From NCBI GenBank assembly GCA_025360965.1, contig JANYBC010000021.1, positions 22,199 to 86,198 of the forward strand: 64,000 nucleotides of DNA, given 5' to 3'. This document shows positions 1 to 64,000 of this stretch, piece by piece. A program made the position numbers and the translations under genes. How positions within the stretch are numbered: position 1 is the first letter of the stretch; each line of letters opens with the position of its first letter. The DNA is from Anaeromyxobacter sp. GTDB taxonomy: Bacteria > Myxococcota > Myxococcia > Myxococcales > Anaeromyxobacteraceae. The notes below the pieces were generated by a model, which did not search any database, had not been told where the DNA came from, and was given only the letters and a program-made list of their open reading frames with translations.

Positions 1-1974
1 CTCTTCTCCGACGCCCGCCTCGACGAGGACGACCAGCTCACCCCGCGCAAGATCCTCTGGCGCATCGACGCCTGGAAGAACGAGGCCACCACCGCGGCCC
101 AGGTCAAGGTGCCGCACCACGACCTCTCCGGCGCGGCGGCCCGCGATCTCTACCTGAAGTACGAGGCGGCGCTGGCCCGGGCCGGCGCCGTCGACTTCGG
201 CGACCTGCTGGTCCGGCCGCTGCGGATGCTGGAGGAGGACGAGGGGCTGCGGTCCCGCTGGGCCGGCCGCTTCCGCCACGTGCTGGTGGACGAGTTCCAG
301 GACACCAACCCGGTCCAGTACCGGCTGCTGCGCCACCTGACCGGCCCGGCCCGGAACATCTGCGTGGTGGGCGACGACGACCAGGCCATCTACCGCTGGC
401 GCGGCGCCGACGTGCGCAACATCCTCGGGTTCGACGGCGACTTCACCGGCTGCCGGGTCGTCAAGCTGGAGCGCAACTACCGCTCGTCGAGGAACATCCT
501 CGACGCCGCCCACGCCGTCATCGCGAAGGCCCGGGTGCGGCGCGAGAAGAAGCTCTGGACCGAGGCCGGGCCGGGCGACGCCCTGGCCCTGCTGGTGGGG
601 CAGGACGAGCACGACGAGGCCGAGCGGCTCACCCGCGCCATCGTCGCCGAGCGGGCCCGCGGTACCCGCGCTGACCAGGTGGCGGTGCTCTACCGCCTCA
701 ACGCCCAGTCGCGAGCGATCGAGGCCCAGCTGCGCGCCGCGCGCATCCCCTACGTGATCGTCCGCGGCACCAGCTTCTACGACCGCGCCGAGGTCAAGGA
801 CGCCGCCGCCTACCTGCGCCTGGCGCTCTCCCCGCGCAGCGACCTCGACCTGGAGCGGATCGTCAACCGGCCGCCACGCGGGATCGGGGAGAAGACGGTG
901 GAGCGGCTCCGGGCCCACGCCGCTGGCCTGGGCGGATCGCTCTTCGAGGCCCTGGCCGACGCGCAGCGCATCGAGGGGGTCAAGCCGCAGGCCCGGCGGG
1001 CCCTGGCCGAGTTGCACGACGCCATCGCCGCCCTCAGCGCCACGGTCGGGGAGCAGGACGCCGGGGACGCCGTCGAGGCCACGCTGCAGCGCTCCGGGCT
1101 GATGGGCCGGCTCGAAGCCGAGCGGACCGACGAGGCCGAGGAGCGGCGCGAGAACCTGGTGGAGCTGGTGGCCGCGGCGCGCGAGTTCGACGAGCAGCTC
1201 GCCGACCAGGCGCCCTCGCACGACCCCGACGAGCCGGTGCCGCCGCCGCCGCTGGCCCGCTTCCTCGAGCAGATCGCCCTGCTCGGCGAGGCCGACGCCG
1301 AGACGCCGGAGGGGCGGGTGGCGCTGATGACGCTCCATGCCGCCAAGGGGCTGGAGTTCGACGCCGTCTTCCTGGCCGGGCTCGAGGACGGGACGCTCCC
1401 CCACGAGCGCCCCTGGGACGAGAGCTCCGGCGCCGAGCGGCAGGCGGCCGAGGACGAGGAGCGGCGGCTCTGCTACGTGGGGATGACCCGCGCCCGGAAG
1501 CGGCTCACGCTCTCGCTGGCGAGGCGGCGCATGACCTACGGCGAGGGCGGCGCCTTCTACCGCACCATGGAACCGTCGCGCTTCCTCGCCGACCTCCCGC
1601 CGTCGCTCTTCGGCCTGGCCCCCGAGCCGGCCAAGCCGACGGCCGTCCGCGGTCCGGTCATCAGGCGCCACTCGGGCTCGCTGCCGGGCGATCCGCACAT
1701 CGAGGTCGATGACCAGTCGCCCGAGCCACCACCGCGCCCGCCCAGGAGCCGGGCCGGCGACGAGGGGCCGAGCGTCGACTACAGCTTCGACCAGCGCCCC
1801 GAGGCCGCGGCCCGGCCTTTCACCCGTGGTGACACGGTCGCGCACCAGGTGCTGGGCGAGGGCAAGGTGCTGGCCTGCGATGGCGGCGGACGCGAGGCCA
1901 AGGTCACGGTCCACTTCTGGGAGGCCGGCGAGAAGCGGGTGCTGGCACGCTTCCTCCGGCTGGCCCACCACTAG
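1..1974 (+). CDS. UvrD/Rep-family ATP-dependent DNA helicase (5' partial)
   Basis: Frame is open from base 1 upstream of the track start at 109. Motifs VDEFQDTNPVQY, VVGDDDQAIYRWRGAD, NYRSS, TLHAAKGLEF and YVGMTRARKRL are superfamily I helicase motifs. Confidence 0.95.
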   Translation, partial: LFSDARLDEDDQLTPRKILWRIDAWKNEATTAAQVKVPHHDLSGAAARDLYLKYEAALARAGAVDFGDLLVRPLRMLEEDEGLRSRWAGRFRHVLVDEFQDTNPVQYRLLRHLTGPARNICVVGDDDQAIYRWRGADVRNILGFDGDFTGCRVVKLERNYRSSRNILDAAHAVIAKARVRREKKLWTEAGPGDALALLVGQDEHDEAERLTRAIVAERARGTRADQVAVLYRLNAQSRAIEAQLRAARIPYVIVRGTSFYDRAEVKDAAAYLRLALSPRSDLDLERIVNRPPRGIGEKTVERLRAHAAGLGGSLFEALADAQRIEGVKPQARRALAELHDAIAALSATVGEQDAGDAVEATLQRSGLMGRLEAERTDEAEERRENLVELVAAAREFDEQLADQAPSHDPDEPVPPPPLARFLEQIALLGEADAETPEGRVALMTLHAAKGLEFDAVFLAGLEDGTLPHERPWDESSGAERQAAEDEERRLCYVGMTRARKRLTLSLARRRMTYGEGGAFYRTMEPSRFLADLPPSLFGLAPEPAKPTAVRGPVIRRHSGSLPGDPHIEVDDQSPEPPPRPPRSRAGDEGPSVDYSFDQRPEAAARPFTRGDTVAHQVLGEGKVLACDGGGREAKVTVHFWEAGEKRVLARFLRLAHH

Positions 1975-1976
1975 CC

Positions 1977-3725
1977 GTGCCAGCGTCAACCTCGCCGCGC
2001 GTCGTGACCGACCAGATCCACGCCATCGCCGAGCTGGACGCCGCCCCGTTCGGCCCGCTCGCCTTCGGCCCGCCGGACTCCGTCATCGAGGCGTGGTCGC
2101 TGGCCGAGGTGCGGCCAGCCCTGCGAGCCGTCGACGCCGCCGCCCGGGCCGGGAGCTGGGCGGTCGGCTACCTGGCGGCCGAGGCGGCGCCTGCCTTCGA
2201 CCCGTCGCTCACCGTCGGTGAAGCTGGCCCCGGTCCGCTGCTCTGGTTCGGCCTCCACGACGCGCCGCTCGGCCGGCCGCCCCCCGGGTCCATGGAGGCC
2301 CGGCTGGTCGAGCTGCGCCCCGAGCTCGACGCCGCGGCCCACGCCGGCGCGGTCGAGCGGCTGCGCGCCGCCATCGGCGCAGGCACGGCCTATCAGGTCA
2401 ACCTCACGCTCCGCTTCCGGGGGCGGCTGGAGGGGTCGCCGCTGGCCCTCTACCGGCGGCTGCGGGCCGCGCAGGGGGGAGGGCAGACCGTCTACCTGCG
2501 CGCCGGCGACCGTGCCGTGGTCTCGGCCTCGCCCGAGCTCTTCCTGCTGCGCGCCGGACGCCGGGTCGTGGCCCGCCCCATGAAGGGGACGGCGCGCCGT
2601 GGCCGCTGGAGCGAGGAGGACGAGGCGGTGGCCGGTGCGCTGGCCGCCTCGCCCAAGGAGCGGGCCGAGAACGTCATGATCACCGACCTGCTCCGCAACG
2701 ACCTCGGCCGCGTCGCCGAGACCGGCTCGGTCCGCGTCAGCTCGCTCTTCAAGCCGGAGCGCTACCGGACGGTCTGGCAGCTCACCTCCACCGTCGAGGC
2801 CACCGTCCCGCCCGAGGCGACGCTCGAGGCGCTCTTCGTCGCCACCTTCCCCTGCGGTTCGGTGACCGGCGCCCCCAAGGCGAGCGCCATGCGGCTGATC
2901 GCGGCCGAGGAGCGGTCGCCGCGCGGCGTCTACTGCGGCGCCGTCGGGCTGGTCGCACCGGGGGGCGACTTCGCCTTCAACGTCGCCATCCGGACCGTCG
3001 AGGTGGCGCTGGCCACGGGCGCGGCCAGCTACGGCGCCGGTGGGGGCGTCACCTTCGCCTCCTCGGCGGCCGGAGAGTGGGACGAGCTCCAGGCCAAGGT
3101 GGCGGTGCTGGCGCACCAGCCGGCCCACCCCACGCTGCTCGAGACCATGCGGCTGGAGCGGGGCCGGGTGGCGCTGCTCGATCGCCACCTCACCAGGCTG
3201 GCCGGTTCGGCCCGGTACCACGCCACCCCGCTCGACCTCGAAGCGGTCCGCGCTCTGGTGGAGCGCGAGCGTGGCGACGGACGTCTGCGGCTCCTGCTCC
3301 CCCCCGATGGTCGACCCCGTCTAGAGCGGTCGGAGCTGCCAGCGCCACCCGGCGGCCCGGTCCGGGTTGCGCTGTCCGCCGAGCCGACCTCATCCCTCGA
3401 CCCGGCCCGCTTCCACAAGACCGCCGACCGGGCCTTCTACGAGGCACGCCGGGCGGCGAGGCCCGACTGCTTCGACGTCATCCTGCTGAACGAGGATGGG
3501 GACCTGGCCGAGTGCACGGTGGCCAACCTGGCGGTGGAGCTGGAGGGGTCGACCTGGACTCCGCCGCTCCACGCCGGCCTGCTCCCCGGGGTGCTCCGGG
3601 CCGAGCTGCTCGCCATCGGACAGCTCCGTGAACGAACGTTGACGGTCGCGGACCTGCGGCGCGCCGAACGGCTCTGGCTCATCAACGCGCTGCGCGGGTG
3701 GGTGGAGGCCCGGCTGGTCGATTGA
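1977..3725 (+). CDS. pabB: Aminodeoxychorismate synthase component I fused to a PabC-like aminotransferase class IV domain
   Basis: N-terminal chorismate-binding motifs (GTARRG, ENVMITDLLRNDLGRV, PCGSVTGAPK); C-terminal class IV aminotransferase-like part (LLETMRLERGRVALLDRHLTRL, DVILLNEDGDLAECTVANL). GTG start. Confidence 0.93.
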   Translation: MPASTSPRVVTDQIHAIAELDAAPFGPLAFGPPDSVIEAWSLAEVRPALRAVDAAARAGSWAVGYLAAEAAPAFDPSLTVGEAGPGPLLWFGLHDAPLGRPPPGSMEARLVELRPELDAAAHAGAVERLRAAIGAGTAYQVNLTLRFRGRLEGSPLALYRRLRAAQGGGQTVYLRAGDRAVVSASPELFLLRAGRRVVARPMKGTARRGRWSEEDEAVAGALAASPKERAENVMITDLLRNDLGRVAETGSVRVSSLFKPERYRTVWQLTSTVEATVPPEATLEALFVATFPCGSVTGAPKASAMRLIAAEERSPRGVYCGAVGLVAPGGDFAFNVAIRTVEVALATGAASYGAGGGVTFASSAAGEWDELQAKVAVLAHQPAHPTLLETMRLERGRVALLDRHLTRLAGSARYHATPLDLEAVRALVERERGDGRLRLLLPPDGRPRLERSELPAPPGGPVRVALSAEPTSSLDPARFHKTADRAFYEARRAARPDCFDVILLNEDGDLAECTVANLAVELEGSTWTPPLHAGLLPGVLRAELLAIGQLRERTLTVADLRRAERLWLINALRGWVEARLVD

Positions 3726-3815
3726 GTGGCGACCGGGGCTTTCCTCGGCAAGGAACCCTTCCTCAAGGGTCACCCCGTCACATCCGGAGCCGGGACCGGT
3801 CCAAGAGGCTGTGCC

Positions 3816-4160
3816 ATGCACCACGCCATCGATGCCACCCCCACCACGCCCCCCGCCCCGCAGTCGACGGGCCAGGCCGGGGACCGCTGGACTCTGATCC
3901 AGGCCTTGCGCCTCGAGGCCGATCACCAGCTCGAGGTGATCGCCTTCCGGGTCGGCTCCGACTCGCGCCTGCACCGCCGCTGCCGGGAGGTCTGGGGCGA
4001 CTGGGAGCGCGAGGCGCTCACCTCGATCATGCACGGCGACTTCGCCAACGCCGAGGTGCTGCTCGACCGCGGCGTCCACGCGCTCCGCCACGCCCTCGAC
4101 CTGGCCCAGAAGGACCGGCTCACCGAGGACGACCTGCTGGCGCTGATCGCCGCGGCCTGA
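3816..4160 (+). CDS. Hypothetical helical protein
   Basis: Intact ORF (track 3726..4160) with an internal ATG at 3816; no family recognised. Confidence 0.55.
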   Translation: MHHAIDATPTTPPAPQSTGQAGDRWTLIQALRLEADHQLEVIAFRVGSDSRLHRRCREVWGDWEREALTSIMHGDFANAEVLLDRGVHALRHALDLAQKDRLTEDDLLALIAAA

Positions 4161-4184
4161 GGCGGGCGGCTCGGCCGCCCCGGA

Positions 4185-4523
4185 TCACTCCGAGCGGAAG
4201 GTCTTGACGCCCAGCAGCCACTCCACCAGCCAGGAGAGGAAGACCAGGCCGAGCGCCAGCATGGCGGCCTGCACGAAGCCGAGGCCGTAGGCGGTCACCA
4301 CCGTGACCAGCCAGATGAGCATGTAGAGCAGCCACGGCAGCAGCAGGAACCAGAGGAACTTGGCGAGCGTCAGGTAGTAGGCGATCGAGAGCACGATCGA
4401 GATGAGGACCGCGTGGGCGAAGCTGTTCTCGGGGTTCTGGGGCGACACCAGCCCGACGCCTACCCAGAGCACCCCCGCGGAGACCACCAGGCGGACCACG
4501 AACGCGGTCAAGCGACGCATCAT
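4185..4523 (-). CDS. Hypothetical membrane protein (about 3 TM segments)
   Basis: 112-aa ORF with several hydrophobic stretches; convergent with the upstream gene. Confidence 0.6.
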   Translation of the reverse strand: MMRRLTAFVVRLVVSAGVLWVGVGLVSPQNPENSFAHAVLISIVLSIAYYLTLAKFLWFLLLPWLLYMLIWLVTVVTAYGLGFVQAAMLALGLVFLSWLVEWLLGVKTFRSE

Positions 4524-4574
4524 GCCCCGATGATGTCATGCGCCGGGCCGGGCGTGGGGGCGTAAGATGGGCAT

Positions 4575-5675
4575 ATGGACGCCGCCCCGCGCCGCACCGC
4601 CGCCCCCCCGGTCACCGAGGCGCTGGTCCTGGCCCTGCCCAAGACCGACCTGCACTGCCACCTCGACGGCTCGCTGCGGCTCACCACCATCCTCGAGCTG
4701 GCCGAGCAGCAGGGCGTGCGGCTCCCCGCCCAGACGCCGGAGGGGCTGGCCGCCGCCATCCACCAGGGCCAGATCTGCCGATCCCTCGAGGACTACCTGG
4801 TCGCCTTCGACGTGACCCTGGCGGTGCTGCAGACCGAGCAGGCGCTGCAGCGGGTGGCCTACGAGTTGGCGCTCGACTGCGCCGCCGAGAACGTCCGCTA
4901 CCTCGAGGTGCGCTACTCGCCGGTGCTCCACACCCGCGAGGGGCTCAAGCCGACCGCCATCGTCGACGCCGTGCTCGACGGCCTGCGGCGCGCCAAGCGC
5001 GAGACCGGCATCCGCTCCCACGTCATCATCTGCGGCATCCGCCACATGGACCCGGCCACCTCGGTGCGGCTGGCCGAGCTGGCGGTGGCCTACAAGGGGA
5101 AGGGCGTGGTCGGCTTCGATCTGGCTGGCGCCGAGGAGGGGAACCCGCCCAGGCACCACCGCGAGGCGCTGCAGCTCATCCTCGACAACAACGTCAACCT
5201 GACCATCCACGCCGGCGAGGCCTTCGGGCCCGAGTCGATCGCCCAGGCGGTCCACGTCTGCGGGGCCCACCGCATCGGCCACGGGGTGCGGCTGCGCGAG
5301 CATGGCGATCTGCTCAACTACGTCAACGACCACCGCATCCCGCTGGAGATGTGCCCCTCCTCCAACGTCCAGACCGGCTCGGTGACCGGGCTGGCGGCCC
5401 ACCCGCTCAAGTTCTACTTCGACTTCGGCCTGCGGGTGACCGTCAACACCGACAACCGGCTCATCACCGACACCACCTGCACCCGCGAGCTGATGCTGGC
5501 GCACCGCGAGCTCGGCTTCACGCTCGACGACCTCTGCACCCTCACCGTGCAGGGGTTCAAGAGCGCCTTCCTGCCCTACCGCGAGAAGGCCGAGCTGCTG
5601 GCGCAGGTCAACCGGGAGATCGCCGAGGTGCGGGCCCGCTTCGCCGCGCCGGCGCCGCCGGGGGGCAGCGGGTGA
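4575..5675 (+). CDS. add: Adenosine deaminase
   Basis: Motifs LPKTDLHCHLDGSLR, GFDLAGAEEG, TIHAGEAFG, RIGHGVRL, VTVNTDNRLITDT. Confidence 0.95.
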   Translation: MDAAPRRTAAPPVTEALVLALPKTDLHCHLDGSLRLTTILELAEQQGVRLPAQTPEGLAAAIHQGQICRSLEDYLVAFDVTLAVLQTEQALQRVAYELALDCAAENVRYLEVRYSPVLHTREGLKPTAIVDAVLDGLRRAKRETGIRSHVIICGIRHMDPATSVRLAELAVAYKGKGVVGFDLAGAEEGNPPRHHREALQLILDNNVNLTIHAGEAFGPESIAQAVHVCGAHRIGHGVRLREHGDLLNYVNDHRIPLEMCPSSNVQTGSVTGLAAHPLKFYFDFGLRVTVNTDNRLITDTTCTRELMLAHRELGFTLDDLCTLTVQGFKSAFLPYREKAELLAQVNREIAEVRARFAAPAPPGGSG

Positions 5676-6163
5676 GCGCCAGGACCCGCTTCCGCGCCCC
5701 CTTCGGCTGGCTCACCATCGAGGCCAGCGATCGCGGCGTCTTCGGCCTGGTCTTCGGCGAGCAGGGCGCCGCCGGGCAGGCGGTCTCCACCCTGGCCCGC
5801 GGCCACCTCGAGGCGGCGCGCGCCGCCCTGGCCGACTACTTCGCCGGGCGGGCCCCGCAGCTCCCGGCCCTCGACCTGCGCGGCACGCCGTTCCAGCTCC
5901 AGGTCTGGCGGGCCCTGCTCGACATCCCCTTCGGCGAGCAGCGCACCTACGGCGAGCTGGCCAGGACGCTCGGCCACCCGGGCGCGGCGCGGGCGGTCGG
6001 GGCGGCCAACGGCCGGAACCCGGTGGCGATCCTGGTCCCCTGCCACCGGGTGGTGGCGGCGGGGGGCCGGCTCGGCGGCTACGGCGGCGGTCTCGAGGTG
6101 AAGCGGCGCCTGCTGGCCCACGAGGCGGGGCACGGGCCGGCGCTGCGCCCGAGCGCCGGCTGA
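5672..6163 (+). CDS. ogt: Methylated-DNA--[protein]-cysteine S-methyltransferase
   Basis: Active-site motif NPVAILVPCHRVVAAGGRLGGYGGG; GTG start overlaps the add stop by 4 nt. Confidence 0.93.
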   Translation: MSARTRFRAPFGWLTIEASDRGVFGLVFGEQGAAGQAVSTLARGHLEAARAALADYFAGRAPQLPALDLRGTPFQLQVWRALLDIPFGEQRTYGELARTLGHPGAARAVGAANGRNPVAILVPCHRVVAAGGRLGGYGGGLEVKRRLLAHEAGHGPALRPSAG

Positions 6164-6274
6164 CCGGCCCGGGGGCCTGCGCTGTGATCGGATCGCAGAC
6201 GCGAGGCCCGATCCTTGCCCGGCCTGCTGCGCGGCCGTAGATTTGGAGCACGACTCCAGGGAGGGGTCCTCAGC

Positions 6275-7513
6275 ATGGCGAAGCTCCTTGCGATGATCCT
6301 TGCCGGCGGTGAGGGGCGGCGGCTCGATCCGCTCACGCGCGACCGCGCCAAGCCGGCCGTCCCCTTCGGTGGCCGCTACCGCATCATCGACTTCGTGCTC
6401 TCCAACTTCGCCAACTCCAACATCCTCAAGGTGAAGGTGCTGGTGCAGTACAAGTCGGAGTCGCTCAACACCCACGTGCAGCGGGCCTGGCGGCTCTCGG
6501 CCTTCCTCAACCAGTACGTCGAGATCGTCCCGGCGCAGATGCGCTACGGCCCCAAGTGGTTCGAGGGGTCGGCCGACGCCATCTACCAGAACCTCAACAT
6601 CATCACCGACGAGGAGCCGGAGTTCACCTTCGTCTTCGGCGCCGACAACATCTACCGCATGGACGTGCGGCAGATGCTCGACTTCCACACCGACCGGAAG
6701 GCCGACCTGACGGTGGCGGCCATCCCGGTGCCGATCGCCGAGGCCAGCGACTTCGGCATCATCGAGGTGGACGGCGAGGGGCGGATGATCGGCTTCGTGG
6801 AGAAGCCCAGGAGCAACCCCACCACCATCCCTGGCGATTCGACTCGCTGCCTGGCCTCGATGGGGAACTACCTCTTCACCACCAAGGAGCTGGTGCAGGA
6901 GATCGTCAACGACGCCAGCGACGCAGCGAGCGCCCACGACTTCGGCAAGTCGATCGTCACCGGGATGTACAAGCGCAAGAACGTCTTCGTCTACAACTTC
7001 GCCACCAACGACGTGCCCGGGCAGACCGAGCGGGAGCGCGGCTACTGGCGCGACGTGGGGAACCTCGACGCCTACTTCCAGGCCAACATGGACCTCGTCG
7101 AGGTGGACCCCATCTTCTCCCTCTACAACGACCGCTGGCCCATCTACACCCACCACGCCAACGCCCCGCCGGCCAAGTTCGTCTTCAACAACGCCGAGGA
7201 GCGGCGGGTCGGCAAGGCGACCGACTCGCTCATCTCGGAGGGCTGCATCGTCTCCGGCACCTCGGTCCACCACTCGATCCTCTCCCCCAGCGTCCGGCTC
7301 AACAGCTACTCGACGGTGGAGGACTGCATCATCTTCGAGAAGGTGACCATCGCCCGCCACTGCAAGATCCGGCGCGCCATCATCGACAAGCACGTCGAGG
7401 TCCCGGCCGGCACGGTGATCGGCTACGACGCCGAGGCCGACAAGCGCCGCTTCCACGTCACCGAGAGCGGCATCGTGGTGATTCCAAAGGGGATGCGGGT
7501 CGAGCCAGGGTAG
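6275..7513 (+). CDS. glgC: Glucose-1-phosphate adenylyltransferase
   Basis: [43 protein letters not shown] and C-terminal left-handed beta-helix repeats. Confidence 0.96.
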
Positions 7514-7564
7514 CCGGAGCCGCTGCGAACCGGGCCGGTCCAGGCGGCGCCGCGGCGCCGCGCC

Positions 7565-10114
7565 TCAGCTGCTCCAGTACCAGGTCCACTTGGCCAGCGC
7601 CGTGTCGCGCGCCGGGCCCCGCGAGAGCTCGGGAGGCCAGAGCGCCGGCTGCGCTCGGCCCGCCGGCCCCTGCGCCTGGTGGGTGTAGACGAGGTAGAGC
7701 GTCGAGCCGAGCCGGTACTCCCAGCGCAGCAGCACGCTCAGGTTGAGCGCCGAGTCCTGGAAGTCGGAGCCGCTCGAGGTGGCGCCCACCGGCGTGAGGC
7801 TGGGGAAGCCGATCACCCCGCCGCGCTGGCCGCTGGCCGTGTAGGTGGCGCCGGTGCGGCCGTAGTCGGTGAAGAGCTGGGCGTAGCCCTGCACGGTCAG
7901 GCGCCTGGTCAGCACCACCAGCTGGCGCACCGTCACCGAGGCGGACGGAGCGTGGAGCGCCGCCAGCGTGAAGTCGACGGCGCCGGGGCCGGCGTCGGAG
8001 ACCAGGCGGGCCGGCCAGGCCGAGTCCTCGAAGGAGAAGTCGAGCCCGGTCTCGAGGCGCGGGTGCGGGCGCAGGGCCATCGACCCCCCGATCCAGCCGT
8101 AGCGGGTGGCGGGCATGGGGCCCCGGGCCGGGACCCGGCCGGTGGCGGCCCAGGCCTGGATCCAGAAGGCGCGCCCCCTGTCGGAGGCGAACCAGAGCTC
8201 CGCGTTCCAGTCCCCCGGCCGCCGCAGCGCAACGCCGGACTGCTGCAGCTCGCGCACGTCGTCGAAATCGGACGAGGCGTTCAGGTTGGTGCCGAAGTTG
8301 TCAAAGCTGCGGAGCTGGAACTCGGCGGCGAGGAAGAGGGCGTTGCCGCGATGCCGGCCGGTGCCGTCGGTGGTGAAGCGGCTCTCGCCGCCGAGGTGGA
8401 CGCCCCAGGAGTGGAAGGGACCGCCGCCGCTGGGCTGCACGAAGCGCAGCACGGCGCGCCCCTTCTGCTCGTTCTGGGTCCGCTGGTAGCCGAGGGCGTT
8501 GAGGTCGAGGCGGGGGGCCTCGTGCTCGTAGGTCAGGTCGAAGCGCCAAGGCTCCCCGCCCGCAAGCCCGGCGGAGACGAAGCCGCCTCCGCCGAGGTCG
8601 CCGCGACGAAGCACCGTGCCGTCGGCCAGGACCTCGGACGGCGGGCCGCCCAGCCGCTGCGAGCCGGTCAGCTGGCCGCGCAGGAACCAGGCGTCGTCGC
8701 CGGAGTTGAGGCTCCAGTTGACCGACGCGGCGTTGGCGAGGGCCACGTCGCAGCCGGCAGGCCGCTGACCGTCCGGGAGGATGGCCTCGGCCTCGGTGCA
8801 GCGGCGCTCGAGCGGCACCGCGCTGGTGATGGCGCCGCCCAGGGCCAGGGACGAGGAGGGCTGCCAGCGGGCGGTGGCGGCCAGGAAGTTCCGCGTCGAC
8901 GGCGCCACCTCGGGGTAGGCGTCCCCAGGCGCGAGGTAGAGTGGCGTCCAGGGGGACCAGTGGAGCGCGCGGCCGGGTGGGACCGGCGCAGCGGCGCCGG
9001 CCACCACGGCGTCGAGGAGGCCGAGCTGCACGCTGTCGCTGACCCGGCCGGTCAGCTTGACGGCGCCGAGGATGGGAGCGTCGAGGCCGATGCGGCGCGA
9101 GTAGAAGAGCTGCTGTGGCGAGGGTCGGTTGTTCGGCCGCACCCCCTGGAAGAGGTCGAGCCCCTGGGTGAAGAAGGGGCGCTTCTCCGGCAGGAAGAGC
9201 TCGAAGCTGGAGAGGTTCTGCTGGATGGTGTCGGCCTCCACCTGGCCGAAATCGGGGTTGAGGCTGGCCTGGAGCGAGAGGCCGCGGCCGAGGCTGGCGC
9301 GCAGGTCGACGCCGAGGTCGGCGGAGGGGTCGAGGCGCCGCGGACGGGGCGCAGCGTCGCTCTCCGGCCTCCAGACCAGGCGGGCGGCGGCGTAGGGGGC
9401 CACCGAGAACTCCTGCACCGGCTGCAAGGCGGTGAGGCCGGTCAGGTCGGCCAGCCGGGCCACGACGCCCCGGTCGCTCCGCTTGAGCGGGATGCTGAGC
9501 GACTCCTCGTGGGTGCGAGCCACCACCCGCCGAACCCCGATGCCCCAGGTCTGGTCGCCGGCCGCCGAGAAGCGGAGCACCGAGAGCGGGATCATGAACT
9601 CGGCGGTCCAGCCCCCGGCGTCGGTGGTGACCGCGCCGTCCCAGACCGCGTCCCAATCGTCGTTCGACTCGTCGTCGCCGAAGAGGAGCCCGTCGCCCTG
9701 CACGCCGCCGGCGGTCAGCTCGAAGTAGTAGGCGGTGCGCCGGTCGCGGTTGGAGTCGATGAACACCGAGACCGAGTCGGAGAAGGGGGCGTGGTCGCGC
9801 CGGCCCAGCGGGTGGGCCAGCGCCGCGGCGTTGCCGTCGGCGCAGCGGACGCCGACGTAGACGGCCCGGTCGTCGTAGAGCACCCGCACCTCGGTCCGCT
9901 CGGTGGCCGGCTTCCCCTCCTCGGGGAAGAGCTGCTGGAAGCCGTCGAACGGCTCGGCGGCGGACCAGGCCGCCTCGTCGAGCCGGCCGTCGACCGTGAT
10001 GGGGCCGCTGGCCCGGGAGGCGCGGAGTGGCTGGCCGGGCGAGGCGGCACGCCCCGGCGCGGGGCCGAGGAGCAGGGCCGCGAGGGCCAGCGCGTGCCGG
10101 AGGCGTGCAGTCAC
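7565..10114 (-). CDS. DUF5916-type protein: CBM9-like N-terminus plus outer-membrane beta-barrel
   Basis: 849 aa; signal peptide, RASGPITVDGRLDEAAWSAAEPFDGF, EADTIQQNLSSFELFLPEKRPFFTQGLDLF. Confidence 0.8.
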   Translation of the reverse strand: MTARLRHALALAALLLGPAPGRAASPGQPLRASRASGPITVDGRLDEAAWSAAEPFDGFQQLFPEEGKPATERTEVRVLYDDRAVYVGVRCADGNAAALAHPLGRRDHAPFSDSVSVFIDSNRDRRTAYYFELTAGGVQGDGLLFGDDESNDDWDAVWDGAVTTDAGGWTAEFMIPLSVLRFSAAGDQTWGIGVRRVVARTHEESLSIPLKRSDRGVVARLADLTGLTALQPVQEFSVAPYAAARLVWRPESDAAPRPRRLDPSADLGVDLRASLGRGLSLQASLNPDFGQVEADTIQQNLSSFELFLPEKRPFFTQGLDLFQGVRPNNRPSPQQLFYSRRIGLDAPILGAVKLTGRVSDSVQLGLLDAVVAGAAAPVPPGRALHWSPWTPLYLAPGDAYPEVAPSTRNFLAATARWQPSSSLALGGAITSAVPLERRCTEAEAILPDGQRPAGCDVALANAASVNWSLNSGDDAWFLRGQLTGSQRLGGPPSEVLADGTVLRRGDLGGGGFVSAGLAGGEPWRFDLTYEHEAPRLDLNALGYQRTQNEQKGRAVLRFVQPSGGGPFHSWGVHLGGESRFTTDGTGRHRGNALFLAAEFQLRSFDNFGTNLNASSDFDDVRELQQSGVALRRPGDWNAELWFASDRGRAFWIQAWAATGRVPARGPMPATRYGWIGGSMALRPHPRLETGLDFSFEDSAWPARLVSDAGPGAVDFTLAALHAPSASVTVRQLVVLTRRLTVQGYAQLFTDYGRTGATYTASGQRGGVIGFPSLTPVGATSSGSDFQDSALNLSVLLRWEYRLGSTLYLVYTHQAQGPAGRAQPALWPPELSRGPARDTALAKWTWYWSS

Positions 10115-10236
10115 GGGGATCGGGACATCCTACGATCGGGGCAGCCGGATCTTTCGCCGCTCCGTAGAGGGAGGTCGATTGTGGCCAAACGTGACGCCCG
10201 GCGCCGCCTCGACGGGGCTATTCTCGCCCCCCACAC

Positions 10237-11166
10237 ATGGCCGACCTCAAGAACGACTTCAGCTGGTCCAAGTCGAGGCACGACAAGTTCCAGGAGTGCC
10301 GGCGCGCCTACTTCAACACCTACTACGGCAGCTGGGGGGGCTGGTCGGCGCCGGCCAGCTCGCCGGTGCGCGAGCTCTATGTCCTCAAGAAGCTCTCATC
10401 GCGCTGGCAGTGGGCCGGCTCGGTGGTGCACGACGCCATCAAGCAGCTGCTGACCCGGGCCCGGGCCTCGGGGGACCTCTGGCCGCTGGAGCGGCTCCAG
10501 GAGCAGACCCGGGCCAAGGCGCGCGCCCAGTTCGCCGCCTCGCGCGAGAAGAGCTACTGGCGGGAGTCGTCCCGCATCGTCGGGCTCACCGAGCACGAGT
10601 ACGGCGAGCCGGTGACCGACGCCGACTGGAAGCGGCTCTACGAGACGGTCATCGACGGCTCGCTGCGCGCCTTCTTCCAGTCGGAGGTGCTGGAGGAGAT
10701 CCGGCGCACGCCGCGGGAGCGCTGGCTCGGGGTCGACGAGCTCGATCACTGGTTCTTCGAGGGGACCAAGATCTGGGTGGCGGTCGACTTCGCCTACCGG
10801 GACGCTGAGGGGCGGGTCCACCTGCTCGACTGGAAGACCGGCAAGGAGCGCGGCGTCGACCACACCCAGGTGGCCAGCTACGCGCTCTATGCCCGGCAGA
10901 AGTGGGACGTGAAGCCGGACGGGGTGGTCGGCGGGCTGGTCTACCTGGTGGGCGAGGAGGGGCGGCCGGCCGAGCGGACCAGCGTGGCGGCCGACGAGGC
11001 GACGCTCGAGGCCTGCCGGACGCTGATGCGCGGCTCGATCGCCGAGATGCGGGCGGTGCTCACCGACCGGGAGAAGAACGCCGCCCGGGTCGAGGACTTC
11101 CCGCAGACCGAGGACCGCGACCGCTGCCGCCGCTGCGCCTTCCGCCGGCCATGCGGGCGGATCTGA
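10237..11166 (+). CDS. PD-(D/E)XK superfamily nuclease, Cas4/RecB-like, with putative Fe-S cysteines
   Basis: WVAVDFAYRDAEGRVHLLDWKTGK...QVASYALYA core; N-terminal Cys (QECRRAYF) and C-terminal CRRCAFRRPC. Confidence 0.85.
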   Translation: MADLKNDFSWSKSRHDKFQECRRAYFNTYYGSWGGWSAPASSPVRELYVLKKLSSRWQWAGSVVHDAIKQLLTRARASGDLWPLERLQEQTRAKARAQFAASREKSYWRESSRIVGLTEHEYGEPVTDADWKRLYETVIDGSLRAFFQSEVLEEIRRTPRERWLGVDELDHWFFEGTKIWVAVDFAYRDAEGRVHLLDWKTGKERGVDHTQVASYALYARQKWDVKPDGVVGGLVYLVGEEGRPAERTSVAADEATLEACRTLMRGSIAEMRAVLTDREKNAARVEDFPQTEDRDRCRRCAFRRPCGRI

Positions 11167-11169
11167 TCT

Positions 11170-13847
<2,678 letters not shown>

Positions 13848-13991
13848 TCGACTCCTCCCGGGAGGAACGGATTCATCATCCCCCTCTCCAAAGCCAGAAC
13901 CATGCCAGCATCGTGCGGCTCAACTCCTCGGTATTCTTGGGCCCATGGCCGGGAGGACAGCCGAAAGCCGGGCCGATCTGTGGCAGGAACT

Positions 13992-14491
13992 TCACGGCTT
14001 GCGGCCCGACTTGGTCATCCGCACGGCCGGAAGCGCGCCGCCCCCTGGCAAGGGCGAGCGGACCGGCCGACCACGCCGCCAGCCGCGCGCTGCGTAATAG
14101 GCGGCCACACCGGGCGCCGCCACCATCCTGAGCCTTCGCGCCCCGCCCGCCACCGCCTCGGCCTCGATGCGCGCCAGCAGCTTCGCACCCAGCCCGCGCC
14201 CGGCCTCCGCCGGCCGGACGAAGAGCGCAGTCAGCTCACCGGCTCGCCAGGCCGCGTACCCGATCAACCGTCCTCCGCGCACCGCCACCAGGTAGCGCTC
14301 GCCGCCGGCGGTCATGGCCCAGCGGTGGTAGAGCGCCGGGAGGCGCGCCCAGGCGGCCAGCAGCCGCTCGGGGTAACGACCGCGCTGGCCGAGGACCGCC
14401 GCCCGCATCACGCGGGCGATGGCCGCTGCCTCCTCCGGCCGGCCGCCCCGGATCCGGACCGACGCCGGCCCGCCTCGCGCCGGCCCGGCGC

Positions 14492-14495
<4 letters not shown>
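13992..14495 (-). CDS. GNAT-family N-acetyltransferase
   Basis: IRGGRPEEAAAIARVM, LTALFVRPAEAGRGLGAKLLARIE, VAAYYAARGW. Confidence 0.85.
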
Positions 14496-15867
<1,372 letters not shown>

Positions 15868-15871
<4 letters not shown>

Positions 15872-17364
15872 GCGGTGCCCTCCCCGGGCGGCTGGTCGCC
15901 GGCGCCCGGCCGGGCGGCCGGCAGACGGATGCGGAAGGGGGCCCCGCGCCCGGGCTGGCTCTCCAGCGTCACCGTCCCGCCGTGGGCCTCTACCGCCTGC
16001 CGGACGATCGGCAGCCCCAGCCCGGTCCCCTCGGCCTTGGTCGTGAAGAAGGGCTCGAAGATGCGCCGCGCCACCTCCGGCTCCAGCCCCGGGCCGGTGT
16101 CGCTCACCTCGACCACCACCTGCTCGCCCTCGACGCTGGCCCGGGCGGTGAGGGTCCCGCCCCCCTGGTCGCGCATGGCGTGGACGGCGTTGACGCAGAG
16201 GTTGAGGAAGGCCTGGCGCAGCAGCCCGGCGTCGGCCACCACCGGGGGGAGCGGCCCGGCGATGCGGACCGTCCGCTCGACGCCGGCCTGGGCCGCGGCC
16301 GGGCCGACCACCTCGACCGCCTCGCGAAGGATCGGCTCGATGGCCTGGGCGTGGGCCCGGGAGTCGCGGGCCCGGGCGAAGACCAGGAAGCGCTCCAGCA
16401 TGGCGGCGGCCCGCCCGGTCTCGCGGCGGATGGCCACCACGTCCTCGCGGTTGGCGTGGTCGGCCGGCAGCTCCCGCTCGGCCATCGAGGCGTAGCCGCG
16501 GATGACGTTGAGCGAGTTGCCGATCTCGTGGGCGAAGCCGGCGGCGATGCCGCCCAGCGTGGCCAGCCGGTCGGCCCGCAGCAGCTCGCGGGTCTTCTGC
16601 TCGACCCGCTCCTCCAGGCTGGCGATGAGCCGCTGGTTCTCGTCGCGCCGCTCCTCCAGCCGCCGGGACATCTGGTTGAAGGCGTGGACCAGGTCGCGCA
16701 GCTCGCGGTCCTCGGGTTCATCGAGCTGGACCCCCCGCTCCTCGGCGAGGTGACCGGCCGCCTCGATCAGGTCGACGACCGGCTTGGTCACCTGGCGGAT
16801 GAAGAGTGCGGCCATCATCAGGCCGAGCGTGATCCAGATGAAGCCGACCAGGCTGGCGCCGATGGCCAGCTCGCGGGCCGAGCCGATCACCTCCTCGTGG
16901 CTGAAGTCGACGCAGACCGCCCCCACCACCTCGCCGCCGTGCAGGACCGGGGCGCGGGCGATGAGCCCCTCCGGGTTGACGAGCCGCTTGAGGGCCTGCA
17001 GCGCCCAGTCGGCGCTCTCGAACTCGTTGGGGTAGAAGCCCGAGGGGCAGGTCTCGCCGGTGCGCGAGGCGCAGGCCAGCAACGCGCCGCTCCGGTCGAC
17101 CACCCAGGCGCGGTCGAGCGGCGCCGACTTGAGGAGCCGATCGAGGATGGCTGGCAGGGCCTGGGTCGAGCCCGGCTCGGGTCCGGAGGGGCCGATCCAG
17201 TGCGAGGCGCCGGCGGCGGCGGTCGAGGCGATGGCCACGCCCTCGCGGACCAGCAGCTCCTGCCCGCGGATCAGCTCGCGCCAGAGCGCCATGGCGGTGA
17301 CGCCGGTGGTGGCGAAGAAGATGGCCCCGGCGATGAGGACGAAGAGCTTGAGCCGGAGGGTCAC
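15868..17364 (-). CDS. Membrane sensor histidine kinase with HAMP
   Basis: GTG start overlapping the upstream cytochrome stop; GIAAGFAHEIGNSLNVIRGYASM H-box, GTGLGLPIV, two TM regions. Confidence 0.93.
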
Positions 17365-18272
17365 GGTGGCGGGATGTCCGAAGGGGCGCGGGGCGGCAGC
17401 GGAGCGCCGCCGAAGGCGTGGCAGGAGGCGCAGCCTTTCTTCTCGGCGTGGCTGCGCGCGCCGGCGTGGCAGGCGAGGCAGGCCGGGTCCTCGGACTTCC
17501 AGGTGTGGGGCTTGTGGCAGTCGACGCAGCGCTGGTGGCCGGCGCGCCGGTGCAGGCCGCCCTTCTTCATCTCCTTGTGGCAGCTGGCGCAGGCCAGCGT
17601 CCCCTGGCCGGGCGGCGCGTGCGGCTTGTGGCAGGCGGCGCAGGCCATCTCCATGGCGCTGCCGTGCTCGGCCATGGGGGCGTGGATCCCCTGGGCGGTG
17701 TGGCAGCGCAGGCAGTCGCGGCGCGTCGGGCGCAGCCCCGGCTCGTTGGTGAGGAACTCGTGGCAGGCGAAGCAGTGGAGCCGGGTCATCCCGGCCACGC
17801 CCACCAGGTGCTTGCCGTGGCAGGCGACGCAGGCGCTGGAGACCGGCTCGAAGCCGTGGACGCCGGCGGCGTGGCACTTCACGCAGGCGATCTTCTGCTG
17901 CCCGAAGTGGATGCGGTGGCCGCGCGAGGCGCCCACCTGCGGCCAGCGCGGGTCGTGGGAGAGGTGGCAGGCGGCGCAGGCCCCGACCTCGACGTCGGCG
18001 TGGCGGCCCTTGGGCATCTTGCCGGCCAGGAAGGCCCGCAACATGGCCACGCCCTGCTCGGGCGTGGAGTGGTGGCACTTCTGGCAGGAGACCGACTTGT
18101 GGCTGCCCTGCAGCCAGAGCGAGAACTCGGGGCTGGCCCGGTGGCAGGTGGCGCAGAGGCGCGGGTCCTCGTCGACGAACTTCTTGAAGCGGAAGAAGCC
18201 GCCGAGCCCCGCGACCAGCAGGATGGCGGCGGCGGCGATCAGCAGGTTCCGCGTGCCCGGGCCGAGGGTCAT
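17361..18272 (-). CDS. Multiheme c-type cytochrome, N-terminal TM anchor, 12 CXXCH motifs
   Basis: Counted CATCH, CQKCH, CAACH, CVKCH, CVACH, CFACH, CLRCH, CAACH, CASCH, CVDCH, CLACH, CASCH; start taken as the internal ATG at 18272 (track start 18284). Confidence 0.92.
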   Translation of the reverse strand: MTLGPGTRNLLIAAAAILLVAGLGGFFRFKKFVDEDPRLCATCHRASPEFSLWLQGSHKSVSCQKCHHSTPEQGVAMLRAFLAGKMPKGRHADVEVGACAACHLSHDPRWPQVGASRGHRIHFGQQKIACVKCHAAGVHGFEPVSSACVACHGKHLVGVAGMTRLHCFACHEFLTNEPGLRPTRRDCLRCHTAQGIHAPMAEHGSAMEMACAACHKPHAPPGQGTLACASCHKEMKKGGLHRRAGHQRCVDCHKPHTWKSEDPACLACHAGARSHAEKKGCASCHAFGGAPLPPRAPSDIPPP

Positions 18273-18306
18273 GGACCCGGGCATCCTACCTGCTTTCGGC
18301 CCCCAC

Positions 18307-20013
18307 CTACTTGAGCTTGTCCTTGAGCCGCTCGTACTCGGCCGGGTGCTCGTGCTTCAGGTTGGCCACCGTGATGCGGCCGTTGAGCCAGGCCCAGTTC
18401 ATGGGGAAGATCGAGGGCTTCAGGTGCACGTTGTAGAAGTGCACCACGAAGAGGAAGGTGATGGCCAGGGTGGCCTCCTCGCCGTGGATGATCTGCGCCG
18501 CGGTGATGATCCAGGAGGGCGTGTACTTGGCGAAGAAGACCGGGAACCAGAAGACGAACCCGGTGCCGACCATCATGACGATGCCCCAGAACACCGCCCA
18601 GTAGTCGAACTTCTCCAGGTACATGTAGCGGTCGAACTGGGGACGATCCTTCTTCAAGCCCAGCATGAAGAGGATGTTGTCCTTCATGTCCATGGCGTCC
18701 TTGGGCACCGGCAGCATGGAGAGCGGCAGCCGCTTGTTGGCCGCCAGGAACGTCAAGTAGAAGAGGTGGTAGACCGACGAGATGATGATCAGCACCGCGC
18801 CGACGCGGTGCCAGAGCGCCGCGCCCTGGGCGCCGCCGAAGAGCTTCATGAAGGCGGTCGAGTAGGCCGAGGCGTCGAGGTTGCCGATCAGCGGCGCGCC
18901 CGTGAAGACGCCGGCCCCGCGCAGCGGCCAGCCGGTCAGCCCCAGCAGGATGACGCCGGAGAGCATGAACCAGTGCTGGGCGCGCTGGTGGATGTCGAAG
19001 CGGACCACGCTCCTCATGTCATCGGCGGTGACGCCGTGCCCCTTGGCGGCCAGGCGCTGGCGCAGCTCGTAGATGAAGTCGATGAACACGTGGAAGGCGA
19101 AGAAGAGCAGGGTCAGCGTGGTCAGGTAGGAGAAGGCCACGTGGGTGACGTGGGGGACGATGTGGCCGCCGGTCTCCTGGATCGACTTGTGGGCGATGAG
19201 GGTGGCGAAGTTGTCGGTGGCCCCCTCGTGGCAGCGGGCGCAGGTGTTCTTGCGGGTGGCGGCGAAGACCGGCGAGGCCGGGTCGCCCTTGGCGACGATG
19301 CCGTGCGAGCCGCCGGCCGCCTTGTCGGAGGCGTGGCAGGAGACGCAGGCCGGGGCCACCGGGTTGCCGACCCGCACCAGCCGGCCGTGGATCGAGTCCT
19401 GGTAGGTCTGCTTGACGTCGGCGCTCATGCCGGCCGACCTGGCGAACTCCTCGTTGCCGTGGCAGGACTCGCAGGACTTCTGCATGGCGCGGCGATCGGC
19501 CGGGACGTCGGCGCGGGCGCTGGCCAGCGGCGCGTAGGGCGCCAGCTTCTTCGCCAGCGTGTGCGGCGAGCCGTGGCAGCTCGCGCAGATGGGGCCCGCC
19601 ACCGAGCTGTCCTCGCGCAGCCACTTCGCGTGGATCGACTTGCCGAAGAAGGCCTCGGCCGGCTCGGCGTGGCAGGTGGCGCAGGCCAGGTAGGCGGCCG
19701 GGGCGGTCACCTTGACGGCGCGCTCGCCCTCGCCCCAGGTCGCTCTCCCGAGCCGCGCCACCACCGACTGCTCGGCGGCGGTGCGCGTCGGTCCCTGCCC
19801 CTGGTGCGGCCCCTCGCCGTAACCGTCGTGGCAGTCGGTGCAGGAGATCGAGGCCTGGCCGTGGAGCGAGGCGGCGAAGAGCTTGTCGTCCACCCTGCGG
19901 CCGGTGCTGTCATCGGCGTGGCAGGCGAGGCAGTCGGCGTCGCCGAGCTTCTTGGGGGCGGCGCTGGCGGCGCCGGCGAGGAGCAGCGAGACGGCGAGGA
20001 ACAGGAGGCGCAT
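18307..20013 (-). CDS. Periplasmic multiheme cytochrome c (7 CXXCH) fused to a cytochrome b-type membrane domain
   Basis: Signal peptide MRLLFLAVSLLLAGAASA; CLACH, CTDCH, CATCH, CASCH, CESCH, CVSCH, CARCH; then multi-TM b-type domain (RFDIHQRAQHWFMLSGVILLGLTG, FVVHFYNVHLKP). Confidence 0.9.
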   Translation of the reverse strand: MRLLFLAVSLLLAGAASAAPKKLGDADCLACHADDSTGRRVDDKLFAASLHGQASISCTDCHDGYGEGPHQGQGPTRTAAEQSVVARLGRATWGEGERAVKVTAPAAYLACATCHAEPAEAFFGKSIHAKWLREDSSVAGPICASCHGSPHTLAKKLAPYAPLASARADVPADRRAMQKSCESCHGNEEFARSAGMSADVKQTYQDSIHGRLVRVGNPVAPACVSCHASDKAAGGSHGIVAKGDPASPVFAATRKNTCARCHEGATDNFATLIAHKSIQETGGHIVPHVTHVAFSYLTTLTLLFFAFHVFIDFIYELRQRLAAKGHGVTADDMRSVVRFDIHQRAQHWFMLSGVILLGLTGWPLRGAGVFTGAPLIGNLDASAYSTAFMKLFGGAQGAALWHRVGAVLIIISSVYHLFYLTFLAANKRLPLSMLPVPKDAMDMKDNILFMLGLKKDRPQFDRYMYLEKFDYWAVFWGIVMMVGTGFVFWFPVFFAKYTPSWIITAAQIIHGEEATLAITFLFVVHFYNVHLKPSIFPMNWAWLNGRITVANLKHEHPAEYERLKDKLK

Positions 20014-20220
20014 GGGGAGGCTCGTTTCCCGGGTGCGGCGAATGAGGACAGCCATCCGAAAGGCGGCGGATTCTAGTCGGATCGGGAGGCACTGCGTTGA
20101 TCAGTCGCAACCCGGCGGGGATCTGCGGCACTTGACCGCAGGGGGATGCGGCGAGCCCCGGTCGGCCCCTCGCAGGTGGAGAGGGGCCGTCCCCGGCGAC
20201 CGTCGTCCTGGTGTCTTCGG

Positions 20221-20246
20221 ATTGCGCCGCGCTAGCGCGGCGCAAT
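20221..20246. repeat. 26-bp perfect palindrome ATTGCGCCGCGCTAGCGCGGCGCAAT
   Basis: Checked base by base; sits 3' of mreB and followed by a second hairpin GTTGCGCCG-actgaag-CCGGCGCGAC. Confidence 0.9.
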
Positions 20247-20275
20247 TGGGGTTGCGCCGACTGAAGCCGGCGCGA

Positions 20276-21938
<1,663 letters not shown>

Positions 21939-21947
21939 GTCGGCCTC

Positions 21948-22355
21948 CTACGGCGTCCCGGCCGAATAGGGCAGGATGGCGAGCATGCGGGCCCGCTTGA
22001 TGGCGGTGGCGATCTCGCGCTGGTGCTTGGCGCAATTGCCGCTGATGCGGCGGGGGATGATCTTGCCGCGCTCGGTGAGGAAGTACTTGAGCGCCTGCTG
22101 GTCCTTGTAGTCGACCTTGAGCGCCTTGTCGGCGCAGAACCGGCAGACCTTGCGCCGGCCGAAGCCGCGGCCCTCGCCGCCCTCCCCGCGCTCGCCGCGC
22201 TCCTCGCGGTCGCCGCCGCGGCCACCGCCACCGCCGCCGCCGCCGTAGCCGCCGCCACCACCACCACCGCCGCCGAAGGTCTTGCCGCCGCCGTAGCCGC
22301 CGCCGCCACCACCACCGAACGACTTGGCACCACCACCGCTGTCAGGACGGGCCAT
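21948..22355 (-). CDS. rpsR: 30S ribosomal protein S18 with Gly-rich N-terminal extension
   Basis: KVCRFCADK...[27 protein letters not shown] core after an extended poly-Gly/Tyr/Arg segment. Confidence 0.95.
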
Positions 22356-22357
22356 GG

Positions 22358-22813
22358 CTATTCCTCCCCCCGCTCGTGGGTCTCGGGCTCGAAGCCCTCA
22401 TCGCGGTCACCGAAGGCGCGCTCCTCGCGCGGCCTGGCGGTCTCCTCCTCGACGGGCATGATCTTGACGTCGGCCTCGACCTGCCGGGCGTCGAAGTCGA
22501 CGTCCTCGGCCAGCCTGACCGACTGGAACTTGGTGACGAGATCGATCATGCGCAGGTTGCGCTCGAGCTCGGCCACCAGGCCGGACTTGCCGATGTAGAG
22601 GCACTGCATGTAGAGGGCGCGCCCGTTCTTGGCCACCGGGAAGGCGGTCTTCCGCTTGCCCTGGTTGGTGAACCGGATCACCTTCCCGCCCTCGCGGCTG
22701 ACCACGCCACGGAGCCGCTCCTTGATCTCTTCCACCTGGTCGTCAGGCGTATCCGCCTTGAGCAGGTAGACAGTCTCGTACTCTCGAACGAGACGCTTCG
22801 TCGCTTCGGCCAT
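22358..22813 (-). CDS. rpsF: 30S ribosomal protein S6
   Basis: [25 protein letters not shown]; directly upstream of rpsR and rplI. Confidence 0.95.
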
Positions 22814-22941
22814 CGGTACTCCCCTCGGATTCACAGCGGCGGTTCACCCGCCGCGAGGAGCCAGCTGTTCACGCGTCCCGGGTGCACCATGCACCCGGCG
22901 CCGCGCCCTGCGGTGCTGCCTGCTTCGGTGATGCGTCCTGC

Positions 22942-23517
22942 CTAGGCCGGCTCGCGCCGGCGGTTCACCTGGTTCATCGCCTTCACCGCGCCCAGCTCAC
23001 AGGTGAGCCGGACCGCCTCCGCCGCCACCACCACGCAGCCCTCCACGACGGCGTCCTCGGCCCGGGGGAAGCGGCCCAGCACGTAGTCGGCCGGGTCCAG
23101 CTTTGCCGGTGGGCGCCCCACGCCGACGCGCACGCGCGCGTAGTCGGGAGAGCCCAGGTGGGCGTTGATGCTCTTCAATCCGTTGTGCCCGCCGTGGCCC
23201 CCCCCGACCTTGAGCTGGACCCGGAACGGGTCGAGCTCCATGTCGTCGTGGACCACCACCAGGTCCTCCAGCTCCAGCTTCCAGAACTTCAGCGCCGGCC
23301 CGACCGACTCGCCGGAGTGGTTCATGAAGGTCTGAGGCTTCATGATCCAGATCCGCTCGTCGCCGGACCGGGCCTCGGCCAGCTCCGCCCCGAACTTGTC
23401 GGGCGCCGAGCGGGCCGAGAGGTGACGCGCCAGGTGGTCGGCCACCAGCCAGCCGACGTTGTGGCGCGTCCGCGCGTAGGCGTCCCCGGGGTTGCCGAGT
23501 GCGACGACGAGCTTCAC
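22942..23517 (-). CDS. pth: Peptidyl-tRNA hydrolase
   Basis: [49 protein letters not shown]. Confidence 0.96.
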
Positions 23518-23522
23518 GGTCG

Positions 23523-24263
23523 CTACTTCTTCTTCTCGCCGCCCTTGGCCGCGGGAGCCGCCGGGGCAGCGCCCTTGGCGCCAGCCGCGGGAGCCGCGCC
23601 AGCCGCCGGAGCGGCACCGGCCGCGCCAGGAGCCGCGCCAGCCACCGGAGCGGCACCAGCCACGCCCTCCGTGCCTGGGACGGCAGCCACCACCGCGACG
23701 ACCTCCTCCTTCTCGGGGATGGCGACGAAGGCGATGACGATGTCGGCCTGGTAGACGAAGGTGCAGCCGACCGGGGCCTTGAGCTCGGAGATGTGGATCG
23801 AGGCGCCGATCTTCAGCTCGGTGACGTCGACCTCGATCTTGAGCGGGATCTTGGTGGGCAGCGCCCTGACCACGATGTCGTGGGTGGCGACCGAGAGGAT
23901 GCCGCCCTCGGCGGTGCCGATGGCCTTGCCGACGATGGCGACGGGGACCTCGACCCGGACCGGCTCATCGAGCGCGACCTCGAGGAAGTCGGCGTGCAGG
24001 AGCTGCCGGGTGACCGGGTCGACCTGGTAGTCCTTGAAGAGCACGAAGCTCTCGCCGCCCGCCACCTGCAAGGTGAGCAGGGTGTTGAACTTGTGCGGGT
24101 TCTCGATGGCCTTCAGCAGGAAGGTCGGATCGAGCGCGAGGTGCTTGGGGGCGCCCTTGCGGCCGTAGACGACGGCGGGGATGAGACCCTTCTGACGGAG
24201 CCGGCGGGCCGGGCCCTTGCCCTTGCCTTCACGCTGCTCCGCGCTGAGAACGACCTTATCCAT
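23523..24263 (-). CDS. rplY: 50S ribosomal protein L25/general stress protein Ctc with Ala/Pro-rich tail
   Basis: [41 protein letters not shown]-terminal [10 protein letters not shown] repeats. Confidence 0.93.
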
Positions 24264-24480
24264 GGTGCCTCCCAATGGACTCGTGCCGGCCGCATGATCG
24301 GCTCGGGCGAGGGGCGACGCCTGGCGGCGGCGGCCCTGGGTTGATGTTGCGAAGAAGGGCCCGGTGATCTGGAACCCCAAGGAAGGCGGGTGATTACTCG
24401 ATCACGGGGTCCCCGGTCAAGAGGCGGGCAGCTTCTGGCGCCCCGGCCGCCGTGCTTAACTGCTAGATCCCCACCCCGCC

Positions 24481-26499
24481 ATGGTCCCCCCCGATCCCCC
24501 GGCCGTCGCAGATCCGCAGGCCCCCGCCCCCGCGCCGCCCTCCTCCCCGATCCAGACCCGCGGCGACCTCCCGGCCGTCGCCGAGGCGCCCCACTCGGCC
24601 ACCGAGCAGGCCCGGACCACCCCGCACGGCGGCGCGCTGGCGGCGCTGGCCCTCGGCGCGCTCGGCGTCGTCTACGGCGACATCGGCACCAGCCCGCTCT
24701 ACGCGTTCAAGGAGTGCTTCACCGGGCACCACGGCGTCGAGCCGACGCCAGACAACGTGCTCGGGGTCCTCTCGCTGGTCTTCTGGGCCATGACCTTCGT
24801 GGTCACCTTCAAGTACCTCTCCTTCGTGATGCGCGCCGACAACCGCGGCGAGGGGGGCATCCTGGCCCTCCAGGCGCTGGTCTCGCGCAAGGACCCGAAC
24901 CGGCGCGGCCGCATGGTGCTGCTGCTGCTCGGCCTCTTCGGCGCGGCGCTGCTCTACGGCGACGGGGTCATCACCCCGGCCATCTCGGTGCTCTCTGCGG
25001 TGGAGGGCGTGGCGGTGGCGGCCCCGGCGCTGACCCCGCTGGTGGTGCCGCTCACCGTGCTGCTGCTGGCCGGCCTCTTCCTCATCCAGCGCAGCGGCAC
25101 GGCGCGGGTCGGCGCCGTCTTCGGACCCATCATGCTGGTCTGGTTCGCCGTCATCGGGGCCCTGGGCGTCCACGGCATCCTGCGCGACCCCTCGGTGCTG
25201 GTGGCGGTCAACCCGGTCCATGCCGTCCGCTTCTTCGGCCAGAACGGCGGGCACGGCTTCCTGGTGCTGGGCGCGGTGGTCCTCTGCATCACCGGCGGCG
25301 AGGCGCTCTACGCCGACATGGGCCACTTCGGGAAGCGCCCCATCCGCCTGGCCTGGCTCACCGTCGCCATGCCGGCGCTGATGCTCAACTACTTCGGGCA
25401 GGGGGCGCTGCTGCTGCACGAGCCGGCCGCGCGTGAGAACCCCTTCTACCTGCTGGCGCCCTCCTGGGCGCTCTACCCGCTCATCGGCCTGGCCACCCTG
25501 GCCACCATCGTGGCCTCGCAGGCGCTCATCTCCGGGGCCTTCTCGCTGACCCACCAGGCGGTGCAGCTCGGCTACTGCCCGCGCGTCACCGTGAAGCACA
25601 CCTCGACCACCGAGATGGGCCAGATCTACATCCCCGAGGTCAACTGGGCCATCGGCGGCGCCTGCATCGCGCTGGTGCTCGGCTTCAGGAGCTCCTCCAA
25701 CCTGGCCGCCGCCTACGGCATCGCCGTGACCGGCACCATGAGCATCACCACGCTGCTCTTCCACCGCGTCATGCGCGACATCTGGCGCTGGCCGCGCTGG
25801 CAGAGCTGGCCGCTCACGGTGGCCTTCCTGGCGGTCGACCTGAGCTTCTTCGGCGCCAACGTCGTCAAGATCGAGGAGGGGGGCTGGTTCCCCATCGTCG
25901 CCGCCATCGTGGTCTTCGCCTTCATGTCGACCTGGAAGCGGGGCAGGGCGTTGCTGGCGGCCATGCTGCGCGACGCCGGCCTGCCGCTGGAGCTCTTCCT
26001 CGCCGACGTGGCGCGGCGCAAGCCCCTCCGAGTCTCGGGGACGGCGATCTTCCTGACCTCCAACCTCGGCAGCGCGCCGCCGGTGATGCTCCACCACCTC
26101 AAGCACAACAAGGTGCTTCACGAGCGGGTCATCCTGGTCTCGGTCCTCACCGAGGAGGTCCCGGCCGTGCCCGAGCCCGAGCGGGTGGTCTCTCGTGACC
26201 TGGGCTTCGGCTTCTTCCAGGTGGTGGCCCACTACGGCTTCATGGAGCAGCCCAACATCCCGGCGCTGCTTGAGTCGCTGGCGACGCGCGAGGGGGCCGG
26301 GGCCCGGCTCGAGGTGAAGCCGCTGGAGGTCTCCTACTACCTGGGACGCGAGACGCTGCTGGCGACCGGTTCGGCCAGCCTGGCCACCTGGCGCAAGAAG
26401 CTCTTCATCATCATGTCGCGCAACTCGGCGACCGCCAGCGCCTTCTTCGGCCTGCCGCCCAACCGGGTGGTGGAGCTGGGGGCGCAGATCCAGCTGTAG
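24481..26499 (+). CDS. kup: KUP-family potassium transporter
   Basis: ALGVVYGDIGTSPLYAFKECF, GEGGILALQAL, ITGGEALYADMGHFGKRPIRLAW. Confidence 0.96.
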   Translation: MVPPDPPAVADPQAPAPAPPSSPIQTRGDLPAVAEAPHSATEQARTTPHGGALAALALGALGVVYGDIGTSPLYAFKECFTGHHGVEPTPDNVLGVLSLVFWAMTFVVTFKYLSFVMRADNRGEGGILALQALVSRKDPNRRGRMVLLLLGLFGAALLYGDGVITPAISVLSAVEGVAVAAPALTPLVVPLTVLLLAGLFLIQRSGTARVGAVFGPIMLVWFAVIGALGVHGILRDPSVLVAVNPVHAVRFFGQNGGHGFLVLGAVVLCITGGEALYADMGHFGKRPIRLAWLTVAMPALMLNYFGQGALLLHEPAARENPFYLLAPSWALYPLIGLATLATIVASQALISGAFSLTHQAVQLGYCPRVTVKHTSTTEMGQIYIPEVNWAIGGACIALVLGFRSSSNLAAAYGIAVTGTMSITTLLFHRVMRDIWRWPRWQSWPLTVAFLAVDLSFFGANVVKIEEGGWFPIVAAIVVFAFMSTWKRGRALLAAMLRDAGLPLELFLADVARRKPLRVSGTAIFLTSNLGSAPPVMLHHLKHNKVLHERVILVSVLTEEVPAVPEPERVVSRDLGFGFFQVVAHYGFMEQPNIPALLESLATREGAGARLEVKPLEVSYYLGRETLLATGSASLATWRKKLFIIMSRNSATASAFFGLPPNRVVELGAQIQL

Positions 26500-26509
26500 G
26501 GTCGCGGCA

Positions 26510-27475
26510 CTAGACGAACAGGCTGCTGAGCGAGTCGCCGCCGTGGATCCGCCTGATCGCCTCGGCGAAGAGCGGGGCGCAGGAGAGGGCGCGGATCTTG
26601 GTGCAGGCGGCCGCGGTCGGCGAGAGCGGGATCGAGTCGGTGACCACCACCTCCTCGATGGGGCTCTTCTGGATCCGCTCCACGGCCGGGCCGGAGAGCA
26701 CGGCGTGGCTGGCGTAGGCGAAGACCCGGGCCGCGCCCTTGTCGACCAGCGCGTTGGCAGCCTGGGTGAGCGTGCCGGCGGTGTCGATCATGTCGTCGAG
26801 CAGCACGCAGGACTTACCGGCGACGTCGCCGATGACGTTGAGCACCTCGGCCACGTTGGCCTTCAGGCGCCGCTTGTCGACGATGCAGAGGGCGGCGCCG
26901 AGCCGCTTGGAGTAGGCGCGGGCGCGCTCCACGCCGCCGGCGTCCGGGGAGACGATGACCAGGTCGTCCGACTTGCCCTCGAACCGCTTGCGCATGTGGT
27001 CGAGCAGGACCGGGGCGGCGTAGAGGTGGTCGAAGGGGATGTTGAAGAAGCCCTGGATCTGCCCGGCGTGCATGTCCATCGAGACCACCCGGGTGGCGCC
27101 GGCCGCCTCGAGCAGGTCGGCCACCAGCTTGGCGGTGATGGGGCTGCGCGAGGCGACCTTGCGGTCCTGCCGGGCGTAGCCGTAGTAGGGGAGGACCGCG
27201 TTGATGGTGCCGGCCGAGGCGCGCTTGAGCGCGTCGATCATGATCAGCAGTTCCATCAGGTTGATGTTGGCGTCGGCGCAGGTCGACTGGATGATGTAGG
27301 CGTCCTGCCCGCGGATGTTCTCGCCGATCTCCACCTGGATCTCGCCGTCCGAGAAGCGGCCGACCATGGCCGGAGAGAGCGGGCGCCCCAGGGTGGAGGC
27401 GATGGCCTCCGCCAGCTTGCGGTTCGAGTTGCCGGCGAAGAGCTTGTAGTCAGGCCTGGACCCGTTGACGGACAT
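26510..27475 (-). CDS. prs: Ribose-phosphate pyrophosphokinase
   Basis: [42 protein letters not shown]. Confidence 0.96.
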
Positions 27476-27594
27476 CAGCACCCCCTCTGGAGGAGCCGCC
27501 TCAATAGCAGACCGGGGCGACCGCCGTCGACGGCCACGTGGAGGCGACGCCAGCCGGCCCACCGGCGGGCCGGTGAGGGCGCCGGAGAGGCTGC

Positions 27595-27900
27595 TCAACC
27601 ACCGTGCAGGTGCCCCTCGGTCCCGGCAGGGCGGCCGGCCGGGGCGCGGTGGGTCTCGGCCTGGTAGGCGGCCAGGATGGCCCGCTCGAAGCGCTCCCGG
27701 GTCTCGGCGTTGAGCGGGTGGGCCACGTCCTTGAAGGTCCCGTCCTTGCGCCGCTTGGCCGGCATGGCGACGAAGAGCGCGGTGGCGCCCTGGATGACCT
27801 TGAGGTCGCGGATCACGAAGCAGCCGTCCAGCGTGACGGTGACGTAGGCCCTCAGCTTCTCCTCGTCGACCGGGTAGACGCGGACCTCGGTGATCTCCAT
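27595..27900 (-). CDS. spoVG: SpoVG-family protein
   Basis: [64 protein letters not shown]. Confidence 0.95.
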
Positions 27901-28766
27901 GACGACACTCCAGGCTGCCGCGTCACCGTACGCGCCAGGTGGACCTCCAGGTCCGGCCCGGCCGCCGCGCTCAGCGCCTTCGCCGCGCGCCGGGCAGTGG
28001 CCCGGCTGGCGAAGAGTCCAAGGACGGTGGGGCCGCTCCCGGACATCAGCGTCGCGGTGGCGCCGACGGCGGTGAGCCGCCCCATCAATCGATCTAAGGG
28101 GGGATGGCGAGCCACGCAGGGGGGCTGGAGGTCATTCCCCAGAAGGGTCGGTCGCCAGCGAGATGCGCGAGCCAGGGGCGGGACCGGGCGGGCGCCCCGA
28201 TCCTCGTCCAGCCAGCGGTAAGCCTCTGCAGCGCGGATGGCCAGTGATGCAGCGCGCGGATAGAGGAGGACGAGGTGGAGCGGCGGTACCGTGGCCGGCC
28301 GGAGCTGCTCGCCGCGGCCGGCGGCCCAGGCCGGGCCGGGGCCGAGGAAGAAGGGGACGTCGGAGCCGATCGAGAGGGCGACCTCGGCCAGCGCGGCGGC
28401 GTCGTGGATGCGGAAGGCGCGGGCCAGGCAGCGCAGCACCGCCGCGGCGTCCGAGGAGCCGCCGCCGAGGCCGGCGGTGATGGGTGTCCGCTTCTCGATG
28501 CCGATGGCGATGGCGCGGTCGACCGAGAAGCGGCGCCGGAAGGCCTCCGCGGCGCGGGCCGCCAGGTTGCCTTCGCCGTCGAGCTCGCGGTGGCCGGGGA
28601 CCTTGCAGGTGACCGGGCCGGGCCGGGCGCCGACGCGAACCTCGACGCCGTCGCCGAGGTCGAGCGGGACGAGGAGCGTTGAGAGGTCGTGGTAGCCGTC
28701 GGCGCGCGGCGGGCCGACCCGCAGCACCAGATTGACCTTGGCCGGCGCGGTGGTGAGGAGGCGCAC
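27852..28766 (-). CDS. ispE: 4-diphosphocytidyl-2-C-methyl-D-erythritol kinase
   Basis: [59 protein letters not shown] start; 3' end overlaps spoVG by 49 nt. Confidence 0.93.
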
Positions 28767-28778
28767 CGGTTTTCTCTA

Positions 28779-29165
28779 TCACGCCGGCGCAAGCCGGAGC
28801 GGCGCGAGGCCGGCCAGCTTCGAGAAGATCCGGTCCTCGGTGAGCAGGTCGGCGCCGAGGTCCAGAACGCACTGGGCCACGTGGGCATCCGGCGTCGAGA
28901 CGGCCAGGCCACGCTGGCCGAGCGAGGCCCGCAGGCGGCCGACCCGGTACCAGTGGGCGCGGTCGGCCGGCACCAGCGGCAGGTCGTCGAGGAGCGAGGT
29001 CAGGGCCCGCCGATCCGAGGCCGAGAGCCGGCCGCTCAACAGCTCGCCGGCCACGATGGGCGGGAGGTGGACGCGCCGCTCGTCGAGGGCCTGCTGGACC
29101 AGCTCCGACCCCCCGCCGGCCAGGAAGGAGATCCAGCTCGAGGTGTCAATGACGAGGGCGTTCAC
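28779..29165 (-). CDS. PIN-domain toxin (VapC-like)
   Basis: NALVIDTSSWISFLAG, GELLSGRLS, TPDAHVAQCVLDLGADLLTEDRIF; GTG start inside the upstream antitoxin ORF. Confidence 0.88.
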   Translation of the reverse strand: MNALVIDTSSWISFLAGGGSELVQQALDERRVHLPPIVAGELLSGRLSASDRRALTSLLDDLPLVPADRAHWYRVGRLRASLGQRGLAVSTPDAHVAQCVLDLGADLLTEDRIFSKLAGLAPLRLAPA

Positions 29166-29382
29166 GGGAGGCCTCGAGGTCCAGCTCGATCCGGAGCTTG
29201 CCGCGAAGGGCCCGCGCCTTGGACGCCGCGGACGCGCGGCGGACCAGCTCGAGTCCCTCGACGAGGGTCTCGGTGATCCCCTTCTTGGTGACCCGGCGGG
29301 CGCGATCCAGCAGGTCGACCGGGAGGTTGGCGGTGACGCGGCGGGTCCGGGGTAGCGGGCGGGTGCGCATGGCGTCATTCAT
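29146..29382 (-). CDS. Cognate antitoxin-like protein (VapB/RHH-type)
   Basis: RRVTANLPVDLLDRARRVTKKGITETLVEGLELVRR resembles a ribbon-helix-helix; overlaps the PIN gene by 20 nt. Start codon uncertain (29400, 29382 or 29370). Confidence 0.75.
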   Translation of the reverse strand: MNDAMRTRPLPRTRRVTANLPVDLLDRARRVTKKGITETLVEGLELVRRASAASKARALRGKLRIELDLEASRERPRH

Positions 29383-29397
29383 ATCATCGTATGAATG
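29376..29397. promoter_or_regulatory. Inverted repeat CATTCATA-tcatcg-TATGAATG, candidate TA operator
   Basis: 8-bp perfect arms, 6-bp spacer, overlapping the antitoxin start. Confidence 0.65.
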
Positions 29398-29493
29398 CAT
29401 CGGCAATGCCAGCCAGCCCCCCTCTACGGCCCCTCCTGCGCGACGCCTCGAGGAGCTCCACCCCACTCGGCCGCGCGTGTACCATGGCGGCCC

Positions 29494-30027
29494 ATGACCG
29501 CCCCGTACCGCACCGAGGTCCTCCTCTCCGCCGAGCAGATCCAGGCCCGCATCGCCGAGATGGGCAAGGAGATCGCCCGCCAGCACACCGGCAAGCGGCT
29601 CATCTGCGTCGGGGTGCTCAAGGGGAGCTTCATGTTCCTCGCCGACCTGGTCCGCGCCATCCCGCTCCCCGAGCTTGAGGTCGACTTCATCGGCGTCTCC
29701 TCCTACTCCGGTACCGAGACCACCGGCGTGGTCCGCATCACCCACGATCTGGCCCGCAGCATCCAGGGCGAGGACGTGCTGCTGGTCGAGGACATCGTCG
29801 ACACCGGCCTGACGGTTCGCTACCTGCTCGACAACCTCGCCACCCGCCACCCGCGCACCTTGAAGGTGGCTGCGCTGCTGGAGAAGCCGGCCCGCGCCAA
29901 GGTGCACGTGCCGATCGACTACAAGGGCTTCACCATCGAGGACAGGTTCGTGGTCGGCTACGGCCTCGACCACGACGGCCGCCTGCGCAATCTGCCCCAC
30001 GTGGCGCTGCTGCAGCTGCCGGCGTAG
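29494..30027 (+). CDS. hpt: Hypoxanthine phosphoribosyltransferase
   Basis: VLKGSFMFLADLVRAI, VLLVEDIVDTGLTV, VVGYGLDHDGRLRNLP. Confidence 0.95.
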   Translation: MTAPYRTEVLLSAEQIQARIAEMGKEIARQHTGKRLICVGVLKGSFMFLADLVRAIPLPELEVDFIGVSSYSGTETTGVVRITHDLARSIQGEDVLLVEDIVDTGLTVRYLLDNLATRHPRTLKVAALLEKPARAKVHVPIDYKGFTIEDRFVVGYGLDHDGRLRNLPHVALLQLPA

Positions 30028-30042
30028 CGCGCATCGGCCCGG

Positions 30043-30061
30043 CCGGCGCCCCGGGCGCCGG
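30043..30061 (+). terminator. Hairpin 3' of hpt
   Basis: CCGGCGCC-ccg-GGCGCCGG followed shortly by CTTCTTCTTC; imperfect T-tract. Confidence 0.4.
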
Positions 30062-30228
30062 GCCCCAGGCCTTCTTCTTCACGCGGCGCGGCGACCAGGA
30101 AAGATCCCGTCGATCCGGCGGTTTGGAAAAAGCGATTCCGCGCCTGTCAGATCCGTCCCGGTCCCTTGTCGAGACTTCAGAAGGCGCGAACCACCAACCA
30201 GCGCCGCCGAACTCGAAAGGGAGAGACC

Positions 30229-30396
30229 ATGACCACCACCAGCAACACCCCGAAGTTCACCGTCCGCTCCAGTTCCTCCGGCCTCCGCGCCCTCTTCATC
30301 GCCGCCCTCTGCGCCTTCATCGTCACCACCTTCCTGGTCGACCTGAACCGGGGCGCCGCCCCGTCGGGCAACGCGCAGGTCGAGCAGCGCACCTAG
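30229..30396 (+). CDS. Small single-TM hypothetical protein (55 aa)
   Basis: SD-like AAAGGGAGAGA before the ATG; hydrophobic LRALFIAALCAFIVTTFLV. Confidence 0.55.
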   Translation: MTTTSNTPKFTVRSSSSGLRALFIAALCAFIVTTFLVDLNRGAAPSGNAQVEQRT

Positions 30397-30397
30397 C

Positions 30398-30570
30398 GCC
30401 GCGACCCAGGCAAGATGCCTACTGCGAGAGCCGATCCTCTCGCTGCGGCAGGCGGCCTCGTCGGTCCGCTGCTCAGCGTAGATCTACCGCGCTTCCGCTG
30501 CTCCCTCCTCGGGCGCCAGCCTCGCTTCGGTCTCGGCCCTCTCGTCAAGTCATCTTGCCTGGGTCGCGGC
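30398..30570. repeat. 173-bp palindromic element with 20-bp perfect terminal inverted repeats
   Basis: GCCGCGACCCAGGCAAGATG (30398-30417) and its exact reverse complement (30551-30570); perfect GTAGATCTAC palindrome near the centre (30478-30487). Confidence 0.8.
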
Positions 30571-30575
30571 TCTAG

Positions 30576-30923
30576 CAGGCTGTTGAAGAATGGCCCCTCG
30601 GCCCCGGCTGACCCCTCAAGCGGGCCGGCGGGGCTCCATCGCGCTCGCCATGGCCGTTGGCCAGGTCGCTGAGCCTGGCCGGCTGGTTGTTGCCCTTGCG
30701 CGCCAACCTCGCTTCCGGGTCGGTCGTGGACTGGTGGGTCTCGTTGGATCGCTTCTGGCCGTGGAAGTTCACGGTCGGGTTGCCGCGGTCGTCGCTCATC
30801 AGCGTGGCGGCTTTGGCGGTGCTCACGATCTCGGCGAGGGCCTTGATGCGCCGCAGGGGGTGGTCGGCTGGGACCCGCCGATCGAGCCTGTCGATCCTTC
30901 GGACCGGCTTTCTCAACAGCCTG
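30576..30923 (-). mobile_element. Internally deleted IS5/IS4-superfamily transposase remnant (MITE-like) with terminal inverted repeats
   Basis: Left CAGGCTGTTGA (30576-30586), right TCAACAGCCTG (30913-30923). ORF joins transposase N-terminus (RVPADHPLRRIKALAE) to the FHGQKRSNETHQSTTDPEARLARKG segment. Confidence 0.85.
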
Positions 30924-32177
30924 TTAGCGCGCGGGCCCTCTTCGCGGACCTGCCGGATGGCGCCTTACCAATTCCTCTGAGGCCATCTCCACTTCCGCCG
31001 GATACAGTTTGGGGAAGAAGTACGGCACGGTTTCCGCTGGAAAGCCCAAGCACAGTGGCCCCTTGGGGGTTGAGGACTGAAGCAGACCACGGGCTACCAA
31101 CTCCGAGACGATGCTGCGGCCAACTCTTTCCCCGGTCCCAGTGATCCTCGCTGCCTCTCCACGCTGAACCTCGCCACGAGCCAGAACGTCGAGCAGGAGG
31201 CGACCCGCTTCGCGGCGAAGTTCCCTGCGGCTCACCAAGCGCTCCACGTACCCGCCGAGACGGGCCTCGAGCCCCGCAAGTTCCAACAGGCCTGCCATGA
31301 AGTCGATCTGGTCGGTGGCCGTCTCCAGAAAGAACCGGCAGAAGGCCACCAGCCGCGCGTTCGACATGTTCCCGCGTCCGTCCAGGTCCCCCTGCCGCGG
31401 GGAGTCGGCGGCGTTCAGGGCGGCGAAGTAGGCGCTGCGGTTGCGCCCCAGGCCACGGGACATGGTCCAGAGCCCGTGCCCGTCCACGCCGCACCGCGAG
31501 AGGTAGGCGTGGGTGAAGAGCCGGCAGACCCGCCCATTGCCGTCGAGGAACGGGTGGATCCAGGAGAGGCGGTGGTGCGCCGCCGCCGCCGCTACAACCC
31601 GCTGCGCGGCCCCTCCGAGACGGTCCGGGCTGTATTCCTGCTGGAATCGTTCGAGGAACGTGCGGAGTTCTTCTGGTTCCGGCGGGAGGTGGTCCTGGAT
31701 GGCCACCTGGCGGTCCCGGAGGCGGCCGGGTTCCACCTCGATCCGCGTTCCGTCGGGCGCGGCGAGGCCCCGAAACTCGGCTGGCATCCGGTGGTAGAAC
31801 TCACCGTGGATCCACTCGAGGAACGCTGGTGCAGTTGGGTCCAGGGCCGGTTCCGCTTCCAGGCGGCGGTCGATCAGCTCCTGGACCTCAAGGTGCGCCA
31901 GGGCCTCGAGCTGGAGCGCACGCTTGGCGGGATCCGCAGCGTAGTCCCGCCGGAGGGCGCGCTCCACGTCGACGGGATGCGTGTTGTGGCCCTCGATGAG
32001 GTTCGAGTAGTAGCCGTTCATCTGGCGGAGTGCGGCTGCGAGCGGCCGACGCAACTCCGGCCGCAGTGATCCCCCAAGCGCGGCCGCCCCCTGCAGGACG
32101 CCAACTCCAAGCTCCGAGAGACTGCCCGACGGATCCTCTGGAATGTACGGAGTCAAGCGATCGGCGGGACTGATCAT
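30924..32177 (-). CDS. Fic-family protein (putative AMP transferase)
   Basis: Fic motif HPFLDGNGRVCR; N-terminal SNLIEG matches the SxxxE(G/N) inhibitory motif; C-terminal winged-helix-like region. Confidence 0.9.
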   Translation of the reverse strand: MISPADRLTPYIPEDPSGSLSELGVGVLQGAAALGGSLRPELRRPLAAALRQMNGYYSNLIEGHNTHPVDVERALRRDYAADPAKRALQLEALAHLEVQELIDRRLEAEPALDPTAPAFLEWIHGEFYHRMPAEFRGLAAPDGTRIEVEPGRLRDRQVAIQDHLPPEPEELRTFLERFQQEYSPDRLGGAAQRVVAAAAAHHRLSWIHPFLDGNGRVCRLFTHAYLSRCGVDGHGLWTMSRGLGRNRSAYFAALNAADSPRQGDLDGRGNMSNARLVAFCRFFLETATDQIDFMAGLLELAGLEARLGGYVERLVSRRELRREAGRLLLDVLARGEVQRGEAARITGTGERVGRSIVSELVARGLLQSSTPKGPLCLGFPAETVPYFFPKLYPAEVEMASEELVRRHPAGPRRGPAR

Positions 32178-32427
32178 GGGCTGCCATCATGCCGATCTCA
32201 ATGCCGATCTGCAAGGCTGTAACTTACTGCCAAACAACGATATTATGGAGTTTACGCGTCTGTTAACGCGTCAGTCGTGCCGATCTTAATGCCGATGTCT
32301 AGTGGAGCCAACCGGATAGACACACATGCGTGATACCAAGTGCCCGCGGCGAGCATACGGCTCGGCCCCGCACCGAACCCGTAGGAGGGGTCAGCCGGGG
32401 CCGGGGCGGTCACCCTTCGACAGCCTG

Positions 32428-32913
32428 CTACCCCAGCAGCCCGCGCTCGCGGGCCAGCTCGCCCAGCTTCGCCTTGACCCGCTCGAACCGCTTCATCAAC
32501 GTGGCCGGGTCGACCGCCGTGCCCTCGGCGGCCAGCACCTCGGCCACCTCGCTCCAAGAGAGCTGCTGGTCGATGCGCAGCACCAGCAGCGAGCGGTCCT
32601 CCTTGCTGAGCGCCTGGCGCAGCTCATCGAGTGCCTGGCGCTGCCGCTCCACCACCACCACCGACCTCGTCCGGATCGAGTCGGCCAGCGCCGAGGCCTG
32701 GCCGCTCGAGAGCCGCTGGCCGCGGAAGCCGGGCAGGCCGGTCCAGACGTTCTCCGACCACTGCGAGAAGGCGTCGGCGGCGTCCTCCTCGACGCGCAGC
32801 ATGGAGCGCAGGTAGCGCAGGATGGCCGGGCCGAGCGCCTCGATGAGCGCGGTGGCGGCGCCGTCGGGGCCGTCCGCTGCGAGCCGTTCGCGTACCTGCT
32901 GGTAGAGCTCCAT
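32428..32913 (-). CDS. ECF sigma-70-like protein, possibly shortened in region 2
   Basis: ILRYLRSMLRVEEDAADAFSQWSENVW...ALDELRQALSKEDRSLLVLRIDQQLSWSEVAEVL resembles sigma2/sigma4. Confidence 0.65.
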   Translation of the reverse strand: MELYQQVRERLAADGPDGAATALIEALGPAILRYLRSMLRVEEDAADAFSQWSENVWTGLPGFRGQRLSSGQASALADSIRTRSVVVVERQRQALDELRQALSKEDRSLLVLRIDQQLSWSEVAEVLAAEGTAVDPATLMKRFERVKAKLGELARERGLLG

Positions 32914-32992
32914 GGCGGCGATGGTATCGACTCGGCCCGGCCTCGGCCACTTCAGCGACAGGCCCGCCGCGCCGGGGTAACATCGCGCCATC

Positions 32993-35644
32993 ATGGCCTC
33001 CTTCTTCGCGCGCCACGGCGCCGGTGAGATCCTCGCCCGCTACAGCTTCATCGAGCCCCTGCTCCCCGGGCGCCGGGTCCTCGAGCTCGGCGCCGCGGCC
33101 GTCACCGGCGGCGCCAGCGCGCTGCTGCTGGCCGAGCGGGGGGCCGCGGCGGTGCTGTCGCTCACCGAGGGGAGCGAGGCCCTGGAGACGGCGCGGTCGG
33201 CCGGGCACCACCCCTTCGTCCGCTTCGACGACGCCTCCCCCGACCAGCTCCCGGCCGGCGCCTTCGATCTGGTGCTGCTGGCCGACGGCGCCGCCCTGGC
33301 CGACGACCCGGCCCGGCTCACCGCCCTTCGCCGGCTGCTGGCCCCGGGCGGCCACCTGGTCACCGCCATCCCGGCCGCCGGCGGCCGCTCGCTCGCCGAG
33401 CTGGCCGGCGACACCACGCCGGTGCAGAGCCCGAGCTACGAGACCTTCATCGCCGCCCTGACCGAGCACTTCCCCTGGGTCGAGGTGGCCACGCAGTCGG
33501 CCTCGGTCGGCTACATCATCGCCGTCCCGCCGCCGGAGGGATCCGAGGCCGAGGTGAGCATCGACGGCTCGCAGGCCGGCGACGCCGACGCGGCCGCCTA
33601 CGTGGTGCTCTGTGGCGAGGGGCCGACCGGCCTCGGCGGGATCACCATGGTGGCGCTCCCCTCGAGGCAGCTGCTCGACGCCGCCGCGGGTGCGCGCCAT
33701 GCGGCGGTGGAGGGTGCGGCCCAGGCCGGCGGCGCGGCGGCGGCCCTCGAGGCCCGGGTCGCGGCGCTCTCGGCGGCCGGCGAGGCGGCCAGCGCCGAGC
33801 TGATCCGGCTGACCGAGGAGCGGGCCGGGCTGGCGGCGGAGCGCGACACGCTCATGCTGCAACGGCAGCTGGCGCTCGAGGAGCGTGAGGCGCTGCTGCA
33901 AGACCGCGAGGCGGCCATGGCCGGCGAGGCCGAGGCCCGCGCGGCGCTGGAGCAGCTCTCCAAGGAGCGGCAGGGGAGCGCCGCCGGCCATCGCGAGCTG
34001 GAGCAGTCGCTGGAGCGGCTGCGCGGCGTCGAGGCGCTCTGCGATGCCGAGCGGGAGGCGGGCGCCGCGGCGCGGACCGACGCCGAGCGGCTCGGCAGCC
34101 AGCTCGGGCTGCGCGAGCGCGAGCTCGGCGAGCTGCGGAGCCAGCAGGAGGGGCTGCGGCAGCGGTTGGCCGAGGCCGAGCTGGAGGTGGCGCGGCTCGG
34201 CGAGGAGCAGACCCGGGCGGTCACCGAGCTGGCCGAGCGGTCGAGCTCAGGCGCCGAGGCCGAGGCCGGGCTGCAGGCGGCGAGGGCGGAGGCCCAGGCG
34301 GCCAGAAGCCTGCTGGAAGGCTCGCTCACGCGCATCGACGCTGCCGAGGCGCGAGTGCTGGAGCTGGAGGAGGGTCTCGACGGGCGGGTCACCGAGCTGA
34401 GCGCTCTGCGCGTCGAGCTGGAGGCGGAGCGGGCCCAGCTGGGCGGCGCCGCCGAGCTGGAGATCACCTTGCGGGCGCGAGCCGAGGTCTCGGAGCTGGC
34501 GCTGCTCGAGGCCCGCGCCGGGCTCGACCGGCTGCGCGAGGAGGCGGTGACGGCGCGCGGCGAGTCGGACGTGGCCCTGCGGGAGATCGACGAGGCGCGC
34601 GGCGAGGCCTCGCGGGCCACCGCGGTGCTGGCCGAGCTGCGGGTCGAGCTGCGGGCCACCGGCGAGGCGCTGGAGGAGGCGCGCGGCCAGCTCGACCTGG
34701 CGCGGGCCGAGGCCGAGCTGCAGCGCGCCCAGCTGGAGGAGCTGCGCACCACCCCGCCGCCGCCCCCGGTGGAGCTGCAATCGCCGGAGCAGGAGGCGCG
34801 GCTGGCCGAGCTCAGCGGCGAGGTCGAGCGGCTCGGGGCCGAGGCCACCCGGCTGGTGGCGCAGGCGTCGCTAGCCGCGGGCGAGCGCGACGGGATCGCG
34901 GCGCAGCTCGAGGAGGCCCACCGCCAGGCCGACACCGAGCGCGAGCAGCTGGTGGCCCAGCTCGACGAGGCCCGGGCCATCATCCAGGGCGCGGCCGACC
35001 GGCTGCGCGAGCTCGAGGCGCAGCGCAGCTCGGCCGAGGCCGAGGCGCGGCTGCAGCGGGAGCGGGCTGGAGAGGCGCTGGGCCGGGCGCGCGACGCCGA
35101 GGGGGCGCTGGTCGAGGCGAGGAGGGCCACCGAGGCGGCCCAGGGCCAGGCGGCCGAGATCGACGCCGAGCTGCAGGCCATCCGCTGGGAGAAGGAGGAG
35201 GTCGAGCAGCGGCTCACCGCGCTGCAGCAGCGCGAAGGCCAGGAGCAGGCCGGTCGGGGCGATGCCGCGGCGGCCGAGGTGGCACGGCTGCGGGCCGAGC
35301 TCGAGGCGCTCCGCGGAGAGCAGGAGCCGCTGCGGGCCGAGTTGGCCCGGGTGCGGGGCACCGAGGAGGCCCGCGAGCTGGAGCTGGAGGGGCTGCGCGC
35401 CGAGCTGGTGCGGGTGCAGGGCGAGCTGGCCGAGCAGGCCACCTCCCCGAGCCTCGACGTGGCGCCCGAGATGCTCACCCGGCTGGTGGCCGAGAAGGAG
35501 CAGCTGGCCGCCGCCATCGCCGACCGCGACCTCAAGCTTTCGCGGCTCCACCGCGAGGTCACCGACAAGACCGAGCGGCTGGGCCGGCTGGCCGTCGAGC
35601 TGGGCGAGCTCAAGGCCAAGGGGATCGGGAAGATTTTCCGCTAG
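32993..35644 (+). CDS. N-terminal SAM-methyltransferase-like domain fused to a very long coiled coil
   Basis: RRVLELGAAAVTGGASALLLAERGAAAVLSL and FDLVLLADGAALADDPARLTALRRLLAPGGHLV, then about 600 aa Glu/Arg/Ala/Leu-rich heptads. Confidence 0.8.
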   Translation: MASFFARHGAGEILARYSFIEPLLPGRRVLELGAAAVTGGASALLLAERGAAAVLSLTEGSEALETARSAGHHPFVRFDDASPDQLPAGAFDLVLLADGAALADDPARLTALRRLLAPGGHLVTAIPAAGGRSLAELAGDTTPVQSPSYETFIAALTEHFPWVEVATQSASVGYIIAVPPPEGSEAEVSIDGSQAGDADAAAYVVLCGEGPTGLGGITMVALPSRQLLDAAAGARHAAVEGAAQAGGAAAALEARVAALSAAGEAASAELIRLTEERAGLAAERDTLMLQRQLALEEREALLQDREAAMAGEAEARAALEQLSKERQGSAAGHRELEQSLERLRGVEALCDAEREAGAAARTDAERLGSQLGLRERELGELRSQQEGLRQRLAEAELEVARLGEEQTRAVTELAERSSSGAEAEAGLQAARAEAQAARSLLEGSLTRIDAAEARVLELEEGLDGRVTELSALRVELEAERAQLGGAAELEITLRARAEVSELALLEARAGLDRLREEAVTARGESDVALREIDEARGEASRATAVLAELRVELRATGEALEEARGQLDLARAEAELQRAQLEELRTTPPPPPVELQSPEQEARLAELSGEVERLGAEATRLVAQASLAAGERDGIAAQLEEAHRQADTEREQLVAQLDEARAIIQGAADRLRELEAQRSSAEAEARLQRERAGEALGRARDAEGALVEARRATEAAQGQAAEIDAELQAIRWEKEEVEQRLTALQQREGQEQAGRGDAAAAEVARLRAELEALRGEQEPLRAELARVRGTEEARELELEGLRAELVRVQGELAEQATSPSLDVAPEMLTRLVAEKEQLAAAIADRDLKLSRLHREVTDKTERLGRLAVELGELKAKGIGKIFR

Positions 35645-35665
35645 CTGGGTGCTATCTTCCCGGGC

Positions 35666-36238
35666 GTGAGCGACCCGACGCGCCGATACGAGCGGATCGA
35701 GATTGAACTCCCGGTCCGGCTCTTCATCCCCGGGCACGACGGCCTGAAGTTCGAGGCCTACTGCACCTCCCGCAACCTCGGCCTGGGCGGCCTCTTCGTC
35801 GCCTCCAGCTTCCTGCTGCCCGAGGGGCTCGGCGTCCACGTCGAGCTCAAGCTCCCCGACAAGCTGCTGGTGGTCCGGTCCACCGTGGCCCACGCGGTCC
35901 AGCTCGAAGACGACGAGCTGGCGCCGGGCATGGGGATCGAGTTCCTCGACGTCGACGCCCACGGCCGCGAGACGCTGCTGCGCTACTTCACGCCGCAGCG
36001 CTACCAGGCCTTCTTCAAGGACTTCATCGGCGAGTTCCCCCACCTCAAGAAGGACCTCCCGCTCCCCGACGTCTCCCTGATGCTCAACCTCTGGGAGGAG
36101 TGGAAGGTGAAGCAGGAGGGCGGTCCGGCCTTCACCGCGTCGGGTGCGCCCCCGGCCACGGCGCGCCGCGCCGGTGACGCCACCGCCAGCCCGCCCCGCC
36201 ACGGGGCCCGCCCGGCCCCGCGCCGCCCCCGGCGCTGA
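35666..36238 (+). CDS. PilZ-domain protein
   Basis: RRYERIEIELPVRLFIPGHDGLKFEAYCTSRNLGLGGLFVAS; GTG start. Confidence 0.85.
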   Translation: MSDPTRRYERIEIELPVRLFIPGHDGLKFEAYCTSRNLGLGGLFVASSFLLPEGLGVHVELKLPDKLLVVRSTVAHAVQLEDDELAPGMGIEFLDVDAHGRETLLRYFTPQRYQAFFKDFIGEFPHLKKDLPLPDVSLMLNLWEEWKVKQEGGPAFTASGAPPATARRAGDATASPPRHGARPAPRRPRR

Positions 36239-36263
36239 GCCGCCCCAGGCGCGCACGCACCCG

Positions 36264-38441
36264 ATGGCACCGGTCCGTCTCGCCTTCCTGTGGCACATGC
36301 ACCAGCCCCTCTACCGGGAGCCGGAGACGGGCGAGTACCTCATGCCCTGGGTGCGGCTCCACGCCACCCGCTCCTACTACGACATGGCCTGGATGCTGGA
36401 ACGCCACCCCGGCATCCGCTGCACCGTCAACTTCACGCCGGTGCTCCTCGAGCAGCTCGAGGAGTACGTCGCCGGGACCGCCCGCGACCGCTTCCTCGAC
36501 CTCACCGCCCGCCCGGCCGCCGACCTCTCCCCCGAGGAGCGCGAGGCGGTGCTGCGCCAGTTCTTCATGGTCGACTGGGAGACCAACATCCGGCCGCTGC
36601 CCCGCTACTGGGAGCTGCTCCACCGCCGCGGCCGCGACCTGCGAAGCGTCGACTTCGAGCGGGTGGCGGCCGGCTTCACGACCCAGGAGCTGACCGACCT
36701 GCAGGTGCTCTTCAACCTCTCCTGGGTCGGCTTCGGGGGGCTCCGCGACGACCCGGGCCTTCAGGCGCTGCGCGACAAGGGCCAGGGGTTCGACGCCGGC
36801 GACATCGACTACCTGGTGGCCGGGCAGCGCCGGCTCCTGGCCGCGGTGGTGCCGCGCTGGCGGCTGCTGTCCGAGCGGGGTCAGGTGGAGCTGAGCTCGA
36901 CGCCCTATTACCACCCCATCCTGCCGCTGGTCTGCGACAGCGACGCTGCCCACCGAGCGCTGCCCGGGCTGGAGCTGCCGCCCCGCTTCCGCCGCGTCGA
37001 GGACGCCCGCTGGCAGGTGCGCGAAGCCATCGAGAGCCACGCCCGCCGCTTCGGGGCGCCGCCGGCCGGGATGTGGCCGGCCGAGGGGTCGGTCTCGCCC
37101 GAGGCGCTCGAGGTGCTGGCCAGCGAGGGGGTCGGCTGGGCCTGCTCCGACGAGGGCGTGCTGCTGCACTCGCTGCCTCCCGACGCCTCGCGCAACGCTT
37201 CGGTCTACCGGCCCTGGCGGGTGGCGGCCGGCGCTGGCGGCGAGATGAAGATGCTCTTCCGCGACCGCTCGCTCTCCGACCTGATCGGCTTCAACTACGC
37301 CCGCGCCGGCGCCGTCGAGGCGGCCACCGACCTGACTAACCGGGTCGAGGAGATCGGCCGGACCTGGCTGCGCGAGGGCAACCACGGCCCGGCCACGGTC
37401 GGCGTCTTCCTCGACGGCGAGAATGCCTGGGAGCACTACCCGAACTCGGGGTTTGACTTCCTGGACGCCCTCTGGAGCCGGATCGAGTCGCGGCCGACGA
37501 TCACCACCACCACCGTGGGCGACGCGGTCAGGGACGCCGCCGGCCCGGTCATCGAGCGCATCCACTCGGGGAGCTGGATCGAGGCCTCCTTCCGGATCTG
37601 GATCGGCCACGCCGAGGACCGACGCGGCTGGACCGCGCTCGGCAAGGCCCGCGACGCCGTGGAGGCCGCCGAGCGGGCCGGCGGTGACGGCGAGCGGCTC
37701 AAGCGGGCGCTGCGCCACTGCTATGCCGCCGAGGGCTCCGACTGGTTCTGGTGGTACGGCGACGACTTCGCCTCCGAGCAGCTGGCCGAGTTCGATGCCC
37801 TCTTCCGGGGTCACGTGGCGCGGGCGGCCCGGCTGGTCGGGGCGCTGCCGCCGCCCGAGGCGCTCGAGCCGATCAAGCACGTCGAGGCGACCGCGGCCAG
37901 CGCCGAGGCCCGGCCGTTGCGCGACCCGACCGTGCTCTTCACGCCCGTCCTCGACGGGCGCGAGACCTCCTTCTTCGAGTGGCAGGGCTCGGGTCTCTAC
38001 CGCCCGGGCCAGCCGCGAGGCTCGATGTACGGCGATGCCCAGGCCTTCGGCGTGCTCCGCTTCGGCTTCGACCTCGCGGCGCTCCACCTCCGGCTCGATC
38101 CGGCCGAGTCGTCCACCCGCGCCGCCGAGATCGGCAACCACCTGCGGCTCGAGCTGGTGAGCCGCGGCCGCCAGGTCGAGGTCGACTTCGAACTGGTGCC
38201 GGACGGCCTGGCGCGGGGCGGGCGGGTGCCGGGCGGAGAGGAGGCGGGGCGGGCGGCCTACCTCGACGTGGTGGAGCTGTCGATCCCCTTCGCGGCCCTC
38301 GGGCTGGCCCCCGGAGACAAGGTGGCGCTGGCGGTCCACGTCCTGCGCAGCCAGGTCGAGGTGGAGCGGCTGCCGCGCTACGGCTTCGTCAACGTCACGG
38401 TCCCGGACAGCGACTTCGACGGCGTCAACTGGCGGGTCTGA
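36264..38441 (+). CDS. Glycoside hydrolase family 57 protein
   Basis: LAFLWHMHQPLYREPETGEYLMPWVRLHATRSYYDM, GMWPAEGSVSPEAL, VFLDGENAWEHY. Confidence 0.93.
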   Translation: MAPVRLAFLWHMHQPLYREPETGEYLMPWVRLHATRSYYDMAWMLERHPGIRCTVNFTPVLLEQLEEYVAGTARDRFLDLTARPAADLSPEEREAVLRQFFMVDWETNIRPLPRYWELLHRRGRDLRSVDFERVAAGFTTQELTDLQVLFNLSWVGFGGLRDDPGLQALRDKGQGFDAGDIDYLVAGQRRLLAAVVPRWRLLSERGQVELSSTPYYHPILPLVCDSDAAHRALPGLELPPRFRRVEDARWQVREAIESHARRFGAPPAGMWPAEGSVSPEALEVLASEGVGWACSDEGVLLHSLPPDASRNASVYRPWRVAAGAGGEMKMLFRDRSLSDLIGFNYARAGAVEAATDLTNRVEEIGRTWLREGNHGPATVGVFLDGENAWEHYPNSGFDFLDALWSRIESRPTITTTTVGDAVRDAAGPVIERIHSGSWIEASFRIWIGHAEDRRGWTALGKARDAVEAAERAGGDGERLKRALRHCYAAEGSDWFWWYGDDFASEQLAEFDALFRGHVARAARLVGALPPPEALEPIKHVEATAASAEARPLRDPTVLFTPVLDGRETSFFEWQGSGLYRPGQPRGSMYGDAQAFGVLRFGFDLAALHLRLDPAESSTRAAEIGNHLRLELVSRGRQVEVDFELVPDGLARGGRVPGGEEAGRAAYLDVVELSIPFAALGLAPGDKVALAVHVLRSQVEVERLPRYGFVNVTVPDSDFDGVNWRV

Positions 38442-38453
38442 CTGGGGGCAGCC

Positions 38454-39299
38454 ATGAAGCTCACGCTCGGCATCTCACCCTGCCCGAACGACACCTTCAT
38501 CTTCGACGCCCTGGTCAACGGCCGGCTCGACACCGGCGGCCTCGAGCTCGAGGTGCTCCACGAGGACGTGCAGACCCTGAACCAGTGGGCGCTGGCCGGC
38601 CGGCTCGACGTCACCAAGCTGAGCGCCGGCGTGCTCCCCGAGGTGGCCGGACGCTACGCCCTGCTCGACGCCGGCGGGGCGCTCGGGCGCGGGGTGGGGC
38701 CGCTGCTGGTGGCCCGGCCCGGCACGATCTTCGACCCGGCCACCTCGACGGTGGCGCTCCCCGGCCAGCAGACCACCGCCCACCTGCTCTTCTCGCTGGT
38801 CCACCCCGGCGCCACCGGGAAGCGCTTCCTGGTCTTCTCGGCCATCGAGGCGGCGGTGGCCAGCGGCGAGGTGGACGCCGGCGTGATCATCCACGAGGGG
38901 CGCTTCACCTACGCGGCCCACGGCCTGGTGAGGCTGCTCGACCTCGGCGAGGCCTGGGAGGCGCGGACCGGCGCGCCCATTCCGCTGGGCGGGATCGTGG
39001 CCCGGCGCTCGCTGGGGCCGGCGCTGCTGCGGCGGCTCGACGGCCTGGTGCGCGCCAGCGTCGAGGCGGCCTGGGCCGGCGGCGGCCAGCTCTCGCCCTA
39101 CGTGAGGCAGCACGCCCAGGAGCTGGAGGAGGCGGTGATGCGGCAGCACATCGACCTCTACGTCAACGAGCACTCGCGCTCGCTCGGGGCCGAGGGGCGG
39201 CGCGCCGTCGAGACCCTGCTGGCGGTCCACGCCCGGATGTCGGGGAAGGTGCCCCTCGGCCTCGGCGACGTCCTCGCCCCGCACCTGCTCGCCGGCTGA
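38454..39299 (+). CDS. mqnD: 1,4-dihydroxy-6-naphthoate synthase (futalosine menaquinone pathway)
   Basis: LGISPCPNDTFIFDALVNGRLDTGGLELEVLHEDVQTLN, DAGVIIHEGRFTY. Confidence 0.9.
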   Translation: MKLTLGISPCPNDTFIFDALVNGRLDTGGLELEVLHEDVQTLNQWALAGRLDVTKLSAGVLPEVAGRYALLDAGGALGRGVGPLLVARPGTIFDPATSTVALPGQQTTAHLLFSLVHPGATGKRFLVFSAIEAAVASGEVDAGVIIHEGRFTYAAHGLVRLLDLGEAWEARTGAPIPLGGIVARRSLGPALLRRLDGLVRASVEAAWAGGGQLSPYVRQHAQELEEAVMRQHIDLYVNEHSRSLGAEGRRAVETLLAVHARMSGKVPLGLGDVLAPHLLAG

Positions 39300-39385
39300 C
39301 GGGCCGCACCCCCCCCCCCGCCAGCGGCGCCGACGGCCACACGGGGTCTGCCCCGCCGGGGGCTTCTCGGCTATGTTTCGCCGGC

Positions 39386-40567
39386 GTGAACAAGCAGCTC
39401 GGGATCCTCCTCCTCGTCGTCTTCGTCGATCTCCTCGGATTCGGGATGGTCATCCCGGTGATGCCGCGCTACGCGGCCGAGCTGGGGGCGCCCACCGCCT
39501 GGATCGGCCTGCTGCTGACCGGCTACTCGGCGATGCAGTTCGTCTTCGCGCCCATCTGGGGCCGGCTCTCCGACCGGCTGGGCCGCAGGCCGGTGCTCCT
39601 CGTCTCCATCGGCATGACCGCGGTCGGCTTCGTCGCCTACTCGCTGGCGCCCAGCTTCGGCTGGCTGCTGGCCTCGCGCCTCTTCGCCGGCGCCGCCACC
39701 GCCAACCTGGCCATCGCCCGCGCCTACGTCGCCGACGTCACCACCCCGGAGAACCGCGCCAGGGGCATGGGGCTGATCGGCGCCTCCTTCGGACTCGGCT
39801 TCATCCTCGGCCCGGCCCTCGCCTCCTGGCTCTCGCACTACTCCCTGGCGGCGCCGGGCTACGCCGCCGCCGGCCTGTCGCTGGTCAACCTGGTGGCCGC
39901 CTGGCTCATCCTGCCCGAGCCGGCCAACCGGGTGGCCGCCGCCCACCGGCCCCGCTTCGCGGCCCTGAGCGGCGAGCTGCGGCACCCGGGCATCCGCCGC
40001 CTGCTCCTGACCAGCTTCATCGCCATCCTCGCCTTCGCCGCCCTGGAGGCCACCTTCTCCCTCTTCGCCATGGACGTCTTCCAGCTCGACCAGGCCCACG
40101 TCGGCTACGTCTTCGCCTACATCGGGGTGCTGGCGGTGGTGATGCAGGGCGGGCTGATCGGCCCGCTCACCCGCCGCTTCGGCGAGGCCCGGCTGCTGGT
40201 GGTGGGGCTGGGGCTGCAGGCGGTCACCTTCGTGGCCCTCCCCTATGCCGGCTCGGTGGGCGGCATGCTGGCGGTGCTGGCCCCCATGTCGATCGGCTCC
40301 GGCCTCACCTCGCCCTCGATCTCCTCCATGCTCTCCCGCATGGCCAGGAAGGACGACCAGGGCGGCACCCTCGGCATCGGCGAGAGCGCCTCGGCCATGG
40401 GGCGGATCATCGGGCCCGAGGCCGGGACCTTCACCTACAGCCACGTCTCCTTCGCCTTCCCCTACGTGGCGGGCGGGGTGCTCATGGCGCTGGCGGCGCT
40501 GGTGGCCGCCACCCTGCTGGCCGCCCGGGTCGACGACTCCGGCCCGGCCACCCCGGCGAGGACCTGA
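39386..40567 (+). CDS. MFS transporter, TCR/Tet-like
   Basis: LLLVVFVDLLGFGMVIPVMPRYA, FAPIWGRLSDRLGRRPVLL; about 12 TM segments. Confidence 0.92.
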   Translation: MNKQLGILLLVVFVDLLGFGMVIPVMPRYAAELGAPTAWIGLLLTGYSAMQFVFAPIWGRLSDRLGRRPVLLVSIGMTAVGFVAYSLAPSFGWLLASRLFAGAATANLAIARAYVADVTTPENRARGMGLIGASFGLGFILGPALASWLSHYSLAAPGYAAAGLSLVNLVAAWLILPEPANRVAAAHRPRFAALSGELRHPGIRRLLLTSFIAILAFAALEATFSLFAMDVFQLDQAHVGYVFAYIGVLAVVMQGGLIGPLTRRFGEARLLVVGLGLQAVTFVALPYAGSVGGMLAVLAPMSIGSGLTSPSISSMLSRMARKDDQGGTLGIGESASAMGRIIGPEAGTFTYSHVSFAFPYVAGGVLMALAALVAATLLAARVDDSGPATPART

Positions 40568-40569
40568 CC

Positions 40570-41571
40570 ATGCCCGAGCTTCGCCGCGACCCGATCGTCG
40601 GACGCTGGGTGATCATCGCCACCGAGCGGGCCGGGCGACCCAGCGACTTCACCCACCCGAGCCCGCGGCTGCCGGAGGTGCTCTGTCCCTTCTGCCCGGG
40701 GCAGGAGGACAAGACGCCGCGCGAGGTCTACGTGCAGGGCCGGCCGCCGGCCAGTGCGCCCAACGGCCCGGGCTGGAAGGTGCGGGTGGTCCCGAACCGC
40801 TTCCCGGCGCTCAAGATCGAGGGCGCGCTCGACCGCAAGGCCGAGGGGATCTACGACCTGATGAACGGGGTCGGCGCCCACGAGGTGGTGGTCGAGACCC
40901 CGGAGCACCTGAAGCAGTTGAAGGACCTCACCGACCAGGAGGTCACCGAGGTGCTCTTCGCCTTCAAGGCGCGGATCCTCGACCTGCGCAACGACCACCG
41001 CTTCCACTACATCCTGCTCTTCAAGAACCAGGGGCACTTGGCCGGGGCCTCGCTGGAGCACGCCCACTCGCAGCTCATCGCCCTGCCGGTGACGCCGCGG
41101 CAGGTGCAGGACGAGATCGACGGCGCCCGCCGCCACTTCGAGCACCGCGAGCGCTGCATCTTCTGCGACATCGTGGCCCAGGAGCGGAAGGATCGCGCCC
41201 GGCTGGTCTTCGAGAACGAGGATTTCGTGGCCTTCGCCCCATGGGCGCCGCGCAGCCCCTTCGAGACCTGGATCGTGCCCAAGCGGCACGAGTCGAACTT
41301 CGAGGCCGAGCCCAAGGAGCGGCTCGGCCAGTGCGCCCAGGCGCTGCGCTCCACGCTGCGCCGGCTCTCGGCCGGGCTCAGCGACCCGCCCTTCAACTTC
41401 ATCCTCCACTCCAACCCGCTGCGCGACGCCCCCAGCCAGAGCTACCACTGGCACATCGAGGTGATGCCGGCCCTGACCCACGTGGCCGGCTTCGAGTGGG
41501 GCTCGGGGTTCCACATCAACCCGGTGCCGCCCGAGGAGGCGGCCGAGTTCCTCCGCAAGGTGATCGTCTAG
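40570..41571 (+). CDS. galT: Galactose-1-phosphate uridylyltransferase
   Basis: LRRDPIVGRWVIIATERAGRPSDF, LAGASLEHAHSQLIALP, SYHWHIEVMP. Confidence 0.94.
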   Translation: MPELRRDPIVGRWVIIATERAGRPSDFTHPSPRLPEVLCPFCPGQEDKTPREVYVQGRPPASAPNGPGWKVRVVPNRFPALKIEGALDRKAEGIYDLMNGVGAHEVVVETPEHLKQLKDLTDQEVTEVLFAFKARILDLRNDHRFHYILLFKNQGHLAGASLEHAHSQLIALPVTPRQVQDEIDGARRHFEHRERCIFCDIVAQERKDRARLVFENEDFVAFAPWAPRSPFETWIVPKRHESNFEAEPKERLGQCAQALRSTLRRLSAGLSDPPFNFILHSNPLRDAPSQSYHWHIEVMPALTHVAGFEWGSGFHINPVPPEEAAEFLRKVIV

Positions 41572-41577
41572 CCACCC

Positions 41578-43011
41578 ATGGAGCTGCTCTTCCTGGCCTC
41601 CGAGGTGGCGCCGCTATCCAAGAGCGGGGGGCTCGGCGACGTGCTGGGGGCGCTGCCGGCGGCCCTGGCCGCGGCCGGCGACGCGGTGTCGGTGGTCTGT
41701 CCGCGCTACGGCTTCATCGACGCCGCCCGCCATGGCTTCATGCCGCGCGAGCGGGCGGTGCGGGTGCGCGGCGAGGCCACCACGGTCTGGTCGAGGACCC
41801 AGGGGCGGCTCACCACCTACCTCATCGAGCACGAGCGCTTCTTCGGCTCCCGCCGCGGCCTCTACGCCGAGCACGGTCACGAGTACGGCGACAACGCCGA
41901 GCGGTTCGCCTACCTCTGCCGCGCCGGGCTGGAGGTGCCGGGCGCCTTCGGCCACCGCCCGGCGGTGCTCCACCTCAACGACTGGCAGACGGCGCTGGCG
42001 GCCTGGCTGCTGCGCGCCGAGCACGGCAGCAACCCGGCCCTGGCGCGCACCCGCTCGGTCTTCACGATCCACAACCTCGCCTACCAGGGCTCCTTCGCGA
42101 AGGAGCTGCTCCCGGCGCTCGGCCTGCCCTGGGAGCTCTTCCGGCACGACGCCATCGAGTTCCACGATCGCATCAACCTGATGAAGGCCGGGCTGGTCTT
42201 CGCCGACGCGGTCACCACCGTCTCGCCCACCTACGCCCGCGAGATCACCACGCCGGCCGGCGGGGAGGGGCTCGACGGTGTGCTGCGGACGCGGGGCGGG
42301 ACGCTCTCCGGGATCGTGAACGGCATCGACGCCGTCGAGTGGGACCCGGCCGGCGACCCGCACCTGCCGGCGCACTTCGACGCGCAGCGGCTGGCCGGCA
42401 AGGCGGCCTGCAAGAAGGCGCTGCAGGAGGAGCTGGAGCTGCCGGTCCGGGCCGACCTGCCCCTGCTGGCGGTGGTGAGCCGGCTGGCCGACCAGAAGGG
42501 GATCGACCTGCTGCTGGCGGCGCTCCCGGACCTGCTGCGCCGCGACCTGCAGCTGGCGGTGCTCGGCAGTGGACGGCGCGACTGGGAGGAGGCGCTGCAG
42601 AACGCCGCCCGCCACCACCGCGATCGGCTGGCGGTGCGCATCGGCTTCGACGAGGGGCTGGCGCACCGCATCGAGGCCGGCGCCGATCTCTTCCTCATGC
42701 CGAGCCGCTTCGAGCCCTGCGGCCTCAACCAGCTCTACTCGCTCCGCTACGGCACCGTGCCGGTGGCGCGGAGCGTGGGCGGACTGGCCGACACCATCGA
42801 GGACTTCGACGGGTGGCGCCGGGGCACCGGCTTCCTCTTCAAGGACTACGACCACCGCGCCATGGTCACCGCGGTGCGGCGGGCGCTGGAGCTCTTCCGC
42901 GACAAGCGGGCCTGGCACGCCATGATGAGGCGCGGCATGGCCATCGATCACTCCTGGGCGCGCAGCGCCGAGCGCTACCGGGAGCTCTACCGGAGGCTGC
43001 TCGAGGGCTGA
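41578..43011 (+). CDS. glgA: Glycogen synthase
   Basis: LFLASEVAPLSKSGGLGDVLGALP, TTVSPTYAREI, MPSRFEPCGLNQLYSLRYGTVPV. Confidence 0.96.
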   Translation: MELLFLASEVAPLSKSGGLGDVLGALPAALAAAGDAVSVVCPRYGFIDAARHGFMPRERAVRVRGEATTVWSRTQGRLTTYLIEHERFFGSRRGLYAEHGHEYGDNAERFAYLCRAGLEVPGAFGHRPAVLHLNDWQTALAAWLLRAEHGSNPALARTRSVFTIHNLAYQGSFAKELLPALGLPWELFRHDAIEFHDRINLMKAGLVFADAVTTVSPTYAREITTPAGGEGLDGVLRTRGGTLSGIVNGIDAVEWDPAGDPHLPAHFDAQRLAGKAACKKALQEELELPVRADLPLLAVVSRLADQKGIDLLLAALPDLLRRDLQLAVLGSGRRDWEEALQNAARHHRDRLAVRIGFDEGLAHRIEAGADLFLMPSRFEPCGLNQLYSLRYGTVPVARSVGGLADTIEDFDGWRRGTGFLFKDYDHRAMVTAVRRALELFRDKRAWHAMMRRGMAIDHSWARSAERYRELYRRLLEG

Positions 43012-43090
43012 GCCGGGCGCGGGCCGAAGCGGAGGGGGTGCCGCCGGCGGGCCCGCCTTGCTATGGGTCTGGTCTCCCCCGGAGGTCTCA

Positions 43091-44062
43091 ATGCACTCAC
43101 TGCTGCTGTCGCTGCTGCTCACCGCCGAGCCGGTGGTGGTGTCGGAACCGGTGGCCCTGGGGCCAGGCTGGTTCAAGCCGGCGGAGCTGGAGAAGGGGTG
43201 CGTGGGGCGGGCCATCGTGATGCCGCCCGGGCTGGCCGGCTCGGGGCGGGTGGTGGTGAAGTTCGCGGTGCAGGTGGACGGGACGGCCGACCGGGTGGAG
43301 GTCCCCGAGGTGGTCCCCCGGCTCATCGCCGAGGCGATCGCCGCCGCCGTGAAGGGCTGCCGCTTCAGCCCGGGGCGGGCGCCCGACGGGAAACGCGCCG
43401 CGGTCTGGACCACGCTGCCGCTCCGCTTCGAGGAGGAGATCCCCTACGCCGGGACCCCCAGGCCGGCCGCCGCGCCGCCGCCGCCCGAGGGGACGCCGCC
43501 GCGCGAGGCCAGGCCGGGGTGCATCGACAACCAGCTCCACTACCGCTTCCCCCCCAACCGGCTGCTGCACGGGGTGGTGGCGGTCCGGGTGGCGGTCTCG
43601 GCGGAGGGGAAGACCGGCGCCTTCCAGTTCCCGCCCGACCTGCCCGACGACGTCGTCAACGCCTTCACGCTCTCGATACAGGACTGCCCGTACCTGCCGG
43701 CCACCGCGCCGGGCGGGGAGGCGACCGCCGGCACCTTCGAGTACCGGATCAACTTCGCGGCGCCGGGTGACGCCGAACGGGCCAGCGGCGCGGCGCCCAG
43801 GGTGAAGCGCGAGGCCAGGCTCACCAGCCCCACCTGCCTGCAGCGGCTCAGGCCGGCCGGCGTCATCGGCCACGCGGTGGTGCAGGTGACGGTCACCGCC
43901 GAGGGCGAGCCGACCAACTTCCGGCTCCAGCCGGAGAACACGCCGGCCTCGCTGCGGCTGGCGATCTTCGACGTCCTCTCCATGTGCAAGTGGGACCCGG
44001 CCGTCGGGCTCGACGACCGGCCGACGGCGGGCGACACCTCGGTGACCATCAGGTACCGGTAG
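43091..44062 (+). CDS. Exported protein with three tandem TonB C-terminal-like domains
   Basis: Signal-peptide-like N-terminus; three repeats ending GCRFSPG, DCPYLPA and MCKWDPA, each preceded by another Cys (EKGC, RPGC, SPTC). Confidence 0.65.
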   Translation: MHSLLLSLLLTAEPVVVSEPVALGPGWFKPAELEKGCVGRAIVMPPGLAGSGRVVVKFAVQVDGTADRVEVPEVVPRLIAEAIAAAVKGCRFSPGRAPDGKRAAVWTTLPLRFEEEIPYAGTPRPAAAPPPPEGTPPREARPGCIDNQLHYRFPPNRLLHGVVAVRVAVSAEGKTGAFQFPPDLPDDVVNAFTLSIQDCPYLPATAPGGEATAGTFEYRINFAAPGDAERASGAAPRVKREARLTSPTCLQRLRPAGVIGHAVVQVTVTAEGEPTNFRLQPENTPASLRLAIFDVLSMCKWDPAVGLDDRPTAGDTSVTIRYR

Positions 44063-44090
44063 GGGGCGCGGTGGTCCGCGCCTGATCGCT

Positions 44091-44117
44091 CCCGTCAGGC
44101 CGCGGCCCCGGCGCGGT
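44091..44117. repeat. Direct repeat copy 1, CCCGTCAGGCCGCGGCCCCGGCGCGGT
   Basis: Matches 44805-44831 with 2 mismatches; brackets the DUF2442/DUF4160 pair. Confidence 0.7.
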
Positions 44118-44149
44118 CCGTCGGCCATCGCTGGACGAGGCGTCCAGTC

Positions 44150-44410
44150 TCAGCCGGCGAGATCCCTCGAGGCGGGGCGCAGCCCCCAGCGCAGCACCTC
44201 CGGGTCGAGGTCGGTGCCGTTCGACCAGACGATCGTCCCAAGCTCCGGATCCACCTTCACCGACCTGAAGAAGGCGGCGTTTGCACGATGCAGCTCGAAG
44301 ACGGGACCATGCAGGAATGGGTCGAGGTCAACGGTCCTGGTCGCCCCGTCGGTGAAGCCGAGCTCCACGACAAAGCCTTCGAGGCACCTCACCGAGGCGA
44401 CGCAGACCAT
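44150..44410 (-). CDS. DUF2442-family protein
   Basis: VRCLEGFVVELGFTDGATRTVDLDPFL...FRSVKVDPELGTIVWSNGTDLDPEVL. Confidence 0.88.
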   Translation of the reverse strand: MVCVASVRCLEGFVVELGFTDGATRTVDLDPFLHGPVFELHRANAAFFRSVKVDPELGTIVWSNGTDLDPEVLRWGLRPASRDLAG

Positions 44411-44419
44411 GGCGGAAGC

Positions 44420-44719
44420 CTAGTCGAGCGGAGGGATCGATTCCAGAGGCTGCAGGTGACGAGCCCGGTCCCAGTCGGCAACCAGTTCCGGCCGGTGCAG
44501 CAAGGCCCATTCCGCGACCAGGGCCAGGGCTCGTCTCGGCAGCGAGCCGCGCAGGATCTCGAGCGTGTCGATGCGGATGGCAGCCCGGCACCCGGCGTAG
44601 GTGGCGTGGAAATGCGGCGGGAGGAGGTCCTCGTAGTACATGGAGATCACGATCCCGAAGAACGTGCTGATGCGCGGCATCCAGCGGAGCAGGGCAAGAT
44701 CGGGGCCGCGCCAAGTCAT
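44420..44719 (-). CDS. DUF4160-family protein
   Basis: MPRISTFFGIVISMYYEDLLPPHFHATYAGCRAAIRIDTLEILRGSLPRRALALVAEWALLHRPEL. Confidence 0.88.
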   Translation of the reverse strand: MTWRGPDLALLRWMPRISTFFGIVISMYYEDLLPPHFHATYAGCRAAIRIDTLEILRGSLPRRALALVAEWALLHRPELVADWDRARHLQPLESIPPLD

Positions 44720-44738
44720 CGGAAATCCTGGGTGCCCC

Positions 44739-44799
44739 CGGCCTGACCACGGCCGAACCGCGGACCATGGTCCGCCGGGCGGAACTCTCGGTCAGGCCG
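44739..44799. repeat. 61-bp nested palindromic structure
   Basis: Outer arms CGGCCTGACC/GGTCAGGCCG (44739-44748, 44790-44799) around the 16-bp perfect palindrome GCGGACCATGGTCCGC (44760-44775). Confidence 0.75.
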
Positions 44800-44804
44800 A
44801 GGCC

Positions 44805-44831
44805 CCCGTCAGGTCGCGGCCCCGGCGCGAT
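44805..44831. repeat. Direct repeat copy 2, CCCGTCAGGTCGCGGCCCCGGCGCGAT
   Basis: Second copy of the repeat at 44091-44117. Confidence 0.7.
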
Positions 44832-44998
44832 GGCGCCAGCCAAAGTCGGGCAGTCCGGGTTGGGAAGCCGGGGCAGCCTTGCTATCTTCCCGCTGCGCTC
44901 CGCCAGGGCCCGAAGCGGGCTCCCAGCGCTGGTGAACCAGCCCGCTCGAGGTCGACGGAGTGCGCCGGGACCCCATCCCGGCCGGAAAGAGACCACCG

Positions 44999-46015
44999 AT
45001 GCTGATCGTGATGAAGCAGAACGCCACCCCCGAGCAGGTCGAGGCGGTGGTGGAGCGGATCAGGTCGCTAGGCCTGACGCCCCATGCCATCCCCGGCGCC
45101 CAGCGGACCGCCATCGGCATCACCGGCAACAAGGGTGGCCTGGAGGGCTCGCCCTTCGAGGGGCTGCCCGGCGTGGGTGAGGTGCTCCGGGTCTCGCAGC
45201 CCTTCAAGCTGGTGAGCCGAGAGGTGCAGCCCGAGGACACGGTCATCGACGTGGGCGGCGTCCAGCTGGGCGGGAAGGCCATCGTGGTCATGGCCGGGCC
45301 CTGCTCGGTGGAGTCGCGCGAGCAGCTGCTGGCCGCGGCGCACGCCGTCAAGTCGGCCGGGGCGCGCTTCCTGCGCGGAGGGGCCTTCAAGCCGCGCACC
45401 AGCCCCTACGAATTCCAGGGGCTGGGCGAGGCCGGGCTGAAGCTGCTCGCCGAGGCGCGCGAGCAGACCGGCCTCAAGGTGGTCACCGAGGTGATGGATC
45501 CCGACGACCTCTCCATGTGCGTGGAGTACGCCGACGTGCTGCAGCTGGGGGCTCGCAACATGCAGAACTTCTCGCTGCTGAAGAAGCTGGGCGGCGTCAA
45601 GAAGCCCATCCTGCTGAAGCGCGGCCCGTCGGCCACCATCCGCGAGTGGCTCATGGCGGCCGAGTACGTTCTTGCCCACGGCAACAACCAGGTGGCCCTG
45701 TGCGAGCGGGGCATCCGCACCTTCGAGACCGCCACCCGCAACACCCTCGACCTCAACGCCGTGCCGGTCCTCAAGGCCCTGACCCACTTGCCGGTGGTGG
45801 TCGACCCGTCGCACGGCATCGGCATCCGGGCCCACGTGCCGGCCATGGCGCGGGCCGGCATCGCCGCCGGGGCCGACGCCATCATCGTGGAGGTCCACCC
45901 CAGGCCGGAGCAGGCGCTCAGCGACGGGCAGCAGTCGCTCACGCCCACCGAGTTCGAGGAGCTGATGCGCCAGGTGCGGATCATCGCCGGGGCCATCGGG
46001 CGGGCCATCGGCTGA
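44999..46015 (+). CDS. aroF: 3-deoxy-7-phosphoheptulonate synthase with N-terminal FeS/ACT-like regulatory domain
   Basis: [70 protein letters not shown]. Confidence 0.95.
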
Positions 46016-46016
46016 G

Positions 46017-46346
46017 TCAGGGCTGGTCGGCCTGGCTCATCCACCTCGGCACATCACGCTGGCCGTGCAGGACGCGCCAGACGTCGACGTGGTCGCTTCG
46101 CTCGACGTAGAAGACCAGCTGCGGATGGCGGGCCAGCGGCAAGCAGCGCAGGCCGGGGAGGGCCAGCTCCTGTGCGTAGCGTGGCGACCCGGTGCCGGGG
46201 TGCCGGCCGATCTGGGCGTAGGCCCTTTCCAGGGCGGCGATGAAGCCGAGGGCCGCCTTCGGCGATTTTTCGGAAAGGTACCAGGCGATGGCCTCTTCGA
46301 CGTCGTCGATGGCGCGAAGTCGGGGGACGACCGGCTTGGCCTTCAC
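46017..46346 (-). CDS. ParE/RelE-type toxin
   Basis: DDVEEAIAWYLSEKSPKAALGFIAALERAYAQIGRHPGTGSPRYAQEL...LVFYVERSDHVDVWRVLHGQRD. Confidence 0.88.
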   Translation of the reverse strand: MKAKPVVPRLRAIDDVEEAIAWYLSEKSPKAALGFIAALERAYAQIGRHPGTGSPRYAQELALPGLRCLPLARHPQLVFYVERSDHVDVWRVLHGQRDVPRWMSQADQP

Positions 46347-46594
46347 CGGGGCTGGCCGCTCCTGGCCGCGCCGCGAAGCCGCCTGCGCAGGCCCGCGAAG
46401 TAGGGCTTCCCCGCCGGGGCCGAGGGCTTCGACGACGCCCCGGCGAGCAGCAGGCCACGCAGCCGCACGCGATCCTGATCCCTGCGGATCAGCTCGCGAA
46501 GGTACTCGCTGCTGGTGCCGAAGTCGCGCTGGTCGACCTGCTCATCCACGAAGGACTTCAGCGCCTCGGGGAGGGAGATGTTCATGGTGCTCAT
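46343..46594 (-). CDS. ParD-type antitoxin
   Basis: MNISLPEALKSFVDEQVDQRDFGTSSEYLRELIRRDQDR; 4-nt overlap with the toxin ORF. Confidence 0.88.
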   Translation of the reverse strand: MSTMNISLPEALKSFVDEQVDQRDFGTSSEYLRELIRRDQDRVRLRGLLLAGASSKPSAPAGKPYFAGLRRRLRGAARSGQPR

Positions 46595-46612
46595 GGCGCC
46601 AGGCTAGGCAGG

Positions 46613-46629
46613 TTGGCAAAATTTGGCAA
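46613..46629. promoter_or_regulatory. Tandem TTGGCAA repeats with 10-bp period upstream of the parDE-like operon
   Basis: TTGGCAA-aat-TTGGCAA, about 20 nt 5' of the antitoxin start. Confidence 0.5.
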
Positions 46630-46671
46630 GATGTCGGCGCCCCCCGCCGCCAGCTGGCCAGGGCCCGACCG

Positions 46672-47787
46672 CTACTGCACGCCGCCCGCCCCGAACCTGA
46701 GCGGCGAGAACGGCGCCAGCTCGACCGGCGGCGGCTCGCCCAGCACGCAGGCGGCGATGGCGTCGGCGGTGATGGGGCAGAGCAGGATGCCGTTGCGGGT
46801 GTGGCCGGTGGCGTAGAAGAGGCCGGGCACCGCGCCCGGGCCGAGGATCGGCTCGCCGTCGGGGCTGGCGGGCCGGAAGTTGGACCAGCTCTCCACCACC
46901 GGCGCCCGGGCGATGGCCGGGGCGAGATCGATGCCGACCTCGAGGACGTGGCGCAGCCCGCCGGCGGTGACCGCCTTCTCGAAGCCGACCTCCTCCATGG
47001 TCGAGCCGAGCAGGATGCGGCCGTCGGCGCGCGGCACCGCGTAGCCGTGGCCGGAGAAGATGACGCGGGTGAGCAGCGGCGGCGTGGTGGCGACCACGGC
47101 GATCTGGCCGCGCACCGGCCGGACCGCGTTGGCCGGCAGCCCGTGGCCGGCCACCTGCAGGCTCCAGGCCCCGGCCGCCAGCACCACCGCCCCGGCGTCG
47201 ATCGGCCCGCGCTCGTGGTCGACGCCGACGGCCCGGCCGCCTGCCTGGCGGATGCCGAGCACCCGGCCGGCGATGAACGTGGCTCCGGCGGCTCCGGCCG
47301 CCAGCGCCAGGGCCCGTCCCAGCGCCCGCGGGTCGAGCGAGCCCTCGTCCTCGAACCAGAGCGCGCCGCGCGCCTCGGGCGAGAGCCCCGGCTCCAGCCG
47401 CCGCACCTCGGCGTCGTCGAGCACCGTCACCGGCAGGCCGGCCGACTCGATCTTCGAGGCCCGTCCTGCCAGCAGCCGGGCGTGGTCGTCGTCGAAGGCC
47501 ACCTCGAGCGTGCCGCCGCCGCGGTGGCCGACGGCGACCCCGCTCTCCCGTTCCAGCGCCGCGATGAATGACGGGTAGCGGGCCAGCGAGGCGCGCCCCA
47601 GCGCGTAGAAGGGGCCCGGCTCGAGCGCCTCGACGCCGGGGGAGAGGATGCCGCCCGCCGCCGAGGAGGCCTCGGCGCCGGGGATGGCCCGCTCCAGCAC
47701 CATCACGTCGAGCCCAGCCCGCGCCAGCCGCCAGGCCACCGCGCAGCCCTGCACGCCGGCCCCGATCACCACCACGTCGGCTTTCAT
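46672..47787 (-). CDS. thiO: Glycine oxidase ThiO-like FAD oxidoreductase
   Basis: ADVVVIGAGVQGCAVAWRLARAGLDVMVLE, VRPVRGQIAVV, ILLGSTMEEVGF, GHTRNGILLCPITAD. Confidence 0.9.
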   Translation of the reverse strand: MKADVVVIGAGVQGCAVAWRLARAGLDVMVLERAIPGAEASSAAGGILSPGVEALEPGPFYALGRASLARYPSFIAALERESGVAVGHRGGGTLEVAFDDDHARLLAGRASKIESAGLPVTVLDDAEVRRLEPGLSPEARGALWFEDEGSLDPRALGRALALAAGAAGATFIAGRVLGIRQAGGRAVGVDHERGPIDAGAVVLAAGAWSLQVAGHGLPANAVRPVRGQIAVVATTPPLLTRVIFSGHGYAVPRADGRILLGSTMEEVGFEKAVTAGGLRHVLEVGIDLAPAIARAPVVESWSNFRPASPDGEPILGPGAVPGLFYATGHTRNGILLCPITADAIAACVLGEPPPVELAPFSPLRFGAGGVQ

Positions 47788-47915
47788 GGGGGAGGAGACT
47801 AGTCCAAACCTGCCGCGTCGCGGAGGCCCGACTTCCACCCCGGCCCCGAACCGCCGGGACCGGTTCGTGGCTCCAAAACCGGGGACGCCCACGCAGCCCC
47901 CAGCCCGGAGCCGAC

Positions 47916-48131
47916 ATGACCACCGAGAAGGCCATCCGCATCACCGCAGGCCTGTTCATCCTCCTCAGCCTCGGCCTCGGTGTCGAGGGCAGCCCGATCT
48001 TCCTCGCCAGGGCCTGGCTCTGGTTCACCGCCTTCGTCGGGGCCAACCTCTTCCAGAGCGCTCTGACCGGCTTCTGCCCCGCGGAGTTCATCTTCCGCAA
48101 GCTCGGCATGAGGCGGGCCGGCGAGGCCTGA
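47916..48131 (+). CDS. DUF2892/YgaP-type small membrane protein
   Basis: EKAIRITAGLFILLSLGLG...LWFTAFVGANLFQSALTGFCPAEFIFRKLG. Confidence 0.85.
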   Translation: MTTEKAIRITAGLFILLSLGLGVEGSPIFLARAWLWFTAFVGANLFQSALTGFCPAEFIFRKLGMRRAGEA

Positions 48132-48179
48132 GCGGAGTTTGACCGCCGGCCCGGCGCCGGCCCGTGGCAGCATGCACCA

Positions 48180-48516
48180 GTGACGCTGCTCACCGCCGCC
48201 TCCATGCTGCTCGGCCTGCTCGCCGCCGGGGCGCTCGGGTTCGGCGCGCTCATGGCCCGCAGCATGTATCTGCCGACCCGCGGGCGGCGCATCGACCACT
48301 ACCCCGCGCCACGCCGGGCGCTCCTGGTGCTCGACCTCCAGGAGGGGTACGCCCCCACCGCGAACCGCCAGCCGGTCATGGCCCTCCACTCGACCGGCCT
48401 CTTCGGCGCCGTGAACCGGCTGGTCGCCTGGGCCTCGGTCAATGGCGTCGAGGTCGGCTACGTCACGCAAGTCTTCAGCGCCGGCTGGCTGGCGCGGCTC
48501 CACGGCATGCGGCCAG
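48180..48516 (+). pseudogene. Truncated isochorismatase-like hydrolase
   Basis: RRALLVLDLQEGYAPTANRQP...AVNRLVAWASVNGVEVGYVTQVFSAGWLARLHGMRPG, then homology-like sequence stops. Confidence 0.7.
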
Positions 48517-48612
48517 GTTTACAAAGCGTCACATTCGTACCGGGCCCGTTGCACACCCACGGTGAGAGGAGTAGGAGTCCACGCCCACCACCCAGAGTCG
48601 GAAGGAGCACCG

Positions 48613-49458
48613 ATGCGCGCGCTTCGCCTCGCGGTAGCCACGCTCGTCCTGTCGCACGCCCTCGCCGCGGCCGCCCAGGCGGGTGCGCTGCCGGCCGCCG
48701 CGGTGCCCGCCTCCCCCGACCAGAAGCAGGTTCGCGCCCCCAGCCCGGACAAGGTGGTGCTCACCACCGGCGTCAGCTTGAGTGGAACGGTCAAGGGTCA
48801 GGACGACCGCAAGGTCTACCTCATCACGCCGAGCGGACGGATCAGCGAGATCCCCCTGTCGGTGGTGGAGCGGGTCGAGCTGGGGGAGAGGCCACCTGCA
48901 CCCGCCGTCGCGCCGGTCGTGGCGGCACCTGTTGCGGCGGCTGAGGTGGCCGCCGCCGCGGCACCGGCCAGTGTGGTGGGGATGGCGCAGGACGCCACTG
49001 CCAACGACGCCAGCGAGGGACCGTCGGTCTCCGTCGGTCTCGGGGCCGGGCTCTCCGGGGACGGAGCCAGCTTCCTCTACCTCCCCATCCAGCTCAAGGG
49101 CGGCTTTCTCTTGGAGCCGGAGGTCGGCTTCGAGCGCGTCCACGCGAGCGGGCAGACCCTCTCGACCCGGCACATCGGCCTCGGGCTCTTCATGGTCGAT
49201 CGGATCGACCCGCTGGCGCGTGTGCACTATGGCATCCGGACCTACACCGAGCGCGACACCCTGGCCAAGCTGGACACCCTGGGCGCGGCGCTGGCCGTGG
49301 GTGGCGAGTGACGCCAACGGCGAACGTGGCGGTCGGCGTGGAGGGGCAGCTCCACTATCGATCGAGCGAGGGCTACGAAGGCGACACCACGGTGCCTTCC
49401 ACCTCATAGATGGAAGCTTCAGTCCGTGCTCTTCGTCCGAGTCTTCCTCGGGCCGTAG
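48613..49458 (+). pseudogene. Outer-membrane beta-barrel-like gene with two compensating frameshifts
   Basis: Signal peptide MRALRLAVATLVLSHALAAAAQAG. Frame breaks at TGA 49309-49311, continues in another frame as TPTANVAVGVEGQLHYRSSEGYEGDTTVPSTS (49311-49406), then returns to the first frame as RWKLQSVLFVRVFLGP*. Confidence 0.75.
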
Positions 49459-49469
49459 AGAACGGCCCG
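49449..49469 (+). terminator. Hairpin CGGGCCGT-agaga-ACGGCCCG at the 3' end of the disrupted gene
   Basis: 8-bp perfect arms spanning the reconstructed stop codon; no T-tract. Confidence 0.35.
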
Positions 49470-49501
49470 CCAACGTCGCAGGCCTGGCGCGCCTGCAGCG
49501 A

Positions 49502-50158
49502 CTACGTCGTCGCCGCGGCGGCGCCGAGCGGGCGCTGGCCGGCGCGCGGCGCCAGGCCATGCAGCAGCAGCTCGTGCACGTGACGGCGCCAGGTCTCGAT
49601 CGGCAGCGGCGTCTCGACGAACGGGCGCGAGGCCTCCTGCGCCGAGGCGAGCAGCGCGGCCAGCCCACCGACCGTGACCACCGCCAGCACCGGATCGATG
49701 GCCGAGTCACGGCCCTCGGCGAGGGCGATGGCGGCCGCGGCCCGACGGACCGGCTCGAGCAGCGCCGGGTCGTCGCTGGCCAGCTGGGCCAGGTGAGGCG
49801 CGCCGTCGAGGTACTCGCGGATGAGCAGCTGGGCGCCCATCTGGTCGCGCATCATGGCGTCGAGGTAGGCCTCAACCACCGCGGCTGCTCCGCCCGGCCC
49901 GTGCTCCACCACCTCGGCGATGTCGGCGGCGGCCTCGATCCAGACGCTGCGGAGGATGTCGAGGTAGAGCGCCTTCTTCGACGACCAGTGGCGGTAGATG
50001 AGCGCCACGTTGCAGGCGGCCCCGCGGGCGATCCCCTGGACCCGGGCGCCGTGATAGCCGCGCTTGGAGAACTCGACCCGTGCCGCATTCCAGATCCGCT
50101 CCGCGATGCCGGTGCGGGGGGGACCGAGACGACGCATGTTGGCGACTGAACCGTCCAT
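49502..50158 (-). CDS. TetR-family transcriptional regulator
   Basis: RIWNAARVEFSKRGYHGARVQGIARGAACNVALIYRHWSSKKALYLDIL; start chosen at ATG 50158 within a much longer open frame. Confidence 0.88.
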   Translation of the reverse strand: MDGSVANMRRLGPPRTGIAERIWNAARVEFSKRGYHGARVQGIARGAACNVALIYRHWSSKKALYLDILRSVWIEAAADIAEVVEHGPGGAAAVVEAYLDAMMRDQMGAQLLIREYLDGAPHLAQLASDDPALLEPVRRAAAAIALAEGRDSAIDPVLAVVTVGGLAALLASAQEASRPFVETPLPIETWRRHVHELLLHGLAPRAGQRPLGAAAATT

Positions 50159-50257
50159 ACGTAAATGCTTAATCCCAGAATTGACGCGGGTCAAGTCCCC
50201 TTCCCCCGGTGGGGTGGCACCCGGATGGGTATCTTGGTGGCGGGGTAGGGTGCCGCC

Positions 50258-51505
50258 ATGGCAGGTGAAAAGAGGACCATCCTCCACCTCGACCTCGACG
50301 CCTTCTACGCCTCGGTCGAGCAGCTCGACGACCCGGCCCTGCGCGGCCGGCCGGTCATCGTCGGGGGGCCCTCCAACCGGGGCGTGGTCTGCGCCGCCAG
50401 CTACGAGGCCCGCCGCTTTGGCGTCCGCTCGGCCATGCCGACCAGCCAGGCCCGGCGGCTCTGCCCCGAGGGCGTCTTCCTCAACCCGCGCTTCTCCCGC
50501 TACGGCGCACTCTCCGACCAGGTCTTCGGCGTCTACCGCCGCTACACGCCGCTCTGCGAGCCGCTCTCGCTCGACGAGGCCTTCCTCGACGTCACCGCCA
50601 GCCGGGCGCTCCACGGGGACGGGCCGTCGATCGCGGCCCGCATCAGGCGCGAGGTGCGCGAGGAGACCGGCCTGACGGTCTCTGCCGGCGTGGCCGAGGT
50701 GAAGCTGGCGGCCAAGATCGCCACCGACCTCGGCAAGCCGGACGGGCTCACGGTGGTGCCGCCCGGCGGCGTCGCCGCCTTCTTGGCGCCGCTGGCGGTG
50801 GGAAAGCTCTGGGGCGTCGGTGGCGTCACCGAGGCGGCGCTGCGCAGGATCGGCGTCAGCACCATCGGCGACCTGGCGCGGCTGCCCGAGTCGGCGGTGA
50901 GCGCGGCGCTGGGCGCCGACAGGGCCCGGGGGCTGCGGGCGCTGGCCCGCGGCGAGGATGAGCGCGAGGTGGTGCCGGACGAGGCGGCCAGGAGCGTCGG
51001 TGGCGAGGAGACCTTCGAGCAGGACCTCACGGGCGAGGTGGCGCTGGCCCGCGCCCTGCTCCTTCAGGCGGGGCGGGTGGGGCGCCGGCTCCGCGCGGCC
51101 CGGCTGCGTGGCCGGATCGTCACCCTCAAGGTCAAGTACGCCGACTTCACGCAGGTGACGCGCCGGGTGACGCTGGAAGCGCCGACCGACGACGACCGGC
51201 TCATCTACCGGACGGCGCGGGGGCTGCTGGCCCGCATCGAGGCGGGTCGGCCGGTCCGGCTGGCGGGCGTGACGGTCTCGGGCTTCGACGAGGAGGCCGA
51301 GGCGCCTCCGCAGCTCGACCTCTTCGGCGGACCGGCCGACGCTGGCCTGGCGGCACCGACCGGGGCGAGGCGGCGCCAGGCACTCCATGCCGCGCTCGAC
51401 AAGCTGGCCGACAAGTACGGCGAGCGGACCGTGGCCCCGGCCGACCTCTCCGACCGCGGCGAGGCCGAGCGCTGGCCGGTCCACCGGCGGCGTGACCGGG
51501 AGTAG
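50258..51505 (+). CDS. dinB: DNA polymerase IV (Y-family)
   Basis: TILHLDLDAFYASVEQLDDPALRGRPVIVGG, PLSLDEAFLDVT, KLWGVGGVTEAALRRIG. Confidence 0.95.
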   Translation: MAGEKRTILHLDLDAFYASVEQLDDPALRGRPVIVGGPSNRGVVCAASYEARRFGVRSAMPTSQARRLCPEGVFLNPRFSRYGALSDQVFGVYRRYTPLCEPLSLDEAFLDVTASRALHGDGPSIAARIRREVREETGLTVSAGVAEVKLAAKIATDLGKPDGLTVVPPGGVAAFLAPLAVGKLWGVGGVTEAALRRIGVSTIGDLARLPESAVSAALGADRARGLRALARGEDEREVVPDEAARSVGGEETFEQDLTGEVALARALLLQAGRVGRRLRAARLRGRIVTLKVKYADFTQVTRRVTLEAPTDDDRLIYRTARGLLARIEAGRPVRLAGVTVSGFDEEAEAPPQLDLFGGPADAGLAAPTGARRRQALHAALDKLADKYGERTVAPADLSDRGEAERWPVHRRRDRE

Positions 51506-51568
51506 AGCCACCTCGCAGCCATTCGGGTGCGACGATCCCTCCCGGTCCGCAGGTGGTAAATTGGGTCC

Positions 51569-53713
51569 TTGGGGGGAAGGGCGCTGTCCGGCACCAACGA
51601 CACCGAGCGCGACGCCGACGGCCTGCTGGTCACGTCGCCGGAGACGCTCGCCCTCCGCGCCAGCGAGGAGCGCTTCCGCCAGCTGGCCGAGAACGCCCGC
51701 GAGGTCCTCTGGCTGCTCGAGGTGCCGGGGGGCCGGATCTCCTACGTCAACCCGGCCTACGAAGCGATCTGGGGGCGATCCCGCCAGGCGCTCTACGAGG
51801 AACCCGAGGACTGGCACCGGTCGATCCACCCCGGCGACCGGGAGCGGGTCATCGCCGCCTACCAGGCCGCCCAGGCCACGGCCTACGACGAGGAGTACCG
51901 GATCATCCACGCCGACGGCTCGGTCCACTGGATCCGGGACCGATCCGTCCCGGTGCGCGACGCCGGCGGCACGGTCATCAGGGTGGCCGGAATCGCCGAG
52001 GAGATCACCGCCCGCAAGCACTCCGAGGAGGCGCTGCGAGCGATCAACCGTGCCCTGCTCACCCTGGGGAGGTGCAACGAGGCGCTGGTGCGGGCCCCGA
52101 GCGAGCAGGCGCTCTACGAGGAGGTCTGCCGCCTCATCGTGGAGGACGGCGGGTACCTCATGTGCTGGGTCGGCCTGGTGGAGCACGATGAGCGCCGGAC
52201 CATCCGTCCGGTGGCGCACGCCGGCCTGGGCGAGGGGTACGTCGAGGCCCTCGACCTGGTCTGGTCGGACACCGAGCGCGGCCGCGGCCCGACCGGCACG
52301 GCGGCGCGCACCGGGCGGCCGGTGGTCGGCCGGGACTTCCTCACTGATCCCCTCCTGGCCCCCTGGCGCGAACAGGCGCTGAAGCGGGGGTTCCGGTCCC
52401 TGGCCGCGCTGCCCATGGTCGTCGACGGAGCTTGCCTCGGCGTGCTCACCATGCACGCCGGTGAGCCGGGCGGCTTCGGCGAGGAGGAGATCCGCTTCCT
52501 CGAGCGCCTGGCAGGGAACCTCGCCTTCGGCGTGGCGGCCCACCGCGCCCGCGAAGGGCGGGACCGGCTCACCGTGCAGCTGGCCCACGCCGATCGGCTG
52601 GTCGCCATGGGCACGCTGGCCGCCGGGGTCGCGCACGAGATCAACAACCCGCTCACCTACGTGGTGGCCGCCCTCGACCACCTCGGGGAGGTGCTCGGTG
52701 CCGCGCCAGCCGGGCTGTCGCCCGCGGCCACCCGGGACGCGCTGGCCGTGCTGGCCGAGGCGCGCGAGGGGAGCGAGCGGGTGCGCCTCATCGTCCGGGA
52801 CCTGAGCACCCTCTCTCGCGTGGAGGAGACCCGCGTCGAGCGGGTGGAGCTGCTGCCGATCATCGACTTCGCGGTGAGCATGTCCCGCAACGAGCTGAAG
52901 CACCGCGCCCGGCTCGTGAAGGACTACGGCCCGGTCCCGTCGGTGCTGGCCAACGGGGCCAAGCTCGGCCAGGTCTTCCTCAACCTGCTCATCAACGCTG
53001 CCCAGGCCATCCCGCCCGGCCGGGTGGAGCTCAACGAGGTCCGCGTCACCACCGCCACCGACCCGCAGGGCCGCGCCCTGATCGAGGTCAGGGACTCCGG
53101 GACGGGCGTGGCGCCCGAGGTGGCCCGACGCCTCTTCGAGCCGTTCGTCACCACCAAGCGCGCGGGCGAGGGGACCGGGCTCGGGCTCTCGATCTGCAGG
53201 GCGGTGATCGCCTCGCTGGGAGGCGAGATCTCGTTCGAGGATGCCCCGGAGCGAGGCTCGATCTTCCGGGTCACGCTGCCGGCCGCCGGCCGGCCCGAGC
53301 CGGAGCGGCCGGCCCGGCACGCCGTCGTGGCCACCGGCGCGAGCGGGCGTCGCGGCCTGGTGGCGGTGGTCGACGACGAGCCGGGCGTGCGCCGGGCCAT
53401 CACCAGGATCCTCGGCGCCGAGCACGACGTCGAGGAGTTCGACAACGCCAGGGAGCTGGCCGAACGGATCGCCGACGGCGCGCGCTACGACACCATCCTC
53501 TGCGACCTGATGATGCCCGACATGACCGGCATGGAGCTGCACGGTGTCCTGGCGCGCGCCATGCCGGAGCAGGGCGACGCCATGATCTTCATGACCGGCG
53601 GCATCTTCACCGAGGGGGCCCAGGCCTTCCTCGACGCCGTCCCCAACCCGCGCCTGGAGAAGCCGTTCGAGGCCGGGCCGCTGCGGACGCTGATCCGAAA
53701 CCGGATCGGCTAG
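51569..53713 (+). CDS. Hybrid PAS-GAF sensor histidine kinase with C-terminal receiver
   Basis: PAS, GAF, H-box GTLAAGVAHEINNPLTYV, GTGLGLSICRAVI, receiver VVDDEPGVRRA...ILCDLMMPDMTGMELH; TTG start. Confidence 0.93.
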   Translation: MGGRALSGTNDTERDADGLLVTSPETLALRASEERFRQLAENAREVLWLLEVPGGRISYVNPAYEAIWGRSRQALYEEPEDWHRSIHPGDRERVIAAYQAAQATAYDEEYRIIHADGSVHWIRDRSVPVRDAGGTVIRVAGIAEEITARKHSEEALRAINRALLTLGRCNEALVRAPSEQALYEEVCRLIVEDGGYLMCWVGLVEHDERRTIRPVAHAGLGEGYVEALDLVWSDTERGRGPTGTAARTGRPVVGRDFLTDPLLAPWREQALKRGFRSLAALPMVVDGACLGVLTMHAGEPGGFGEEEIRFLERLAGNLAFGVAAHRAREGRDRLTVQLAHADRLVAMGTLAAGVAHEINNPLTYVVAALDHLGEVLGAAPAGLSPAATRDALAVLAEAREGSERVRLIVRDLSTLSRVEETRVERVELLPIIDFAVSMSRNELKHRARLVKDYGPVPSVLANGAKLGQVFLNLLINAAQAIPPGRVELNEVRVTTATDPQGRALIEVRDSGTGVAPEVARRLFEPFVTTKRAGEGTGLGLSICRAVIASLGGEISFEDAPERGSIFRVTLPAAGRPEPERPARHAVVATGASGRRGLVAVVDDEPGVRRAITRILGAEHDVEEFDNARELAERIADGARYDTILCDLMMPDMTGMELHGVLARAMPEQGDAMIFMTGGIFTEGAQAFLDAVPNPRLEKPFEAGPLRTLIRNRIG

Positions 53714-54636
53714 GCCGGCGGCAGCCCGGCCACGATCTCCTCGGTGACCTCCCAGAGCCTCCGCGCCAGGGCGGCGTCGTCGGCGTCGGCGCGGGGCCGG
53801 GCCAGGTTGCAGTCGGCGAAGTAGGCGCCGGTGGTGGCCGCCACGGCCGGGTGCACCGCCACGTAGACCTCGGTGGCCGCCCCCTGCGCCACGGTCTTGA
53901 GCACCAGCGGCCCGGCCAGCCCCATGGCGAAGTTGGCGATGCCGGGCATGTGCCGCCAGAGGTTGCTCATGATGACGCCGGGGTGGACGGCGTTGGCGGT
54001 CTTGCGCGTCCCTGAGAAGCGGCGCGCCAGCTCCTTGGCGAAGAGCAGGTTGGCCAGCTTCGACTGGCCGTAGTGACCCCAGGGCGTGTAGCCGGTGGCG
54101 GCGGCGAGGTCGTCGAAGAGGATGCCGGCCCGGGGGGCCATCTTGTGGGCGTCGCTGCTCAGCATCACCACCCGCCCGTCCTCGGCGAGCCGGTCGAGCA
54201 GGCCGGTGACCAGCATGAAGTGGCCGACGTGGTTGGTGAAGAGCTGCAGCTCGACGCCGAAGGCCAGCTCGCGCTTCGGCAGCGCCATGACCCCGGCGTT
54301 GCAGATGAGCGCGTCGAAGCGGTGGCCGCCGCGCTTCACCGCCTCGACGCAGGCGCGCACGCTCTGTGGGTCGGAGAGCTCGCAGGCGAAGGGCACCGCC
54401 TGCCCGCCCACCGAGAGGCAGGCCGCCCTGGCCTTCTCCAGCGTCCGCGCCGTGCCGAGCACCCTGGCGCCGCGCAGCACCAGCACCCGCATCGCCTCGA
54501 GGCCGAGTCCGGAGTTGCAGCCGGTGACGAGGACGGTTGTGCCGGCCAGCGCGAGCCCCGCGGTGACCTCCTCGGCGGTGGAGCCGTAGCCGAAGCCGCT
54601 CGGACCGTTCCCCTTGAAGTACTGGATGAGCGACAC
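53710..54636 (-). CDS. Short-chain dehydrogenase/reductase
   Basis: TVLVTGCNSGLGLEAMRVLVLRGARVLGTART, LICNAGVM, YGQSKLANLLFAKEL. Confidence 0.92.
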   Translation of the reverse strand: MSLIQYFKGNGPSGFGYGSTAEEVTAGLALAGTTVLVTGCNSGLGLEAMRVLVLRGARVLGTARTLEKARAACLSVGGQAVPFACELSDPQSVRACVEAVKRGGHRFDALICNAGVMALPKRELAFGVELQLFTNHVGHFMLVTGLLDRLAEDGRVVMLSSDAHKMAPRAGILFDDLAAATGYTPWGHYGQSKLANLLFAKELARRFSGTRKTANAVHPGVIMSNLWRHMPGIANFAMGLAGPLVLKTVAQGAATEVYVAVHPAVAATTGAYFADCNLARPRADADDAALARRLWEVTEEIVAGLPPA

Positions 54637-54749
54637 GGTGCGGCTCCTTGTTGGGGCTGTGAACGACTATCACGGTACACGACGCGCGCCCGGCCTTAAG
54701 TCTAACGCTGGGCGTCATCCTCGCCCGAAAACCTCTCAGGAGCACCACC

Positions 54750-55835
54750 GTGACCAGAGCCTCGCTCTTTGCCCCCGCCTCGCTCGGAAAGCTCGCGCTG
54801 AAGAACCACCTCGTCATGGCCCCCATGACCAGGAGCCGCGCCGTCGAGGCCAACACCCCCAACGCGCTGATGGCCGAGCACTACCGGCAGCGCGCCACGG
54901 CCGGCCTGATCATCACCGAGGGGACCTCGCCGTCCCCCAACGGCACCGGCTACCCCCGCATCCCCGGCCTCTGGTCGGCCGGCCAGGTGGCCGGCTGGAA
55001 GCTGGTGACCGACGCGGTGCACGCCGGCGGCGGGCGCATCGTCGTGCAGCTCATGCACACCGGGCGGGTCGGACACCCGCTCAACCTGCCGGCCGGTGGT
55101 GAGCTGCTGGCCCCCAGCGCGCTGGCGGCGCCGGGCGAGATGTACACCGACGCCGGTGGCATGAAGCCCCACCCGGTGCCGCGCGCCATGACCGACGCGG
55201 AGGTGAAGGCCGCCATCGAGGAGTACGTGGTGGCCTCGAAGAACGCCATCGCCGCCGGCTTCGACGGCGTCGAGCTGCACGGCGCCAACGGCTACCTCAT
55301 GGAGCAGTTCATCAGCCCCGACACCAACCGGCGCACCGACGCCTGGGGCGGCTCGATCGAGAAGCGGCTCGGCTTCGTGCTCGAGGTGGCGAGGCGGGTG
55401 GCCGCGGCCATCGGAGGTGAGCGGGTCGGAATCAGGCTCTCGCCCTACGGCGTCAACGCCGGCATGGTCGCCTACCCGGAGCTCGACGAGACCTACCTGA
55501 AGCTGGTGCCGGCGCTGGTCGCCACCGGGATCCAGTACGTCCACCTGGTCGACCACTCGGCCATGGGGGCGCCGCCGGTCCCGGCCGCGCTCAAGCTGGC
55601 GCTGCGCAAAGCCTGGCCGCGCACCTTCATCCTGTCCGGCGGCTTCGACCGCGCCAGCGCCGAGGCGGCGCTCTCCGAGGGGCGGGCCGACCTGGTGGCT
55701 TTCGGGCGGCCGTTCCTCTCCAACCCCGACCTGGTGACGCGACTGCAGCGCGCCCTGCCGCTCAACCCGCCCGACCCCGCCACCTTCTACACGCCGGGGC
55801 CCAAGGGCTACACCGACTACCCGGTGGCCGGGTAG
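54750..55835 (+). CDS. Old Yellow Enzyme-family alkene reductase
   Basis: LKNHLVMAPMTRSRA, VQLMHTGRVGHP, GFDGVELHGANGYLMEQFISPDTNRRTDAWGGS. Confidence 0.93.
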   Translation: MTRASLFAPASLGKLALKNHLVMAPMTRSRAVEANTPNALMAEHYRQRATAGLIITEGTSPSPNGTGYPRIPGLWSAGQVAGWKLVTDAVHAGGGRIVVQLMHTGRVGHPLNLPAGGELLAPSALAAPGEMYTDAGGMKPHPVPRAMTDAEVKAAIEEYVVASKNAIAAGFDGVELHGANGYLMEQFISPDTNRRTDAWGGSIEKRLGFVLEVARRVAAAIGGERVGIRLSPYGVNAGMVAYPELDETYLKLVPALVATGIQYVHLVDHSAMGAPPVPAALKLALRKAWPRTFILSGGFDRASAEAALSEGRADLVAFGRPFLSNPDLVTRLQRALPLNPPDPATFYTPGPKGYTDYPVAG

Positions 55836-55842
55836 CTTGCTC

Positions 55843-56226
55843 TCAGTGGCGGAGCGGCGGATCCCCGGCGGCGGCCTTCACCCGCGACAGGATGCCGTCC
55901 ATCTTCACGTCGGCCTTGGGGATGTAGCCCTGCACGCCGAGAAGCTCCGCCTCCCACTCGTACCCGTAGGCCGAGAGGATCAGCACCGGGATGGCGGCCC
56001 AGCGCGGCTCGGCCCGCATCCGCTCGATCACGCCCCAGCCGTCGATGCCCGGCATCTTCAGGTCGAGCAGCACCATCCCCGGCACCTCGCCGTCCAGCCG
56101 GACCAAGGCCTCCTCGCCGCTGGCGGCCTGCTCCACCGGGTAGCCGGCCTGCGCCAGCACCTCGCAGAGCGCGGCGCGGAAGTCGTCGTCGTCGTCGACC
56201 ACCAGGATGTACTGGCCGGGGGTCAC
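55843..56226 (-). CDS. Single-domain response regulator
   Basis: YILVVDDDDDFRAALCEVLAQAG, MVLLDLKMPGIDGWGVIERM, PVLILSAYG; GTG start. Confidence 0.92.
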   Translation of the reverse strand: MTPGQYILVVDDDDDFRAALCEVLAQAGYPVEQAASGEEALVRLDGEVPGMVLLDLKMPGIDGWGVIERMRAEPRWAAIPVLILSAYGYEWEAELLGVQGYIPKADVKMDGILSRVKAAAGDPPLRH

Positions 56227-57191
56227 GGGGTCGCCTCGGCGCGGAGCGCGGCGGCGATCTCGGCGCCGATGCGCCTGGCCTCGTCGGCCTGCCCCGGCGG
56301 CAGCGTCACCGCGCCCACCACCGGGTGTCCGCCGCCGCCGTAGCGCTGGCAGAGCCGGGCGATGTCGTGGCTGCGCGGCACCAGCGGCCACGGGTTGGAG
56401 CCGACCGAGACCTTGGTCCGCTTCCGGTCCTCCGACACCACCACCGTGTAGCGGGCCGCCGGGAAGAGCTCGTAGGCGATGAACTTGTTGGCGCTCTCCA
56501 GCCCGGTGCCGAGCAGGTCGACCTCGACCACGCCCTGCTCCAGGCGCGCCAGGCCGCGGTAGAGCCCGATGGCCGCCTGGTGGCGGGCCAGCAGCGGCGC
56601 CAGCGGCTCGGCGGCCCAGGGAGCGTCCACGATCTGCGCCAGCGTCCGGTGGCGCATGGCCTCGATGATCCGGTCGGGCAGCGCCGGGTCCTGGGTGGCC
56701 TCCAGCAGCGTCATGAGCTTGAGGGCCGGCTCCTCGAGCCGGACCGCCACCGCGGCCGAGGGGAAGCGGGCCGCGTCGATCAGCTCGGCCCAGTGGATGA
56801 GCTCCTCGAGCCCGGCGGCCTCCCAGCCGAACCGGTCGCGCAGGGTGCGGGCGATGAAGCCGGTGCAGGAGGGGGCGGCCGGGTCCCAGAACTGCCGGGG
56901 CGATCGCCGGGCCTCGAAGACCGCCTGGTCGGCCGGCGACATGAAGGCGCTGGCGTGGTGGTCGAACCACCAGTGAAGGCCGGGGTGTGGCGAGAAGCGG
57001 AAATCGACGCAGGCGTTGAGCGGCCCGTCGAAGGCGTCGGCCGGGAAGGGATCGCCCTGGGCGTGAGCCATGGGGCGGTGGCGCACGCCGGAGAGCCGCG
57101 CCCCCTCCCGCTCGGCCATGAAGCGGCCGAAGAGGGCGGTGGAGGCGCAGCCGTCGAAGCAGTTGCCGTGGTACAGGATCGTCAGGTGCAT
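56223..57191 (-). CDS. DHH-superfamily phosphoesterase
   Basis: HLTILYHGNCFDGCASTALF, ACVDFRFSP, WWFDHHASAF, ARLCQRYGGGGHPVVGAV. Confidence 0.85.
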   Translation of the reverse strand: MHLTILYHGNCFDGCASTALFGRFMAEREGARLSGVRHRPMAHAQGDPFPADAFDGPLNACVDFRFSPHPGLHWWFDHHASAFMSPADQAVFEARRSPRQFWDPAAPSCTGFIARTLRDRFGWEAAGLEELIHWAELIDAARFPSAAVAVRLEEPALKLMTLLEATQDPALPDRIIEAMRHRTLAQIVDAPWAAEPLAPLLARHQAAIGLYRGLARLEQGVVEVDLLGTGLESANKFIAYELFPAARYTVVVSEDRKRTKVSVGSNPWPLVPRSHDIARLCQRYGGGGHPVVGAVTLPPGQADEARRIGAEIAAALRAEATP

Positions 57192-57347
57192 CCGGCCGCG
57201 GAGCATAGCGGCAAGCGACGCCGCGCACCGGGCCGAACCGGGTCCGCCCCACCGGGGCCGGTCTCCGCCGCGCTCCGGGACGAGCGCGCCGGCCGCTCGC
57301 GGCCGGGCGGTAGCGGCGGGCCTGCCCCGCGAGTAGACTCACGGCGA

Positions 57348-58309
<962 letters not shown>

Positions 58310-58313
<4 letters not shown>

Positions 58314-59215
58314 CCGTCGCCGCCCCGCCGCCGTCGGCCCCGGCTGGCCCGGCCGGCCCGCAGCTGGTGATCATCACCGGGGTATCCGGGTCGGGGAAGT
58401 CCACGGCGCTGCGGGCCCTCGAGGACTCCGGCTTCTACTGCGTCGACAACCTCCCCATCGTGCTGCTGGAGAAGCTGCTGCAGCTCTCCGGCCACACCGC
58501 CGGCGAGGTCTCGCGCATCGCCGCGGTGGTCGACGCCCGCGACGTCCGCTTCCTGCCCGAGGCGCCGCGCATCCTCGGCGAGCTGCGGAAGCTCGGCATC
58601 CCCCTCACCGTCCTCTTCCTCGACGCCACCGACGAGTCGCTGGTGCGCCGCTACTCCGAGACCCGGCGCCGCCACCCGCTCTCGGGCGACACGGGGACGG
58701 TCCTCGACGGCGTGGCCGCCGAGCGCCAGGCCCTGGCCGGGCTCCACGCCGTGGCCGACGAGGTCGTCGACACCACCAACCTCAACGTCCACGACCTCAA
58801 GCGGCTGGTGGGCAAGCGCTTCGTCTCCGGCGAGGGGGCCAAGCTCGGCGTCACGGTGGTCTCCTTCGGCTTTCGCTACGGCATCCCGGCCCACTCCGAC
58901 CTGGTGCTCGACGTCCGCTTCCTGCCCAACCCGTACTTCATCCCCGAGCTGCGTTCGCGGGTCGGGACCGAGCCGGCGGTGCGCGACTTCGTGCTGTCCC
59001 AGCCCGACGCCCAGGCCTTCCTCGACCGGCTCTACGACTTCGGGGGCTTCCTGCTGCCGCGCTACAAGGCCGAGGGGAAGAGCTACCTGACCATCGCCAT
59101 CGGCTGCACCGGCGGCAAGCACCGCTCGGTGGCCATCGCCGGCGAGCTGGCCCGGCGGCTCGAAGCTGCCGGCCAGGCGGTCCGCCTCTGGCATCGAGAC
59201 ATCGAGAAGGAGTAG
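58310..59215 (+). CDS. rapZ: RNase adapter/nucleotide-binding protein RapZ
   Basis: [68 protein letters not shown]. Confidence 0.95.
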
Positions 59216-59229
59216 GTTCCCGCCCCGCC

Positions 59230-59643
59230 ATGGTCGGACTCGTCATCGCAACGCACGGGCAGCTGGCAGCGGAGCTGCTCCGCACCGCCGAGGGCATCGT
59301 CGGCCAGGTGCCGAACGTCACCGCCGTCTCGGTCGACTCCGCCACCTCGGTCGAGGAGGCGCGGGCCCGCCTGGCCACGGCCATCCACCGGGTGGGGACC
59401 GACGGCGAGGGGGTGCTGGTGCTCACCGACATGTTCGGCGGCACGCCCGCCAACCTGGCGCTCACCTTCCTCGATGAGCAGATCGAGGTGGTGACCGGCG
59501 TCAACCTGCCCATGCTGATGAAGCTCGCCAACACCCGCGGCAACGGGCTGGCGGCCGCCGCCGAGCTGGCCACGGCGCAGGGGCAGAAGAACATCACCCT
59601 GGCCAGCGCGCTGCTGCGAGCCCGCGCCCAGTCGGGCCGCTGA
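59230..59643 (+). CDS. PTS mannose-family EIIA component
   Basis: VGLVIATHGQLAAELLRTAEGIVG, VLVLTDMFGGTPANLALTFL. Confidence 0.92.
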   Translation: MVGLVIATHGQLAAELLRTAEGIVGQVPNVTAVSVDSATSVEEARARLATAIHRVGTDGEGVLVLTDMFGGTPANLALTFLDEQIEVVTGVNLPMLMKLANTRGNGLAAAAELATAQGQKNITLASALLRARAQSGR

Positions 59644-59656
59644 GCGGGGGCGCCGG

Positions 59657-60151
59657 GTGATCCCCCTCGTCCGCGTCGACAACCGGCTGCTGCACGGGCA
59701 GGTGCTGGAGGCCTGGATGCCGAGGCTGGGGGCGACCACCGTGGTGGTGGCCGACGACGAGGCGGCCCTGAGCCCGCTGGCGCGCGCCGCCATGACCCTC
59801 TGCGTCCCCTGCGAGATCCCGGCCCGCATCGAGAAGCTGGCGGCCGTCGACTTCGCCGCGCTGGCCGACTCCACGGCGGTGGTGCTGCTGCTGGTGCGCG
59901 ACGTGGCCGGGCTGGTCGAGGCCACGACGCGGGGGCTCACCCCGGCGCGGGCGCCGCTCCTCAACCTCGGCAACGTCCACTTCGCCACGGGGCGCCGCCC
60001 CGTCACCCCCTCGGTCTACCTGACCGGGGAGGAGCTGGAGGCCCTGAAGCGGCTGGCCGCGGCCGGGTTCAGGATCGAGGCCCGCGCCGTGCCCACCGAG
60101 GCGCCGGTGGGGCTGGACGAGCTCGAGCGCCGGTACGCCGCCGCCCGATAG
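59657..60151 (+). CDS. PTS mannose-family EIIB component
   Basis: PLVRVDNRLLHGQVLEAWMPRLGATTVVVADDEAA, LNLGNVHFATGRRPVTPSVYLT. Confidence 0.92.
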   Translation: MIPLVRVDNRLLHGQVLEAWMPRLGATTVVVADDEAALSPLARAAMTLCVPCEIPARIEKLAAVDFAALADSTAVVLLLVRDVAGLVEATTRGLTPARAPLLNLGNVHFATGRRPVTPSVYLTGEELEALKRLAAAGFRIEARAVPTEAPVGLDELERRYAAAR

Positions 60152-60169
60152 GCTAGACTCCGCTCCATC

Positions 60170-60865
60170 GTGGGTTACCTCCTCCTCGGCATCGTGGCCG
60201 GGCTGGCTGCAGTGGAGCGCAAGGGCTTCCTGCAGGCCATGCTCTCCCGGCCCATCGCGCTGGCCCCCCTCACCGGGCTGGTGCTCGGCGACGTCGCCGG
60301 CGGGCTGGCGGTGGCGGCGCCGCTCGAGCTGCTCTGGCTCGGCGCCGTCAACCTGGGCGCGGCGCTGCCGGTCCACGAGGCGCTGGGCACGGTGGCGGTG
60401 GCCGGCGGCGCGGTGCTGGCGGGGCAGGCGCTCGGCACCGGCGTGACCCCGGCGCTGGCGGTGCTGGCGCTGCTGGCCGGGGCGCCGATGGCGCTGCTGG
60501 GCCGGCGCGCCGATCGCCTCGTGGAGCAGGGCAACGAGCGGCTGGCCCTCTTCGCCGAGGAGGCGCTGCGACGCCACCACCCGCACGTGGCGGTCCGGCT
60601 CAACCTGGCCGGGCTGGCCATGCCCTTCGCCATCGCCGCGGTGCTGGCACCGGCCGGCGCGCTGGTGGCCAGCACGCTGGCGGTCTGGGTGGTGCGGGCC
60701 GCGCCGCAGCTCGACGGCCCGCTGCGGGTCGGCTGGTGGGCCTTCTGCGGCCTGGCCTGCGCCGCCGGCGCCAGGGCGCTCCGGGCCAGGCGCGCCGGGG
60801 CCATCTTCTCGGTCTCGGCGGCGGCGGCGCTGCTGCTCGGGATGGTGCTGCGGGTGTCGCCATGA
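60170..60865 (+). CDS. PTS mannose-family EIIC component
   Basis: Multi-TM; ERKGFLQAMLSRPIALAPLTGLVLGDVAGGLAVAAPLELLWLGAVNLGAALP. GTG start. Confidence 0.88.
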   Translation: MGYLLLGIVAGLAAVERKGFLQAMLSRPIALAPLTGLVLGDVAGGLAVAAPLELLWLGAVNLGAALPVHEALGTVAVAGGAVLAGQALGTGVTPALAVLALLAGAPMALLGRRADRLVEQGNERLALFAEEALRRHHPHVAVRLNLAGLAMPFAIAAVLAPAGALVASTLAVWVVRAAPQLDGPLRVGWWAFCGLACAAGARALRARRAGAIFSVSAAAALLLGMVLRVSP

Positions 60866-61629
60866 CCATCCGCCTCCGCACCCGGGCCCACGTCTTCTGG
60901 CGCTGCCTCTTCCTGCAGGCGGCCTGGAACCGGCGCGGCATGCAGAACCTCGGCTTCGCCTATGCCATCGAGCCGGCGCTCGACGCACTCTACGAGGACC
61001 CGGTCCGGCGCGAGGAGGCGCTGGCCCGGCACCTGGGCTTCTTCAACTGCCACCCCTACATGGCGGCCGCCATCCTCGGCGGCGCCATCCACCACGAGGA
61101 GCGGGTGGCCGCCGGCGAGGAACCCGGGGCCGCGCCGCTATCCTACAAGGCGACGCTGCAGGGTCCGCTGGCCGCCGTCGGCGACGGCTTCTTCTGGACC
61201 GCGCTGCGCCCCTTCTTCGGCGCCATGGCGGCGCTGGGGGCGCTGGTGGCCGGCTGGCCCGCCGTGGTCGCGGCGGTGCTGCTCTACAACCTGGTCCACT
61301 TCACGCTGCGCGCCGTGCTCTTCGGCGCCGGCTACCGGCAGGGCGACGCGGTGGTCGGGGTCATCGCCAACCTGGCGCTGCCTCGCGTGGCCGAGCACCT
61401 GCGGTCGGCCGGGGTGGCGCTCTGCGGCGCCGCCGCCGCGGCGGTGGCGCTGCGGGCCAGCGGCGTGGCGCCGGGCACCGAGAACGCGGCGGTGCTGGTG
61501 GTGGCGGCGGCCGCGGGCGCCGGCTACCTGGCGCTGGCCAAGGGCACCCCGCTCTTCCCGGCCGCCTACCTGGTGGCGCTGTCCGGTACCATCATGGCGG
61601 CCGTGACCGGCTGGGACGGGAGACCCTGA
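60862..61629 (+). CDS. PTS mannose-family EIID component
   Basis: FLQAAWNRRGMQNLGFAYAIEPAL, FFNCHPYMAAAILGGAIHHEE, QGPLAAVGDGFFWTALRPFFG. Confidence 0.9.
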   Translation: MTIRLRTRAHVFWRCLFLQAAWNRRGMQNLGFAYAIEPALDALYEDPVRREEALARHLGFFNCHPYMAAAILGGAIHHEERVAAGEEPGAAPLSYKATLQGPLAAVGDGFFWTALRPFFGAMAALGALVAGWPAVVAAVLLYNLVHFTLRAVLFGAGYRQGDAVVGVIANLALPRVAEHLRSAGVALCGAAAAAVALRASGVAPGTENAAVLVVAAAAGAGYLALAKGTPLFPAAYLVALSGTIMAAVTGWDGRP

Positions 61630-61631
61630 GC

Positions 61632-61904
61632 ATGGCGCGGCTGGAGCAGATCTTCACGATCGTCAACTCGCTGGGGCTCCACGCCCGGCCGGCCTCGCAG
61701 CTGGTGCAGATCGCCAACCGGCACAAGTGCGAGGTGCACCTCATCAAGGACGGCAACTCGGTCAACGCCAAGAGCATCATGGGGGTGCTCACCCTGGCGG
61801 CGGCGCGCGGCTCCAAGCTGACCGTCACCTGCGACGGCGACGACGCCGAGTCGGCCCTGGCGGCCATGGGTGCGCTCATCGCCGCCGGCTTCGGGGAGAA
61901 GTAG
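61632..61904 (+). CDS. ptsH: HPr phosphocarrier protein
   Basis: NSLGLHARPASQLVQIANRHKCEVHLIKDGNSVNAKSIMGVLTLAA contains the His and regulatory Ser sites. Confidence 0.95.
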   Translation: MARLEQIFTIVNSLGLHARPASQLVQIANRHKCEVHLIKDGNSVNAKSIMGVLTLAAARGSKLTVTCDGDDAESALAAMGALIAAGFGEK

Positions 61905-61916
61905 GAGACCACCACC

Positions 61917-63707
61917 ATGGCGGCCGGCACCACCACCTTGAACGGCATCGGCGCCTCGCCCGGCATCGCCATCGGGCGCTGCTGGCCGATCGATCGGCGC
62001 AAGGTGCGGACGCCCAAGCGCCGGCTCGGCCCCGACGAGATCGAGCCGGAGCTGGCCCGCTTCCGCGTGGCCCTCGAGATCTCCGAGCAGCAGCTCGACG
62101 AGGTGCGACGCAAGGTCACCGCCACCGAGGGGACCGGCGCCAGCGAGCACGTCGCCATCATCGACATCCACCGGCTCATGCTCAGGGACGAGATGCTGGT
62201 CCTCGAGGTGCAGAAGCTGATCCGCGAGGAGCGGCTCAACGCCGAGTGGTCGATCAAGCGGGCGGTGCGGAAGATCAAGGGGGCCTTCGCCGCCGACGCC
62301 GACGAGTACTTCAAGGAGCGGCGCGCCGACGTCGACTACGTCGGCGAGCGGATCATCAAGAACCTGCTCGGCCAGCAGGTCGACGTCGAGGAGCTGCCGC
62401 CGGAGGGGGCCATCATCGTGGCCAATGACCTGACCCCGGCCGACACCGCGCTGCTGCTCCACGAGCGCAAGGTCGGGGCCTTCGTCACCGACGCCGGGGC
62501 CAAGACCAGCCACACCGCCATCGTGGCCCGCGCCCTCGAGGTGCCGGCGGTGGTGGCGGTCGGCAAGATCACCACCCTGGCCGACCGGGGCGACTGGATC
62601 GTCGTCGACGGCACCAGCGGCGTGGTCATCATCAACCCGACGCCGGGGGAGCGGGCCGACTACGAGGCCGCCCGGCAGCGCTTCCTCGCCACCGAGAGCG
62701 ACCTGCTCCGCACCCGCGAGCTGCCGGCCACCACGCTCGACGGGGTCACCGTCACGCTGGCCGGCAACATCGAGTTCGCAGAGGAGGTCCCCAGCCTGCT
62801 CAGCCACGGCGGCGAGGCGGTCGGCCTCTACCGGACCGAGTTCCTCTACCTGCAGCGCGACCGGCTGCCGACCGAGGAGGAGCACTACCAGGACTACCGG
62901 CGGGTGCTGGAGGCGCTTTCGCCGCGCACCGTCACCATCCGCACCTTCGACCTCGGCGGCGACAAGCTGCCGTCCGGCCTCAAGGCCCACGCCGAGAACC
63001 CGGCCATGGGGCTCAGAGCCATCCGCTACTGCCTGCGCCAGCCCGACATGTTCCGCAGCCAGCTCCGGGCCCTGCTGCGGGCCTCGGTGCACGGCCGGCT
63101 CCGGCTCATGTTCCCCATGATCTCCGGGGTGGCCGAGTTGCGGGCCGCCAGGAAGGTGCTGGTCGAGGTGCGCGAGGAGCTGGCGGCGGAGGGGCACGAC
63201 CTGCCGCTGCCGCCGCTCGGCATCATGATCGAGCTCCCCAGCGCCGCGCTCATGGCCGACCGCCTGGCCCGCGAGGTCGACTTCTTCAGCATCGGCACCA
63301 ACGACCTGATCCAGTACACCATCGGCATCGACCGGCAGAACAAGGACGTCGCCTACCTCTACCGGCCGCTCCACCTCTCGGTGCTGCGGCTCCTGAAGCA
63401 GGTCTGCGACGCCGGCCGGGAGGCGGGCATCCCGGTCTCGATGTGCGGCGAGATGGCGGGCGAGCCGCTCAACGCCCTGGTGCTGCTCGGGCTCGGCGTC
63501 ACCGAGCTCTCCATGAACGGCCCCTCGATCCCGCTCGTGAAGCGTGTGGTGCGGGCGGCGCGGGCCGAGGACGGCCGGGCGCTGGTGGCGCGGATGCTGG
63601 CGCTGACCCAGGCCGACGACATCGAGCGCGAGGTTCGCGACGAGATGAACCGGCGCTTCGGCGCGCTCATGGAGCACGACGCCACGGTCGGCCCGGTCTC
63701 GGGGTAG
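61917..63707 (+). CDS. ptsI: Phosphoenolpyruvate-protein phosphotransferase (EI)
   Basis: [69 protein letters not shown]. Confidence 0.96.
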
Positions 63708-63758
63708 CGGCGGTCTCACCCTCCGCTGCGACGGAGGGGCGGCGCCGCGTCCGTCATG

Positions 63759-63788
63759 TTGACAGGCACGGTCGCGGGCGCTTAGGTT
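63759..63788 (+). promoter_or_regulatory. Sigma70-like promoter upstream of metK
   Basis: TTGACA at 63759-63764, 18-bp spacer, TAGGTT at 63783-63788. Confidence 0.5.
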
Positions 63789-63820
63789 GCGTCCCTTTCG
63801 TGCTTCCCGGGAGCCGCGCC

Positions 63821-64000
63821 ATGTCCGCCACTGATTTCCTCTTCACCTCGGAGTCCGTCACCGAGGGCCATCCAGACAAGATGGCCGACCAGATCTCCGA
63901 CGCCGTCCTCGACGCGGTCCTCAAGCAGGATCCGAAGGGGCGGGTGGCCTGCGAAACGCTGCTCAAGACCGGCTACGTCATGCTGGCCGGCGAGATCACC
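63821..64000 (+). CDS. metK: S-adenosylmethionine synthase (3' partial)
   Basis: [60 protein letters not shown]. Confidence 0.96.

Follow-up and report, generated by a model that had tools for sequence, protein, structure and literature searches.

Two adjacent minus-strand genes of the DUF4160 and DUF2442 families lie between the copies of an imperfect direct repeat and beside a nested palindrome in the window, that is, in the whole 64,000-nt stretch of an Anaeromyxobacter sp. contig analysed here. This layout raises the question of what the pair encodes, how it came to lie there, and whether the repeat and the palindrome have anything to do with it. An earlier note, made from the sequence, had proposed a cassette that entered through recombination at a repeat and was controlled by a palindromic operator, with a tentative link to toxin-antitoxin (TA) behaviour. 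In our analysis the locus very probably holds a DhiTA-type II TA module that arrived by horizontal transfer in a variable intergenic site between convergent genes, with the palindrome belonging to a separately mobile repeat linked to genes for REP-associated tyrosine transposases (RAYTs). The locus as a whole is mostly ordinary.

Table. Features of the dhiTA locus, in window coordinates.
Feature	Position	Strand	Remarks
Block absent from same-genus genome G003	44063..46671	.	dhiTA, DAHP synthase, parE, parD
Left direct-repeat copy	44088..44115	+	26/28 identical to right copy; not matched by element HMM
dhiA-like antitoxin gene (DUF2442)	44150..44410	-	86 aa, short class
dhiT-like toxin gene (DUF4160)	44420..44719	-	99 aa as called; conserved part 86 aa
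Nested palindrome, a REP/TIR-like element copy	44739..44799	+	61 bp; copies in own genome and relatives, HMM
Conserved element end CGGAACTCTCGGTCAGG	44780..44796	+	pattern matches in family genomes
Imperfect tandem of the element's end	44791..44824	+	GTCAGGCCGAGGCCCCC / GTCAGGTCGCGGCCCCG, 14/17 identical
Right direct-repeat copy	44802..44829	+	26/28 identical to left copy; two copies in genome

Gene calls and Pfam confirmed two adjacent minus-strand genes separated by 9 nt, the DUF4160 gene first (PF13711, E=3e-19) and the DUF2442 gene second (PF10387, E=8e-12). When 50 relatives are aligned, the conserved part of DUF4160 starts at Met14 of the window protein (44680); the residues ahead of it have low model confidence, and AGGA, which resembles a ribosome-binding site, precedes the ATG at 44719. 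Both genes have a lower GC3 (0.85-0.86) than glgA, TonB_C, DAHP synthase and DAO alongside (0.965-0.97).

Judged by its predicted products, the pair is a myxobacterial dhiTA, a known TA type for which tests have been published, so that a named TA type takes the place of the vague label of a DUF pair. The dhiTA locus of Dickeya dadantii is a type II toxin-antitoxin: overproduced DhiT inhibits growth in Dickeya and in E. coli, no inhibition is seen when the pair is co-expressed, and the promoter is repressed by the antitoxin or the complex, i.e. autorepression (PMC8198452). In Thermus thermophilus, the plasmid module PEM is likewise a DUF4160/DUF2442 pair and stabilises vectors; a plasmid without the DUF2442 gene gives no transformants while one without the DUF4160 gene does, and the PEM genes have no visible effect in E. 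coli (PMC12724237). The window DhiT is 55.8% identical to the PEM toxin over 86 aa, its best plasmid match, and the window DhiA is 44% identical to the PEM antitoxin over 73 residues. With the NCBIfam models, the toxin scores 67.7 bits against NF048015 toxin_DhiT (E=1e-18; equivalog cut-off 100) and the antitoxin 17.2 bits against NF048016 antoxin_DhiA (E=0.0055; cut-off 200), both below cut-offs that define the Dickeya-type equivalog and not the wider family. The predicted proteins are thus homologous to DhiT and DhiA but outside the Dickeya equivalog. The toxin gene is followed directly by the antitoxin gene, as in DhiTA systems, and the conserved toxin residues (PPHxH, Y41, G58, W71, W83, PL) are all present in the window DhiT. 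The same order is kept by relatives in the class; on viral contigs, 80 DUF4160 loci were examined and 76 adjoin a DUF2442 gene, nearly always just downstream. PADLOC gave no defence-system match. The TA-like behaviour, which had been put forward tentatively, can therefore be stated more strongly, since dhiTA has been tested experimentally in other bacteria.

By analogy with these systems, DhiT (DUF4160) would slow growth through a cellular target. The PPHxH stretch and the tryptophans form a candidate active or binding site, and the invariant PPHxH is possibly the route by which DhiT acts on its putative target. DhiA (DUF2442) would bind and neutralise DhiT, to judge from Dickeya and Thermus, and transcription as one short operon would keep the expression of toxin and antitoxin balanced. 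We rejected a mechanism for DhiT drawn from its fold; although the AlphaFold2 model is confident (pLDDT 88.5), it matched no solved structure at E <= 0.001, and a sequence search of the PDB found no convincing relative.

The model of the window DhiA resembles the N-terminal domain of 2AUW and 3K8R (Foldseek with 2AUW: probability 1.0, TM 0.69, E=0.003). The antitoxin aligns only to positions 1-68 of the 160-position NF048016 model. The 75 complete DUF2442 genes of viral loci differ in length: counted from the domain start, 47 stop by residue 113 and 28 go beyond 115, and several of the long proteins have a C-terminal tail that by eye is helix-turn-helix-like. The DhiA proteins of viral contigs (L229-L308) fall into a short class of about 70-113 aa and a long class of 135 aa or more. 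The predicted window antitoxin belongs, as the Thermus one does, to the short type and has no obvious DNA-binding domain. As it lacks a C-terminal helix-turn-helix, a palindromic operator bound by DhiA is not expected, and the absence of the HTH-bearing tail makes autorepression doubtful. Some DhiA proteins thus have a longer C-terminal tail and others do without it, and one may ask what regulates the short form.

The pair is patchily distributed: of 147 genomes in the class 12 have it, including two from the family besides the present one, and it also occurs on plasmids of many phyla and in a few phages. Mobility, which the earlier note had suggested, holds in this sense of a patchy and horizontally spread occurrence. 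Taken together, the patchy occurrence, the TA families and the lower GC3 form the pattern of a TA module that spreads horizontally. In a plasmid of Legionella lytica (L227), dhiTA is flanked by a gene for a Tn3-family transposase and a recombinase gene, which suggests that a transposon carries it there.

The palindrome proved to be as described, 61 bp long and nested, with 10-bp outer arms (CGGCCTGACC/GGTCAGGCCG) and an inner part, GCGGACCATGGTCCGC; it is one copy of a dispersed element. Further copies occur in the same genome (C213, C244 and C134, 79-88% identity) and several in the same-genus genome G001. Copies end in CGG(A/T)ACTC(T/C)CGGTCNGG, and the 17-nt conserved end is CGGWACTCYCGGTCNGG. 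Allowing any base at the variable T/C position, we found 54 exact matches of the end pattern in 9 of 24 family genomes (1-12 per positive genome), versus 4 for the reversed control, and an HMM trained on 41 copies from elsewhere recovers the window copy (E=1.3e-9). Tandem arrangement in one orientation is frequent; in G022, a stretch of about 210 bp holds five copies. A weak resemblance to the conserved end was also noted at 35703-35721 (3 mismatches; HMM E=0.07). Scanning 257 billion bases for the motif returned several matches each in Anaeromyxobacter and close relatives; about 60 scattered matches outside these look like chance, given 17 fixed bases in a search of that size. The element was rejected as a structured RNA, with no Rfam family above threshold and no average fold signal.

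The element is linked to genes for RAYT, a Y1-type transposase. Eight RAYT genes have an outward-facing copy near the 5' end, two of the eight have one at the 3' side as well, and control loci from the same genomes contain no match save the copy in the window itself. The RAYT of this genome matches NF047646 at E=6.8e-16, below the model cut-off. The same arrangement has been described for REPtrons and for terminal repeats that flank RAYT genes (PMC2817692, PMC3733652), and we infer that the RAYT moves the element. The element, with its conserved 17-nt end and variable tandem tails, was noted at 44780-44796 and at L205, L206, L209, L211-L224, L311 and L322; at L206, six variant copies (GGGAACTCTCGGACGGG) lie downstream of a RAYT gene. 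A literature search for Anaeromyxobacter and repetitive extragenic palindromes found no paper. The locus points to a RAYT-linked dispersed repeat family of Anaeromyxobacteraceae that appears to be undescribed so far.

Could the palindrome nonetheless be the dhiTA operator, bound by DhiA or by the DhiT-DhiA complex for autorepression? It begins 20 bp upstream of the called dhiT start codon, its fold is stable and more palindromic than that of most other copies (z = -2.7), and in Dickeya DhiTA represses its own promoter (PMC8198452). Against this, copies of the element stand next to RAYT genes and at places remote from any dhiTA, and G016, which holds the closest relative of the pair, has no exact copy of the motif. 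The window antitoxin, at 86 aa against the 160 positions of the NCBIfam model, also lacks the HTH-like tail that many long homologues carry. We consider this reading improbable, and the palindromic operator of the earlier note gives way to a dispersed RAYT-linked repeat next to an antitoxin without a DNA-binding tail. Under the horizontally acquired DhiTA module that we favour, the separately mobile repeat would have landed in the dhiTA leader/promoter region or replaced part of it; the palindrome would not be a dedicated operator, and the short antitoxin would have no HTH with which to bind one. Because the element starts 20 bp upstream, the promoter would have to be within the element or on its far side, except if 44680 is the true translation start, and the element probably forms part of the dhiTA leader. 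Sigma-70 promoter and terminator scans found nothing and are uninformative at this GC content. A bolder proposal, which we rate as unlikely, is that the repeat, inserted into the leader of a short-antitoxin (HTH-less) dhiTA operon, took over its control, so that a selfish repeat and not an autorepressor sets expression of the toxin and antitoxin.

The direct repeat described earlier, 27 bp with 2 mismatches (44091-44117 and 44805-44831), is real. When the whole window was simulated twelve times with an order-1 Markov model, no 26/28 repeat arose within 1 kb, while the real window has three, the other two of which, at offsets of 39 and 48 nt, look like low-complexity repeats; the direct repeat is not chance. 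Its 25-nt core, with <=3 mismatches, occurs at only these two places in the genome (genome-wide counts being taken from search tools), and in the other family genomes (24 searched) matches stay at the level of the reversed control. The search for the repeat elsewhere that had been recommended ended with the two copies at this locus. Two units of the element's tandem end (44791-44807 and 44808-44824) hold most of the right copy, and similar tandem tails stand behind other copies of the element. That the left copy might be a decayed version of the element was considered and rejected, the element HMM giving no match there.

A rival view makes the pair a self-contained cassette, integrating and excising by site-specific or homologous recombination between these 27-bp repeats. 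The repeat brackets exactly the pair and did not arise by chance, which speaks for such a cassette. But the pair and those flanking genes that were tested include no recombinase or transposase, the two copies differ at 2 of 27 positions, and part of the right copy is a dispersed element's tandem tail. No direct repeat of this kind brackets the pair in any of five relatives of the class; around the Thermus pair there is one 18/20 match, 1.4 kb apart. An empty site with a single repeat was sought in 24 family genomes and none was found; the same-genus genome G003 lacks a larger block, 2.6 kb and not 0.7 kb, with no repeat left behind. A cassette moving at the repeat, as the earlier note had it, is in our judgement unlikely to account for the locus, the repeat being unique to it.

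The comparison with G003 bears on the site itself. There, the genes for TonB_C and DAO converge, their stop codons 1 bp apart, and where they nearly abut the window has an intervening 2.6 kb that comprises dhiTA, the gene for DAHP synthase (44999-46015), parE (46017-46346) and parD (46343-46594). In genus g2 (G009, G014), glgA adjoins DAO. The site is variable, and the G003 gap is larger than the segment between the direct repeats. The block that G003 lacks has at its far end, 1.3 kb from dhiTA, a parDE-type TA pair (46017-46594, minus strand; ParE, PF05016; ParD, TIGR02606 with E=2.7e-11, just below cut-off), so that the DAHP synthase gene sits between two TA pairs. Immediately upstream of parD, the sequence TTGGCAA occurs twice and may serve as the operator of this pair. 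In G003 (98% complete) and G002 (79% complete), only distant homologues of DAHP synthase were seen. That the pair is a regulatory or metabolic partner of this DAHP synthase and no TA, as its divergent orientation and the single shared intergenic region might suggest, is highly improbable, since DAHP synthase is common across the family and the pair rare, the pair is also found on plasmids and phages, and direct TA tests have been published for Dickeya and Thermus.

Compared with known systems, the window module has the same two families as dhiTA of Dickeya dadantii 3937, in adjacent genes with the toxin gene first and the antitoxin gene second. It differs in its 86-aa antitoxin, which is without the C-terminal part covered by the 160-position NCBIfam model, and in its spacing, the window genes being 9 nt apart and those of Dickeya overlapping by 3. 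The Thermus PEM module (pTthSNM1-1d, pTthSNM3-3d) is the nearest plasmid match found for the window pair, with the same order, similar spacing and a short DhiA (91 aa); PEM is plasmid-borne beside a replication gene, whereas the window pair is chromosomal beside a dispersed repeat. NE0471 of Nitrosomonas europaea, whose PDB entry 2AUW bears the title of a putative DNA-binding protein, matches the DhiA model with its N-terminal part, but it is longer (170 aa in the PDB sequence) and the window DhiA, unlike it, stops after the DUF2442 domain. The repeat, finally, shares with REP/TIR elements and RAYT genes (REPtrons) a short dispersed element, outward-facing copies that flank RAYT genes, and tandem arrays. 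Unlike REP, it is of low copy (1-12 exact matches per positive genome), its hairpin is not conserved between copies (mean folding z of -0.14 over 42 sequences against shuffled ones), and neither the conserved end nor the window copy shows, by eye, a GTAG or CGTC tag at the hairpin foot. We accordingly name the element REP/TIR-like on the strength of its dispersal and RAYT linkage, and not of a conserved palindrome.
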